Below, one piece after another: positions 1-64,000 of a stretch of DNA of 64,000 nucleotides. The translations under genes were made by a program, and so were the position numbers. The notes beneath the pieces were generated by a model. It saw only the letters and a program-made list of their open reading frames with translations, was not told the DNA's origin and made no database searches. Source of the stretch: Kineosporiaceae bacterium SCSIO 59966. Its GTDB lineage: Bacteria; Actinomycetota; Actinomycetes; Actinomycetales; SCSIO-59966. The stretch is from contig CP052876.1 of NCBI GenBank assembly GCA_020881835.1, forward strand, positions 1,054,001 through 1,118,000, written 5' to 3'. The first letter of the stretch is position 1. Each line of letters opens with the position of its first letter.

Positions 1-494
1 TGGCCGCGCTGTCGCGGCACTCGCTGATCGACCTCGTCGTCGAGGCCGAGGGGGACACCGGCGTCGACGCCCACCACACCGTCGAGGACGTCGCGATCGT
101 GCTCGGCCAGGCCCTGCGCCAGGCGCTCGGCGACAAGACGGGCATCGCCCGCTTCGGGGACGCCACCGTCCCGCTCGACGAGTGCCTCGTCCAGGCGGTC
201 GTCGACGTGTCCGGCCGGCCGTACTGCGTGCACACCGGGGAGCCCGACGGGCAGCCGTACGCCCTGATCGGTGGCGGCGCCGGCGGGGTGCCCTACGCCG
301 GGTCGCTGACCCGGCACGTGTTCGAGACCCTCGCCCACCACGCCGCGATCGCCCTGCACGTGCGGGTGCTGGCCGGCCGCGACCCGCACCACGTCGTCGA
401 GGCCCAGTTCAAGGCGGTGGCCCGCGCGCTGCGCGCCGCGGTGGCCGTCGACCCGCGGGTGACCGGCGTGCCCAGCACCAAGGGCGCCCTGTGA
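1..494 (+). CDS. hisB: Imidazoleglycerol-phosphate dehydratase, 3' part
   Basis: HisB dehydrates imidazole glycerol phosphate to imidazole acetol phosphate in cytosolic histidine synthesis. The window opens inside the gene: reading from base 3, about 163 residues remain and the N-terminal quarter is missing. Visible family motifs are the metal-binding [15 protein letters not shown] near the start, [16 protein letters not shown] in the middle and [19 protein letters not shown] near the end, which supply the manganese-binding His and Glu residues. The stop overlaps the GTG of the next gene (GTGA), so translation is probably coupled. With hisH and priA following, this is the tail of a histidine operon. 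Identity is very secure; the 5' end lies outside the window. Confidence 0.96.
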
Positions 495-1150
495 CCGCGC
501 CCGAGCCGGCCGGCCGCCCCGTCGGCGACGAGGCGACCCCGGTCCGCAGCGTGCTCGTGGTCCCGGTCGCGGACGCCGCGCGGACGGCCGCGGCCGCCGC
601 CCTGGTCCGCGTGGCCGCCACGGCCGTCCCGCTGGACGGCGCCGGGACCGGCCTGGTCCTCGAGCACCAGGGGGGTACCGAGGAGTCCGCTCACCGGGTC
701 TCCCGGGTGCTCGGGGACGTGGAGCTGAGCCTGTTCGAGCGACGCGGGGACCAGGTGGACGCCGTCACGTGGCGGGCCGGGCAGCGTACCGGCGCCACCC
801 CCGGCGGCCGGGCCCTGGCCTGTCTGCCGGACGTCGCCAGCCGGCTCGTCCTGGGCGCCGACCCCGCCACGTTCCCCGGGGCGGTCAGCACCGCGGGGAT
901 GTCCCGGGTGGCGGCCGCCCGGGCCGCGGTGGCGGGCTCGCGCGCCGAGGCCCGCTGGGTGGACGCCGCTCGCCGCTGGGACCGGGTCGCCGGCACCGTC
1001 GTGCTCGTCCTGCTCGCCGTCGTCGTCACGGTGCAGGCCGTGCGCGCCACCTCTGGTGACGGCTCGGCGCTCCTGCTCGGTGTCGGGGTCGCCCTGCTCG
1101 GGCTGCTGGCGCTGCGGCAGTGGCGCCGGTACGGTCCCGGCGCCGGCTGA
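491..1150 (+). CDS. Membrane protein of unknown function between hisB and hisH
   Basis: About 219 residues from a GTG that overlaps the hisB stop by 4 bases. The N-terminal two thirds look cytosolic. The C-terminus has two hydrophobic stretches, around [19 protein letters not shown] and [16 protein letters not shown], separated by a short loop, and ends in a basic tail, so it is probably a two-span membrane protein. I recognise no catalytic motif. The reading frame is open further upstream inside hisB, but the coupled GTG is the natural start. From memory, small membrane proteins are seen at this position in other actinobacterial his operons; a role in histidine synthesis is not established. 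It could simply be carried with the operon. Confidence 0.8.
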
Positions 1151-1170
1151 CCCTTCCGTACCCTGACGTC

Positions 1171-1809
1171 ATGCCCAGCCCGCGCGTCGTCGTCCTCGAC
1201 CACGGCTCCGGCAACGTCCGCTCCGCCGTCCGGGCGCTCGAGCGGGTCGGCGCCGACGTCGAGCTGACCGCCGACCGGGCCGCGGCGGCGGAGGCCGACG
1301 GCCTCGTCGTCCCCGGGGTCGGGGCCTTCGCCACCGTGATGGCCGGTCTGGACGCCGTCCGCGGCGGGGAGGTCGTCGACCGCCGGCTGGCGGGCGGGCG
1401 CCCGGTGCTCGGCATCTGCGTGGGGATGCAGGTGATGTTCGACCTCGGGGTCGAGCACGGCCACCGCACCGCCGGGCTGGGGCAGTGGCCGGGCACGGTC
1501 GAGCGGCTGCCCGCGGACGTCGTCCCGCACATGGGGTGGAACACCGTCGAGGTCCCCGCCGGGTCGACGCTGTTCGCCGGGGTCGAGGACGAGCGGTTCT
1601 ACTTCGTGCACTCCTACGGCGTGCTGCGCTGGGAGCTGCCGTCCGGTCACGACCGACTGCGTGCCCCGCTCGTCAGCTGGTCGGAGCACGGCGGACGGTT
1701 CGTCGCCGCGGTGGAGAACGGCCCCCTGTCGGCGACCCAGTTCCACCCGGAGAAGTCCGGGGACGCCGGGGCCGCCCTGCTGGAGAACTGGGTCCGGTCG
1801 CTGCGGTGA
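1171..1809 (+). CDS. hisH: Imidazole glycerol phosphate synthase glutaminase subunit
   Basis: Class I glutamine amidotransferase that releases ammonia for HisF in histidine synthesis. 212 residues, normal for the family. The nucleophile cysteine is in GICVGMQ near residue 80 and the His-Glu pair is in TQFHPEKSG near the C-terminus, so the triad is intact. [12 protein letters not shown] is the usual N-terminus. The ATG lies 20 bases after the preceding stop. No hisF is seen in the window, although priA follows about 550 bases later; hisF is presumably elsewhere. An open reading frame continues in the same frame after the hisH stop (see next entry). Confidence 0.96.
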
Positions 1810-1893
1810 GCCTGGGGCGTCTCCTGCTCCGCCGTCGACGGCTGCACACCGTGGGCGGAGCTCGTCGAGCTCAGGCCCGGGTACGACACCCGG

Positions 1894-2271
1894 ATGATCC
1901 CCTCGGCTGCCGCCGGCTGGGTCGACGCGGCGACAGGTCGAGCCCTCGTGCGAGGTCTAGGACACTTCAAGGACGCGGCCTGGACGTGGTGTTCCACAGC
2001 GCCGTGGAACCAGGACCGCCTGTGCGCGACGGTAGGTCCGGGCGACGCTCGCGTGACGGCGCGGCTGGACGAGCTGGTGCACCGGTGGGGCTCGGCGGGC
2101 TTCAGCGGACGAGCCTGGGCACCGGAGGAAGAGGTAGTGATCGAAGCGCCTCGGTACGCGGACTCGCTGATCCTCACCGCAGAGCGTTCCGTGCTCGAGG
2201 TGCTGATGCGTGAGGGGCTGGAGGTCCACCCGGTGAGCCGGGCGCGCGACATACCGATCTGGTGCGACTGA
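1894..2271 (+). CDS. Orphan hypothetical protein, possibly a 5'-truncated gene remnant
   Basis: 125 residues from the first in-frame ATG. The frame stays open from directly after the hisH stop (1810) and is the same frame as hisH. The extra upstream 28 codons read like protein (for example CTPWAELVELRPGYDTR) but contain no ATG, GTG, TTG or CTG. Composition is protein-like, with several Trp and Cys ([15 protein letters not shown], and a C-terminus PIWCD). I recognise no family. It separates hisH from priA, which are often adjacent. Either the ATG is genuine with a weak ribosome site, or a gene lost its 5' end when it landed behind hisH. The opposite strand is also open here, so the call is uncertain. 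Confidence 0.35.
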
Positions 2272-2356
2272 GACGGTCGCTCGGGGCCGGCGCGCCTGCG
2301 CGCGGACTGCGGGTGAGCCTCCGCCTGCGGTGGCGGGTCTGGTTCTCACTACCCTC

Positions 2357-3109
2357 GTGACGGTGATCGACGACCTGCCCGCCCCGCGCCTGCAGCTGCT
2401 GCCCGCCGTCGACGTCGCCGGCGGCCGGGCCGTGCGGCTGGTGCAGGGGGAGGCCGGCAGCGAGACGTCCTACGGCGACCCCCTGGAGGCGGCCCTGGCC
2501 TGGCAGGCCGCCGGCGCCGAGTGGATCCACCTCGTCGACCTCGACGCGGCCTTCGGGCGGGGCTCCAACGCCGACCTGCTCGCCGACGTGGTGCGCCGCC
2601 TCGACGTCGCCGTCGAGCTGTCCGGCGGCATCCGGGACGACGAGTCGCTGCAGCGCGCCCTGGCCACCGGCGCCCGGCGGGTCAACCTCGGCACCGCTGC
2701 CCTGGAGGACCCGGCGTGGACCTCCCGGGTCATCGCCGAGCACGGCGACACGGTCGCCGTCGGGCTCGACGTCCGCGGAACCACGCTGGCCGCCCGCGGC
2801 TGGACCCGCGAGGGCGGCGACCTGTGGGAGGTGCTGGCGCGCCTCGACGCCGACGGCTGCGCCCGGTACGTCGTCACCGACGTGACGAAGGACGGCACCC
2901 TGCGCGGCCCCAACACCGACCTGCTCCGCGCGGTGTGCGCCCGTACCGACGCCGCCGTCGTCGCCAGCGGCGGGATCTCCTCCCTCGAGGACCTGCGGGC
3001 GTTGCGTGACCTGGTGCCCCTCGGGGTCGAGGGCGCCGTCGTCGGCAAGGCCCTGTACGCCGGCGCGTTCACGCTGCCCGAGGCGCTCGACGTCGCCGGC
3101 CGCCCGTGA
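2357..3109 (+). CDS. priA: PriA/HisA phosphoribosyl isomerase
   Basis: Isomerises ProFAR to PRFAR in histidine synthesis. The actinobacterial version (PriA) usually also does the TrpF reaction in tryptophan synthesis. About 250 residues, a complete TIM barrel. Visible signatures are [19 protein letters not shown] at the N-terminus, [47 protein letters not shown] and [13 protein letters not shown], matching the actinobacterial PriA pattern rather than enterobacterial HisA. I place the start at GTG 2357; GTG 2363 or 2330 are also possible. The stop overlaps the next GTG (GTGA). The dual TrpF activity is inferred from family. Confidence 0.94.
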
Positions 3110-3816
3110 CCGGCGACCCGCAGGCGGACTCCGCCGGGGTCCCCTGGCAGGGGCGGACCCTCTCCCCGCCCCCCTTCGCCGGCGACGACGGCGCCGCCGA
3201 CCCCGCCCTCGAGCGGGTGCTCACCGGGTACGCCGCCGGGACCGCGGACCTGGCGGACGTCGTCCGGGCCCTCACCGGCACGCGGCTCGTCGTCCCGGTG
3301 GTGGCACGGCCCGGCGAGACGTCCGCCGAGATGGCGACGGTCACCGTGCGGGGCCGGGACGGGCGGGTGGGGTTGCCGCTGTTCACCGGCGTGCGGACCC
3401 TGGCCGCGTGGGACGCCGCCGCACGCCCGGTACCGGTGGCGGCGCGCCGGGCGGCGATGTCGGCGGTCGAGGAGGGTGCCGACGTCGTCGTCCTGGACGT
3501 CGCCGGGCCGGTCATCGTCGTGCTCCCGCGGCCGGCCGTCTGGGCGCTGGCCCAGGGGCGCCCGTGGGTCCCGTCGCCGGCGGACCCCGGCGTGGCCGAG
3601 GCGGTCCGCCGGGCGCTGGCCGGTCTGCCGGAGGTCACCACGGTGCGCTGCGAGCCCGGCGGGCGGGCCGAGCTCCGCGTCGTCCTCGCCGTGCGGCCCG
3701 GCCTGGACCGGGCCGGGCTCGACGCGCTCACCGGCCGGGTCTCCCAGCGCCTGGCCGCCGAGCCCGTCGTGGCCGAGCGGGTCGACTCCGTGGAGCTGTC
3801 GCTGCGCCCCGCCTGA
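3106..3816 (+). CDS. SseB-family N-terminal domain protein
   Basis: 236 residues, beginning at a GTG that overlaps the priA stop. The segment [19 protein letters not shown], followed by [15 protein letters not shown] and an A-M-S[12 protein letters not shown] stretch, fits the SseB N-terminal domain found in many actinobacterial proteins next to priA or infC. The C-terminal half (around [21 protein letters not shown]) resembles the second domain of such proteins. No signal peptide or membrane span is visible. Function in actinobacteria is unknown. It is coupled to priA and ends just before a repeat cluster. Confidence 0.75.
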
Positions 3817-3832
3817 GCGCTCCCTCGTGGCC

Positions 3833-3924
3833 GCCACCTCCTGGTCGCCACCTTCGTGATCGCCACCTCCTGGTCGCCACCTTCGTGATCGCCCCCTCCT
3901 AGTCGCCACCTTCGTGATCGCCAC
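3833..3924. repeat. Three 29-bp tandem repeats plus a 5-base remnant
   Basis: Units at 3833-3861, 3862-3890 and 3891-3919, then a partial gccac. Units 1 and 2 are identical; unit 3 differs at two positions (gcccc for gccac, agt for ggt). The core is built from two half-units sharing the word gtcgccac/atcgccac. There are no spacers, so this is not a CRISPR array. It starts 16 bases after the stop of the SseB-like gene. Confidence 0.9.
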
Positions 3925-4006
3925 GGGGGGAGGAGTGACCCGGCCACGCGGCCCCAAGCGGCCCGTCACCGGGCCCGGTTCTCCTCCCGGTGTGGCGATC
4001 AGGTGA
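3904..4006. repeat. Large imperfect inverted repeat at the end of the tandem array
   Basis: The left arm at 3916-3935 (gatcgccac, then a G run and aggag) is matched by the right arm at 3981-4000 (ctcctccc, three mismatched bases, then gtggcgatc). Pairing extends outward if three bases are skipped, because caccttcgtgatc on the left faces gatca-ggtg on the right. The loop of about 45 bases is itself GC-rich. The left arm is made from the last tandem repeat unit. It lies between a stop and the next gene's start, so it may also act as a transcription end or a REP-type mobile repeat. Confidence 0.75.
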
Positions 4007-4050
4007 CCGCGTAGTCGGGCCACCCCGGCGGGGATGCCATCATTCATCCC

Positions 4051-5367
4051 ATGTCCCTGTCGCCCTACCGGGCCCTGCTGCGCCTGCGCGGGGCCCGCAA
4101 CCTCCTGCTGCTCGGCGTCGTGGCCCGGATCCCGATGAGCGCCGCGGGCATCGTGCTCGTGCTGTTCGTCGAGGGCACGCTCGGGCGCAGCTGGCTGGAG
4201 GCAGGGCTGGTGGGCACCGCGACGACCCTCGGCGCGGCGATCGGCTCCCCGTGGCGCGGCCGCCTGCTCGACCGGTTCGGCCTGCGCCGCACCCTGGCCC
4301 CGTCGATCGTGGTCGAGGCCGTGGTGTGGAGCGCCATCCCGTTCCTGCCCTACCAGGGCCTGCTCGTCGCGGCGTTCGTCGGGGGGCTCATGGGGCTGCC
4401 GATCTTCACCGTCGTGCGCCAGTCGCTGTCCGTCGTCGTGCCGGAGGCCCGGCGGCGCACGGCGTACGCCGTCGACTCCATCGGCGTCGAGCTGTCGTTC
4501 ATGGCCGGGCCCGCACTCGGCGTGCTCGTCGCCACCCAGGTGTCCACCACCGCGGCCATCCTCGGCGTTGGGGCGACGATGGTGCTCTCCGGGATCGCAC
4601 TGGTGGTGGCGAACCCGCCGACCCGCAGCGAGCAGCTCGCCGGACGCCGGGTGGGCCGCGACGTCGACGCCGCGGACGTCGTCTCCCGCAGCGCCCCGGT
4701 GTCACCCTCGGACGCCGAGCGCGCACTGCTCGAGGACGGCGCCGTGGTCCCGGGGCCCGCGGACGGGGCCGGCGGCGGCCGCGGCGTGCGCCGCCCGCGG
4801 ATGCTCACCCCCGCGATCCTCGCCGTGCTCGGCGCCGCGGCCGGCGTGACGGTCGTCCTGTACGGCACGGACATCGGTGTCGTCGCGGTGCTTCGCGAGG
4901 CCGACGCCATCGGGATGAGCGGCCTGGTCTTCTTCTTCTGGGGCCTGGGATCCATCCTCGGCGCCCTGGTCTACGGCGCCCTGCCCCGCGCCGTCCACCC
5001 GCTGTGGCTGCTGCTCGCCCTCGCCGTCCTCACGGTGCCGATCGGCCTCGCCGACTCCCCGTGGACCCTCGCGCTGGCGATCCTGCCCGCCGGCATGCTC
5101 AACGCCCCGGTGATCTCCTCGACCGCGGAGATGGTCGCGCGGCTCGTGCCGGAGCACCGTCGGGGGGAGGCGATGGGCTGGCACGGGTCGGCGATGACGA
5201 TCGGCGGCGCGGTCGGCGGACCGCTCGCCGGGACCGCGGTCGACGCGGTCGGGCCGTGGGGAGGGTTCGCGGTCGTCGGCGTGGTGGGGGCGGTGATGGC
5301 CCTCGGGGCGCTCGGCGCCCAGAGCACCCGCCGGCGCCGGCGCGCCGCTCACGCCCTCGCCGCCTGA
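4051..5367 (+). CDS. Major facilitator superfamily transporter
   Basis: 438 residues with about 12 hydrophobic segments in two bundles. The break is a hydrophilic middle loop at roughly residues 190-250 ([19 protein letters not shown] to [10 protein letters not shown]). The motif [14 protein letters not shown] after the second span is the MFS motif A (G-x-x-x-D-R-x-G-x-R). The N-terminus is basic. The substrate cannot be told; drug or small-molecule efflux is the common default for this shape. It stands alone, starting about 50 bases after the large inverted repeat, and is convergent with the DUF1844 gene, 10 bases apart at their stops. Confidence 0.85.
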
Positions 5368-5377
5368 GCAGTCCGGG

Positions 5378-5758
5378 TCAGGACACCGGCCCGGTCAGCC
5401 GCTCCCCGGGCCCCTGCCCCGGCGGGTCGGGGACGACGGACGCCTCCCGGAAGGCGAGCTGCAGCTGGCGCAGGCCCTCGCGCAGCAGCCGGGCGTGGTC
5501 GCTGCCCACCTCCGGCGCCGCCGCGGTGACCAGGCCGGCCAGGGCGGTGATGAGCTTGCGCGCCTCGTCGAGGTCCGTCCACCTCCCGTCGGCCTCGTCC
5601 TCGGACAGCCCGCACTTGACTGCGGCGGCGCTCATCAGGTGCAGCGCTGTCGTCGTGATCACCTCGATCGCGGGGACCTCGGCGATGTCCCGGACGGCCT
5701 GCGGGTCGCCGGGCAGGAGGGGGTCGGCGTCCGCCGGGTTGTCGGGTCCGCTCGTCAT
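5378..5758 (-). CDS. DUF1844 domain protein
   Basis: 126 residues. The central stretch [18 protein letters not shown], followed by [19 protein letters not shown], matches the DUF1844 signature (a helical domain with conserved T-x-A-x-H-L-M). The C-terminus is a proline- and glycine-rich tail. DUF1844 genes are commonly found beside infC-rpmI-rplT in actinobacteria, in keeping with the divergent infC operon here. No biochemical role is known to me. The stop faces the MFS gene. Confidence 0.85.
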
Positions 5759-5980
5759 GCTGGTAGCCTCTCAGACGACCGACCGGTGTCGACCGGCCCT
5801 CTCCTGGTGGGAGCGCCGAGCGGTGCCGGTGCGTGAAGCGGAGAGACCTCCCACCCGCACGACCCCCGGGTCGTCGGGTCCCGTCGGTCGCGGCGCCCCA
5901 GCACGGCGTCGGCGACCCGCCCGCCCGAGCGGGCGCCGCCCGTGGCGGCGTGGCTCGTCCGGGTGCCGACCGGTACCGGC

Positions 5981-6014
5981 AGGCCTCCGCCAGCGCTCGC
6001 AGGCGGGGGCCTTT
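5981..6014 (+). promoter_or_regulatory. Terminator-like hairpin in the infC leader
   Basis: aggcctccgcc at 5981-5991 pairs with ggcgggggcct at 6002-6012 (11 pairs, one G-U), leaving a 10-base loop and followed by ttccc. It lies about 50 bases before the infC start. It could be an attenuator controlling the infC-rpmI-rplT operon, where IF3 and L20 feedback is common in bacteria. The T tract is short, so Rho-type or translational control is equally possible. Confidence 0.45.
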
Positions 6015-6059
6015 CCCGCGTGCGGTGGTCTCCCGACATCGTCGAACGAGGAGCAGCAC

Positions 6060-6674
6060 ATCAGCGAGCCGCGTATCAACGACCGGATCCGCGTCCCCGA
6101 GGTGCGCCTGGTCGGGCCCAACGGTGAGCAGGTCGGCATCGTGCGGGTCGAGGACGCCCTGCGCCTGGCGCAGGAGGCGGACCTCGACCTCGTCGAGGTG
6201 GCCCCCCAGGCCAAGCCGCCGGTCTGCAAGCTCATGGACTACGGCAAGTACAAGTACGAGGCCGCCATGAAGGCGCGGGAGGCCCGCAAGAACCAGGCCA
6301 ACACCGCGCTGAAGACGGTGCGCCTCCGGCTCAAGATCGACCCGCACGACTACGAGACCAAGCGTGGGATGGCGGAGAAGTTCCTGCGCGCCGGCGACAA
6401 GGTCAAGGTCATGATCATGTTCCGGGGCCGGGAGCAGTCCCGCCCGGAGATGGGCTTCCGGCTGCTGCAGCGCTTCGCCGCGGACGTCGCCGAGGACGGC
6501 TCGGTGGAGTCCGCGCCGCAGCAGGACGGCCGCAACATGGTCATGGTCATCGGCCCGCACAAGAAGAAGGCCGAGGCCAAGGCCGAGCAGCGACGCCGTC
6601 GTGAGCAGCGCGAGGACGCCGAGCGGCAGGACGCCGAGAAGCAGGACGCCGAGAAGCAGGACGCCGAGCGGTAG
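6060..6674 (+). CDS. infC: Translation initiation factor IF-3 (AUC start)
   Basis: IF3 binds the 30S subunit and checks start codon-anticodon pairing. The conserved N-terminus [19 protein letters not shown] begins exactly at ATC 6060. GAGGAG lies 6 bases upstream, and no in-frame ATG or GTG occurs nearby upstream, so AUC is the likely start. 204 residues: N-domain, linker rich in K/R ([20 protein letters not shown]), C-domain with [19 protein letters not shown] and [14 protein letters not shown]. The C-terminal tail is a 15-bp tandem repeat, four units at 6615-6674 encoding DAE(R/K)Q; in the last unit CAG has become the TAG stop. First gene of an operon with rpmI and rplT. Rare-start autoregulation is known for enterobacterial infC; here it is inferred. 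Confidence 0.95.
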
Positions 6675-6753
6675 TCCTCGAAGGACCAGCGTCCTGGCGG
6701 CTGCCAGGACCAGACACCCCTGTCCGCAGGGACGCAAAGGAGAGACGGCAGCC

Positions 6754-6948
6754 ATGCCGAAGCAGAAGACGCACAGCGGCGCCAAGAAGCGGTTCCGCCT
6801 CACCGGCAACGGCAAGGTCATGCGCGAGCAGGCCAACGCCCGCCACCTGTTCGAGGGCAAGCCCTCCACGCGCACCCGCCGGCTGGCCCAGGACGTCGTG
6901 ACGTCCCCCGCCGACGTCAAGAAGGTCAAGAAGCTCCTCGGCAAGTGA
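6754..6948 (+). CDS. rpmI: 50S ribosomal protein L35
   Basis: 64 residues, standard length. The N-terminus [20 protein letters not shown] and a strongly basic composition identify bL35, which sits in the large subunit near L20. An aaaggaga ribosome site lies 10 bases before the ATG. It follows infC by 79 bases and precedes rplT by 31, the conserved infC-rpmI-rplT order. It is probably cotranscribed with both. Confidence 0.97.
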
Positions 6949-6979
6949 GCCGAGCCCCCGACAATCGAGGAGTACTCAC

Positions 6980-7354
6980 GTGGCACGCGTGAAGCGGGCG
7001 GTCAACGCCCAGAAGAAGCGCCGGGAGACGCTCGAGCGCGCCAGCGGCTACCGCGGGCAGCGCTCGCGGCTCTACCGCAAGGCCAAGGAGCAGGTCACCC
7101 ACTCGCTGGTCTACAGCTACCGCGACCGGCGCGCCCGCAAGGGCGACTTCCGCCGGCTGTGGATCCAGCGGATCAACGCCGCGGCCCGGGCCAACGGGAT
7201 GACGTACAACCGGTTCATCCAGGGCCTCAAGGCCGCCGGCATCGAGGTGGACCGCCGCATGCTCGCCGAGCTCGCCGTCAACGACGCCGCGGCGTTCGCG
7301 GCGCTGGTCGAGACCGCCCGGGCCAACGTCCCGGCGCAGGGCTCGGCCGCCTGA
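6980..7354 (+). CDS. rplT: 50S ribosomal protein L20
   Basis: 124 residues. [20 protein letters not shown] is the standard bL20 start, and the middle holds [16 protein letters not shown] and [13 protein letters not shown]20 binds 23S rRNA early in 50S assembly and in other bacteria represses its own operon. It starts at GTG with GAGGAG seven bases upstream. Last of the infC-rpmI-rplT set. The C-terminus is a little longer than in E. coli, as in other actinobacteria. Confidence 0.97.
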
Positions 7355-7365
7355 GCCCACCCGGC

Positions 7366-8226
7366 ATGACCGAGCGCCCGGCCCCGCCGGTGCTGGCCAG
7401 CCCCCGCAGTGAGCGGGTGCGGGCGGCCCGGCGGCTGGCCGGGCGCTCGGCACGTTCCCGTGCAGGCGCCTTTCTCGTCGAGGGCCCGCAGGCGGTCCGC
7501 GAGGCCGTGGCCGGGCACGCCCCCGGCCGGCCCGGCGCCGTCCGCGAGCTGTTCGTCACCGCGGACGGCGAGGCCCGGCAACCGGGGATCGTCGCCGCCG
7601 CCGGTGCCGCCGGGGTCCCGGTCCGGCGCTGCACGGACCAGGTGCTCGCCGAGCTCGCGGACACCCGCACCCCCCAGGGGCTGGTCGCCGTCTGCGACCT
7701 CGTCGACGTGCCACTGGCCACCGCCGTGGAGCAGCCTCCCCGCCTCGTCGCCGTCCTCGTCCACGTCCGCGACCCCGGCAACGCCGGCACCGTGCTGCGC
7801 GCCGCCGACGCCGCGGGTGCCGACGCCGTGGTGCTCACCGATTCCAGCGTCGACGTCCACAACCCCAAGGCGGTCCGGGCGACCGCCGGCAGCCTGTTCC
7901 ACCTCGACGTCGTCAGCGGTGTGCCGGTGGCCGACGCTGTCGCGGCCCTGCGGGACGCCGGCTGCGCCGTGCTGGCCGCGGACGGCGGCGGCGACGTCGA
8001 CCTCGACGACCTGGCCGACGCCGCCGAGGCCGGCACCGGCCCGCTCACCGGCCCGGTCGCCTGGCTCTTCGGCAACGAGGCCTGGGGCCTGACCGCGGGC
8101 GACCGCGCGCTCGCGGACGCCGTCGTGCGGGTCCCGGTCCACGGCCGGGCCGAGAGTCTCAACCTGGCCACCGCCGCCGCCGTCTGCCTGTACGCCACGG
8201 CGCGGGCCCACCGTCCCCGGCGCTGA
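7366..8226 (+). CDS. SpoU/TrmH-family RNA 2'-O-methyltransferase
   Basis: 286 residues. The N-terminal part (FLVEGPQAVREAVA) is the substrate-binding domain typical of rRNA methylases. The C-terminal SPOUT knot shows DPGNAGTVLRAADAAGADAVVL (motif 1), WLFGNEAWGL (motif 2) and VPVHGRAESLNLATAAAVCLY (motif 3). It uses S-adenosylmethionine to methylate a ribose, most likely in 23S rRNA given its place right after rplT (11 bases). The exact nucleotide cannot be told from sequence. Confidence 0.9.
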   Translation: MTERPAPPVLASPRSERVRAARRLAGRSARSRAGAFLVEGPQAVREAVAGHAPGRPGAVRELFVTADGEARQPGIVAAAGAAGVPVRRCTDQVLAELADTRTPQGLVAVCDLVDVPLATAVEQPPRLVAVLVHVRDPGNAGTVLRAADAAGADAVVLTDSSVDVHNPKAVRATAGSLFHLDVVSGVPVADAVAALRDAGCAVLAADGGGDVDLDDLADAAEAGTGPLTGPVAWLFGNEAWGLTAGDRALADAVVRVPVHGRAESLNLATAAAVCLYATARAHRPRR

Positions 8227-8261
8227 CGCCCGCACCGGCCACGGCTGGCTACCCTCGGCGC

Positions 8262-9332
8262 GTGGACGGACACCCGGGCGCCGGCGGTCTCGGCGGTCTC
8301 GGTGACCTCGACGAGCTGCCCGACGGGCTCGTCGTCGCCGACGCCGACGCCCGGGTCACCGTGCTCAACGCCGCCGCCGAGCGGATCACGGGCCTGCGCG
8401 CCGCCGACGTCCTGGGCGCCGACGTCCGCACGGTCCTGCCGCTGCAGGACACCAGCGGCCGCCGCTGGTGGACGGTCACCGACCCGTGGGGCGGGCTGCG
8501 GACCCGCACCGGCCACCGGGAGCGGGTGCTCGTCCTGCCCGGCCACGACGAGGTGCTCGTCACCGCCCGCTACGTGCGCGGGGACGACCTGACCCTGCGT
8601 CGGGTCGTGTTGATGATCCGCGACACCGAGGGCCGTCGCCGGGCCGAGCACGACCACGCCGGGCTGATCTCCACGGTCGCGCACGAGCTGCGGTCCCCGC
8701 TCACCAGCGTCAAGGGCTTCACCTCGACCCTGCTGCGGCGCTGGGACCGGTTCACCGACGAGCAGAAGCTGCTCATGCTGCAGACCGTCGAGGCGGACGC
8801 CGACCGCGTCGGCCGGCTCATCACCGAGCTCCTCGACGTCTCCCGGATCGACGCCGGCCGGTTGCCGGTGCGCAAGCAGGTGGTCGACGTCGAGCGGGCA
8901 CTGCACGGCCAGGTCGAGCGGATGGTCGCCGCGGGACAGGACGCCGACCGGTTCGCCGTCGTCGTCGACGGCCCCGTCCCGGAGGTGTGGGCCGACCCCG
9001 ACCGCCTCGAGCAGGTGCTGACCAACCTCGTCGGCAACGCCGTCCGGCACGGCGACGGCCAGGTGACGCTCACCCTGGCCGCCGACCCGGACGGCGACGG
9101 CGTCGTCGTCTGCGTGGACGACGAGGGTGAGGGGATCGCCGAGGACAACCTGGGATTCGTGTTCACGAAGTTCTGGCGCGGTGAGCGCCGCGGCGGCACC
9201 GGGCTGGGGCTGTACCTCGTCCGGGGGCTGGTGGAGGCCCACGACGGCCGGGTCACCGTCTCCCGGGCACCCGGCGGGGGCGCCCGGTTCCGGGTCACCC
9301 TGCCCCGGGGCACCCCGGCCGGCCAGGTCTGA
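8262..9332 (+). CDS. PAS-domain sensor histidine kinase (orphan)
   Basis: 356 residues from GTG. A PAS-like domain covers about residues 18-120 (LPDGLVVADADARVTVLNAA). The dimerisation/H-box is STVAHELRSPLTSVKGF with the phosphorylated His at about 141. The ATPase part follows with LTNLVGNAVRHG (N box), VDDEGEGI (G1) and GGTGLGLYLVRGLVEAHDG (G2). There is no membrane span, so the sensor is cytosolic. No response regulator is next to it, and it sits between the rRNA methylase and pheS. The signal is unknown. The spacing of 35 bases to the methylase allows cotranscription. Confidence 0.92.
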   Translation: MDGHPGAGGLGGLGDLDELPDGLVVADADARVTVLNAAAERITGLRAADVLGADVRTVLPLQDTSGRRWWTVTDPWGGLRTRTGHRERVLVLPGHDEVLVTARYVRGDDLTLRRVVLMIRDTEGRRRAEHDHAGLISTVAHELRSPLTSVKGFTSTLLRRWDRFTDEQKLLMLQTVEADADRVGRLITELLDVSRIDAGRLPVRKQVVDVERALHGQVERMVAAGQDADRFAVVVDGPVPEVWADPDRLEQVLTNLVGNAVRHGDGQVTLTLAADPDGDGVVVCVDDEGEGIAEDNLGFVFTKFWRGERRGGTGLGLYLVRGLVEAHDGRVTVSRAPGGGARFRVTLPRGTPAGQV

Positions 9333-10447
<1,115 letters not shown>

Positions 10448-10448
<1 letters not shown>

Positions 10449-12985
10449 TGCGGGTCCCGCTGGAGTGGCTGCGCGAGCACGTCGACGTCCCTGCCGAGGC
10501 GACCGCGCACGACGTCGCCGCGGACCTCGTCCGGGTCGGCCTGGAGGAGGAGGCCGTGCACGGTGGTGACGTCACCGGACCGCTCGTCGTCGGCCGGGTC
10601 CTCGAGTACGTCGAGGAGCCGCAGAAGAACGGCAAGACGATCCGGTGGTGCTCGGTCGACGTCGGGGACGACGCGGCCGACGGGCCCGCCGGTCGCGGAC
10701 GCGGCATCGTCTGCGGCGCGCACAACTTCGCCGTCGGCGACCTGGTCGTCGTCGTGCTCCCGGGCGCGGTGCTGCCGGGGCCCTTCCCGATCAGCGCCCG
10801 GCGCACCTACGGGCACGTCTCCGACGGCATGATCTGCTCGGCCAGGGAGCTGGGCCTCGGCGAGGACCACACCGGGATCATCGTGCTGCGCGAGTACGGC
10901 TTGGACGCCGCACCGGGTGACGACGCCATCGGCCTGCTCGGTCTGGACCAGACGACCGTCGAGGTCAACGTGACCCCCGACCGCGGGTACTGCCTGTCGG
11001 TGCGCGGGGTGGCCCGCGAGTACGCCCACGGCCGCCGGCTCGACGTCACCACGGCCTACCGCGACCCGGCCGACCTCCCGGTGCCGGACCCCACCGACCG
11101 GGGCTACCCCGTCGTCCTCGCCGACGCCGACCCGCTGCACGGCGTCCCGGGCTGCGACCGCTTCGTCGCCCGGGTGGTACGGGGCATCGACCCCGGCGCA
11201 CCCGCCCCGTTCTGGATGCGCCGCCGGCTGCAGCAGGCGGGGATGCGCCCGATCTCGCTGGCCGTCGACGTGACGAACTACGTGATGCTGCTGCTCGGCC
11301 AGCCGCTGCACGCCTACGACCTGGCCACCCTCGACGGCCAGATCACCGTCCGCCGGGCCCGGGACGGCGAGCGGCTTCGCACCCTGGACGGTGTCGAGCG
11401 TGCCCTGCACCCGGAGGACCTGCTGATCACCGACGGCGAGGCCGGCGCCCGGGTCATCGGCATGGCCGGGGTGATGGGCGGCGAGCTCACCGAGGTGTCC
11501 GCGGCCACCCGCGACGTCCTGATCGAGGCCGCCCACTTCGACCCGGCGACCGTCGCGCGCACGGCGCGCCGGCACCGGCTGCCCAGCGAGGCCAGCCGCC
11601 GCTTCGAGCGCGGCGTCGACGACGACCTGCAGCCGGTCGCGGCCGAGCTCGCCGTCCGGCTCCTCGTCGAGCACGGCGGCGGCACGGCCGACCCCGCGGT
11701 CACCGACGTCGACGAGCGGCCGGCCCGACCCTCGATCCGGATGCGGGCCGACGAGCCGAGCCGGCTCATCGGCCGGGACTACCCGCTCGAGCGGGTCGTC
11801 GAGCTGTTGCGCCAGGTCGGCGCCACGGTGACGGCCGACGGCGACCACCTCGTCGTCACCCCGCCGAGCTGGCGCGGTGACCTGCGCCAGCCGGCCGACC
11901 TGGTCGAGGAGGTCGCCCGGCTCGACGGGTACGCCGAGATCCCCTCGGTGCTGCCGCTGGCCCCGGCCGGAGGCGGCCTCACCCTGGAGCAGCGGCTGCG
12001 CCGCAGCGTCGGGCGCGCCCTGGCCGAGACCGGCCTGACCGAGGTGCTCAGCTACCCGTTCACCTCACTCGAGCGGGCCGACGAGCTCGGGCTGCCCGCG
12101 GACGACCCGCAGCGGCGCGCCGTCCGGCTGGCGAACCCGCTGTCGGAGGAGCAGCCGCTGCTGCGCACCACCCTGCTCGCCACGCTCGTCGACACCCTGC
12201 GCCGCAACGTCGGACGCGGGAGCACGGACGTCGCCCTGTTCGAGGTCGGCTCGGTCACCCTGCCGGGGACCGGTGCCGTCGCCCCGCGCCCCGGGGTCGC
12301 CGGGCGCCCGTCGGACGCCGAGCTCGCCGCCCTCGAGGCGGCCGTCCCGGACCAGCCGCTGCACGTCGCCGGGGTGCTGGCCGGCCACCGGGTGCTGCCG
12401 GGGTGGTGGGGACCGGGCCGCCGCGCCGACCACACCGACGCCATCGACGCCGCCCGCACCGTCGCGGACGCCGTCGGCGTGCCGGTGACCCTCCGCCGCG
12501 AGGCGGTCGCCCCCTGGCACCCCGGCCGGTGCGCCGCCCTGCTCACCCCGGACGGCGAGGTCGTCGGACACGCCGGTGAGCTGCACCCGAAGGTGACCGC
12601 GGCCCTGGAGCTGCCGGCCCGCAGCTGCGCCTTCGAGCTCGACCTGACCGCTCTCCTGCAGCGTGCGCCCGGACCGGTCCAGGCCCGACCGGTGAGCACC
12701 TACCCGCTGGCCAAGGAGGACGTCGCGCTCGTCGTCCCGGCCGACGTGCCCGCCGCCGACGTCCTGGCCGCGCTGCGGGACGGCGCCGGGGACCTCCTGG
12801 AGGACGTCCGGCTGTTCGACCTCTACACCGGGGAGCAGGTGCCGCCGGGGCACCGGTCGCTGGCGTTCGCCCTGCGGCTGCGGGCCCCCGACCGGACGCT
12901 GACCGCGCAGGAGGCCGCCGCGGTGCGCGCGGCGGCGGTGCAGGAGGCGGCCCGGCGGACCGGGGCGGTGCTGCGCGGTGCCTGA
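10448..12985 (+). CDS. pheT: Phenylalanyl-tRNA synthetase beta subunit
   Basis: 845 residues, slightly long for the family. MRVPLEWLREHVDVPAEAT is the usual start. It is followed by the tRNA-binding OB fold (about 40-155, GIVCGAHNFAVGDLVVVVLPG), the B3/B4 editing domain (SLAVDVTNYVMLLLGQPLHA, EASRRFERGVD), B5 and the C-terminal anticodon-binding FDX-ACB domain (STYPLAKEDVALVVPADVPA). It works as an alpha2-beta2 enzyme with PheS. The ATG shares its A with the pheS stop (TGATG), and its own stop overlaps the next gene's start region. Confidence 0.97.
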
Positions 12986-13790
12986 CCGTGGGGACCCGCC
13001 CCCGGCCCGCACGGCGCTGGTCACCGGCGCCACCGGTGGTATCGGGTCCGTGCTGGCGGTCGGTCTGGCCCGGGCCGGCCTCGACGTCGCCGTGCACGGC
13101 CGGGACCGCGACCGTCTGGAACGGGTCCGCGCGGACGTCGCGGCGGCCGGGGTCCGGTGCGTCGCCGTGACCGCCGACGTCACCGACTGGGACGAGGTCC
13201 GGGCGATGGTCGACGAGGTCGGCTCCGCGCTGGGGCCGCTCGACCTGCTCGTCAACAACGCGGGCCGGATCGAGTCCACCGAGGTGCCGATCTGGCAGGC
13301 CGACCCGGCCGAGTGGCGCGCCGTCGTCGAGGCCGACCTCATCGGCCCGTTCCACCTCGTCCGCGCGGTGGTGCCCGGCATGGTCGAGCGCGGTGGCGGG
13401 CGCGTCATCGACCTGAACTCCGGCTCCGGCACCCGCGACATGACGGTGTACTCGGCGTACAACGCGGCCAAGACCGGCCTGTTCCGCATCGGCGGGGGCC
13501 TGCACGCGGCCGGGTACGGCCTTGGCCTGCGCGCGGTCGAGCTGGCTCCCGGTGTCGTCGACACCCCGATGACCCGGGGCATGGCCGTGCACGCCGGACG
13601 CACCGACTGGACCGACCCCCAGGACGTCGTGGATCTCGTCCTCGCCGTGGCCCGGGGGGAGCTCGACGGGCTGTCGGGACGCTACCTGCGGGCCGGCGCC
13701 GACGACCTCGACGACCTGCGCCGGCGTTCCCGGGACGGCGTGCCCGGGCACGGACGGACCCTCGGTCTGCTGCCGTGGGAGGCCGAGTGA
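12978..13790 (+). CDS. Short-chain dehydrogenase/reductase
   Basis: 270 residues from GTG 12978, overlapping the pheT end by 8 bases. Classical SDR signature: TGATGGIG cofactor loop near residue 18, NNAG, a Ser in DLNSGSGTRD and the catalytic YNAAK about 155. NADP or NAD use cannot be separated reliably, though HGRDRDRLERV after strand 2 suggests NADP. The substrate is unknown. The downstream 46 bases hold the arg operon promoter, so this gene closes the pheST unit. Confidence 0.88.
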   Translation: MPDRGDPPPARTALVTGATGGIGSVLAVGLARAGLDVAVHGRDRDRLERVRADVAAAGVRCVAVTADVTDWDEVRAMVDEVGSALGPLDLLVNNAGRIESTEVPIWQADPAEWRAVVEADLIGPFHLVRAVVPGMVERGGGRVIDLNSGSGTRDMTVYSAYNAAKTGLFRIGGGLHAAGYGLGLRAVELAPGVVDTPMTRGMAVHAGRTDWTDPQDVVDLVLAVARGELDGLSGRYLRAGADDLDDLRRRSRDGVPGHGRTLGLLPWEAE

Positions 13791-13804
13791 CCCGCCAGGC
13801 CGAG

Positions 13805-16027
<2,223 letters not shown>

Positions 16028-16031
<4 letters not shown>

Positions 16032-16048
16032 GCGACGACACCAGATGA
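16028..16048 (+). CDS. Six-codon minicistron MSDDTR between argJ and argB
   Basis: ATG AGC GAC GAC ACC AGA TGA. Its ATG overlaps the argJ stop (ATGA) and its TGA overlaps the argB ATG (ATGA). It is the product of a 17-base tandem duplication (16028-16044 and 16045-16061, differing at one base) of the argB start. If translated, it would hand ribosomes from argJ to argB. Translation is inferred only from the perfect overlaps. Confidence 0.35.
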
Positions 16049-16967
16049 GCGACGACACCGGCACCCGCCGCTGGGGCACCAGCCGGCCGATGCGCCCGTT
16101 CGACCCCGAGGCGGACGCCCGGCGCGCCGGCGTGCTGCTCGACGCCCTGCCGTGGCTCAAGGAGTTCCACGGCCAGGTCGTCGTGGTCAAGTACGGCGGC
16201 AACGCCATGGTCGACGACACCCTCAAGGCCGCCTTCGCCGAGGACATGGTGCTGCTGCGCTACGCCGGTATCCGGCCCGTCGTCGTCCACGGCGGCGGTC
16301 CCCAGGTCACCCGGATGCTCGACCGCCTCGGCATCGCGACCGAGTTCCGCGGCGGGCTGCGGGTCACCACCGACGAGGCCGCCGACGTCGTGCGGATGGT
16401 GCTCGTCGGGCAGGTCGGCCGCGAGCTCGTCGGACTCGTCAACGGGCACGGACCGCACGCCGTCGGCCTGTCCGGCGAGGACGCCGGGCTGTTCACCGCC
16501 CGCCCCACCCGGGCCGTCGTCGACGGCGAGGAGGTGGACCTCGGCCGGGTGGGGGACGTCACCGACGTCCGGCCGGCCGCGGTCCTCGACCTCGTCGAGG
16601 CCGGCCGGATCCCCGTGGTGTCCTCGGTGGCGCCGGGGCCGGACGGCAAGGTGCTCAACGTCAACGCCGACACCGCGGCCGCCGCGCTCGCCGTCGCCCT
16701 CGGCGCGGTCAAGCTCGTCATCCTCACCGACGTCGAGGGCCTGTACGCCGACTGGCCGGACCGCTCCTCCCTCGTCGAGGCGATCACCGCCGACGAGCTC
16801 GAGCGGGTGCTGCCCGAGATCGACTCGGGGATGCGACCGAAGATGCAGGCCTGCCTGCGGGCGGTGCGCGGCGGCGTCCGGCGGGCGACCGTGGTGGACG
16901 GCCGGCTGCCGCACGCGCTGGCCCTGGAGATGCTCACCAGCGAGGGGACCGGGACGATGGTGACGCC

Positions 16968-16971
<4 letters not shown>
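16045..16971 (+). CDS. argB: Acetylglutamate kinase
   Basis: Phosphorylates N-acetylglutamate, the step usually inhibited by arginine. 308 residues. [14 protein letters not shown] carries the phosphate-binding Lys; [17 protein letters not shown] binds substrate; [18 protein letters not shown] and [13 protein letters not shown] follow; the C-terminal [13 protein letters not shown] is complete. The extended N-terminus of about 30 residues (helix before the kinase core) is the feature linked to arginine-sensitive hexameric enzymes, so feedback inhibition is likely. I start it at the second of two duplicated ATGs because the first is out of frame. The stop overlaps argD. Confidence 0.97.
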
Positions 16972-23238
<6,267 letters not shown>

Positions 23239-23294
23239 CCGAGCCGGACGGCGAGACGCAGCCGGACGGCGCCGACGACCCGGAGGGACCGACC

Positions 23295-24563
23295 GTGACC
23301 CACGTCCTCGACGAGCTGAGGTGGCGCGGCCTGGTGGCCGAGTGCACCGACGAGACCGCGTTGCGGCAGGCGCTCGACGACGGACCGGTGACGTACTACG
23401 TCGGCTTCGACCCGACGGCGCCGAGCCTGCACGTGGGCCACCTCGTGCAGGTGCTCACCGCCCGGCGGCTGCAGCAGCACGGGCACCGGCCGATCGCCCT
23501 GGTCGGCGGAGCCACCGGGCTCATCGGGGACCCGAAGGCCACTGGAGAGCGGACCCTGAACGACCCTGAGGTCGTCGCCTCCTGGGTCGACCGGATCCGC
23601 GGCCAGATCGAGCCGTTCCTGTCCTTCGACGGTCCGAACGCGGCCACGGTGGTCAACAACCTCGACTGGACAGCCGAGATGTCGGCCATCGAGCTGCTGC
23701 GCGACGTCGGGAAGCACTTCAGCGTCAACCGGATGCTCGACCGGGAGGCCGTCGCCACCCGCCTCGCCTCGACCGGCATCAGCTACACCGAGTTCAGCTA
23801 CGTGCTGCTGCAGAGCAACGACTTCCTCGAGCTGCACCGCCGGTTCGGGTGCTCGCTGCAGCTCGGCGGCAGCGACCAGTGGGGCAACCTCACCGCCGGG
23901 GTCGACCTGATCCGGCGCGTCGAGGGCCACCGGGCCCACGCCCTGGCGACCCCGCTGCTCACCAAGGCCGACGGCACGAAGTTCGGCAAGACCGAGGGGC
24001 AGGCCGTCTGGCTCGACCCGGCGCTCACCAGCCCGTACGCCTTCTTCCAGTTCTGGCTGGCTGCCGAGGACGCCTCCGTGGCCGACTACCTACGGGTCTT
24101 CACCTTCCGCGACGCGGACGAGATCGCCGCCCTGGAGGTCGCCACCCGGGAGCGGCCGGCCGCCCGGGAGGCGCAGCGGGTGCTGGCCCGGGACGTCACG
24201 GCCCTCGTCCACGGGCAGGACGCCGCCCGTCGCGCCGAGGCGGCCGGCCACGCCCTGTTCGGCCGGGGAGACCTGGGGGACCTGGACGAACGCACCCTGG
24301 CCGAGGCCCTGGCCGAGGTGCCGACAGGAGCGGTGACGGCGGAGGACCTCGTCGACGTGCCCCGGCTGCTGGTCGCAGCCGGTGTGGTGCCGAGCATCTC
24401 CGCCGGACGACGGGTGGTCGCCGAGGGCGGGGCCTACGTGAACAACTCCAAGGTCACCGACCCCGACGCGGCCGTGGGAGCCGAGCAGCTGCTGCACGGT
24501 CGCTGGCTGGTGCTGCGGCGTGGCCGGCGCACCCTCGGGGCGGTCGAGGTCCGGCCGTCGTGA
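23295..24563 (+). CDS. tyrS: Tyrosyl-tRNA synthetase
   Basis: Class I synthetase charging tRNA-Tyr. From GTG 23295 it is 422 residues, the usual length, with GGAGGG seven bases upstream and the family N-terminus VTHVLDELRWRGLVAECTDE. An earlier in-frame GTG at 23235 overlaps the preceding stop and would add 20 acidic residues; it may be used instead. HIGH-type motif is LHVGHLVQ, KMSKS-type motif is KFGKTEG, and a C-terminal S4 RNA-binding domain includes VPSISAGRRVVAEGGAYVNN. It precedes the first rRNA operon. Confidence 0.95.
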   Translation: MTHVLDELRWRGLVAECTDETALRQALDDGPVTYYVGFDPTAPSLHVGHLVQVLTARRLQQHGHRPIALVGGATGLIGDPKATGERTLNDPEVVASWVDRIRGQIEPFLSFDGPNAATVVNNLDWTAEMSAIELLRDVGKHFSVNRMLDREAVATRLASTGISYTEFSYVLLQSNDFLELHRRFGCSLQLGGSDQWGNLTAGVDLIRRVEGHRAHALATPLLTKADGTKFGKTEGQAVWLDPALTSPYAFFQFWLAAEDASVADYLRVFTFRDADEIAALEVATRERPAAREAQRVLARDVTALVHGQDAARRAEAAGHALFGRGDLGDLDERTLAEALAEVPTGAVTAEDLVDVPRLLVAAGVVPSISAGRRVVAEGGAYVNNSKVTDPDAAVGAEQLLHGRWLVLRRGRRTLGAVEVRPS

Positions 24564-24603
24564 GCCGGTTCGCGACTGCCCCGGCGCAACCGCCCTAGGT
24601 GAT

Positions 24604-24633
24604 TTGACGGCGGGTGCGGGCGCTGCGTACTGT
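24604..24633 (+). promoter_or_regulatory. rrn copy A promoter P1
   Basis: TTGACG (24604-24609) and TACTGT (24628-24633) are spaced by 18 bases in the intergenic region after tyrS. Such near-consensus -35 boxes are unusual in this GC-rich DNA and fit an rRNA promoter. The start site is inferred. Confidence 0.55.
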
Positions 24634-24743
24634 TCCCGTCGTTCGCCCGGCAGGAGGCACGGACACCGCACGGTGGCCGGTCCCCGGGTGAGCCACCCAG
24701 AACCGGACGCCGGAGCCGTGGTCACGACCAGGGTCGCCGGAGT

Positions 24744-24751
24744 GCTAGGCT
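24744..24751 (+). promoter_or_regulatory. rrn copy A promoter P2, extended -10
   Basis: TGCTAGGCT is an extended -10 (TGn plus TAGGCT). The same nine bases stand before rrn copy B at 32845-32853, although the flanks differ. It lies about 65 bases before the duplicated block begins. No good -35 is seen, as expected for an extended -10. Confidence 0.55.
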
Positions 24752-24818
24752 GGGCCGCCGCGCCGGACACCGTCGGGAAGTCTCCCGAGGGGTACCGGAC
24801 GGCACAGAGGTAGGTCAC

Positions 24819-25107
24819 GCCCCGTCTGTTGCGGCCTGTGTGGTTGTGGTGGGTGGTGCGCGTCCGTTCCTTGAGAACTCAACAGCGTGCTTAAAAGTCG
24901 ATGCCGAATGGCCTCGTCGTGCTGGTGGTGCTGCTGCGTTGTGTGGTGGTGCTGGTGGTGGATGGGGCGTGTTTGGTGATGCGGTGCCTGCCTGTCTCGT
25001 CGGGTGGGTGCTGTTTTGCCAGGTTTGATTCCTGACCTCCTTGCCGGGGGGTTGGGGTCTCTATTGAGCGGTGTCCTGTCCCTGTGTGGGGTGGGTGCCG
25101 GTTTGTC
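24819..25107 (+). promoter_or_regulatory. rrn leader with antitermination-type element
   Basis: Pre-16S leader, T- and G-rich. TTGAGAACTCAACAGCGTG at 24871-24889 is the conserved actinobacterial leader element: a TTGAG/CTCAA hairpin followed by a single-stranded stretch. A related TTGAGAACTGCACAGTG recurs before 23S at 26985-27001. By analogy with mycobacterial rrn operons these take part in antitermination or RNase III processing. Confidence 0.6.
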
Positions 25108-30140
<5,033 letters not shown>

Positions 30141-30221
30141 CACACACTCACCGAGTGCTCTGCGTCCACTGTGCGGTTCCCGAGATACGGTCGGCCCACC
30201 ACCGAACGACATCTCCATAGA

Positions 30222-30341
30222 GTTCCGGCGGCCATAGCGTCGGGGAAACGCCCGGTCCCATTCCGAACCCGGAAGCTAAGCCCGACAGCGCCGATGGTAC
30301 TGCGCGGGAGACCGCGTGGGAGAGTAGGACACCGCCGGACA
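30222..30341 (+). rRNA. rrf: 5S ribosomal RNA, copy A
   Basis: About 120 bases. The terminal helix pairs tccggcgg (30224) with ccgccgga (30332-30339). Internal 5S signatures are ggaaacgcccggtcccattccg-like loop A/B, gaacccggaagctaagcccg and gatggtactgcgcgggagac. It follows 23S by about 80 bases. Confidence 0.96.
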
Positions 30342-30351
30342 ACACCCACAC

Positions 30352-30389
30352 GATGACGGTCACCCCCACACCCGGGGGTGACCGTCATC
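30352..30389 (+). terminator. rrn terminator hairpin, copy A
   Basis: A perfect 16-base-pair stem: gatgacggtcaccccc at 30352-30367 and its complement at 30374-30389, with loop acaccc. The T tract is weak (cgcattccc). It begins about 11 bases after 5S. The 3' edge of the duplicated block falls five bases after the stem. Confidence 0.85.
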
Positions 30390-30407
30390 CGCATTCCCTC
30401 ACCCTTT

Positions 30408-30500
30408 CCCCTGTCCGTGATCATGCAATCCCGCCACCCTGCGCGACCCACGCGTGATCAGTCCCCGACCCCTGTCCGTGATCATGCAATCCCGCCACCC
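30408..30500. repeat. REP-like 32-bp direct repeat, two copies
   Basis: The word beginning cccctgtccgtgatcatg and ending cccgccaccc occurs at 30408-30439 and 30469-30500, 61 bases apart. It contains the palindrome tgatca. The reverse complement of its last 21 bases, with one change, is at 32557-32577 on the far side of the IS element. These are probably REP/BIME-type elements. Confidence 0.8.
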
Positions 30501-30578
30501 CGGTTGCTCTCCGGTGCCCGCTCCCAGACGTTTGGTGTGTGTGGCACGACACGCCAGACAAGTTGTGCCCATGCAGCG

Positions 30579-32227
30579 CTCAGCCCTGATCCACCGCGCT
30601 GATTCGGCTTGGGTGGTTTCGGTGGCCTGATGAGGTCGGTCGGTGTCGTGGGCGTGGCTGGTCCGCCGGCCTGTGCCGGCTCTTCCACGTCGGGTTCCTC
30701 GAGTCGCGCCCTGCTGGGGCTGGATGGTCAGGTCGTTGCCAGGGTGGGTGGGCCGGTCGCGGCCGTCCACAGCGACTCCCATCCGGGTGCCCAGGGCCAG
30801 TCGCGGGGCAGGTGGAGGTCGAGCCTGCGGGCGGTGGTGGCGATCCTGGCGGGGACGGCGATGATCTTGGTGCGCAGGCTGGCCCATCTGGCCTTGGCCA
30901 TGTCTGCTGCGACGGCGGTGGCGCGGGCCAGGTTGAACGCGATCACTGCCAGGGCGACCCAGGCGGCGTTCGCCGCGTATCGTCCGCTGGGCAGGTGGGC
31001 CAGGGCGTTGTCTTTGAGCTCGGCGATGACCTGCTCGACGATCGCGTGGTCGCGGTGACGTTCGTCGGCCTCGATGGTCGAGAACGTGCTGTTGGTGATG
31101 AAGGCGTGGTGGCGGTAGGTGGCGAACAGCTCGCCCTGCTCGGTCCCATCGCAGGCGAACGGCTGGAGGCGTTTCACGCGGCGGACGATGAGCCGGCAGG
31201 TGACGTGCTCGCCCCTGCGGCGGGAGGTGAACGCGGTGAACGGGATCTCGGCGACCTCGGCGTGGGAGACCCACCGCTGCTCGGCCTCGTCGTAGATCGC
31301 GTCCGGGTACTCGATCGGCTGCCACGCGTCGGCGGGGATGCTGGCGATCGCTGCGGTGACGGTCTTGGTCATCCGGGCGGTGACCGAGAACCACGCCTGG
31401 TGCCTGATCGCGGTGCCGACGAACGCCCACCCGTAGTAGGCCGAGTCCGCCCGGGCCAGGATCCGGCCCCTCACGCCAGCGGCGCGGGCGGTGGTGATCC
31501 CCTGGGCCAGCAGCCGGCCCGCGCCCGTGGCCGAGGCGGTGTTCCCCGACCGGAGCCTCGCGCCGGCGATCACCGGCGCGGCCAGCGGGGTCGAGACCGT
31601 GGCGAGCTGGATGTTCAGGCCACGCTGCTTGGTGTACCCGAACGCGGCGCCCTGCTTGGCGTAGCCGTGGACCTCCCGCACGGTGTCATCGACATCGACC
31701 GTGGCGATCCCGCCGGTGTCCGCGCCGGCCAGCAGGCCCGGGACCCGCACCGCCAGGCCCGCCACCAGCCTGGCGTTGACCTTGTCGAGCTGCTGGACGT
31801 GCCCGTGGGTGAACGACCGCAGGAACGTGCCCAGCGTGGAGGGCGCGCGGACCCCACCGAACACCTTCGTCATCCCGCCGTGCCGCAGCAGGTCCATGTC
31901 ATCGATGCAGTCCGCGCCGGCCAGCATCCCGGCCACCACGCACGCCGCCTTCACCGCAGCGTTCGGCGAAGGCACCGTCACCTCCTCCAGGAGGTCGTAC
32001 AGGCCGGCGGTCTCGGCCAGCCGCAACGCAGGGACCAGGCCCGCCGACGACACCAGGTTCGGGTCATCGAAGACCGGCCGGATCGTGTGAGAAGGTTTCA
32101 CTTGCGAGGTGCTCCTCTTGAGCGGTTGGACGTAGACGTCGCAATCCACATCCTCCCAGCTCAAGAGGGCATTCTCGCCCTACGCCACGCTCACACCGCC
32201 GAACCCGGTCGGTGGATCAGGGCTCAG
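30579..32227. mobile_element. IS1380-family insertion sequence
   Basis: About 1,649 bases with imperfect 30-bp terminal inverted repeats: left 30579-30608 and right 32198-32227. They share an uninterrupted 15-base core, agccctgatccaccg at 30582-30596 and its complement at 32210-32224. The one long gene inside is an IS1380 transposase on the minus strand. I could not identify a target duplication, so the exact ends may be off by a few bases. Length fits the family (about 1.7 kb). Confidence 0.8.
30728..32101 (-). CDS. IS1380-family transposase
   Basis: 457 residues from GTG 32101. GAGGAG lies 10 bases upstream, and the N-terminus VKPSHTIRPVFDDPNLVSSA is the family's usual one; an upstream ATG at 32164 adds 21 residues of doubtful value. 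The DDE triad is likely the Asp of TVDVDDTVREVHGYAKQGA (about 130), the Asp of ILARADSAYYGWAF (about 215) and the Glu of HAIVEQVIAELKDNALAH (about 375). The gene is full length with no frameshift, so the element may be active. It is oriented against the rRNA operons. Confidence 0.93.
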   Translation of the reverse strand: MKPSHTIRPVFDDPNLVSSAGLVPALRLAETAGLYDLLEEVTVPSPNAAVKAACVVAGMLAGADCIDDMDLLRHGGMTKVFGGVRAPSTLGTFLRSFTHGHVQQLDKVNARLVAGLAVRVPGLLAGADTGGIATVDVDDTVREVHGYAKQGAAFGYTKQRGLNIQLATVSTPLAAPVIAGARLRSGNTASATGAGRLLAQGITTARAAGVRGRILARADSAYYGWAFVGTAIRHQAWFSVTARMTKTVTAAIASIPADAWQPIEYPDAIYDEAEQRWVSHAEVAEIPFTAFTSRRRGEHVTCRLIVRRVKRLQPFACDGTEQGELFATYRHHAFITNSTFSTIEADERHRDHAIVEQVIAELKDNALAHLPSGRYAANAAWVALAVIAFNLARATAVAADMAKARWASLRTKIIAVPARIATTARRLDLHLPRDWPWAPGWESLWTAATGPPTLATT

Positions 32228-32556
32228 TGCTGGAGGTGGTGCTCTTCGGGGCTCGGCTGTCGCTGGGGACTGCGGTGAGCCCGGTCGGTTCTGGGCTGCA
32301 TGGCTGACGGCGGTGCATATCGGCCGGACCGCGCAGGTGGTCCTGGGACGCCCGGGAGGACTGTTCATCGGCCACAGCGTCCCCGGGGGCGGTTAGCTCG
32401 AGGGCCGGCATGAGTGGGGCGCCGATGTGATGGCGCGGGGTGAAGTACGCGGCCGCGACGTTGGTCGCGGCCGCCCGCGTGGTGCTCCAGAGCGTCCCTG
32501 TGCCGGCGTGACGCGGCACGAGCTCGGCACGATGCGAGACACGCAGCGGGGTCCGG

Positions 32557-32577
32557 GGTGGCGGGCTTGCATGATCA
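32557..32577. repeat. Inverted REP-like copy
   Basis: ggtggcgggcttgcatgatc plus a: the reverse complement of the REP-like unit at 30419-30439 and 30480-30500 with a single substitution. It lies on the opposite side of the IS element in opposite orientation. Confidence 0.75.
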
Positions 32578-32824
32578 CCACCAGGGGGCCGGACGGAGGG
32601 GCTCACCACAGGCTCCCTCGCGCTCCGGCCGTGCTCCTGGCGCTGTCCGGCCCTGCTCCTGGCGCTGCCAGGCCTGCTCTCCTGGCCTCGGCACGCGGCG
32701 CCGTGCGCGCCGAGCGCCGGGCGGACAAGGACCACCCTGGACCGTGCTACTCTAGGGACACCGCTGGAGGCACGGACTCCCCAGGGAGGCCGGTCCGCGG
32801 TGAGTACCGAGGGGCGCCTTGGAT

Positions 32825-32853
32825 TTGGAGCGATGCTCGCAAGGTGCTAGGCT
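32825..32853 (+). promoter_or_regulatory. rrn copy B promoter, extended -10
   Basis: TGCTAGGCT (32845-32853) repeats the extended -10 of copy A. A TTGGAG box sits at 32825-32830, 17 bases before TAGGCT. The surrounding sequence is unrelated to copy A, so the two operons have separate promoters. A second possible start, TGCTACTCT, is at 32745-32753. Confidence 0.55.
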
Positions 32854-32933
32854 CGGTCACCGCTCGAGCGCCAGAGCTACCAAAAGCCCGACTGTGCTTC
32901 GGTGCTCGCTCGAGCAAGAAGGTTCATGCGGTA

Positions 32934-33222
32934 GCCCCGTCTGTTGCGGCCTGTGTGGTTGTGGTGGGTGGTGCGCGTCCGTTCCTTGAGAACTCAACAG
33001 CGTGCTTAAAAGTCGATGCCGAATGGCCTCGTCGTGCTGGTGGTGCTGCTGCGTTGTGTGGTGGTGCTGGTGGTGGATGGGGCGTGTTTGGTGATGCGGT
33101 GCCTGCCTGTCTCGTCGGGTGGGTGCTGTTTTGCCAGGTTTGATTCCTGACCTCCTTGCCGGGGGGTTGGGGTCTCTATTGAGCGGTGTCCTGTCCCTGT
33201 GTGGGGTGGGTGCCGGTTTGTC
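32934..33222 (+). promoter_or_regulatory. rrn leader, copy B
   Basis: Same sequence as the copy A leader, with the conserved TTGAGAACTCAACAGCGTG at 32986-33004. Confidence 0.6.
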
Positions 33223-38257
<5,035 letters not shown>

Positions 38258-38338
38258 CACACACTCACCGAGTGCTCTGCGTCCACTGTGCGGTTCCCGA
38301 GATACGGTCGGCCCACCACCGAACGACATCTCCATAGA

Positions 38339-38458
38339 GTTCCGGCGGCCATAGCGTCGGGGAAACGCCCGGTCCCATTCCGAACCCGGAAGCTAAGCCC
38401 GACAGCGCCGATGGTACTGCGCGGGAGACCGCGTGGGAGAGTAGGACACCGCCGGACA
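38339..38458 (+). rRNA. rrf: 5S ribosomal RNA, copy B
   Basis: Same as copy A, with the same terminal helix and internal loops, at an offset of 8,117 bases. Confidence 0.96.
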
Positions 38459-38468
38459 ACACCCACAC

Positions 38469-38506
38469 GATGACGGTCACCCCCACACCCGGGGGTGACC
38501 GTCATC
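38469..38506 (+). terminator. rrn terminator hairpin, copy B
   Basis: The same perfect 16-base-pair stem and acaccc loop as copy A. The following gene starts 31 bases downstream, so read-through would enter it. Confidence 0.85.
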
Positions 38507-38537
38507 CGCATCTTCAGCCACGTCCACAGGAGCCCAC

Positions 38538-39539
38538 ATGGCCGAGCACCCGACCTCTGGTGGACCGCGCGGCCGCCGCCGCCCCGGCGCTTCTGCGGCC
38601 GGGGGGTCGCAGGGCGGCGGTCCGCGACGGCAGGACGCAGGCGCAGGGCAGGGGGGACGTCCCGGGCGCCGCGAACGTCCCCGGCGTGGGGACGTGTCGG
38701 CCCGCCCGGACCGGCGTGAGGGCCCGGGCCTGGGCGACCGCAGGGTGCGAACCGATGGGGTCACGTCGGCCACTTCGGCCCGATCGCGTGGCGAGCGGCG
38801 GCCCGGGCGACCAGACCAGGACGTCACCCCGCGACCGCAGGACCCGCCTCTACCCGCGGACGTCACCGGCGAGGAGCTGGACGCCGGTGTCCGCAGAGAC
38901 CTGCGCTCCCTCAGCAAGGAGGGTGCCGAGAAGGTGGCCCGGCACCTCGTGATGGTGGCGCGGCTGCTCGACGTCGACCCGGTCTCCGCCTGGGAGCACG
39001 CCCAGGCCGCCAGACGGCGGGCCGGACGGCTCGGTGTCGTCCGGGAGGCCGCCGGTCTCGCCGCTTACCGGGCCGGCCACTACGACGAGGCGCTGCGCGA
39101 GCTGCGGACGGTGCGGCGCCTGACCGGCGACCAGTCGCTGCTGCCGGTGATGGCCGACTGCGAGCGTGGCCTCGGCCGGCCCGAGCGCGCACTGGAGCTC
39201 GCCGCATCGTCCGAGGTCGCCGCACTGGACGAGGAAGGCCAGGTGGAGATGCGCCTCGTCGCGGCCGGTGCCCGGATGGACATGGGTAACCCGGCGGCGG
39301 CCGTCGTGCTGCTGCAGCCCCTGGCCCAGCGGGCCCAGGCCAGGGCCGTCCCGTGGCGTGCCCGAGTGTGGTCCGTGCTGGCCGATGCCCTCGAGGCCGC
39401 GGGGCGCCCGGCAGAGGCTCGCGACTGGCTGGAGCGGGCGGCGGACGCGGACGACGCGGGCGAGACCGGGGCCGCGGAACGACTCGGTCGTGTGGTCCCG
39501 GAGCCGGGCGAGACCATCGTGGACCTGCTCGAGGACTGA
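38538..39539 (+). CDS. TPR-like protein with disordered N-terminus
   Basis: 333 residues. The first 110 or so are Gly/Arg/Pro-rich and probably disordered. The rest is helical, with tetratricopeptide-like pairs (AAYRAGHYDEALRELRTVRR, MADCERGLGRPERALELAA, ADALEAAGRPAEARDWLERA). aggag lies 5 bases before the ATG. It begins 26 bases after the rRNA repeat ends. A conserved actinobacterial protein as far as I can tell; likely a scaffold for protein contacts. A later start that removes the disordered part cannot be excluded. Confidence 0.75.
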   Translation: MAEHPTSGGPRGRRRPGASAAGGSQGGGPRRQDAGAGQGGRPGRRERPRRGDVSARPDRREGPGLGDRRVRTDGVTSATSARSRGERRPGRPDQDVTPRPQDPPLPADVTGEELDAGVRRDLRSLSKEGAEKVARHLVMVARLLDVDPVSAWEHAQAARRRAGRLGVVREAAGLAAYRAGHYDEALRELRTVRRLTGDQSLLPVMADCERGLGRPERALELAASSEVAALDEEGQVEMRLVAAGARMDMGNPAAAVVLLQPLAQRAQARAVPWRARVWSVLADALEAAGRPAEARDWLERAADADDAGETGAAERLGRVVPEPGETIVDLLED

Positions 39540-39629
39540 ACCGCCCGCTCAGCCGCCGGGAGGCTGTGCCCCTCGGGGATCCGGGTCCGGGTTCGCAGCC
39601 CGACGGGTGGCACCGTACGGTCTGGAGAC

Positions 39630-40049
39630 ATGCCGGAGACATCCCCAGGTCAGCCCGAGGGCGGCCCCTACGAGTGGCTGCGGCGAGGAACGCAGCTCCT
39701 CCAGGACGGGCACGCCGCGGCGGCAGCCACCGTCCTGCAGCACGCGGCCGAGTCCGAGCCGGGTTCCGCCATGGTGCTGGAGACCCTCGGCCGGGCACAG
39801 TTCGCGGCAGCCCGCTACGACGACGCCGCAGCCACCTTCGCCCGGCTCGTCGAGCGCAACCCCGACGCGGACTACGCCCGGTTCGGCCTCGGCTCCGCGC
39901 TGGCCCGGCTCAACCGGTTCGAGGAGGCGGCCGAGCACCTGGCGCTGGCGGTCGCGATGCGCCCCGACCGCCGCGAGTACGCCGACCGGCTCCGGCAGGT
40001 GCGGGCGACGCTGACCGCCCGGCGGGACGCAGGTCTCGCCGACCGGTGA
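39630..40049 (+). CDS. Small TPR protein
   Basis: 139 residues with about three tetratricopeptide repeats: YEWLRRGTQLLQDGHAAAAA, LETLGRAQFAAARYDDAAAT and FGLGSALARLNRFEEAAEHL. No signal or membrane span. It is coupled to the next gene by a GTGA overlap and follows another TPR gene by 90 bases. Role unknown; such proteins serve as adaptors. Confidence 0.8.
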   Translation: MPETSPGQPEGGPYEWLRRGTQLLQDGHAAAAATVLQHAAESEPGSAMVLETLGRAQFAAARYDDAAATFARLVERNPDADYARFGLGSALARLNRFEEAAEHLALAVAMRPDRREYADRLRQVRATLTARRDAGLADR

Positions 40050-41053
40050 GCGGCGTGCTGGTCGACGAGCACGACCTGCTCGTCCTCGACCTCGACGGGG
40101 TGGTCTACGTCGGCGCCGAGGCCGTGGCCGGAGCCGTCGAGACGCTCACCGCGGTGCACAGGGCCGGCACCGCGCTGCGCTACGCCACGAACAACGCCTC
40201 CCGCACGCCGGCTCAGGTGGCCGGGCACCTGCGTTCACTCGGCGTGCCCGCCGAGACGGACCAGGTCGTCACGTCCTCGCAGGCTGCTGCCCGGCTCGTC
40301 ACCGACACGCTCGGCGACGCAGGGCCCGTCCTGGCCGTAGGTGGACCCGGCGTCGCCGACGCGCTGACCGCAGCGGGTCTGGACGTCGTCTCCTCGGCCG
40401 ACGACCGGCCCGTGGCCGTGGTCCAGGGGTACGGCCCGGACGTCGGGTGGCGGCAGCTGACGGAGGCGGCCCTGGCGGTGCGCGCCGGGGCCAGATGGGT
40501 GGCCACCAACGTGGACCCCACCCTGCCCACCGAGCGGGGTCCCGCGCCCGGCAACGGTGCTCTCGTCGCCGCCGTCCGGACCGCCACGGGAGCCGAGCCG
40601 CTCGTCGCCGGCAAGCCGCAGCCCACGTTGTTCCAGGTCGCGGCCCGGGGAGCCCACTCGCCGCTGGTCGTCGGGGACCGACTCGACACCGACGTGGCCG
40701 GAGCGCGGGCCGCCGGGATGCGCTCGCTGCTCGTGCTCACCGGGGTGACCCGGCCGGAGGACCTGCTCGCCGCCGGCCCGCTCGAGCGGCCGGACCTCGT
40801 CGGCGCCGACCTGCGCTGCCTGCTCGAGCCGCCACGGGTGGTTCCCCGGGCGCCCGAGGGCGGCTGGTGGGTGAGCGGGACGGCGCAGGTCCGTCTCCAC
40901 GACGGCCGCCTCCAGGTCCGGGCCGGCGACGACGACGTGCAGATGCTGTGCGCCGCGGCCGCCGCGGTCTGGGACGCCCGTGACCACGGCCGGGGCCCGG
41001 ACCTCACCGAGGTCGCCGATCAGCTGCGGGACGTCGTCACCACCCGGCGGTAG
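40046..41053 (+). CDS. HAD superfamily IIA phosphatase (NagD-like)
   Basis: 335 residues from the coupled GTG. HAD motif I is LLVLDLDGVVYVG (nucleophile Asp), motif II is RYATNNASRTPAQ, motif III Lys is in LVAGKPQPTLF and motif IV is VVGDRLDTDVAGARAAGM. The cap arrangement is that of subclass IIA (NagD, p-nitrophenyl phosphatase). Substrate unknown; sugar or glycerol phosphates are the usual ones. The C-terminal 80 residues beyond the core (WWVSGTAQVRLHDGRLQVRA) are an extra domain common in actinobacterial members. Confidence 0.9.
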   Translation: MSGVLVDEHDLLVLDLDGVVYVGAEAVAGAVETLTAVHRAGTALRYATNNASRTPAQVAGHLRSLGVPAETDQVVTSSQAAARLVTDTLGDAGPVLAVGGPGVADALTAAGLDVVSSADDRPVAVVQGYGPDVGWRQLTEAALAVRAGARWVATNVDPTLPTERGPAPGNGALVAAVRTATGAEPLVAGKPQPTLFQVAARGAHSPLVVGDRLDTDVAGARAAGMRSLLVLTGVTRPEDLLAAGPLERPDLVGADLRCLLEPPRVVPRAPEGGWWVSGTAQVRLHDGRLQVRAGDDDVQMLCAAAAAVWDARDHGRGPDLTEVADQLRDVVTTRR

Positions 41054-41054
41054 C

Positions 41055-41291
41055 GTGACCGCCGTGCACGACGACAACCAGCCGGACGCCGCAGCAGACC
41101 GCACGAGACCGTCTCCCGCAGCGGAGCCAGCCACTGACCCGTCGGTCCTCCGGACCGGTGACCCCGACGTGGACGCCGCCGTGCGCCGGCTGGCCGCGCT
41201 GGACCCGCGCGCCCCCGCCGCCGAGCAGCTGCCCGAGCTCGTCGCGGTGCACGAGGCGCTGCAGCAGCGACTGTCCGCGGCGGTGGAGTGA
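41055..41291 (+). CDS. Small conserved protein upstream of tlyA
   Basis: 78 residues from GTG 41055 (GTG 41064 also possible). The first half is Asp/Ala/Pro-rich and likely disordered. The second half, DVDAAVRRLAALDPRAPAAE followed by a helix to LQQRLSAAVE, resembles the short helical proteins often placed between the HAD phosphatase and tlyA in actinobacteria. Function unknown. It ends 3 bases before tlyA. Confidence 0.65.
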   Translation: MTAVHDDNQPDAAADRTRPSPAAEPATDPSVLRTGDPDVDAAVRRLAALDPRAPAAEQLPELVAVHEALQQRLSAAVE

Positions 41292-41294
41292 GCA

Positions 41295-42149
41295 GTGGCG
41301 CGACGGCAGCGGCTGGACGCGGAGCTCGTGCGGCGGGGGCTCGCGCGCTCCCGCCAGCACGCCGGTGAGCTGGTCGCTGCGGGACGGGTCGCCGTGGCCG
41401 GGCGGACGGCGGCCAAGCCCGCCACTCAGGTCGAGCTCGGCGCCGCCATCGAGGTCGCCGACGCCGCCGCCGGCCCTGCGTACGTCAGCAGGGGTGCGCA
41501 CAAGCTCGCCGGCGCGCTCGACGCGTTCGACGGCGTCGTCGTGAAGGGCCGACGGTGCCTCGACGCCGGCGCGTCGACCGGTGGCTTCACCGACGTCCTC
41601 CTGCGTCGCGGCGCCGAGCACGTGGTGTGCGTGGACGTCGGGTACGGCCAGCTGGCATGGTCGCTGCGGCAGGACCCCAGGGTCACCGTCCTGGACAGGA
41701 CCAACGTGCGGGAGCTGACCCCCGACCAGGTGGCTCCCGCCCCCGGGCTCGTGGTCGCGGACCTGTCGTTCATCTCCCTGCGGCTGGTGCTGCCCGCCCT
41801 GGCCCGCTGTGCCACGGCGGACGCCGACTGGGTGCTCATGGTCAAGCCCCAGTTCGAGGTAGGCCGCGAAAGGCTGGGAGCCGGCGGGGTCGTCCGGCAG
41901 CCTGAGCTTCGTGCCGAGGCGGTGCGCGACGTGGCCGCGGCCGCCGCCGCCGAGGGTCTGCGGGTGCACGGCGTCGTGGCCAGTCCGCTGCCCGGTCCCA
42001 GCGGCAACGTCGAGTACTTCCTGCACCTCACCCGGGCCGCGGACGACCCTGGGGCAGTACTGCGCTGGGACCAGCCGGAGCGGTCCCGGGTCGCCGCGCT
42101 CGTCGACCGGGCGGTGGCCGAGGGGCCCAGCGGGGCGGGTGCCCGGTGA
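41295..42149 (+). CDS. tlyA: rRNA 2'-O-methyltransferase TlyA
   Basis: Methylates ribose of cytidines in 16S and/or 23S rRNA; in mycobacteria its loss gives capreomycin resistance. 284 residues. N-terminal S4 RNA-binding domain (residues 5-65: LDAELVRRGLARSRQHAGEL), then a Rossmann methyltransferase with SAM site CLDAGASTGGFTDVLLRRGA, VADLSFISLRLVLP and VLMVKPQFEVGRE. The S4 domain and the linker suggest the actinobacterial type that acts on both subunits. Coupled to nadK by GTGA. Confidence 0.94.
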   Translation: MARRQRLDAELVRRGLARSRQHAGELVAAGRVAVAGRTAAKPATQVELGAAIEVADAAAGPAYVSRGAHKLAGALDAFDGVVVKGRRCLDAGASTGGFTDVLLRRGAEHVVCVDVGYGQLAWSLRQDPRVTVLDRTNVRELTPDQVAPAPGLVVADLSFISLRLVLPALARCATADADWVLMVKPQFEVGRERLGAGGVVRQPELRAEAVRDVAAAAAAEGLRVHGVVASPLPGPSGNVEYFLHLTRAADDPGAVLRWDQPERSRVAALVDRAVAEGPSGAGAR

Positions 42150-43057
42150 GCGGGACCACCCGGCGCGTGCTGCTGCTCACCCACACCGGCCGTCCCGCCG
42201 CCCGCACCGCCACCGCGGACCTGGTCCGGCGTCTCGCCGACGCCGGACTGGAGCCGGTCATGCTCGCGCAGGAGGCGGACGAGGTCCCCGGCACCGAGCA
42301 GGCGACCCGGGTCGAGGGCCTCGGACCGGACGTCGACCTCGGGCTCGAGCTCGTCGTCGTGCTCGGCGGGGACGGCACCGTGCTGCGGGCTGCCGAGGTC
42401 GTTCGCGAGCACCCCGTCCCGCTGCTGGGGGTCAACCTCGGGCACGTCGGCTTCCTGGCCGAGATCGAGCCGGACGACCTCTACGACACCGTTCGCCGGG
42501 TCGCGGCCGGTGACTACATGGTCGAGGAGCGGATGACCCTGGACGTCACGGTGCGCCTGGGGGAGCGGCTGCTGGCCGAGACGTGGGCGGTCAACGAGGC
42601 GTCGGTGGAGAAGGCCAACCGGGAGCGCATGATCGAGGTGGCCACCGAGGTCGACGGGCGTCCGGTGTCGACCTTCGGCGCCGACGGGGTCGTCATGGCC
42701 AGCCCGACCGGCTCCACCGCCTACGCCTTCTCCGCCGGAGGGCCCGTGGTCTGGCCGGAGGTCGAGGCGCTGCTGATGGTGCCGATCTCGGCGCACGCCC
42801 TCTTCGCCCGCCCCCTGGTGGTCGCCCCGAGCTCCGTGCTGGCGGTCGAGGTCGTCAACCGCAGCCCGGTGGGCGGCGTCCTGTGGTGCGACGGACGGCG
42901 CACCGTGGAGCTGCCGCCCGGCGCCCGGATCGAGGTGCGTCGCGGTAGCCGCCCGATCCGGCTGGCCCGGCTCGTCACCGGTCCGTTCACCGACCGGCTG
43001 GTGGCGAAGTTCCAGCTGCCGGTGACCGGCTGGCGCGGCCCGGTGCAGGAGGGCTGA
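42146..43057 (+). CDS. nadK: NAD kinase
   Basis: Phosphorylates NAD to NADP. 303 residues. VVVLGGDGTVLRAAE is the GGDGT motif, followed by LLGVNLGHVGFLAEIE, ERANRERM-like KANRERMIEVA and the glycine-rich SPTGSTAYAFSAGGPVVWP. Order tlyA-nadK-recN is the well-known actinobacterial arrangement. Complete and of normal length. GTG start overlaps tlyA. Confidence 0.96.
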   Translation: MSGTTRRVLLLTHTGRPAARTATADLVRRLADAGLEPVMLAQEADEVPGTEQATRVEGLGPDVDLGLELVVVLGGDGTVLRAAEVVREHPVPLLGVNLGHVGFLAEIEPDDLYDTVRRVAAGDYMVEERMTLDVTVRLGERLLAETWAVNEASVEKANRERMIEVATEVDGRPVSTFGADGVVMASPTGSTAYAFSAGGPVVWPEVEALLMVPISAHALFARPLVVAPSSVLAVEVVNRSPVGGVLWCDGRRTVELPPGARIEVRRGSRPIRLARLVTGPFTDRLVAKFQLPVTGWRGPVQEG

Positions 43058-43060
43058 GAC

Positions 43061-44761
43061 GTGCTCGAGGAGATGCGGATCCGCTCCCTGGGAGTCATCG
43101 ACGAGGCCGTCCTGGAGCTCGGTCCCGGCCTCACCGTGCTGACCGGCGAGACCGGCGCCGGCAAGACGATGGTGGTCACCGCGCTCGGCCTGCTCCTCGG
43201 GGCCCGGGCGGACGCCGGGACGGTGCGCAGCGGCACGTCCAGCGCGGCCGTGGAGGGCCGGTTCGTCGTCGACCCGCAGGGTCCGGTCGCCGCTCGCGCC
43301 CGGGAGGCCGGGGCCGACCTCGACGACGACGCGCTGATCGTCGTCCGGACCGTCGCCGGGTCCGGGCGTAGCCGGGCGCACCTCGGCGGCCGGTCGGTGC
43401 CGGTGGGCGTGCTCGCCGAGCTGGCCGATGACCTCGTCGCCGTCCACGGACAGTCCGAGCAGGTGCTGCTGCGCAGCCCCGCCCGGCAGCGAGAGGCCGT
43501 CGACCGGTACGCCGGCGAGGAGGTGGCCGGCCTGCTCGCCGACTACCGGGACGCCTACGCCCGTGCCGCCGCGGTGCGCGCCGAGCTTGACGAGCTCACG
43601 ACGCGAGCTCGCGAGCGCCGCCAGGAGGCAGACCTGCTGCGGCTCGGGCTCGAGGAGATCGAGGCCGTCGACCCGCAGCCCGGTGAGGACGCCGACCTGC
43701 TCGCCGAGTGGCACCGGCTCACCCACGCCGAGGATCTGCGCGCCGCCGCGGCCGGCGCTCACGCCGCACTGCTGGGCGACCCGACCCTGCCCGAGCCCGG
43801 CCCGGACGCCGCTGGCCTGCTCGACGCGGCCCGCCGCCTGCTCGACGGCGTCCGGGAGCACGACCCGGCCCTGGCCCGGCTCGCCGACCGGCTCGCCGAG
43901 ATCGGGTACCTCGCCGCGGACGTCGCCACCGAGCTCAGCTCGTACGCCGAGTCGGTCGAGGCCGACCCGATGCGCCTGGCCGGCGTGGAGGAGCGTCGCG
44001 CCGCCCTCGGCGCCCTGACCCGCAAGTACGGCCAGGACGCCGACGCCGTGCTGGCCTGGGCCCACGACGCCGCCCGCCGGCACGCCGAGCTCGAGGGGGA
44101 CGACGAGCGGGTCGAGACGCTTCGGGAGGAGCTGGCCGGGCTCGACCGGCGCCTCGGTGACCTCGCCGCCGCCCTGCACGCGGCCAGGGCCCGGGCCGGG
44201 CACCGCCTGGCGGCGGCCGTCACCGCCGAGCTGGTCGAGCTAGCCATGCCGCACGCCCGGCTCACCGTCGACGTCCGCCGCCGGGAGGAGCTGGGGCCGC
44301 ACGGCGGGGACGACGTCACCTTGCTGCTCGCCCCGCACACCGGCGCCGAACCCCGACCGGTGTCCCGCGGCGCGTCCGGCGGCGAGCTGTCCCGGGTCAT
44401 GCTCGCCCTCGAGGTGGTGCTCGCCGGCGCCGACCCGGTGCCCACCTTCGTGTTCGACGAGGTGGACGTCGGCGTCGGGGGGAGGGCCGCGGTCGAGGTC
44501 GGACGTCGCCTGGCCCGCCTCGCCCGCACCTCCCAGGTGATCGTCGTCACCCACCTGCCCCAGGTGGCCGCGTTCGCCGACCGCCACCTGCTCGTCGCCA
44601 AGGACGACGACGGCCAGGTCACCTCGAGCCTCGTCGCCGACCTCGACGACACCGCCCGGGTCCGCGAGCTGGCCCGGATGCTCGCCGGGCAGGAGGGTTC
44701 CGACACCGCACGGGCGCACGCCGAGGAGCTGCTCGCCGCCGCCCGGGACGGCGCCGCCTGA
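43061..44761 (+). CDS. recN: DNA repair protein RecN
   Basis: SMC-like ATPase used in double-strand break repair. 566 residues. LEEMRIRSLGVIDEAVLELG opens the head domain; Walker A is GETGAGKTMVVTALGLLLGA; a long coiled-coil runs from about 150 to 380; the ABC signature is SRGASGGELSRVMLALEVVL; Walker B is FVFDEVDVGVGGRAA, and the switch His is in VVTHLPQVAAFAD. GTG lies 3 bases after the nadK stop. SOS control is usual; I see no clear LexA box in the short gap. Confidence 0.96.
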   Translation: MLEEMRIRSLGVIDEAVLELGPGLTVLTGETGAGKTMVVTALGLLLGARADAGTVRSGTSSAAVEGRFVVDPQGPVAARAREAGADLDDDALIVVRTVAGSGRSRAHLGGRSVPVGVLAELADDLVAVHGQSEQVLLRSPARQREAVDRYAGEEVAGLLADYRDAYARAAAVRAELDELTTRARERRQEADLLRLGLEEIEAVDPQPGEDADLLAEWHRLTHAEDLRAAAAGAHAALLGDPTLPEPGPDAAGLLDAARRLLDGVREHDPALARLADRLAEIGYLAADVATELSSYAESVEADPMRLAGVEERRAALGALTRKYGQDADAVLAWAHDAARRHAELEGDDERVETLREELAGLDRRLGDLAAALHAARARAGHRLAAAVTAELVELAMPHARLTVDVRRREELGPHGGDDVTLLLAPHTGAEPRPVSRGASGGELSRVMLALEVVLAGADPVPTFVFDEVDVGVGGRAAVEVGRRLARLARTSQVIVVTHLPQVAAFADRHLLVAKDDDGQVTSSLVADLDDTARVRELARMLAGQEGSDTARAHAEELLAAARDGAA

Positions 44762-44800
44762 CCCGCTCCCGCCCCAGGTCGTGGGAGCATCGGGCCCGAT

Positions 44801-46033
44801 ATGCGCAACCTTCTCAGCCGCCGACGCAAGCCCGAGGCCCTGCCCGGGGTGAGCGGGATCGCACGCGTGGACCCGCGGACCAAGGACCTCACCAAGAGGT
44901 TGCGGCCCGGTGAGATCGCCGTCATCGACCACATGGACATCGACAAGGTGTCCGCGGAGGCGCTCCTCGCCTGCCGTCCGGCCGCCGTCGTCAACGCGGC
45001 GCCGAGCACCTCCGGGCGCTACCCGAACATGGGCCCCGGCATCCTCGTCGGTGCCGGCGTCACGCTCGTCGACGCCGCCGGGCCGGCCGTGATGTCGCAG
45101 ATCGAGGAGGGGCGGCGGGTACGCGTCCACGAGGGACGTGTCCTGCTGGTTCGCGGAGCCGAGGAGATCGAGGTCGCCCGGGGGCAGGAGCTCACCGAGG
45201 AGTCGGTCGCCGCTGCGATGGAGGACGCCCGCGCCGGGCTCTCCGTCCAGCTGGAGTCGTTCGCCACCAACACGATGGAGTACCTCCGCAAGGAGCGGGA
45301 CCTGCTCCTGGACGGGATCGGCGTCCCGGACGTACGTACCCGCTTCGAGGGCCGTCACGCGCTGGTCGTCGTCCGCGGCTACCACTACCAGGAGGACCTG
45401 CTGACCTTGCGGCCCTACATCCGCGAGTACCGACCCGTGATCATCGGAGTGGACGGCGGGGCGGACGCCGTGCTCGCGGCCGGCCACCGCCCGGACATGA
45501 TCGTGGGGGACATGGACTCGGTCTCCGACCGGGCGCTGACCTGCGGGGCCGAGGTGGTCGTGCACGCCTACCGGGACGGTCGTGCTCCTGGCCTCGACCG
45601 GGTCCGCAGCCTGGGCGTGGACCCGGTCGTCTTCCCCGCGACGGGTACGAGCGAGGACGTCGCCATGCTGCTCGCCGACGACAAGGGCGCCGAGCTCATC
45701 GTCGCCGTCGGCACCCACGCCACGCTGGTGGAGTTCCTCGACAAGGGCCGCGCCGGGATGGCGAGCACGTTCCTGACCCGGCTGCGGGTCGGCGGCAAGC
45801 TCGTCGACGCCAAGGGCGTCTCCCGGCTCTACCGGCAGCGCATCTCCAACCTCCAGCTGGGGCTGCTCGTCCTGTCCGGCCTGCTGGCCCTCGGTGTCGC
45901 CCTGGCGGCCACCACCGCGGGCCAGGCGTTCTACGCGATCGCGTGGGGTTGGGTCAACGACGCCGTGATCGTGGTGCGGGACTGGTTCACGGGGCTGTTC
46001 GGTCCCGGGCAGGAGGTGGTGGGGCAGCCGTGA
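44801..46033 (+). CDS. steA: SteA-like septation protein (thiamine pyrophosphokinase-like fold)
   Basis: 410 residues. Contains NAAPSTSGRYPNMGPGILV, a central pyrophosphokinase-like core IGVDGGADAVLAAGHRPDMI with GDMDSVSD, and a C-terminal membrane anchor (LQLGLLVLSGLLALGVALAA). In Corynebacterium, SteA with SteB affects cell separation and the cytokinetic ring. Enzyme activity has not been shown to my knowledge. It is coupled to mctB (GTGA) and lies in the conserved recN-steA-mctB-murJ-pyrG order. Confidence 0.9.
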   Translation: MRNLLSRRRKPEALPGVSGIARVDPRTKDLTKRLRPGEIAVIDHMDIDKVSAEALLACRPAAVVNAAPSTSGRYPNMGPGILVGAGVTLVDAAGPAVMSQIEEGRRVRVHEGRVLLVRGAEEIEVARGQELTEESVAAAMEDARAGLSVQLESFATNTMEYLRKERDLLLDGIGVPDVRTRFEGRHALVVVRGYHYQEDLLTLRPYIREYRPVIIGVDGGADAVLAAGHRPDMIVGDMDSVSDRALTCGAEVVVHAYRDGRAPGLDRVRSLGVDPVVFPATGTSEDVAMLLADDKGAELIVAVGTHATLVEFLDKGRAGMASTFLTRLRVGGKLVDAKGVSRLYRQRISNLQLGLLVLSGLLALGVALAATTAGQAFYAIAWGWVNDAVIVVRDWFTGLFGPGQEVVGQP

Positions 46034-47058
46034 TCGACTTCAGGTACCACCTCGTCTCCCTCGTGTCGGTGTTCCTGGCGCTGGCCATCGGCGTGGTGCT
46101 CGGTGCGGGTCCGCTGCGCGAGTCCATCGGCGACCAGCTGACCAACCAGGTGGAGGCGCTGCGGCAGGACAAGGAGAACCTCCAGCTGGCCGTAGGCAAC
46201 CGGGACGAGCAGATCCGGCAGCGGGACCAGTACGTCGCCGCCACCGCGCCGCGGCTGCTGGCCGGGCAGCTGACCGGGCGGAGCGTCGTCGTCGTCGCAC
46301 TGCCCAGCGCCGGCCGGGAGGCGGTGGACCTGCTCGCCGACGAGCTGGAGGTCGCCGGCGCCGACGTCCCCGGCCTCGTCAGCGTGCTGTCGGCGTGGAC
46401 CGACCCGGGCGAGCAGGCGTTCCGCCGCAGCCTCGTCGGTCAGCTGCTGCCCTTCGTGGACCCGGCGCCTGAGGCGGCCGGCGGCACCCAGGGTGACCTC
46501 GCCGCCGTCCTGGCCTGGGCCGTGTCGGCTCCCGCCGACGGGGCCCCGGACGCCACGGCCGAGGCCGAGACGGCGGTCGAGGGTCTGCGCAGCGGAGGGC
46601 TCGTCGCCGTCGACGGGGACGTCGTCCAGCAGGCCGACGTCGTCCTCGTCGTGACCGGCGCACCACCGGCGGGCGAGGACGACGAGGCCTCCGCCGCGGC
46701 GGTCGAGGACTCCGAGCCGTGGTTGGCACTGCTCGCCGAGGCGGACGCCCGCTCGGCCGGCGCCGTGCTCGCCGGGCCGGTGGAGGCCGCCGGTGACACC
46801 GGGCTGGTGGGTGTCGTCCGGCAGGAGGGGGTCCCCGACGGGGTCTCCACGTCCGACGCCGTCGACACCCCGATGGGCCGGGTCGTCGCGGCCCTGGCCT
46901 TGCGCGAGCAGCTGGCCGGCGGGCAGGGCCACTACGGGGTGGCGTCCGGCGCCGATGCGGTCGTCCCGGAACCGGTGGACCTGCCTGCCCCCGCGGACGC
47001 CGGCACTGAGGTGCCCACCGACGTCCCCACCGACGACCCGGACGACGGCACCCCGTGA
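46030..47058 (+). CDS. MctB/SteB-family envelope protein (annotated as copper transporter)
   Basis: 342 residues. One N-terminal membrane span (YHLVSLVSVFLALAIGVVLG), then a short coiled coil (LTNQVEALRQDKENLQLAVG) and a large periplasmic domain. Mycobacterial MctB (Rv1698) lowers periplasmic copper, and corynebacterial SteB acts with SteA in division, so two roles are proposed for this family. The acidic Pro-rich end (VPTDVPTDDPDDGTP) is species-specific. Start GTG overlaps steA and the stop overlaps the next gene. Confidence 0.88.
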   Translation: MIDFRYHLVSLVSVFLALAIGVVLGAGPLRESIGDQLTNQVEALRQDKENLQLAVGNRDEQIRQRDQYVAATAPRLLAGQLTGRSVVVVALPSAGREAVDLLADELEVAGADVPGLVSVLSAWTDPGEQAFRRSLVGQLLPFVDPAPEAAGGTQGDLAAVLAWAVSAPADGAPDATAEAETAVEGLRSGGLVAVDGDVVQQADVVLVVTGAPPAGEDDEASAAAVEDSEPWLALLAEADARSAGAVLAGPVEAAGDTGLVGVVRQEGVPDGVSTSDAVDTPMGRVVAALALREQLAGGQGHYGVASGADAVVPEPVDLPAPADAGTEVPTDVPTDDPDDGTP

Positions 47059-47897
47059 GCCCGGTGCGGGCCGCGCTGGCCGCGGCGGCAGGTGCCCGGA
47101 CCGCGTGGGCGGTCCTGACCCGGGTGGCCCCTGGAGGAACCCAGCGCTGGCAGCGCACCAACCACCGGGGGGAGCCGGTGACCCTGCTCGAGGGTCCCGC
47201 GTACGCGCTGGGCGCCTTGACCGGGGTGCTGGCAGCGCCCGGTTTGCCGCGGCGGGTCCGGGCCGGTGCCGCTGTCGCGGTGGGGTCCGCGGCGGTCCTG
47301 GGCGCGCTCGACGACCTCGTCGGCACCGGCACCGACAAGGGGCTGCGGGGGCACCTCGGCGCCCTGGCCCGCGGCCGTGTCACCACCGGCGCGGTCAAGG
47401 TGGGCGGCATCGGCGCGGCCGGCCTGGCCGCGGCCGCCACCGTGCTGGGGCGGCGCAGGCCGGGGGCCGCGGGCGTGCTGGACGTCGTCGTCGCCGGCGG
47501 TGTCGTCGCCGGCACCGCCAACCTGCTCAACCTGCTGGACCTGCGGCCGGGCCGGGCGCTCAAGGTGTCCCTGCTGCCGGCCGCCCTGGCGCTCACCGCC
47601 GGCCCCGGCGGCACCCTGCTGGCGGCCGGCGCGGGGGCCGCTGCTGCCCTCGTCGCGGAGGACCTGGGCGAGCGGGCCATGCTCGGTGACACCGGAGCCA
47701 ACGCGGCCGGTGCCCTGCTGGGCTGCGCCGCGGTCGCCGCGACGGCGGACGCCGGGCGGACCGGCGCCCTGACCCGGGCAGGGTTGCTCGCCGGGCTCAC
47801 CGGTCTGACTCTGGCCAGTGAACGGGTCAGCTTCACCAGAGTGATCGAGCGGACACCCGTCCTGGACGCCCTCGACCGGCTGGGCCGCCGGGCGTGA
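47055..47897 (+). CDS. Polytopic membrane protein resembling MraY/WecA glycosylphosphotransferases
   Basis: 280 residues with about 7-8 hydrophobic spans, shorter than MraY. Retained pieces of the PNPT fold are GALDDLVGTGTDKGLRGHL (the Asp-Asp pair), ANLLNLLDLRPGRALKVSL (the N-x-x-N-L-x-D loop) and ERAMLGDTGANAAGALLGC (the LGD-S/T-G loop). Substrate would be a polyprenyl phosphate and a nucleotide sugar, but the usual N-terminal spans and His-rich loop are missing, so activity is doubtful. It lies between mctB and murJ with 4-base overlaps on both sides, which suggests a function in lipid II handling or division. Confidence 0.75.
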   Translation: MSPVRAALAAAAGARTAWAVLTRVAPGGTQRWQRTNHRGEPVTLLEGPAYALGALTGVLAAPGLPRRVRAGAAVAVGSAAVLGALDDLVGTGTDKGLRGHLGALARGRVTTGAVKVGGIGAAGLAAAATVLGRRRPGAAGVLDVVVAGGVVAGTANLLNLLDLRPGRALKVSLLPAALALTAGPGGTLLAAGAGAAAALVAEDLGERAMLGDTGANAAGALLGCAAVAATADAGRTGALTRAGLLAGLTGLTLASERVSFTRVIERTPVLDALDRLGRRA

Positions 47898-49540
47898 GCC
47901 ACCCCGGCGGCGCACTCACCCGGCGCCAGCTCGCCGGCACCCTGATCGGGGGCGCGGCCGCCGTCGCCGTCGTCACCCTGCTCGCCCGGGTCGTCGGCTT
48001 CGGGCGGTGGCTGGTGTTCTCCGGCACCGTGCACGCCGAGTGCGTCGGAACCGCCTACGCGACCGCCAACCAGCTGCCCAACGTCCTCTACGAGGTCGTC
48101 GCCGGTGGCGCCCTGGCGGCCGCCGTCGTCCCGCTGCTCGCCTCCCCACTGGCCCGCGGCGCCCACGAGGAGGTCGACCGGACCGCCAGCGCCCTGCTGA
48201 CCTGGGCGGTGGTCCTGCTGCTGCCGGCCGCGGTCCTCCTGGCCCTGCTCGCTCGACCGCTGACCGGGCTCCTGCTCGGCGGCGAGGACTGCACGGCCCA
48301 GGCCGCCCTGGCCGCCCGGATGCTCCTCGTCTTCGCCCCGCAGGTGCTCCTGTACGGCGTCGGGGTCGTGCTCACCGGGGTGCTGCAGGCGCACCGGCGC
48401 TTCCTGTGGCCGGCCATGGCTCCGCTCGTGTCGAGCCTCGTCGTCATCGCCGCCTACGCCGCCTTCGCCGCCCTCGCCGAGGGCAGCCAGGACGACGCGG
48501 CCGCCCTGCCCCCCGCCGCCGAGGCCGTCCTGGCCTGGGGCACCACCGCGGGCGTCGCCGCGCTGACCATCCCCCTGCTGCTGCCTGTGCTGCGCACCGG
48601 AACCCGCCTGCGCCCCACCCTCTCCTTCCCTCCGGGAGTGGCCCGTCGCGCACGTGCCCTGGCCGGCGCCGGGCTCGCCGCCCTGCTCGCCCAGCAGGTC
48701 GCCGTCGTCGTCACCCTGCTGCTGGCGAACTCCCGCGGCGGGACGGGCGCGTGGCCGGTCTTCCAGTACGTGCAGGCCGTCTACCTGCTCCCGTACGCCG
48801 TGCTGGCCGTCCCCCTGGCCACGGTGGCCTTTCCGCGGCTGGCGCACCACGCCGCCACCGGGGCCCGGGACGCGTTCGCCGTCGCGGCCGCCGGTACTAC
48901 GCGGGCGCTGCTGCTCGTCGCCGTCACCGGCGCGGCGGGGCTGGCTGCGGTCGCGCCGGCGGTGACCGCGGTGTTCTCGGCCCTGGACCGGGCCGACGTC
49001 TCGGTGATGACGGCCGCGCTGACGGCGATGGCTCCCGGCGTCGTCGGGTTCTCCCTGGTGGCGCACCTCGGCCGGGCGCTCAATGCGTTGCACCGCGCCC
49101 GGGCGGCGGCGCTCGCCACCGCGGCCGGCTGGGCCGGCGTCGTCCTCGTCTCCGCGGTGGTCGTCCTGTGGGTGCTGCCGCCGCGGGACGCCGTCACCGG
49201 CCTGGCAGCAGGCACGAGCGCCGGGATGCTGGTCGCGGGTGTGCTGCTGCTCGGGGCGCTGCGTCGCGCGGCCGGGCCCGCGGCTCTGGCCGGGGTGCCC
49301 CGCACGCTCGGCGTCCTGCTCGGCTGCGGGGCCGTCGCGGCCTGGGCCGGTCGGGTCGTCGTCGACCTCGTCCTGCCGCCGGGCTCTGGCGGTGGGACGG
49401 CTGCGGTCGGTGCCGCGCTCGCCGCCGGCGCGGCCGGGGGGCTCGTCGTCCTGGCGGTGACGGCTGTCGGGGTGGCTGTCGGCGACCGGTCCACGGCCCG
49501 CCGGACGCTGGCGGTGCTGCGCCGCAGGGACACCACGTGA
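47894..49540 (+). CDS. murJ: Lipid II flippase MurJ (MviN family)
   Basis: 548 residues with about 14 membrane segments. The N-terminus LIGGAAAVAVVTLLARVVGF and the loop YATANQLPNVLYEVVAGGAL carry the MviN pattern. FAPQVLLYGVGVVLTGVLQA and the repeat of this pattern later in the chain fit the MOP exporter fold. It moves lipid-linked peptidoglycan precursors to the outside. Mycobacterial MurJ is much larger, with a pseudokinase; this one has only the core. GTG overlaps the previous gene, and the stop overlaps the glycosyltransferase start. Confidence 0.93.
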   Translation: MSHPGGALTRRQLAGTLIGGAAAVAVVTLLARVVGFGRWLVFSGTVHAECVGTAYATANQLPNVLYEVVAGGALAAAVVPLLASPLARGAHEEVDRTASALLTWAVVLLLPAAVLLALLARPLTGLLLGGEDCTAQAALAARMLLVFAPQVLLYGVGVVLTGVLQAHRRFLWPAMAPLVSSLVVIAAYAAFAALAEGSQDDAAALPPAAEAVLAWGTTAGVAALTIPLLLPVLRTGTRLRPTLSFPPGVARRARALAGAGLAALLAQQVAVVVTLLLANSRGGTGAWPVFQYVQAVYLLPYAVLAVPLATVAFPRLAHHAATGARDAFAVAAAGTTRALLLVAVTGAAGLAAVAPAVTAVFSALDRADVSVMTAALTAMAPGVVGFSLVAHLGRALNALHRARAAALATAAGWAGVVLVSAVVVLWVLPPRDAVTGLAAGTSAGMLVAGVLLLGALRRAAGPAALAGVPRTLGVLLGCGAVAAWAGRVVVDLVLPPGSGGGTAAVGAALAAGAAGGLVVLAVTAVGVAVGDRSTARRTLAVLRRRDTT

Positions 49541-50715
49541 CTGGCGACCGGACCGTCCCCTCTGAGCAGCCGCCGACGCGAGGACGTCGACGGGTGCTCC
49601 TGCTCGTCGGGCACAGCACCGGTGGTATCGGCGCGCACGTCCAGAGCCTCGCCACCGGGTTGCCGGCGCACGGCTGGACCCCGGTGGTCGCGACCAGCCC
49701 GCGGACGGCCTCCCGGTTCGACCTGGGCCCGGACGTGCACCTGGTGTGGCCCGGGCGCCGCGGCGCCGTGGGCCGTCTGCGGCGGCTGCGCTCGCTCGTC
49801 GCCGGCGTCGACGTCGTCCACGCCCACGGCCACCAGGCCGGGCTGCTGGCGGTGCTGCTCGCCGCCACGGTGCGTCGCCGCCGCCCGCCGGTGGTCGTCT
49901 CCTGGCACAACGCCGTGCTCGGCGGCGGCTGGCAGCGGCGCCTGCGGGCCCTCGGCGAGGTCCTGCAGGCCCGCCGGGCCGACCTGCTGGCCGGAGCCTC
50001 GCAGGACCTCACCGACCGGGCCGTCGCCCTCGGTGCCCGCACCGCGGTCACCGCCCCGGTCGCCGCGCCTGCCGCCGGCCCGTGGGCAGGCGACCGGGCC
50101 GCGGGACGTCGGGAGCTGGCCAGGGAGGTCGCCGAGGAGGTCGCCGGGGAGCCGGACGAGGAGGTCGCCGGTGAGCCGGCCGACGGACCGGTCGTGCTCA
50201 CCGTCTCCCGGATCGCCCCGCAGAAGAACCTCGCCGTCGTCGTCGAGGCCGCCGCCCGGCTGCGCCGGCGGACAGGCCTGCGGTGGCTCGTCGTCGGGGA
50301 CGGCGACCCGGCGCTGCTGGCAGCGCTGCGCCGCCAGGTGGTGTCCACCGGCGCCCCGGTGCACTTCCTCGGCGCCCGGCGCGACGTCGTCCGGCTCATG
50401 GGACTGGCCGACGTGCTCGCCCTGGCCAGCTCCTGGGAGGCGCGGGCCCTCGTCGTCCAGGAGGCGATGGCGGTCGGTCTGCCGGTCGTCGTCCCCACGG
50501 TCGGCGGCCTGCCCGAGCTGGTCGGCGACGCCGGCATGCTCGTCCCGCCCGGCGACGCCGAGGCGCTCGCCGACGCCGTCGCGACCCTGCTCGACGACGA
50601 CGCGGCACGAGCCCGGCTGGGCCACGCCGGACGCGCCCGGTTCGCCGAGCTGCCCGACGAGGCGGAGGTCGTGGCGCAGTGGTCCGACCGCTACACCCGG
50701 CTGTTAGCCTGGTAA
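49537..50715 (+). CDS. GT4-type glycosyltransferase
   Basis: 392 residues, GT-B fold. The donor and acceptor halves show VGHSTGGIGAHVQSLATGLP at the start, VSRIAPQKNLAVVVEAA in the middle and SSWEARALVVQEAMAVGLPV near 305 with the family E-x7-E. An insertion rich in Glu/Val (VAEEVAGEPDEEVAGEP, near 200) has a duplicated AGEPxxEV word. The acceptor is unknown; the setting beside murJ suggests cell-envelope glycans. Cytosolic, probably membrane associated. Confidence 0.88.
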   Translation: MTGDRTVPSEQPPTRGRRRVLLLVGHSTGGIGAHVQSLATGLPAHGWTPVVATSPRTASRFDLGPDVHLVWPGRRGAVGRLRRLRSLVAGVDVVHAHGHQAGLLAVLLAATVRRRRPPVVVSWHNAVLGGGWQRRLRALGEVLQARRADLLAGASQDLTDRAVALGARTAVTAPVAAPAAGPWAGDRAAGRRELAREVAEEVAGEPDEEVAGEPADGPVVLTVSRIAPQKNLAVVVEAAARLRRRTGLRWLVVGDGDPALLAALRRQVVSTGAPVHFLGARRDVVRLMGLADVLALASSWEARALVVQEAMAVGLPVVVPTVGGLPELVGDAGMLVPPGDAEALADAVATLLDDDAARARLGHAGRARFAELPDEAEVVAQWSDRYTRLLAW

Positions 50716-50718
50716 CCC

Positions 50719-52457
<1,739 letters not shown>

Positions 52458-52461
<4 letters not shown>

Positions 52462-53147
52462 GCCAGGTGGCGCCGTCGGGGTCCGGTGGTCTACCTGGCT
52501 CCCAGCACCCCGACGACCCGGCGGCACTTCGGGACCGGCCTGCCGGGCGTCCGGTGCTCACCAGCGAGACGCTCCTCACCGGGATGGTGTGGGACGTCGT
52601 CCGGGACACCGTCGACCTGGGCCCGGCCGGGACCGTCCAGCGCGAGTACGTGCGGCACCCCGGTGCCGTCGGCGTCCTGGCCCTCGACGAGGGCGGGCGG
52701 GTGCTGCTGGTGCGCCAGTACCGGCACCCGGTCCGCCGCGAGCTGTGGGAGCTGCCCGCCGGCCTGCTGGACGTCGACGGCGAGCCACCGCTGGAGGCCG
52801 CCCGTCGCGAGCTGGCGGAGGAGGCCGACCTGCGGGCCGCCCGCTGGGACGTTCTCGTCGACTGGTTCAGCTCACCGGGCGGGATGGACGAGACGGTCCG
52901 GGTGTACCTGGCCCGCGACCTCACCGAGGTACCCGCCACCGAGAGGCACGTGCGCGTGCACGAGGAGGCCGGCCTGGTCGCCGCCTGGGTGCCGCTGGAC
53001 GACGCCCGCGACGCCGTCCTCGCCGGGGACCTGCACAACCCGACCGCGGTGACCGGGGTGCTCGCCGCCTGCGCCGCACGGGACACCGGCTGGTCCACGC
53101 TGCGCCCGGCGGAGGCGCCGTGGCCGGGGCACACGTCCGGCCGCTGA
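52458..53147 (+). CDS. ADP-ribose pyrophosphatase-type Nudix hydrolase
   Basis: 229 residues. The Nudix box is complete: [20 protein letters not shown] continuing into ELAEEADL. The N-terminal strand pattern ([20 protein letters not shown]) and [20 protein letters not shown] are those of ADP-ribose pyrophosphatases. It hydrolyses nucleoside diphosphate-X compounds, most likely ADP-ribose. GTG overlaps pyrG, a typical actinobacterial pair. The first 35 residues are Pro-rich and not conserved. Confidence 0.9.
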
Positions 53148-53220
53148 CCCAGCCGATCGATGGCGTCGACTGATGGTGACAGGCCTTCGGCTGGCGTCGG
53201 ACTCACGAAAGGAGGGACGG

Positions 53221-54162
53221 ATGCCCGACTACGGACACGACCTGCTGTTCGGCTCGTTCATCACCCCGATCGCCGCTGCGCCGGACCAGGTCGTCGCCCT
53301 GGCACAGCTCAGTGAGCAGGTCGGTCTGGACCTGGCCACCTTTCAGGACCACCCGTACCAGCCGGCGTTCCTGGACACCTGGACGCTGCTGAGCTGGGTC
53401 GCGGCCGAGACCGAACGGATCCACGTCGCAGCGAACGTCACCAACCTGCCGCTGCGGCCCCCGGCAGTGCTCGCCCGTGCGGCGGCGAGCCTGGACCTGC
53501 TCAGCGGTGGCCGGTTCGTGCTTGGCGTGGGAGCCGGTGGCTTCTGGGACGCCATCGAGGCCATGGGCGGCCGCAGGCTCAGCCCCGGTCAGAGCGTCGA
53601 GGCGCTGAGCGAGGCCATCGAGATCATCCGCGGCACGTGGGACACCGAGAGCCGTGACCGGTTCGTCGTCGACGGCACCTACTACCGGGTCAACGGTGCC
53701 AAACGGGGCCCCGCCCCGGCACACGAGATCGGGATCTGGGTCGGCGCCTACAAGCCCCGGATGCTGCGGCTCATCGGCCGTCAGGCCGACGGCTGGCTGC
53801 CGTCGCTCAGCTACACCAAGAGCCTGCAGGACCTCGCCGACGCCAACGCGGTCATCGACACCGCGGCCACGAAGGCGGGACGACCCCCGCGGGCCGTGCG
53901 CCGCCTCCTCAACATCGGCGGGCAGTTCACCGCGCACGCGAGTGACCGGCTGCTCGTGGGCCCGCCGGAGCAGTGGGTCCGCCAGCTCGCCGCCCTGACC
54001 CTGCAGTACGGCTTCAGCGGCTACATCCTCATGGGCGACGACCCATCCACCCTGACGGTCTTCGCCCAGGAGGTCGCTCCCGGCCTGCGCGACCTGGTGA
54101 CGACGCAGCGCGCGGCGTCGGGCCCCGCAGCGGGCTCGAGCCTGCTCGGCGAAGGAAGCTGA
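53221..54162 (+). CDS. LLM-class flavin/F420-dependent oxidoreductase
   Basis: 313 residues from the ATG preceded by AAGGAGGG (7-base gap); an upstream GTG at 53173 lacks a ribosome site. Luciferase-like monooxygenase fold: FQDHPYQP near residue 40, DTWTLLSWVAAETERIHVAA, PAVLARAAASLDLLSGGRFV, LGVGAGGFWDAIEAMGG, HEIGIWVGAYKPRMLRLIG and QADGWLPS. Relatives use F420 or FMN; F420 is common in actinobacteria. Substrate unknown. It is a close paralogue of the first half of the next gene, 72 bases away. Confidence 0.88.
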   Translation: MPDYGHDLLFGSFITPIAAAPDQVVALAQLSEQVGLDLATFQDHPYQPAFLDTWTLLSWVAAETERIHVAANVTNLPLRPPAVLARAAASLDLLSGGRFVLGVGAGGFWDAIEAMGGRRLSPGQSVEALSEAIEIIRGTWDTESRDRFVVDGTYYRVNGAKRGPAPAHEIGIWVGAYKPRMLRLIGRQADGWLPSLSYTKSLQDLADANAVIDTAATKAGRPPRAVRRLLNIGGQFTAHASDRLLVGPPEQWVRQLAALTLQYGFSGYILMGDDPSTLTVFAQEVAPGLRDLVTTQRAASGPAAGSSLLGEGS

Positions 54163-54234
54163 CAAGCCTCCGCAGACTGCCCGGCGTCGTCCTCGTGAGG
54201 ACGAGAAGGTGTGAGGACGGGAAGGAGAACGTTC

Positions 54235-56505
54235 GTGGACTACGGCCACCCCCTGCAGCTCGGCACGTTCATCACGCCGACGAACGAGCACCCGCACACC
54301 CCCGTCGACCTCGCCGTGCTCAGCGAGGACCTCGGCTACGACCTGGTCACCTTCCAGGACCACCCCTACCAGCCCCGGTTCCACGACACCTGGACGCTGC
54401 TGAGCTGGGTGGCCGCCAGAACCACCCGGGTCCACCTGTCCGCCAGCGTGCTGAACGTGCCCATGCGTCCGCCGGCTGTCATCGCCCGGGCGGCAGCCAG
54501 CCTGGACCTGATGTCCCGCGGCCGGGTGGGCCTCGGCCTGGGGGCCGGCTTCTTCTGGGAGGCGATGGCGGCCATGGGCGTGCCCCGTCTCAGTGCCGGA
54601 GAGTCGGTCGACGCCCTGGCAGAGGCGATCCAGGTCATCCGTGGCCTCTGGGCCGCCGGCACCCGCTCGCCGCTCGACCACGTGGGAGAGCACTATCGGG
54701 TGCGGGGCGCTGAGCGTGGCCCCGCACCGGCACACAACATCCCGGTCTGGGTCGGTGGCGGCAGACCGCGCATGCTGCGGCTCATCGGTGAACAGGCCGA
54801 CGGCTGGATCGCGCCTGGAGCCACCACTGGTCTGGGCAGCCTGGCGGCTGGCAACGCCCGCATCGACGCCGCCGCGACCGCCGCCGGCCGCGACCCGCGC
54901 GAGATCCGCCGCGTCGTCAACATCTCGGGACGCTTCACCGCGACCACCGGCGGGCTGCTCGTCGGACCACCGCAGCAGTGGGTCGAGGAGCTGCTGCCGC
55001 GCGTGATCGAGGACGGCGTCGGCATCATCGTCCTCGCCTCCGACGACCCCGAGGCGATACGCCGTTTCGCCGGCGAGGTCGCGCCTGCGCTGCGCGAGGC
55101 GGTCGCCGCGGAGCGCGCCGTGCGCGGCACCTCGGTCGGCACGGTGCCCAGCATCTGGGTGCGGGCGCAGCGGCGGGAGGGCATCGACTACGACCACGTC
55201 CCGAGCGTCCTGCGCGACGGCGCGGTCGAACCAGGTGATGCCGTCTACCCCTCCGTGCGGTCGGGCTACATGCGCGGCGGGTCACCAGGTCTGGTGCTTC
55301 GCGTCAGTGACGCTACCGAGGTCGCCCAGGCGCTGGCCTTCGCCCGCACGCAGCCCGTGCCGCTGTCCGTCCGCAGCGGGGGTCACGGCATCTCGGGCCG
55401 CTCCACCAATGACGGCGGCATCGTCATCGACCTGTCACGGATGAACCGGGTCGAGGTGCTCGACGAGGCCAACCGCCTCGTGCGGATCGAAGCAGGTGCG
55501 CGGTGGGGGCACGTCGCCCAGGCCCTGCAGCCCCACGGGTGGGCGCTGACCTCCGGCGACTACGGCGGCGTCGGCGTCGGAGGCCTGGCCACCGCCGGTG
55601 GCATCGGGTTCCTGAGCCGCCAGCACGGGCTGACCATCGACCACGTCCGCGGCGTCGAGATCGTCCTCGCCGACGGCACCGTGACCCGCGCCAGCGAGAG
55701 CGAGAACCCCGACCTGTTCTGGGCCGTGCGGGGGGCCGGGTTCTCCTTCGGCGTCGTCACCGCGTTCGAGTTCCAGGTCGACGAGGTCGGCGACGTCGGC
55801 TTCGCCCAGCTCGTCTACGACGCCAGCGACACCGCTGACTTCCTGCGCAGGTGGGGCGCCGCCGTCGAGGCCTCCCCGCGCGACCTGACAAGCTTCCTCA
55901 TCATCGGGCGCCCGAGGAGCGGGCGGGTGATCGCCCAGACCATGACGGTCATCGACTCCGAGGACCCCGACACCGTCCTCGACCGGCTTCAGCCCTTCGC
56001 CGGCATCGCGCCACTGCTGGGCCAGCAGGTCCAGCTCACGCCCTACGCCGGCATCGTCACGCCACCCGTGGGGGCGAACGCCGGCCAGGGTGAACCCGTC
56101 AGCCGCAGCGGGCTGCTCGAGCACCTCACTCCCGAGTTCGCCGACGACGCCGCCCGCCTCATCGCCGGTGGCGAGACCTACTGGTTCCAGATCCGTTCCA
56201 TGGGCGGTGCGACGGCCGACGTCGCACCTGGTGCCACCGCCTTCGCCCACCGGTCGGCGAACTTCCACGTCGTCGTCATGGGAGCCAGCCGGGCCCGACT
56301 GGACCCCGTCTGGGACGCCATGCGCCGGCACTTCACCGGCCTGTACGTCAGCTTCGAGACCGACACCCGTCCCGAGCGTGTCCGCGACGCGTACCCGCCG
56401 GGCACGCTGGAGCGGCTGCGCGCCCTCAAGCGCCGCTACGACCCCGACAACGTCTTCCGCGACAACTTCGCCATCGAGCCCGCGCCCCAGCCCGTGGGCC
56501 CGTGA
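54235..56505 (+). CDS. Fusion of an LLM oxidoreductase and a berberine-bridge-type FAD oxidase
   Basis: 756 residues from GTG 54235 (AAGGAG upstream). Residues 1-300 are an LLM domain like the preceding gene (FQDHPYQP, DTWTLLSWVAARTTRVHLSA, LGLGAGFFWEAMAAMG, NIPVWVGGGRPRMLRLIGEQ). After a linker (about 300-345) comes an FAD-binding PCMH domain: VPLSVRSGGHGISGRSTNDG holds the His that links FAD in the family, then GVGVGGLATAGGIGFLSRQH and ENPDLFWAVRGAGFSFGVVT. The BBE tail is RRYDPDNVFRDNFAI. The cysteine used for bicovalent FAD attachment is absent (GDYGGVGVGG), so attachment is probably by His alone. One continuous frame with no stop at the junction. Probably two consecutive redox steps on one substrate; substrate unknown. 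Confidence 0.88.
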   Translation: MDYGHPLQLGTFITPTNEHPHTPVDLAVLSEDLGYDLVTFQDHPYQPRFHDTWTLLSWVAARTTRVHLSASVLNVPMRPPAVIARAAASLDLMSRGRVGLGLGAGFFWEAMAAMGVPRLSAGESVDALAEAIQVIRGLWAAGTRSPLDHVGEHYRVRGAERGPAPAHNIPVWVGGGRPRMLRLIGEQADGWIAPGATTGLGSLAAGNARIDAAATAAGRDPREIRRVVNISGRFTATTGGLLVGPPQQWVEELLPRVIEDGVGIIVLASDDPEAIRRFAGEVAPALREAVAAERAVRGTSVGTVPSIWVRAQRREGIDYDHVPSVLRDGAVEPGDAVYPSVRSGYMRGGSPGLVLRVSDATEVAQALAFARTQPVPLSVRSGGHGISGRSTNDGGIVIDLSRMNRVEVLDEANRLVRIEAGARWGHVAQALQPHGWALTSGDYGGVGVGGLATAGGIGFLSRQHGLTIDHVRGVEIVLADGTVTRASESENPDLFWAVRGAGFSFGVVTAFEFQVDEVGDVGFAQLVYDASDTADFLRRWGAAVEASPRDLTSFLIIGRPRSGRVIAQTMTVIDSEDPDTVLDRLQPFAGIAPLLGQQVQLTPYAGIVTPPVGANAGQGEPVSRSGLLEHLTPEFADDAARLIAGGETYWFQIRSMGGATADVAPGATAFAHRSANFHVVVMGASRARLDPVWDAMRRHFTGLYVSFETDTRPERVRDAYPPGTLERLRALKRRYDPDNVFRDNFAIEPAPQPVGP

Positions 56506-56607
56506 CGGGCAGAGCTGCCAGCGCTCCTCGGTCGCTCCTCGGTCGCTCCTCGGTCGCGGCGGCGACCTCGACGAGCAGTACCGGCCCGTCACCGGCAGGA
56601 TTCCCCC

Positions 56608-57258
56608 ATGGCGCGAGACCAGCAGAAGAGCTCCCCGTCCACGCTCGACAAGGCGGCCGCCTCCCTGGTGGACCGGCTGATCGACCTCGGCATCGGCGGG
56701 GTCGGCCCGTTCGACCCAGCCCGGGACGTGGCTGACGAGGCCCGGACGGCGTCGCGGTCCGTCGAGGAGGCGGTCGACGCCGTCGTGGCCGAGCACACCC
56801 GGCTGGCCGCCGCGGGTGGGTTCGTCACCGGGCTCGGCGGGCTCGTCACCATGCCGTTCGCGCTGCCCGCGAACGTCGTCGGTTTCTACGTCGTCGCTGC
56901 CCGGATGGTGGCCGCGATCGCTCACCTGCGCGGGCACGACCTGGAGGCGCCGCAGGTGCGCACGGCGCTGCTCGTCACGCTGGTCGGCGGCGACGCCGAC
57001 GACATCCTCGCCAAGGCGGGGGTCGTCGCCCCGGGCGGCCGGGTGGCGCGGCTCACCCTGCGTCGGCTGCCCGCCCCGGTGCTGATGATGGTGAACAAGG
57101 GCATCGCGTTCCGGCTGGTGAGCCGGCTGGTGTCCCGGGGGGTCGCCCGTCTCGGCCGGGCGGTCCCGTTCGTCGGCGGAGCCGCGGGAGCGGGCCTGGA
57201 CGCCTACCTGCTGCGCCGGATCGCTACCGCCGCGAAGCGGGAGTTCGCCGAGGTGTAG
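56608..57258 (+). CDS. EcsC-family protein
   Basis: 216 residues. The middle shows GGFVTGLGGLVTMPFALPAN and VVGFYVVAARMVAAIAHLRG, a hydrophobic hairpin, followed by LLVTLVGGDADDILAKAG and a C-terminal AVPFVGGAAGAGLDAYLLRR. This pattern is EcsC-like; Bacillus EcsC works with an ABC transporter, but the actinobacterial proteins have no known role. No transporter genes are near. It stands alone with gaps of about 100 bases on each side. Confidence 0.75.
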   Translation: MARDQQKSSPSTLDKAAASLVDRLIDLGIGGVGPFDPARDVADEARTASRSVEEAVDAVVAEHTRLAAAGGFVTGLGGLVTMPFALPANVVGFYVVAARMVAAIAHLRGHDLEAPQVRTALLVTLVGGDADDILAKAGVVAPGGRVARLTLRRLPAPVLMMVNKGIAFRLVSRLVSRGVARLGRAVPFVGGAAGAGLDAYLLRRIATAAKREFAEV

Positions 57259-57370
57259 CGAGCCGCCGGCTGCGCCGGGTGGGCGACAGCGGTCAACCGG
57301 CGCCGCCGGCGTGCCGATACGCCGGTGTGGCAGAGCCTCGTGCGGTGGGTGTCGCCGGTGGGTGCGCTCG

Positions 57371-58156
57371 GTGAGGGCAGCGTTCTGGCCCCTGGTGGGG
57401 GCGCTGGCCGCGGCCGTCCTCGCCGTCGTCACCCTCACCGTGCTGCGGCCGGAGCTGCTGCCGGGTGGCTCGGCCGCGCCGTCCGGCCACCCGTCCCTGC
57501 CTGCCGGGCTGTCCCCGGTGCCGCTCGGCACGCCGGCGCCCGCCCCGGCGGGGGAGGGCGGTTTCCGCGTCCTGGCCGCCGACGCCGGTGAGCCGGTGCG
57601 CTGGGACCCGTGCCGTCCCATCCGCTACGTCGTCGACGACCGCGCTGCCCCGCCCGGAGCGGACTACCTGCTGACCTCCGCGCTGGCCGAGGTGCAGCGG
57701 GTCACTGGGTTCTCGTTCGTTCGCGAAGGGGTCACCGACGAGGTGCCCGCCGACGACCGCCGACCGGTGCAGCCGGAGCGGTACGGTGACCGCTGGGTGC
57801 CCGTACTCGTCGTCTGGTCGGATCCGTCCGAGCACCCGCGGCTGGCGGGAGACGTCGCCGCCTACGCCGGGCCGCAGGCCGTGGACGGCGCGGAGCCGGG
57901 CACCCGGCGGTACGTCACCGGTCAGCTGGTGATCGACTCCCCGCAGCTCGGCGAGGCCGCCGCCGGAGCCGCCGGACTCGCTCGGAGCCGTGCGGTGCTG
58001 CTGCACGAGCTGGGTCACCTGGTCGGCCTCGACCACGTCGACGACCGCTCCCAGCTGATGTTCCCGTCGACCACCCCGCTGGTGACCGACTTCGCCGACG
58101 GTGACCTGCGCGGACTGGCGGCGGTGTCCGGGGGTCCGTGCCGGACCGACTTCTGA
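57371..58156 (+). CDS. Secreted matrixin-like zinc metalloprotease
   Basis: 261 residues from GTG 57371; an upstream in-frame GTG (57311) would add 20 residues with many Arg and Cys. The N-terminus is a signal anchor (AAFWPLVGALAAAVLAVVTL), then a Pro-rich stretch of about 40 residues. The zinc site is LLHELGHLVGLDHVDDRSQL (HExxHxxGxxH) near 225, followed by LMFPST for the Met-turn. DPCRPIRYVVDDRAAP at the domain start is typical of matrixin-type actinobacterial proteins. It acts outside the membrane; substrates unknown. Confidence 0.85.
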   Translation: MRAAFWPLVGALAAAVLAVVTLTVLRPELLPGGSAAPSGHPSLPAGLSPVPLGTPAPAPAGEGGFRVLAADAGEPVRWDPCRPIRYVVDDRAAPPGADYLLTSALAEVQRVTGFSFVREGVTDEVPADDRRPVQPERYGDRWVPVLVVWSDPSEHPRLAGDVAAYAGPQAVDGAEPGTRRYVTGQLVIDSPQLGEAAAGAAGLARSRAVLLHELGHLVGLDHVDDRSQLMFPSTTPLVTDFADGDLRGLAAVSGGPCRTDF

Positions 58157-58279
58157 GCAGCGGGGCCGGGCGCGCTTCGGCCCGGGGTGGGCTCCCCCGG
58201 GCGGTGGCCGGAACACCGCGGTCGCGGGGGACGTTCGCCATCGCGACGGGCGGCCGGCGCCCGAGGACCGGAGGTGGCT

Positions 58280-58666
58280 GTGCGGAGCCTGCGACGTGCC
58301 ACGGCGCTCAAGGCCCTGTGGAGTGCGCTGACCCGTGCCCGAGCGACGAGCGGCCACGGTCTCGGCGAGCAGCTGCGCGCCGTCCCGCGGATGCTGCGGG
58401 CCGGTCTCACCGGCCGCTACCCAGGCCTGGACCGGCGACGGCTCGCTGTGATGGCGCTCGCCGCCGTGTACGTCGTCTCCCCGGTGGACCTCGTCCCCGG
58501 GGCGGTGTTCCTGCTCCTCGGTGTCGCCGACGACGCCCTCGTCGCGACCTGGCTCGCCGGTGCCCTGCTCAGCGAGGTCGACGCCTTCCTCGACTGGGAG
58601 GCCGCCCGTGACGGCCGGACGACGGCCGCCCACCCCGACGTCGTCGTCGGCGAGGTCGTGCGCTGA
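58280..58666 (+). CDS. DUF1232 (YkvA-type) small membrane protein
   Basis: 128 residues from GTG 58280, with GGAGG five bases upstream (GTG 58274 also in frame). The DUF1232 signature is LAAVYVVSPVDLVPGAVFLL followed by GVADDALVATWLAGALLSE, a hydrophobic hairpin with the S-P-x-D-L-x-P core. Function unknown. The basic N-terminus suggests an inside-in orientation. Stands alone. Confidence 0.8.
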   Translation: MRSLRRATALKALWSALTRARATSGHGLGEQLRAVPRMLRAGLTGRYPGLDRRRLAVMALAAVYVVSPVDLVPGAVFLLLGVADDALVATWLAGALLSEVDAFLDWEAARDGRTTAAHPDVVVGEVVR

Positions 58667-58785
58667 GGCGCCGGTCCTGACCGGCCCTGCCGGCTTGTCC
58701 CCCACAGGGCCGACCACCGGTCGTACCATCCACAGCCGCCGCCCGACGCGGTCCGGCCGGCGAGGCGGACGACCACGGTGGAGCC

Positions 58786-59928
58786 ATGGAGCGCACCGTG
58801 TGGCGGGCCAGCGAGCCCCGGGACCTGATCGTCTACGCCCAGTACGCCGTCGGCTACCGGCCACGACAGAGCGTGGTGGTGCTGTGTCTGGGCCCTGGAG
58901 GACGCCGGGTCGGCGCGGTCGGGCGGTTCGACCTCGTGCCGGACGACGTCCCCGGTGCGATCGAGGCCCAGTCGGACGCCGTCGCGCTCGTCGCCCGCAC
59001 CGGCCAGGCTGCCGCGGTGGCTGTCGTCGTGTTCACGGACGACGACCTCCCTGCAGACCTGCTGCCGGCCGTCCGCGAGCGCCTCGCGGTCGACGGCGTC
59101 CCGCTGCTCGACGCCTGGGCCGTCGGTGGCACCCGGTACCGCTGTCTCACCTGCGACGACGACTGCTGCCCGCCGGACGGCTGGCCGGTCGAGGAGCTGG
59201 CGGACGGCGCCCTCGCCGCCGAGCTCGTCCTCGACGGCCGGGTCCTCCTCGACCGGCGCTGTGACGTGGTCGCGGACCTCACGCCGGCCGCCGACGCGGA
59301 TGCCCGGGACGTCGCCGGCCGGTTGGCGGACGCACCGCCGGCCGGCCGTTCGGTGGCGGATGCGTCTCACCGGGGCGCCGCGCTCGACACGTGGCTGCGG
59401 ATGCTCGACCGGGAACCGGACCGGGCGTCGTCCCTGGAGGTGGCTGAGGTCCTGCAGGCCATGGAGACCGCCGCGGTGCGAGACGCCGTCATCCTCACCG
59501 CCGTGCCCGGGACGCGGAAGGCGGCCCGGAGCCTGGCCACCGGCAGTGCCTTCTCGGTCGGCGACGACGGCGCCCTGCTGCCCGACCACGACGTCGGCGT
59601 CGCCCTCGACGCGGTGTTCGGCGGCGCCGGGACCATCGGTGGGCCGCCGGTGCATCCTGATCACGAGCGGGTCGCCCGGATCGAGGCGCACCTGCGCCGG
59701 CTCGTCCGCCTCGCCCCACCCCGGTACAGGCGGGCGCCCATGGGCGTGCTGGCCTGGCTGGCCTGGTGGACCGGTCGCGGCGTCCTGGCTGACGAGGTGC
59801 TCAAGCTGCTCGAGGCCGAGCACCCCGGCGACACCCTCGGTGAGCTGATCCGGGTGGCCGTGGACCGCGGGCTCCCGCCGCCGTGGGCGCAGCCGGCCGG
59901 AGGACTGGCGGAGCCTCCCGCATGCTGA
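58786..59928 (+). CDS. DUF4192 domain protein
   Basis: 380 residues. The start RTVWRASEPRDLIVYAQYAV followed by GYRPRQSVVVLCL is the DUF4192 hallmark, and the domain covers nearly the entire protein, including MGVLAWLAWWTGRGVLADE near the end. A Cys cluster (YRCLTCDDDCCPPDG, about 120-135) might bind a metal. Found widely in actinobacteria; no function known to me. It lies before the met operon and ends about 30 bases ahead of the met promoter. Confidence 0.85.
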   Translation: MERTVWRASEPRDLIVYAQYAVGYRPRQSVVVLCLGPGGRRVGAVGRFDLVPDDVPGAIEAQSDAVALVARTGQAAAVAVVVFTDDDLPADLLPAVRERLAVDGVPLLDAWAVGGTRYRCLTCDDDCCPPDGWPVEELADGALAAELVLDGRVLLDRRCDVVADLTPAADADARDVAGRLADAPPAGRSVADASHRGAALDTWLRMLDREPDRASSLEVAEVLQAMETAAVRDAVILTAVPGTRKAARSLATGSAFSVGDDGALLPDHDVGVALDAVFGGAGTIGGPPVHPDHERVARIEAHLRRLVRLAPPRYRRAPMGVLAWLAWWTGRGVLADEVLKLLEAEHPGDTLGELIRVAVDRGLPPPWAQPAGGLAEPPAC

Positions 59929-59935
59929 GACGGGG

Positions 59936-59965
59936 TGTCACCCAGCGGGACCGCACGTCTAGAGT
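59936..59965 (+). promoter_or_regulatory. Promoter candidate for the riboswitch-metYX transcript
   Basis: TAGAGT at 59960-59965 fits a -10 box, and transcription from about 59972 would begin right at the riboswitch. The -35 region (around 59936-59941, tgtcac) is weak. Confidence 0.4.
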
Positions 59966-59971
59966 CCTGCG

Positions 59972-60098
59972 CACGAGGTCATGAGCGCCAGCGCGAAGCC
60001 CCGGCTTGCTGGCCGGCAACCCTCCACCGCGGTGGGGTGCCCCGGGTGATGACCTGGCTGGCCGTCCGTTGCGGACGACTGGCAAGCGCGGGCCCGCG
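59972..60098 (+). ncRNA. SAM-IV-type S-adenosylmethionine riboswitch
   Basis: P1 pairs aggtcat (59976-59982) with atgacct (60049-60055). Between them is the family core: gagcgccagcg, agccccggcttgctggccgg and caaccctccaccgcggtgggg. Downstream, gtccgttgcggac forms the added hairpin after P1 that, with the compact core, marks the SAM-IV class. It senses SAM and lies 250 bases before metY, so it should reduce metY-metX expression when SAM is high. The class (SAM-IV versus SAM-I/IV variant) is judged by eye. Confidence 0.85.
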
Positions 60099-60129
60099 CC
60101 GGGCCCCACGAGACCGGGAGGCCGTCGCC

Positions 60130-60156
60130 GTGAACCACCACCGAATGCGTCGCTGA
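60130..60156 (+). CDS. Possible 8-codon leader ORF in the metY leader
   Basis: GTG AAC CAC CAC CGA ATG CGT CGC TGA lies between the riboswitch and metY, and its stop overlaps the next hairpin by two bases. It would encode VNHHRMRR. A leader peptide would fit riboswitch or attenuation control, but there is no convincing ribosome site (gggaggccgtcgcc is upstream) and no run of a regulating amino acid. Weakly supported. Confidence 0.25.
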   Translation: MNHHRMRR

Positions 60157-60302
60157 GCGCTCGACCGCTCGTTCGAGCGCTCGCTCGCGACGTCCACGTC
60201 GGCCCGGTGCCACCGGTCCCACACCGCGTCGCGGGCTCCGCTGACAGCCCTCTTCTCCGTCGCGACACCGGCTGCGGTGCCGTGCGGCCGCGAGGCCGCA
60301 CG
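60155..60302 (+). promoter_or_regulatory. Two perfect hairpins in the metY leader
   Basis: Hairpin 1: gagcgctcga (60155-60164) with tcgagcgctc (60173-60182). Hairpin 2: cgtgcggcc (60281-60289) with ggccgcacg (60294-60302) closed by a GCGA tetraloop. Neither has a T tract, so if they form the expression platform, control may be Rho-dependent or translational. The metY ribosome site (cacaggaga) starts about 35 bases after hairpin 2. Confidence 0.5.
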
Positions 60303-60350
60303 CGCCGTCCTCAGCCGCTGCCGCGGCCCCCGACGCACAGGAGACCCGCC

Positions 60351-61670
60351 ATGACCACCGGATGGTCCTTCGAGACCCGCCAGATCCACGCCGGCCAGAC
60401 CCCCGACGCCGCCACCGGCGCGCGGGCGCTGCCGATCTACCAGACCACCTCATACGTCTTCCGCGACACCCAGCACGCCGCCGACCTCTTCGCCCTCAAC
60501 GAGTTCGGCAACATCTACACCCGGCTGATGAACCCGACGACCGACGTCGTCGAGCAGCGGGTCGCCGACCTGGAGGGGGGCGTGGGCGCGCTCCTCGTCG
60601 CCAGCGGCCAGTCCGCCGAGACGCTCGCCCTGCTCAACCTCGCCGAGGCCGGGGACCACGTCGTCGCCAGTCCGAGCCTGTACGGCGGCACCGCCAACCT
60701 CCTGCGGCACACGTTCCCCAAGCTCGGGGTGTCCGTCGACTTCGTCGACGACCCCGACGACCTCGAGGCGTGGCGGCGGGCCGTCCGCCCGACGACGAAG
60801 GCGTTCTTCGGCGAGTCCATCGCCAACCCGCGCCAGGACGTGCTGGACATCGAGGCCGTCGCAGGGATCGCCCACGAGGCCGGGGTGCCGCTCGTCGTCG
60901 ACAACACGGTCGCCACCCCGTACCTGCTCCGGCCGCTGGAGTGGGGGGCCGACGTCGTCGTCCACTCCGCGACCAAGTACCTGGGCGGGCACGGCACCGC
61001 CATCGGTGGGGTCATCGTCGACGGCGGCACCTTCGACTACGCGAGCCGGCCCGACCGGTTCCCGGGCTTCAACACCCCCGACCCCAGCTACCACGGGCTC
61101 GTCTACGCCCGGGACCTCGGGGTCGACAGCCCCTTGGGGGCCAACCTCGCCTACGTGCTCAAGGCGCGGGTCCAGCTGCTGCGCGACCTCGGGCCCGCGA
61201 TCTCCCCGTTCAACGCGTTCCTCATCGCCCAGGGGCTCGAGACCCTCAGCCTGCGGATGGAGCGGCACGTGGCCAACGCCGTCCGGGTCGCGTCCTGGCT
61301 GGAGGACCGGGCCGAGGTGGCCTCGGTGTCCTACGCCGGCCTGCCGTCGAGCCCTTGGTACGAGCGGGCCCAGCGGTACGCGCCGCGTGGCGCCGGCGCG
61401 GTGCTCGCGTTCGAGCTGCGCGGCGGGATCGAGGCCGGGCGCCGGTTCGTCGAGGGACTCACCCTGCACAGCCACGTCGCCAACATCGGCGACGTCCGCA
61501 GCCTCGTCATCCACCCGGCGTCCACGACGCACAGCCAGCTCACCGAGGCCGAGCAGCGGGCAGCCGGTGTGACGCCGGGGCTGGTACGCCTCGCGGTCGG
61601 GATCGAGCACATCGACGACATCCTCGCCGACCTGGAGGTCGGGCTGACCGCGGCCAAGGCGGTGTCGTGA
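60351..61670 (+). CDS. metY: O-acetylhomoserine sulfhydrylase
   Basis: PLP enzyme making homocysteine from O-acetylhomoserine and sulfide. 439 residues, the usual length. TRQIHAGQTPDAATGARALP and YQTTSYVFRDTQHAADLFAL open the protein, YTRLMNPTTDVVEQRVADLE follows, and the PLP Lys is in VVHSATKYLGGHGTAIGG. The C-terminal substrate loop HPASTTHSQLTEAEQRAAG is complete. The ATG has aggag 7 bases upstream; the frame extends upstream through the riboswitch, but that part is not coding. Coupled to metX by GTGA. Confidence 0.96.
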   Translation: MTTGWSFETRQIHAGQTPDAATGARALPIYQTTSYVFRDTQHAADLFALNEFGNIYTRLMNPTTDVVEQRVADLEGGVGALLVASGQSAETLALLNLAEAGDHVVASPSLYGGTANLLRHTFPKLGVSVDFVDDPDDLEAWRRAVRPTTKAFFGESIANPRQDVLDIEAVAGIAHEAGVPLVVDNTVATPYLLRPLEWGADVVVHSATKYLGGHGTAIGGVIVDGGTFDYASRPDRFPGFNTPDPSYHGLVYARDLGVDSPLGANLAYVLKARVQLLRDLGPAISPFNAFLIAQGLETLSLRMERHVANAVRVASWLEDRAEVASVSYAGLPSSPWYERAQRYAPRGAGAVLAFELRGGIEAGRRFVEGLTLHSHVANIGDVRSLVIHPASTTHSQLTEAEQRAAGVTPGLVRLAVGIEHIDDILADLEVGLTAAKAVS

Positions 61671-62842
61671 CCGGCGCGCCGGTCCACGGCGCGGCGCCCG
61701 TCACCGGCGCCTGGCGGGAGGGGGACCCGCCGGGCGACCGGCGGTTCGCCGACGTCGGTGACCTCCACCTCGAGACGGGCGGGGTCCTGCCCGGCGTCCG
61801 GATCGCCTACGAGACCTGGGGGAGGCTGTCGCCCGCCGGCGACAACGCCGTGCTCGTCCTGCACGCCCTCACCGGTGACAGCCACGTCACGGGACCACCG
61901 GGCGGGGGCCACCCGTCAGCCGGCTGGTGGGAGGGGGTCGTCGGACCAGGACGCCCCATTGACACCAACCGTTGGTTCGTCGTCGCCCCCAACGTGCTCG
62001 GCGGCTGCCAGGGCAGCACCGGCCCGGCGTCCCGGGCGCCGGACGGCCGGGCGTGGGGAAGCCGCTTCCCGTTCCTCACCGTCCGGGACCAGGTGGCGGC
62101 CGAGGTTCGGCTCGCCGACGCGCTCGGCATCCGCTCCTGGGCGCTCGTCGTCGGTGGGTCGATGGGGGGGATGCGGGCGCTGGAGTGGGCGGTCGGCGAG
62201 CCGGACCGGGTGGAGCGCGCCGCTGTGCTGTGCGCGGGAGCGGCGGCCAGCGCCGACCAGATCGCCTGGGCCCACGCTCAGCTGACGGCGATCCGGACCG
62301 ACCCGGGCTTCGCCGGCGGCGACTACTACGAGGCCTTGCCGGGGCAGGGGCCGCACGCCGGGCTGGGCACCGCTCGTCGCATCGCGCACACCACGTACCG
62401 GTCCGCCAGCGAGCTCGACACCCGGTTCGGTCGTGCCGCGCAGCCGGGGGAGCGCCCGCTCGGCGGAGGGGGCCGCTACGCCGTGGAGTCCTACCTCGAC
62501 CACCACGCGGACAAGCTCGTGCACCGCTTCGACGCCGGCTCCTACGTCGTGCTGACGCAGGCGATGAGCTCCCACGACGTCGGCCGTGGACGCGGCGGCA
62601 CCGCCGCCGCCCTGTCCCGGGTGCGGGCCCGCACCGTGGTCGTCGCCGTGGACAGCGACCGCCTGTACCCGGTACGGCAGGCCGAGGAGATCGTCGAGCA
62701 CCTGCCGCCCGGCCGCGGTGTCCTGGAGGTCGTCAGCTCGCCCCACGGCCACGACGGCTTCCTCGTCGAGGCCGGGGCCGTGGGCCGGCTGCTGCGCCGC
62801 GCCCTGACTACTCCGGTGGCGGTGGTGGCGCGCGCCGGCTGA
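61667..62842 (+). CDS. metX: Homoserine O-acetyltransferase
   Basis: Acetylates homoserine with acetyl-CoA to give the MetY substrate. 391 residues, alpha/beta-hydrolase fold. VLVLHALTGDSHVTGPPGGG forms the oxyanion loop, VVGGSMGGMRALEWAVGEPD holds the nucleophile Ser (about 165), VAVDSDRLYPVRQAEEIVEH has the catalytic Asp and SSPHGHDGFLVE the His. With metY it forms the two-step direct sulfhydrylation path, both under the riboswitch. GTG overlaps metY. Acetyl rather than succinyl use is expected from family and partner. Confidence 0.95.
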   Translation: MTGAPVHGAAPVTGAWREGDPPGDRRFADVGDLHLETGGVLPGVRIAYETWGRLSPAGDNAVLVLHALTGDSHVTGPPGGGHPSAGWWEGVVGPGRPIDTNRWFVVAPNVLGGCQGSTGPASRAPDGRAWGSRFPFLTVRDQVAAEVRLADALGIRSWALVVGGSMGGMRALEWAVGEPDRVERAAVLCAGAAASADQIAWAHAQLTAIRTDPGFAGGDYYEALPGQGPHAGLGTARRIAHTTYRSASELDTRFGRAAQPGERPLGGGGRYAVESYLDHHADKLVHRFDAGSYVVLTQAMSSHDVGRGRGGTAAALSRVRARTVVVAVDSDRLYPVRQAEEIVEHLPPGRGVLEVVSSPHGHDGFLVEAGAVGRLLRRALTTPVAVVARAG

Positions 62843-62854
62843 CGTGACCGCCGG

Positions 62855-63331
62855 TCAGATGCCCAGGCGGCGCAGGACCGCGGTGAGGGCAGGCCACGTG
62901 GCGGCCAGCCCCGGGTGCAGCGGAAGTGCCTGCGCCTGCGCCGGGTCCACCCAGCGCACCTCGGCAGTCTCGGCGTTGGCCGCGTGCGGCTCGACCGGGC
63001 CGCGCGGCGCGCCGATGACGACGGTGTACCGCCAGTCCCCGTGGTCGGTGCTCACCCAGGTCCCGAGCACGTCCACCGCGTCGGGGTGGACCCCGGCCTC
63101 CTCCCAGGCCTCTCGCAGGGCGCTCTCGCTGACCTCCTCGTGGCTGTCGCTGGCGCCCCCCGGCAGTCCCCACGTGCCGCCGTGGTGCGTCCAGTCGGCG
63201 CGCAGCTGCAGCAGCACCTCGACGGTCTCGCCGGTGCGCCGAGCCAGTAGCAGGCCCGCGGCTCCGTGCCGCCCCCAGTGCCGGTGACCGCAGCGGCACC
63301 GCACCCAGCCGTTCCCGTCGCCGACGCCCAC
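62855..63331 (-). CDS. Nudix hydrolase
   Basis: 158 residues from a GTG on the minus strand. N-terminal WVRCRCGHRHWGRHGAAGLL has a C-x-C-x-H cluster that may bind zinc. Nudix box: GGASDSHEEVSESALREAWE followed by EAGV, complete. ADWTHHGGTWGLPGGA precedes it. Likely cleans up oxidised nucleotides (MutT-like) or other diphosphates. It is convergent with metX, with stops 13 bases apart. Confidence 0.85.
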   Translation of the reverse strand: MGVGDGNGWVRCRCGHRHWGRHGAAGLLLARRTGETVEVLLQLRADWTHHGGTWGLPGGASDSHEEVSESALREAWEEAGVHPDAVDVLGTWVSTDHGDWRYTVVIGAPRGPVEPHAANAETAEVRWVDPAQAQALPLHPGLAATWPALTAVLRRLGI

Positions 63332-63431
63332 ACGGTCACGCTACGCAGAGTCGCGGCGACCTGCAGCGGACGCCGCATGTTCCGGTAGCGTGCCCTCCAG
63401 CGGAGGCCCGCACGAGCAAGGAGGCTCATCG

Positions 63432-63833
63432 ATGGCGATCGTTGTCGGTTACGTCCCGACCAAGGAGGGCCGCGCGGCCCTGAAGACGGCGGCCGCCGAG
63501 GCCCGCCTGCGCAACACGAAGATGATCGTCATCAACAGCAACCGCGGCGGTCGCGACCTCGACGCCGAGGAGGCGCGGCGTTACGAGGACGAGCTGGCGG
63601 CGGTTCGCCGGCAGCTGGACGAGGTCGGCGTGGAGCACGAGGTGCGGCAGCTGGTGCGCGGTCTGGAGCCGGCGGAGGACCTCATCGCGGTCGCCGAGGA
63701 GACCGGCGCGCAGATGATCGTCATCGGGCTGCGACGTCGGACCCCGGTCGGCAAGCTCATCCTGGGCTCCAACGCGCAGCGGATCCTGCTCGACGCCCCG
63801 TGCGCCGTGCTGGCGGTCAAGGCCGAGAACTGA
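63432..63833 (+). CDS. Universal stress protein A domain protein
   Basis: 133 residues, one UspA domain. MAIVVGYVPTKEGRAALKTA is the first strand, RNTKMIVINSN the second, and TGAQMIVIGLRRRTPVGKLI with LGSNAQRILLDAPCAVLAV is the nucleotide-binding G-x2-G-x9-G-S type end. AAGGAGG lies 7 bases before the ATG, a strong site. Stress or growth-arrest function; ligand not determinable. Confidence 0.9.
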   Translation: MAIVVGYVPTKEGRAALKTAAAEARLRNTKMIVINSNRGGRDLDAEEARRYEDELAAVRRQLDEVGVEHEVRQLVRGLEPAEDLIAVAEETGAQMIVIGLRRRTPVGKLILGSNAQRILLDAPCAVLAVKAEN

Positions 63834-63836
63834 TCT

Positions 63837-64000
63837 GTGGACGGCCGTCCGCACCGGCTCCGGCTCGCCCTGGATGACCGGGCCGACGAGCTGCTCACCC
63901 GGGACCCGTTCGCGTTGCTCGTCGGCATGCTGCTGGACCAGCAGGTGCCGATGGAGCAGGCGTTCGCCGGACCGGCCCGCCTCGCCGACCGGATGGGGAC
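63837..64000 (+). CDS. HhH-GPD-type base excision repair protein, 5' part
   Basis: GTG 63837, 3 bases after the preceding stop; the frame stays open to the window end (about 54 residues). LTRDPFALLVGMLLDQQVPM followed by EQAFAGPARLADRMG is the usual N-terminus of actinobacterial HhH-GPD glycosylase-like proteins. The catalytic Asp and the helix-hairpin-helix lie beyond the window. Confidence 0.75.
   Translation, partial: MDGRPHRLRLALDDRADELLTRDPFALLVGMLLDQQVPMEQAFAGPARLADRMG

Follow-up and report, generated by a model that had tools for sequence, protein, structure and literature searches.

Bacterial luciferase is built from two paralogous LLM (luciferase-like) subunits, LuxA and LuxB, one of which keeps its active site, while the other has lost it and retains the helices by which the two pair. 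The subunit interface is formed by alpha-2 and alpha-3. Other LLM proteins, amongst them FGD1, Mer, Adf and Rv0132c, are hydride transferases that use the deazaflavin F420. The enterocin FAD oxygenase EncM (PDB 3w8w and the 6fy-series) has no LLM domain, nor do the EncM-like actinobacterial FAD oxidases BagK/FevA1 and McrA (the mitomycin radical oxidase, 9r43), which are stand-alone natural-product enzymes. DprE1 and DprE2 carry out an oxidation and a reduction using FAD and NAD(P)H. To my knowledge, a complex joining an F420 hydride-transfer site with a covalent-FAD oxidase would be the first of its kind. The first-pass annotation of the DNA considered here knew of no characterised enzyme in which an LLM domain is fused to an FAD oxidase. 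I likewise found none in the PDB or the open-licence literature, and no open-licence paper on such a fusion.

A fusion of this type is encoded, next to a free LLM enzyme, in a stretch of 64,000 nucleotides (the window) from Kineosporiaceae bacterium SCSIO 59966. The features referred to below, in coordinates of the window, are the following.

53221-54162, + strand: free LLM enzyme (LLM2), 313 aa, Bac_luciferase family (Pfam E 1.7e-47)
54235-56505, + strand: fusion protein, 756 aa, made up of LLM barrel, linker and FAD_binding_4/BBE oxidase
54280-54924, + strand: LLM1, the LLM domain of the fusion (Pfam Bac_luciferase, residues 16-230, E 5e-49)
54472-54525, + strand: helix alpha-3 of LLM1 (residues 80-97)
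55126-55224, + strand: linker of the fusion (residues 298-330), with the conserved motif R-x-R-R-x-G-I-D-Y-D
55288-55692, + strand: FAD_binding_4 domain (residues 352-486, Pfam E 1.8e-33)
55384-55386, + strand: codon of invariant His384, corresponding to the His that links the flavin in EncM
55570-55572, + strand: codon of Val446, at the position of EncM Thr139
56344-56475, + strand: BBE C-terminal motif (residues 704-747, Pfam E 1.1e-6), with Tyr704 and Asn744 invariant

The maximal open reading frame of the fusion (54211-56505, 764 aa) is uninterrupted. A start at GTG 54235, with the Shine-Dalgarno sequence GGAAGGAG at 54220-54227, gives the single frame of 756 residues that had been described, and the three Pfam domains occur along it in order. 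The preceding gene, which has its own Shine-Dalgarno sequence (AGGAGG, 53210-53215), is indeed a separate LLM enzyme carrying the shared motifs noticed at first reading, LLM2 being 57% identical to LLM1. The AlphaFold model of the 756-residue fusion is confident (pLDDT 92, pTM 0.87). A stop or frameshift at 55140-55270 that might split the domains is excluded, and a sequencing artefact or readthrough is ruled out as the source of the fusion, because the same intact, stop-free fusion is found in more than 50 other loci; the linker motif is conserved across the fusions of relatives, even truncated ones. The pair lies after a NUDIX gene, itself after pyrG. Elsewhere the window contains two complete rRNA operons (16S, 23S and 5S; 25109-30340 and 33224-38457) in the same orientation and about 8.1 kb apart, and a SAM-IV riboswitch (59977-60094) that precedes a sulfhydrylase-like (metY) gene, after which comes a gene for a metX-like acetyltransferase. 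No tRNA was found within the 64 kb.

With that of the window included, 48 open reading frames with both halves were found by searching 59 relatives and scanning genome contigs; five further fusion loci came from 296 sampled genomes of the phylum. The hosts are mainly Actinomycetota and Chloroflexota, the actinomycetes including Microbacteriaceae, Promicromonosporaceae, Streptomycetaceae, Pseudonocardiaceae, Micromonosporaceae, Streptosporangiaceae and others. The loci have four architectures. In the first, a free LLM precedes the fusion (the window, Georgenia, Cellulomonas fimi SB and Cellulosimicrobium); in the second, represented by 25 loci, the fusion stands alone; in the third, it is followed by a free LLM (Chloroflexota, Micromonospora, Streptomyces, Pseudonocardia, Kribbella and Tsukamurella). 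In the fourth (five loci), a free LLM is accompanied by an FAD gene whose LLM part has shrunk to some 75-167 residues at the N-terminus. In seven relatives with a lone fusion, no second close LLM was listed genome-wide. The loci L071-L074 and L080 were considered as cases of separate FAD and LLM genes and rejected, as their FAD genes carry truncated LLM remnants; two other apparent cases (L070 and L076) run into contig ends and are uninformative. The genuine fusion beside an unfused paralogue that had been noticed in the window thus belongs to a real, conserved and widespread enzyme family that is apparently uncharacterised. One fusion comes from a contig labelled as a Bacteroidetes MAG (L059); it groups with Chloroflexota, and the contig is probably mis-binned. 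A second fusion partner is seen in L119:1171-3153 (genome G291), where an LLM of the same clade is fused to a hemerythrin HHE domain.

The FAD half, with its FAD_binding_4 and BBE domains, has the EncM/BBE-like fold and is nearest to EncM by both sequence and fold (TM 0.84 by target, 32-33% identity). BagK/FevA1 and McrA also match it (E 1e-58 and 8e-45). His384, Asp442, Arg654 and Tyr704 are present in 42 of 42 FAD halves. As in EncM, the flavin-linking His is conserved without a second link through Cys, the FAD half having no Cys for one. The two differ at the pocket that binds dioxygen in EncM: Thr139 and His138 are replaced by Val446 and Gly445 in 41 of 42 sequences. In the alignment with EncM, Gln652 stands at the position of Glu355, and the invariant Arg654 is new in the fusion family. 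With the oxygen pocket of EncM missing, flavin-N5-oxide chemistry was rejected. I would expect the FAD half to be an ordinary O2-using oxidase, because Val446 stands at the position of Thr139 and the T139V variant of EncM is reported in a review to have oxidase activity (PMC7662398). It might instead be thought an F420H2 oxidase through which the LLM delivers its electrons to O2, so that the LLM would work as a self-recycling dehydrogenase, and a shared electron sink of this kind would fit an FAD half that is invariant while its LLM partner is fused or free. I regard this as highly improbable: enzymes of the EncM/BBE type act as oxidases of organic substrates that bind at the flavin, the FAD half has retained its substrate domain along with invariant Arg654, and the proposal is without precedent.

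The best matches of the LLM halves are FGD1, Mer, Adf and Rv0132c. The Asp-His motif of FGD1 aligns with Asp42-His43, and the stretch surrounding the non-prolyl cis peptide of the F420-dependent hydride transferases can be aligned as well. The LLM halves are only about 30% identical to these enzymes and fall below the cut-off of every listed NCBIfam F420-LLM subfamily (131 bits as compared with 231 for TIGR03560, 127 with 167 for TIGR03619), and LLM1 differs further from them in its fusion to an FAD oxidase. For both LLMs, the best-matching PDB entries belong mostly to F420 enzymes, with Mer, FGD and others high among the matches, together with the less clear 9hav, a "Luciferase family protein".

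The F420 ligase CofE, recognised by the markers TIGR01819 and PF01996 (PF01933 was dropped, since it also matches genomes without F420, such as E. coli), is present in all 49 genomes with the pair. Among the 59 relatives, it occurs in 19 of 19 genomes with this LLM clade and 22 of 40 without it (Fisher p 0.0002, uncorrected for kinship). The genome of the window has both CofD and CofE (G000:C1 723252-724858), and CofD is found in 42 of 48 genomes with the pair; in G046, G030, G065, G067, G088 and G094, CofE is present and CofD was not above cut-off. Neither of the Fo synthase genes, CofG and CofH, turned up in G000 (the genome of the window), G012, G053, G020, G043, G026 or G007. Because of these two sets of missing genes, a supply of F420 is not proven, and the lack of CofG and CofH suggests that some hosts may scavenge F420 or its precursor Fo. 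The same gaps favour the idea that the LLMs use FMN and that the co-occurrence with F420 genes reflects shared taxonomy only. I consider this unlikely in view of the rank of mostly F420 enzymes above FMN enzymes among the PDB matches and the ubiquity of CofE in the host genomes, and the first-pass suggestion of an F420-linked LLM appears, on this evidence, to have been well placed.

The two LLM copies have fared very differently. Lone fusions have lost at most one of 24 signature residues (25 of 25 cases), and free LLMs beside FAD genes, LLM2 of the window included, have lost none (all 31). Fusions beside a free LLM have lost at least four in 21 of 23 cases: 13 moderately diverged fusions lack 1-15 of the 24 and 10 strongly diverged fusions lack 16-21, the residues having been chosen in part because the strongly diverged class is without them. 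For this reason the count was repeated with 61 columns defined from free LLMs alone, giving mean losses of 1.7 for lone, 7.2 for paired and 24.0 for strongly degenerate fusions. The residue sets, fixed in advance, were then applied to five later-fetched loci belonging to another class of the phylum: the fused LLM has lost 13-15 residues, including His43, and the free LLM 0-1. The sequences are related, and the FAD tree yields only three well-supported, fully independent contrasts, too few for a significance test, all of which go in the predicted direction. Degenerate LLM1 domains have dN/dS ratios of 0.36-0.47, as compared to about 0.1-0.29 for LLM2 of the same pairs, and so are relaxed but still under selection. 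Two lone fusions (L056 and L042) have an LLM of the free type, as if a tandem had collapsed through recombination.

The asymmetry resembles that of LuxA and LuxB, except that here the paralogue of the inactive type carries a covalent-FAD oxidase, the likely cofactor is F420 and the association is putative. It is plain in other members of the family; the window pair has only partly diverged. Among the signature residues, LLM1 of the window has the changes N71S, L77M, K177R and P193A and retains Val72 and the catalytic-type Asp42 and His43. I propose that it is at an early stage of drift from catalysis; it may still be active, perhaps with altered specificity, since Asp42-His43 is kept and positions 71 and 177 (and 161) vary in solo LLMs of distant clades. 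These same facts can be read to mean that LLM1 and LLM2 of the window are both active, on different substrates, LLM1 having been retuned by neofunctionalisation and the fusion serving to channel an intermediate between its two halves. Ser71-Val72 matches, letter for letter, the Ser-Val cis peptide of Rh-FGD1, and nearby pairs have dN/dS ratios of 0.28-0.33 for LLM1 and 0.22-0.27 for LLM2. What makes this reading rather doubtful is the graded series towards a fully erased site and a truncated domain, which occurs only beside a free LLM and never in the free LLMs themselves. The evidence that the fused barrel has moved from catalysis to a probable docking role is strong as a pattern in the sequences, and the mechanism is putative.

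What degenerate LLM1 domains keep is helix alpha-3, which has 80% consensus identity, as compared to 7-47% for other segments, and is kept in all degenerate and truncated relatives. The later-fetched loci have PAVLARAAASLDLLSGGRL intact next to a ruined FQDHPYQP. In the five truncated loci, only the half of the barrel from alpha-1 to alpha-3 is left (LLM match E 1e-17 to 7e-10), that is, beta-1 to alpha-3 plus a little of the C-terminal end. The AlphaFold model of one of them (L072, Actinotalea) has a confident N-terminal domain of alternating strands and helices; a fold search with the model matched the FAD half alone. On the FAD tree, a quick tree, the truncated loci group with the strongly degenerate fusions L010 and L055, and their position is consistent with truncation having come after degeneration. 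The pairing face is assigned here from LLM dimers in general. Rh-FGD1, for one, is a compact dimer (PMC5352752). Alternatively, alpha-3 could pack on the FAD domain of its own protein.

The first-pass annotation saw in the two neighbouring genes of the window a tandem duplication followed by fusion of one copy. A recent event of this kind in the window lineage did not survive the tree, in which the window's fused LLM falls with those of Georgenia, Cellulomonas and Cellulosimicrobium, and the free LLMs of these hosts form a cluster elsewhere; forcing LLM1 and LLM2 of the window together is rejected (AU p ~1e-120). Free LLMs nest within fused LLMs in the tree as drawn, the root of which is unsure because of long branches.

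I picture the locus as a two-enzyme redox unit, in which a covalent-FAD oxidase of the EncM/BBE type and an F420-dependent LLM hydride transferase would act on one and the same small organic substrate. The FAD half would oxidise the substrate with O2, yielding H2O2, and the LLM would perform an F420-linked hydride step before or after that oxidation. In many species both enzymes would reside in one chain. Where LLM2 is encoded next door, it would be the working F420 enzyme, and LLM1 would be released from catalysis. Since LLM1 retains the alpha-2/alpha-3 face by which LLM enzymes pair, it probably serves to hold LLM2 at the FAD oxidase, the two LLMs forming a pseudo-heterodimer analogous to that of LuxB with LuxA. 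The channelled two-step reaction that had been ascribed to the fused LLM becomes doubtful beside a free LLM, because it is exactly there that the fused LLM loses conserved residues; the notion of an F420-linked step stands. That an active FAD oxidase is always paired with an active F420-dependent LLM, the fused barrel becoming a LuxB-like dock when a free LLM is present, I judge to be somewhat better than an even bet. The fuller history, in which the fused LLM repeatedly became a non-catalytic dock and finally a half-barrel of pairing helices, recruiting a free F420-dependent paralogue to the oxidase, is plausible but falls a little short of even chances. If true, F420 and FAD would meet in a previously undescribed two-flavin complex, and the family would display the evolutionary steps that led from an active fusion to a docking stub. 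An F420/FAD enzyme could find use in biocatalysis and help to assign function to the many proteins annotated only as "LLM class oxidoreductase", and the series from intact fusion through degenerate fusion to half-barrel stub makes testable the transition from catalytic domain to structural subunit once a paralogue takes over the chemistry.

Attempts to deduce the function of the unit from its neighbours were abandoned, as the sole recurrent neighbour is a divergently transcribed regulator, MarR (about 12 loci) or HxlR (8 loci), which suggests that the unit is induced by a small molecule. A search of the window for homologues of the regulators tested gave none. These neighbours bear on the possibility of an epimerase-like unit, in which the FAD half would oxidise an alcohol to a ketone and the LLM, with F420H2, would reduce it back with other stereochemistry, as in DprE1/DprE2. 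An FAD_binding_4 oxidase and a hydride-transfer LLM are the right pieces, and the FAD half does match DprE1, if weakly (E 9e-16), but sugar-nucleotide or cell-wall genes do not recur nearby and regulators of the MarR/HxlR type are more typical of a response to xenobiotics, so that I hold this to be quite improbable. In one Sphaerobacter MAG, a gene that by eye is OsmC/Ohr-like (L070:2411-2827) directly follows the FAD and LLM genes.
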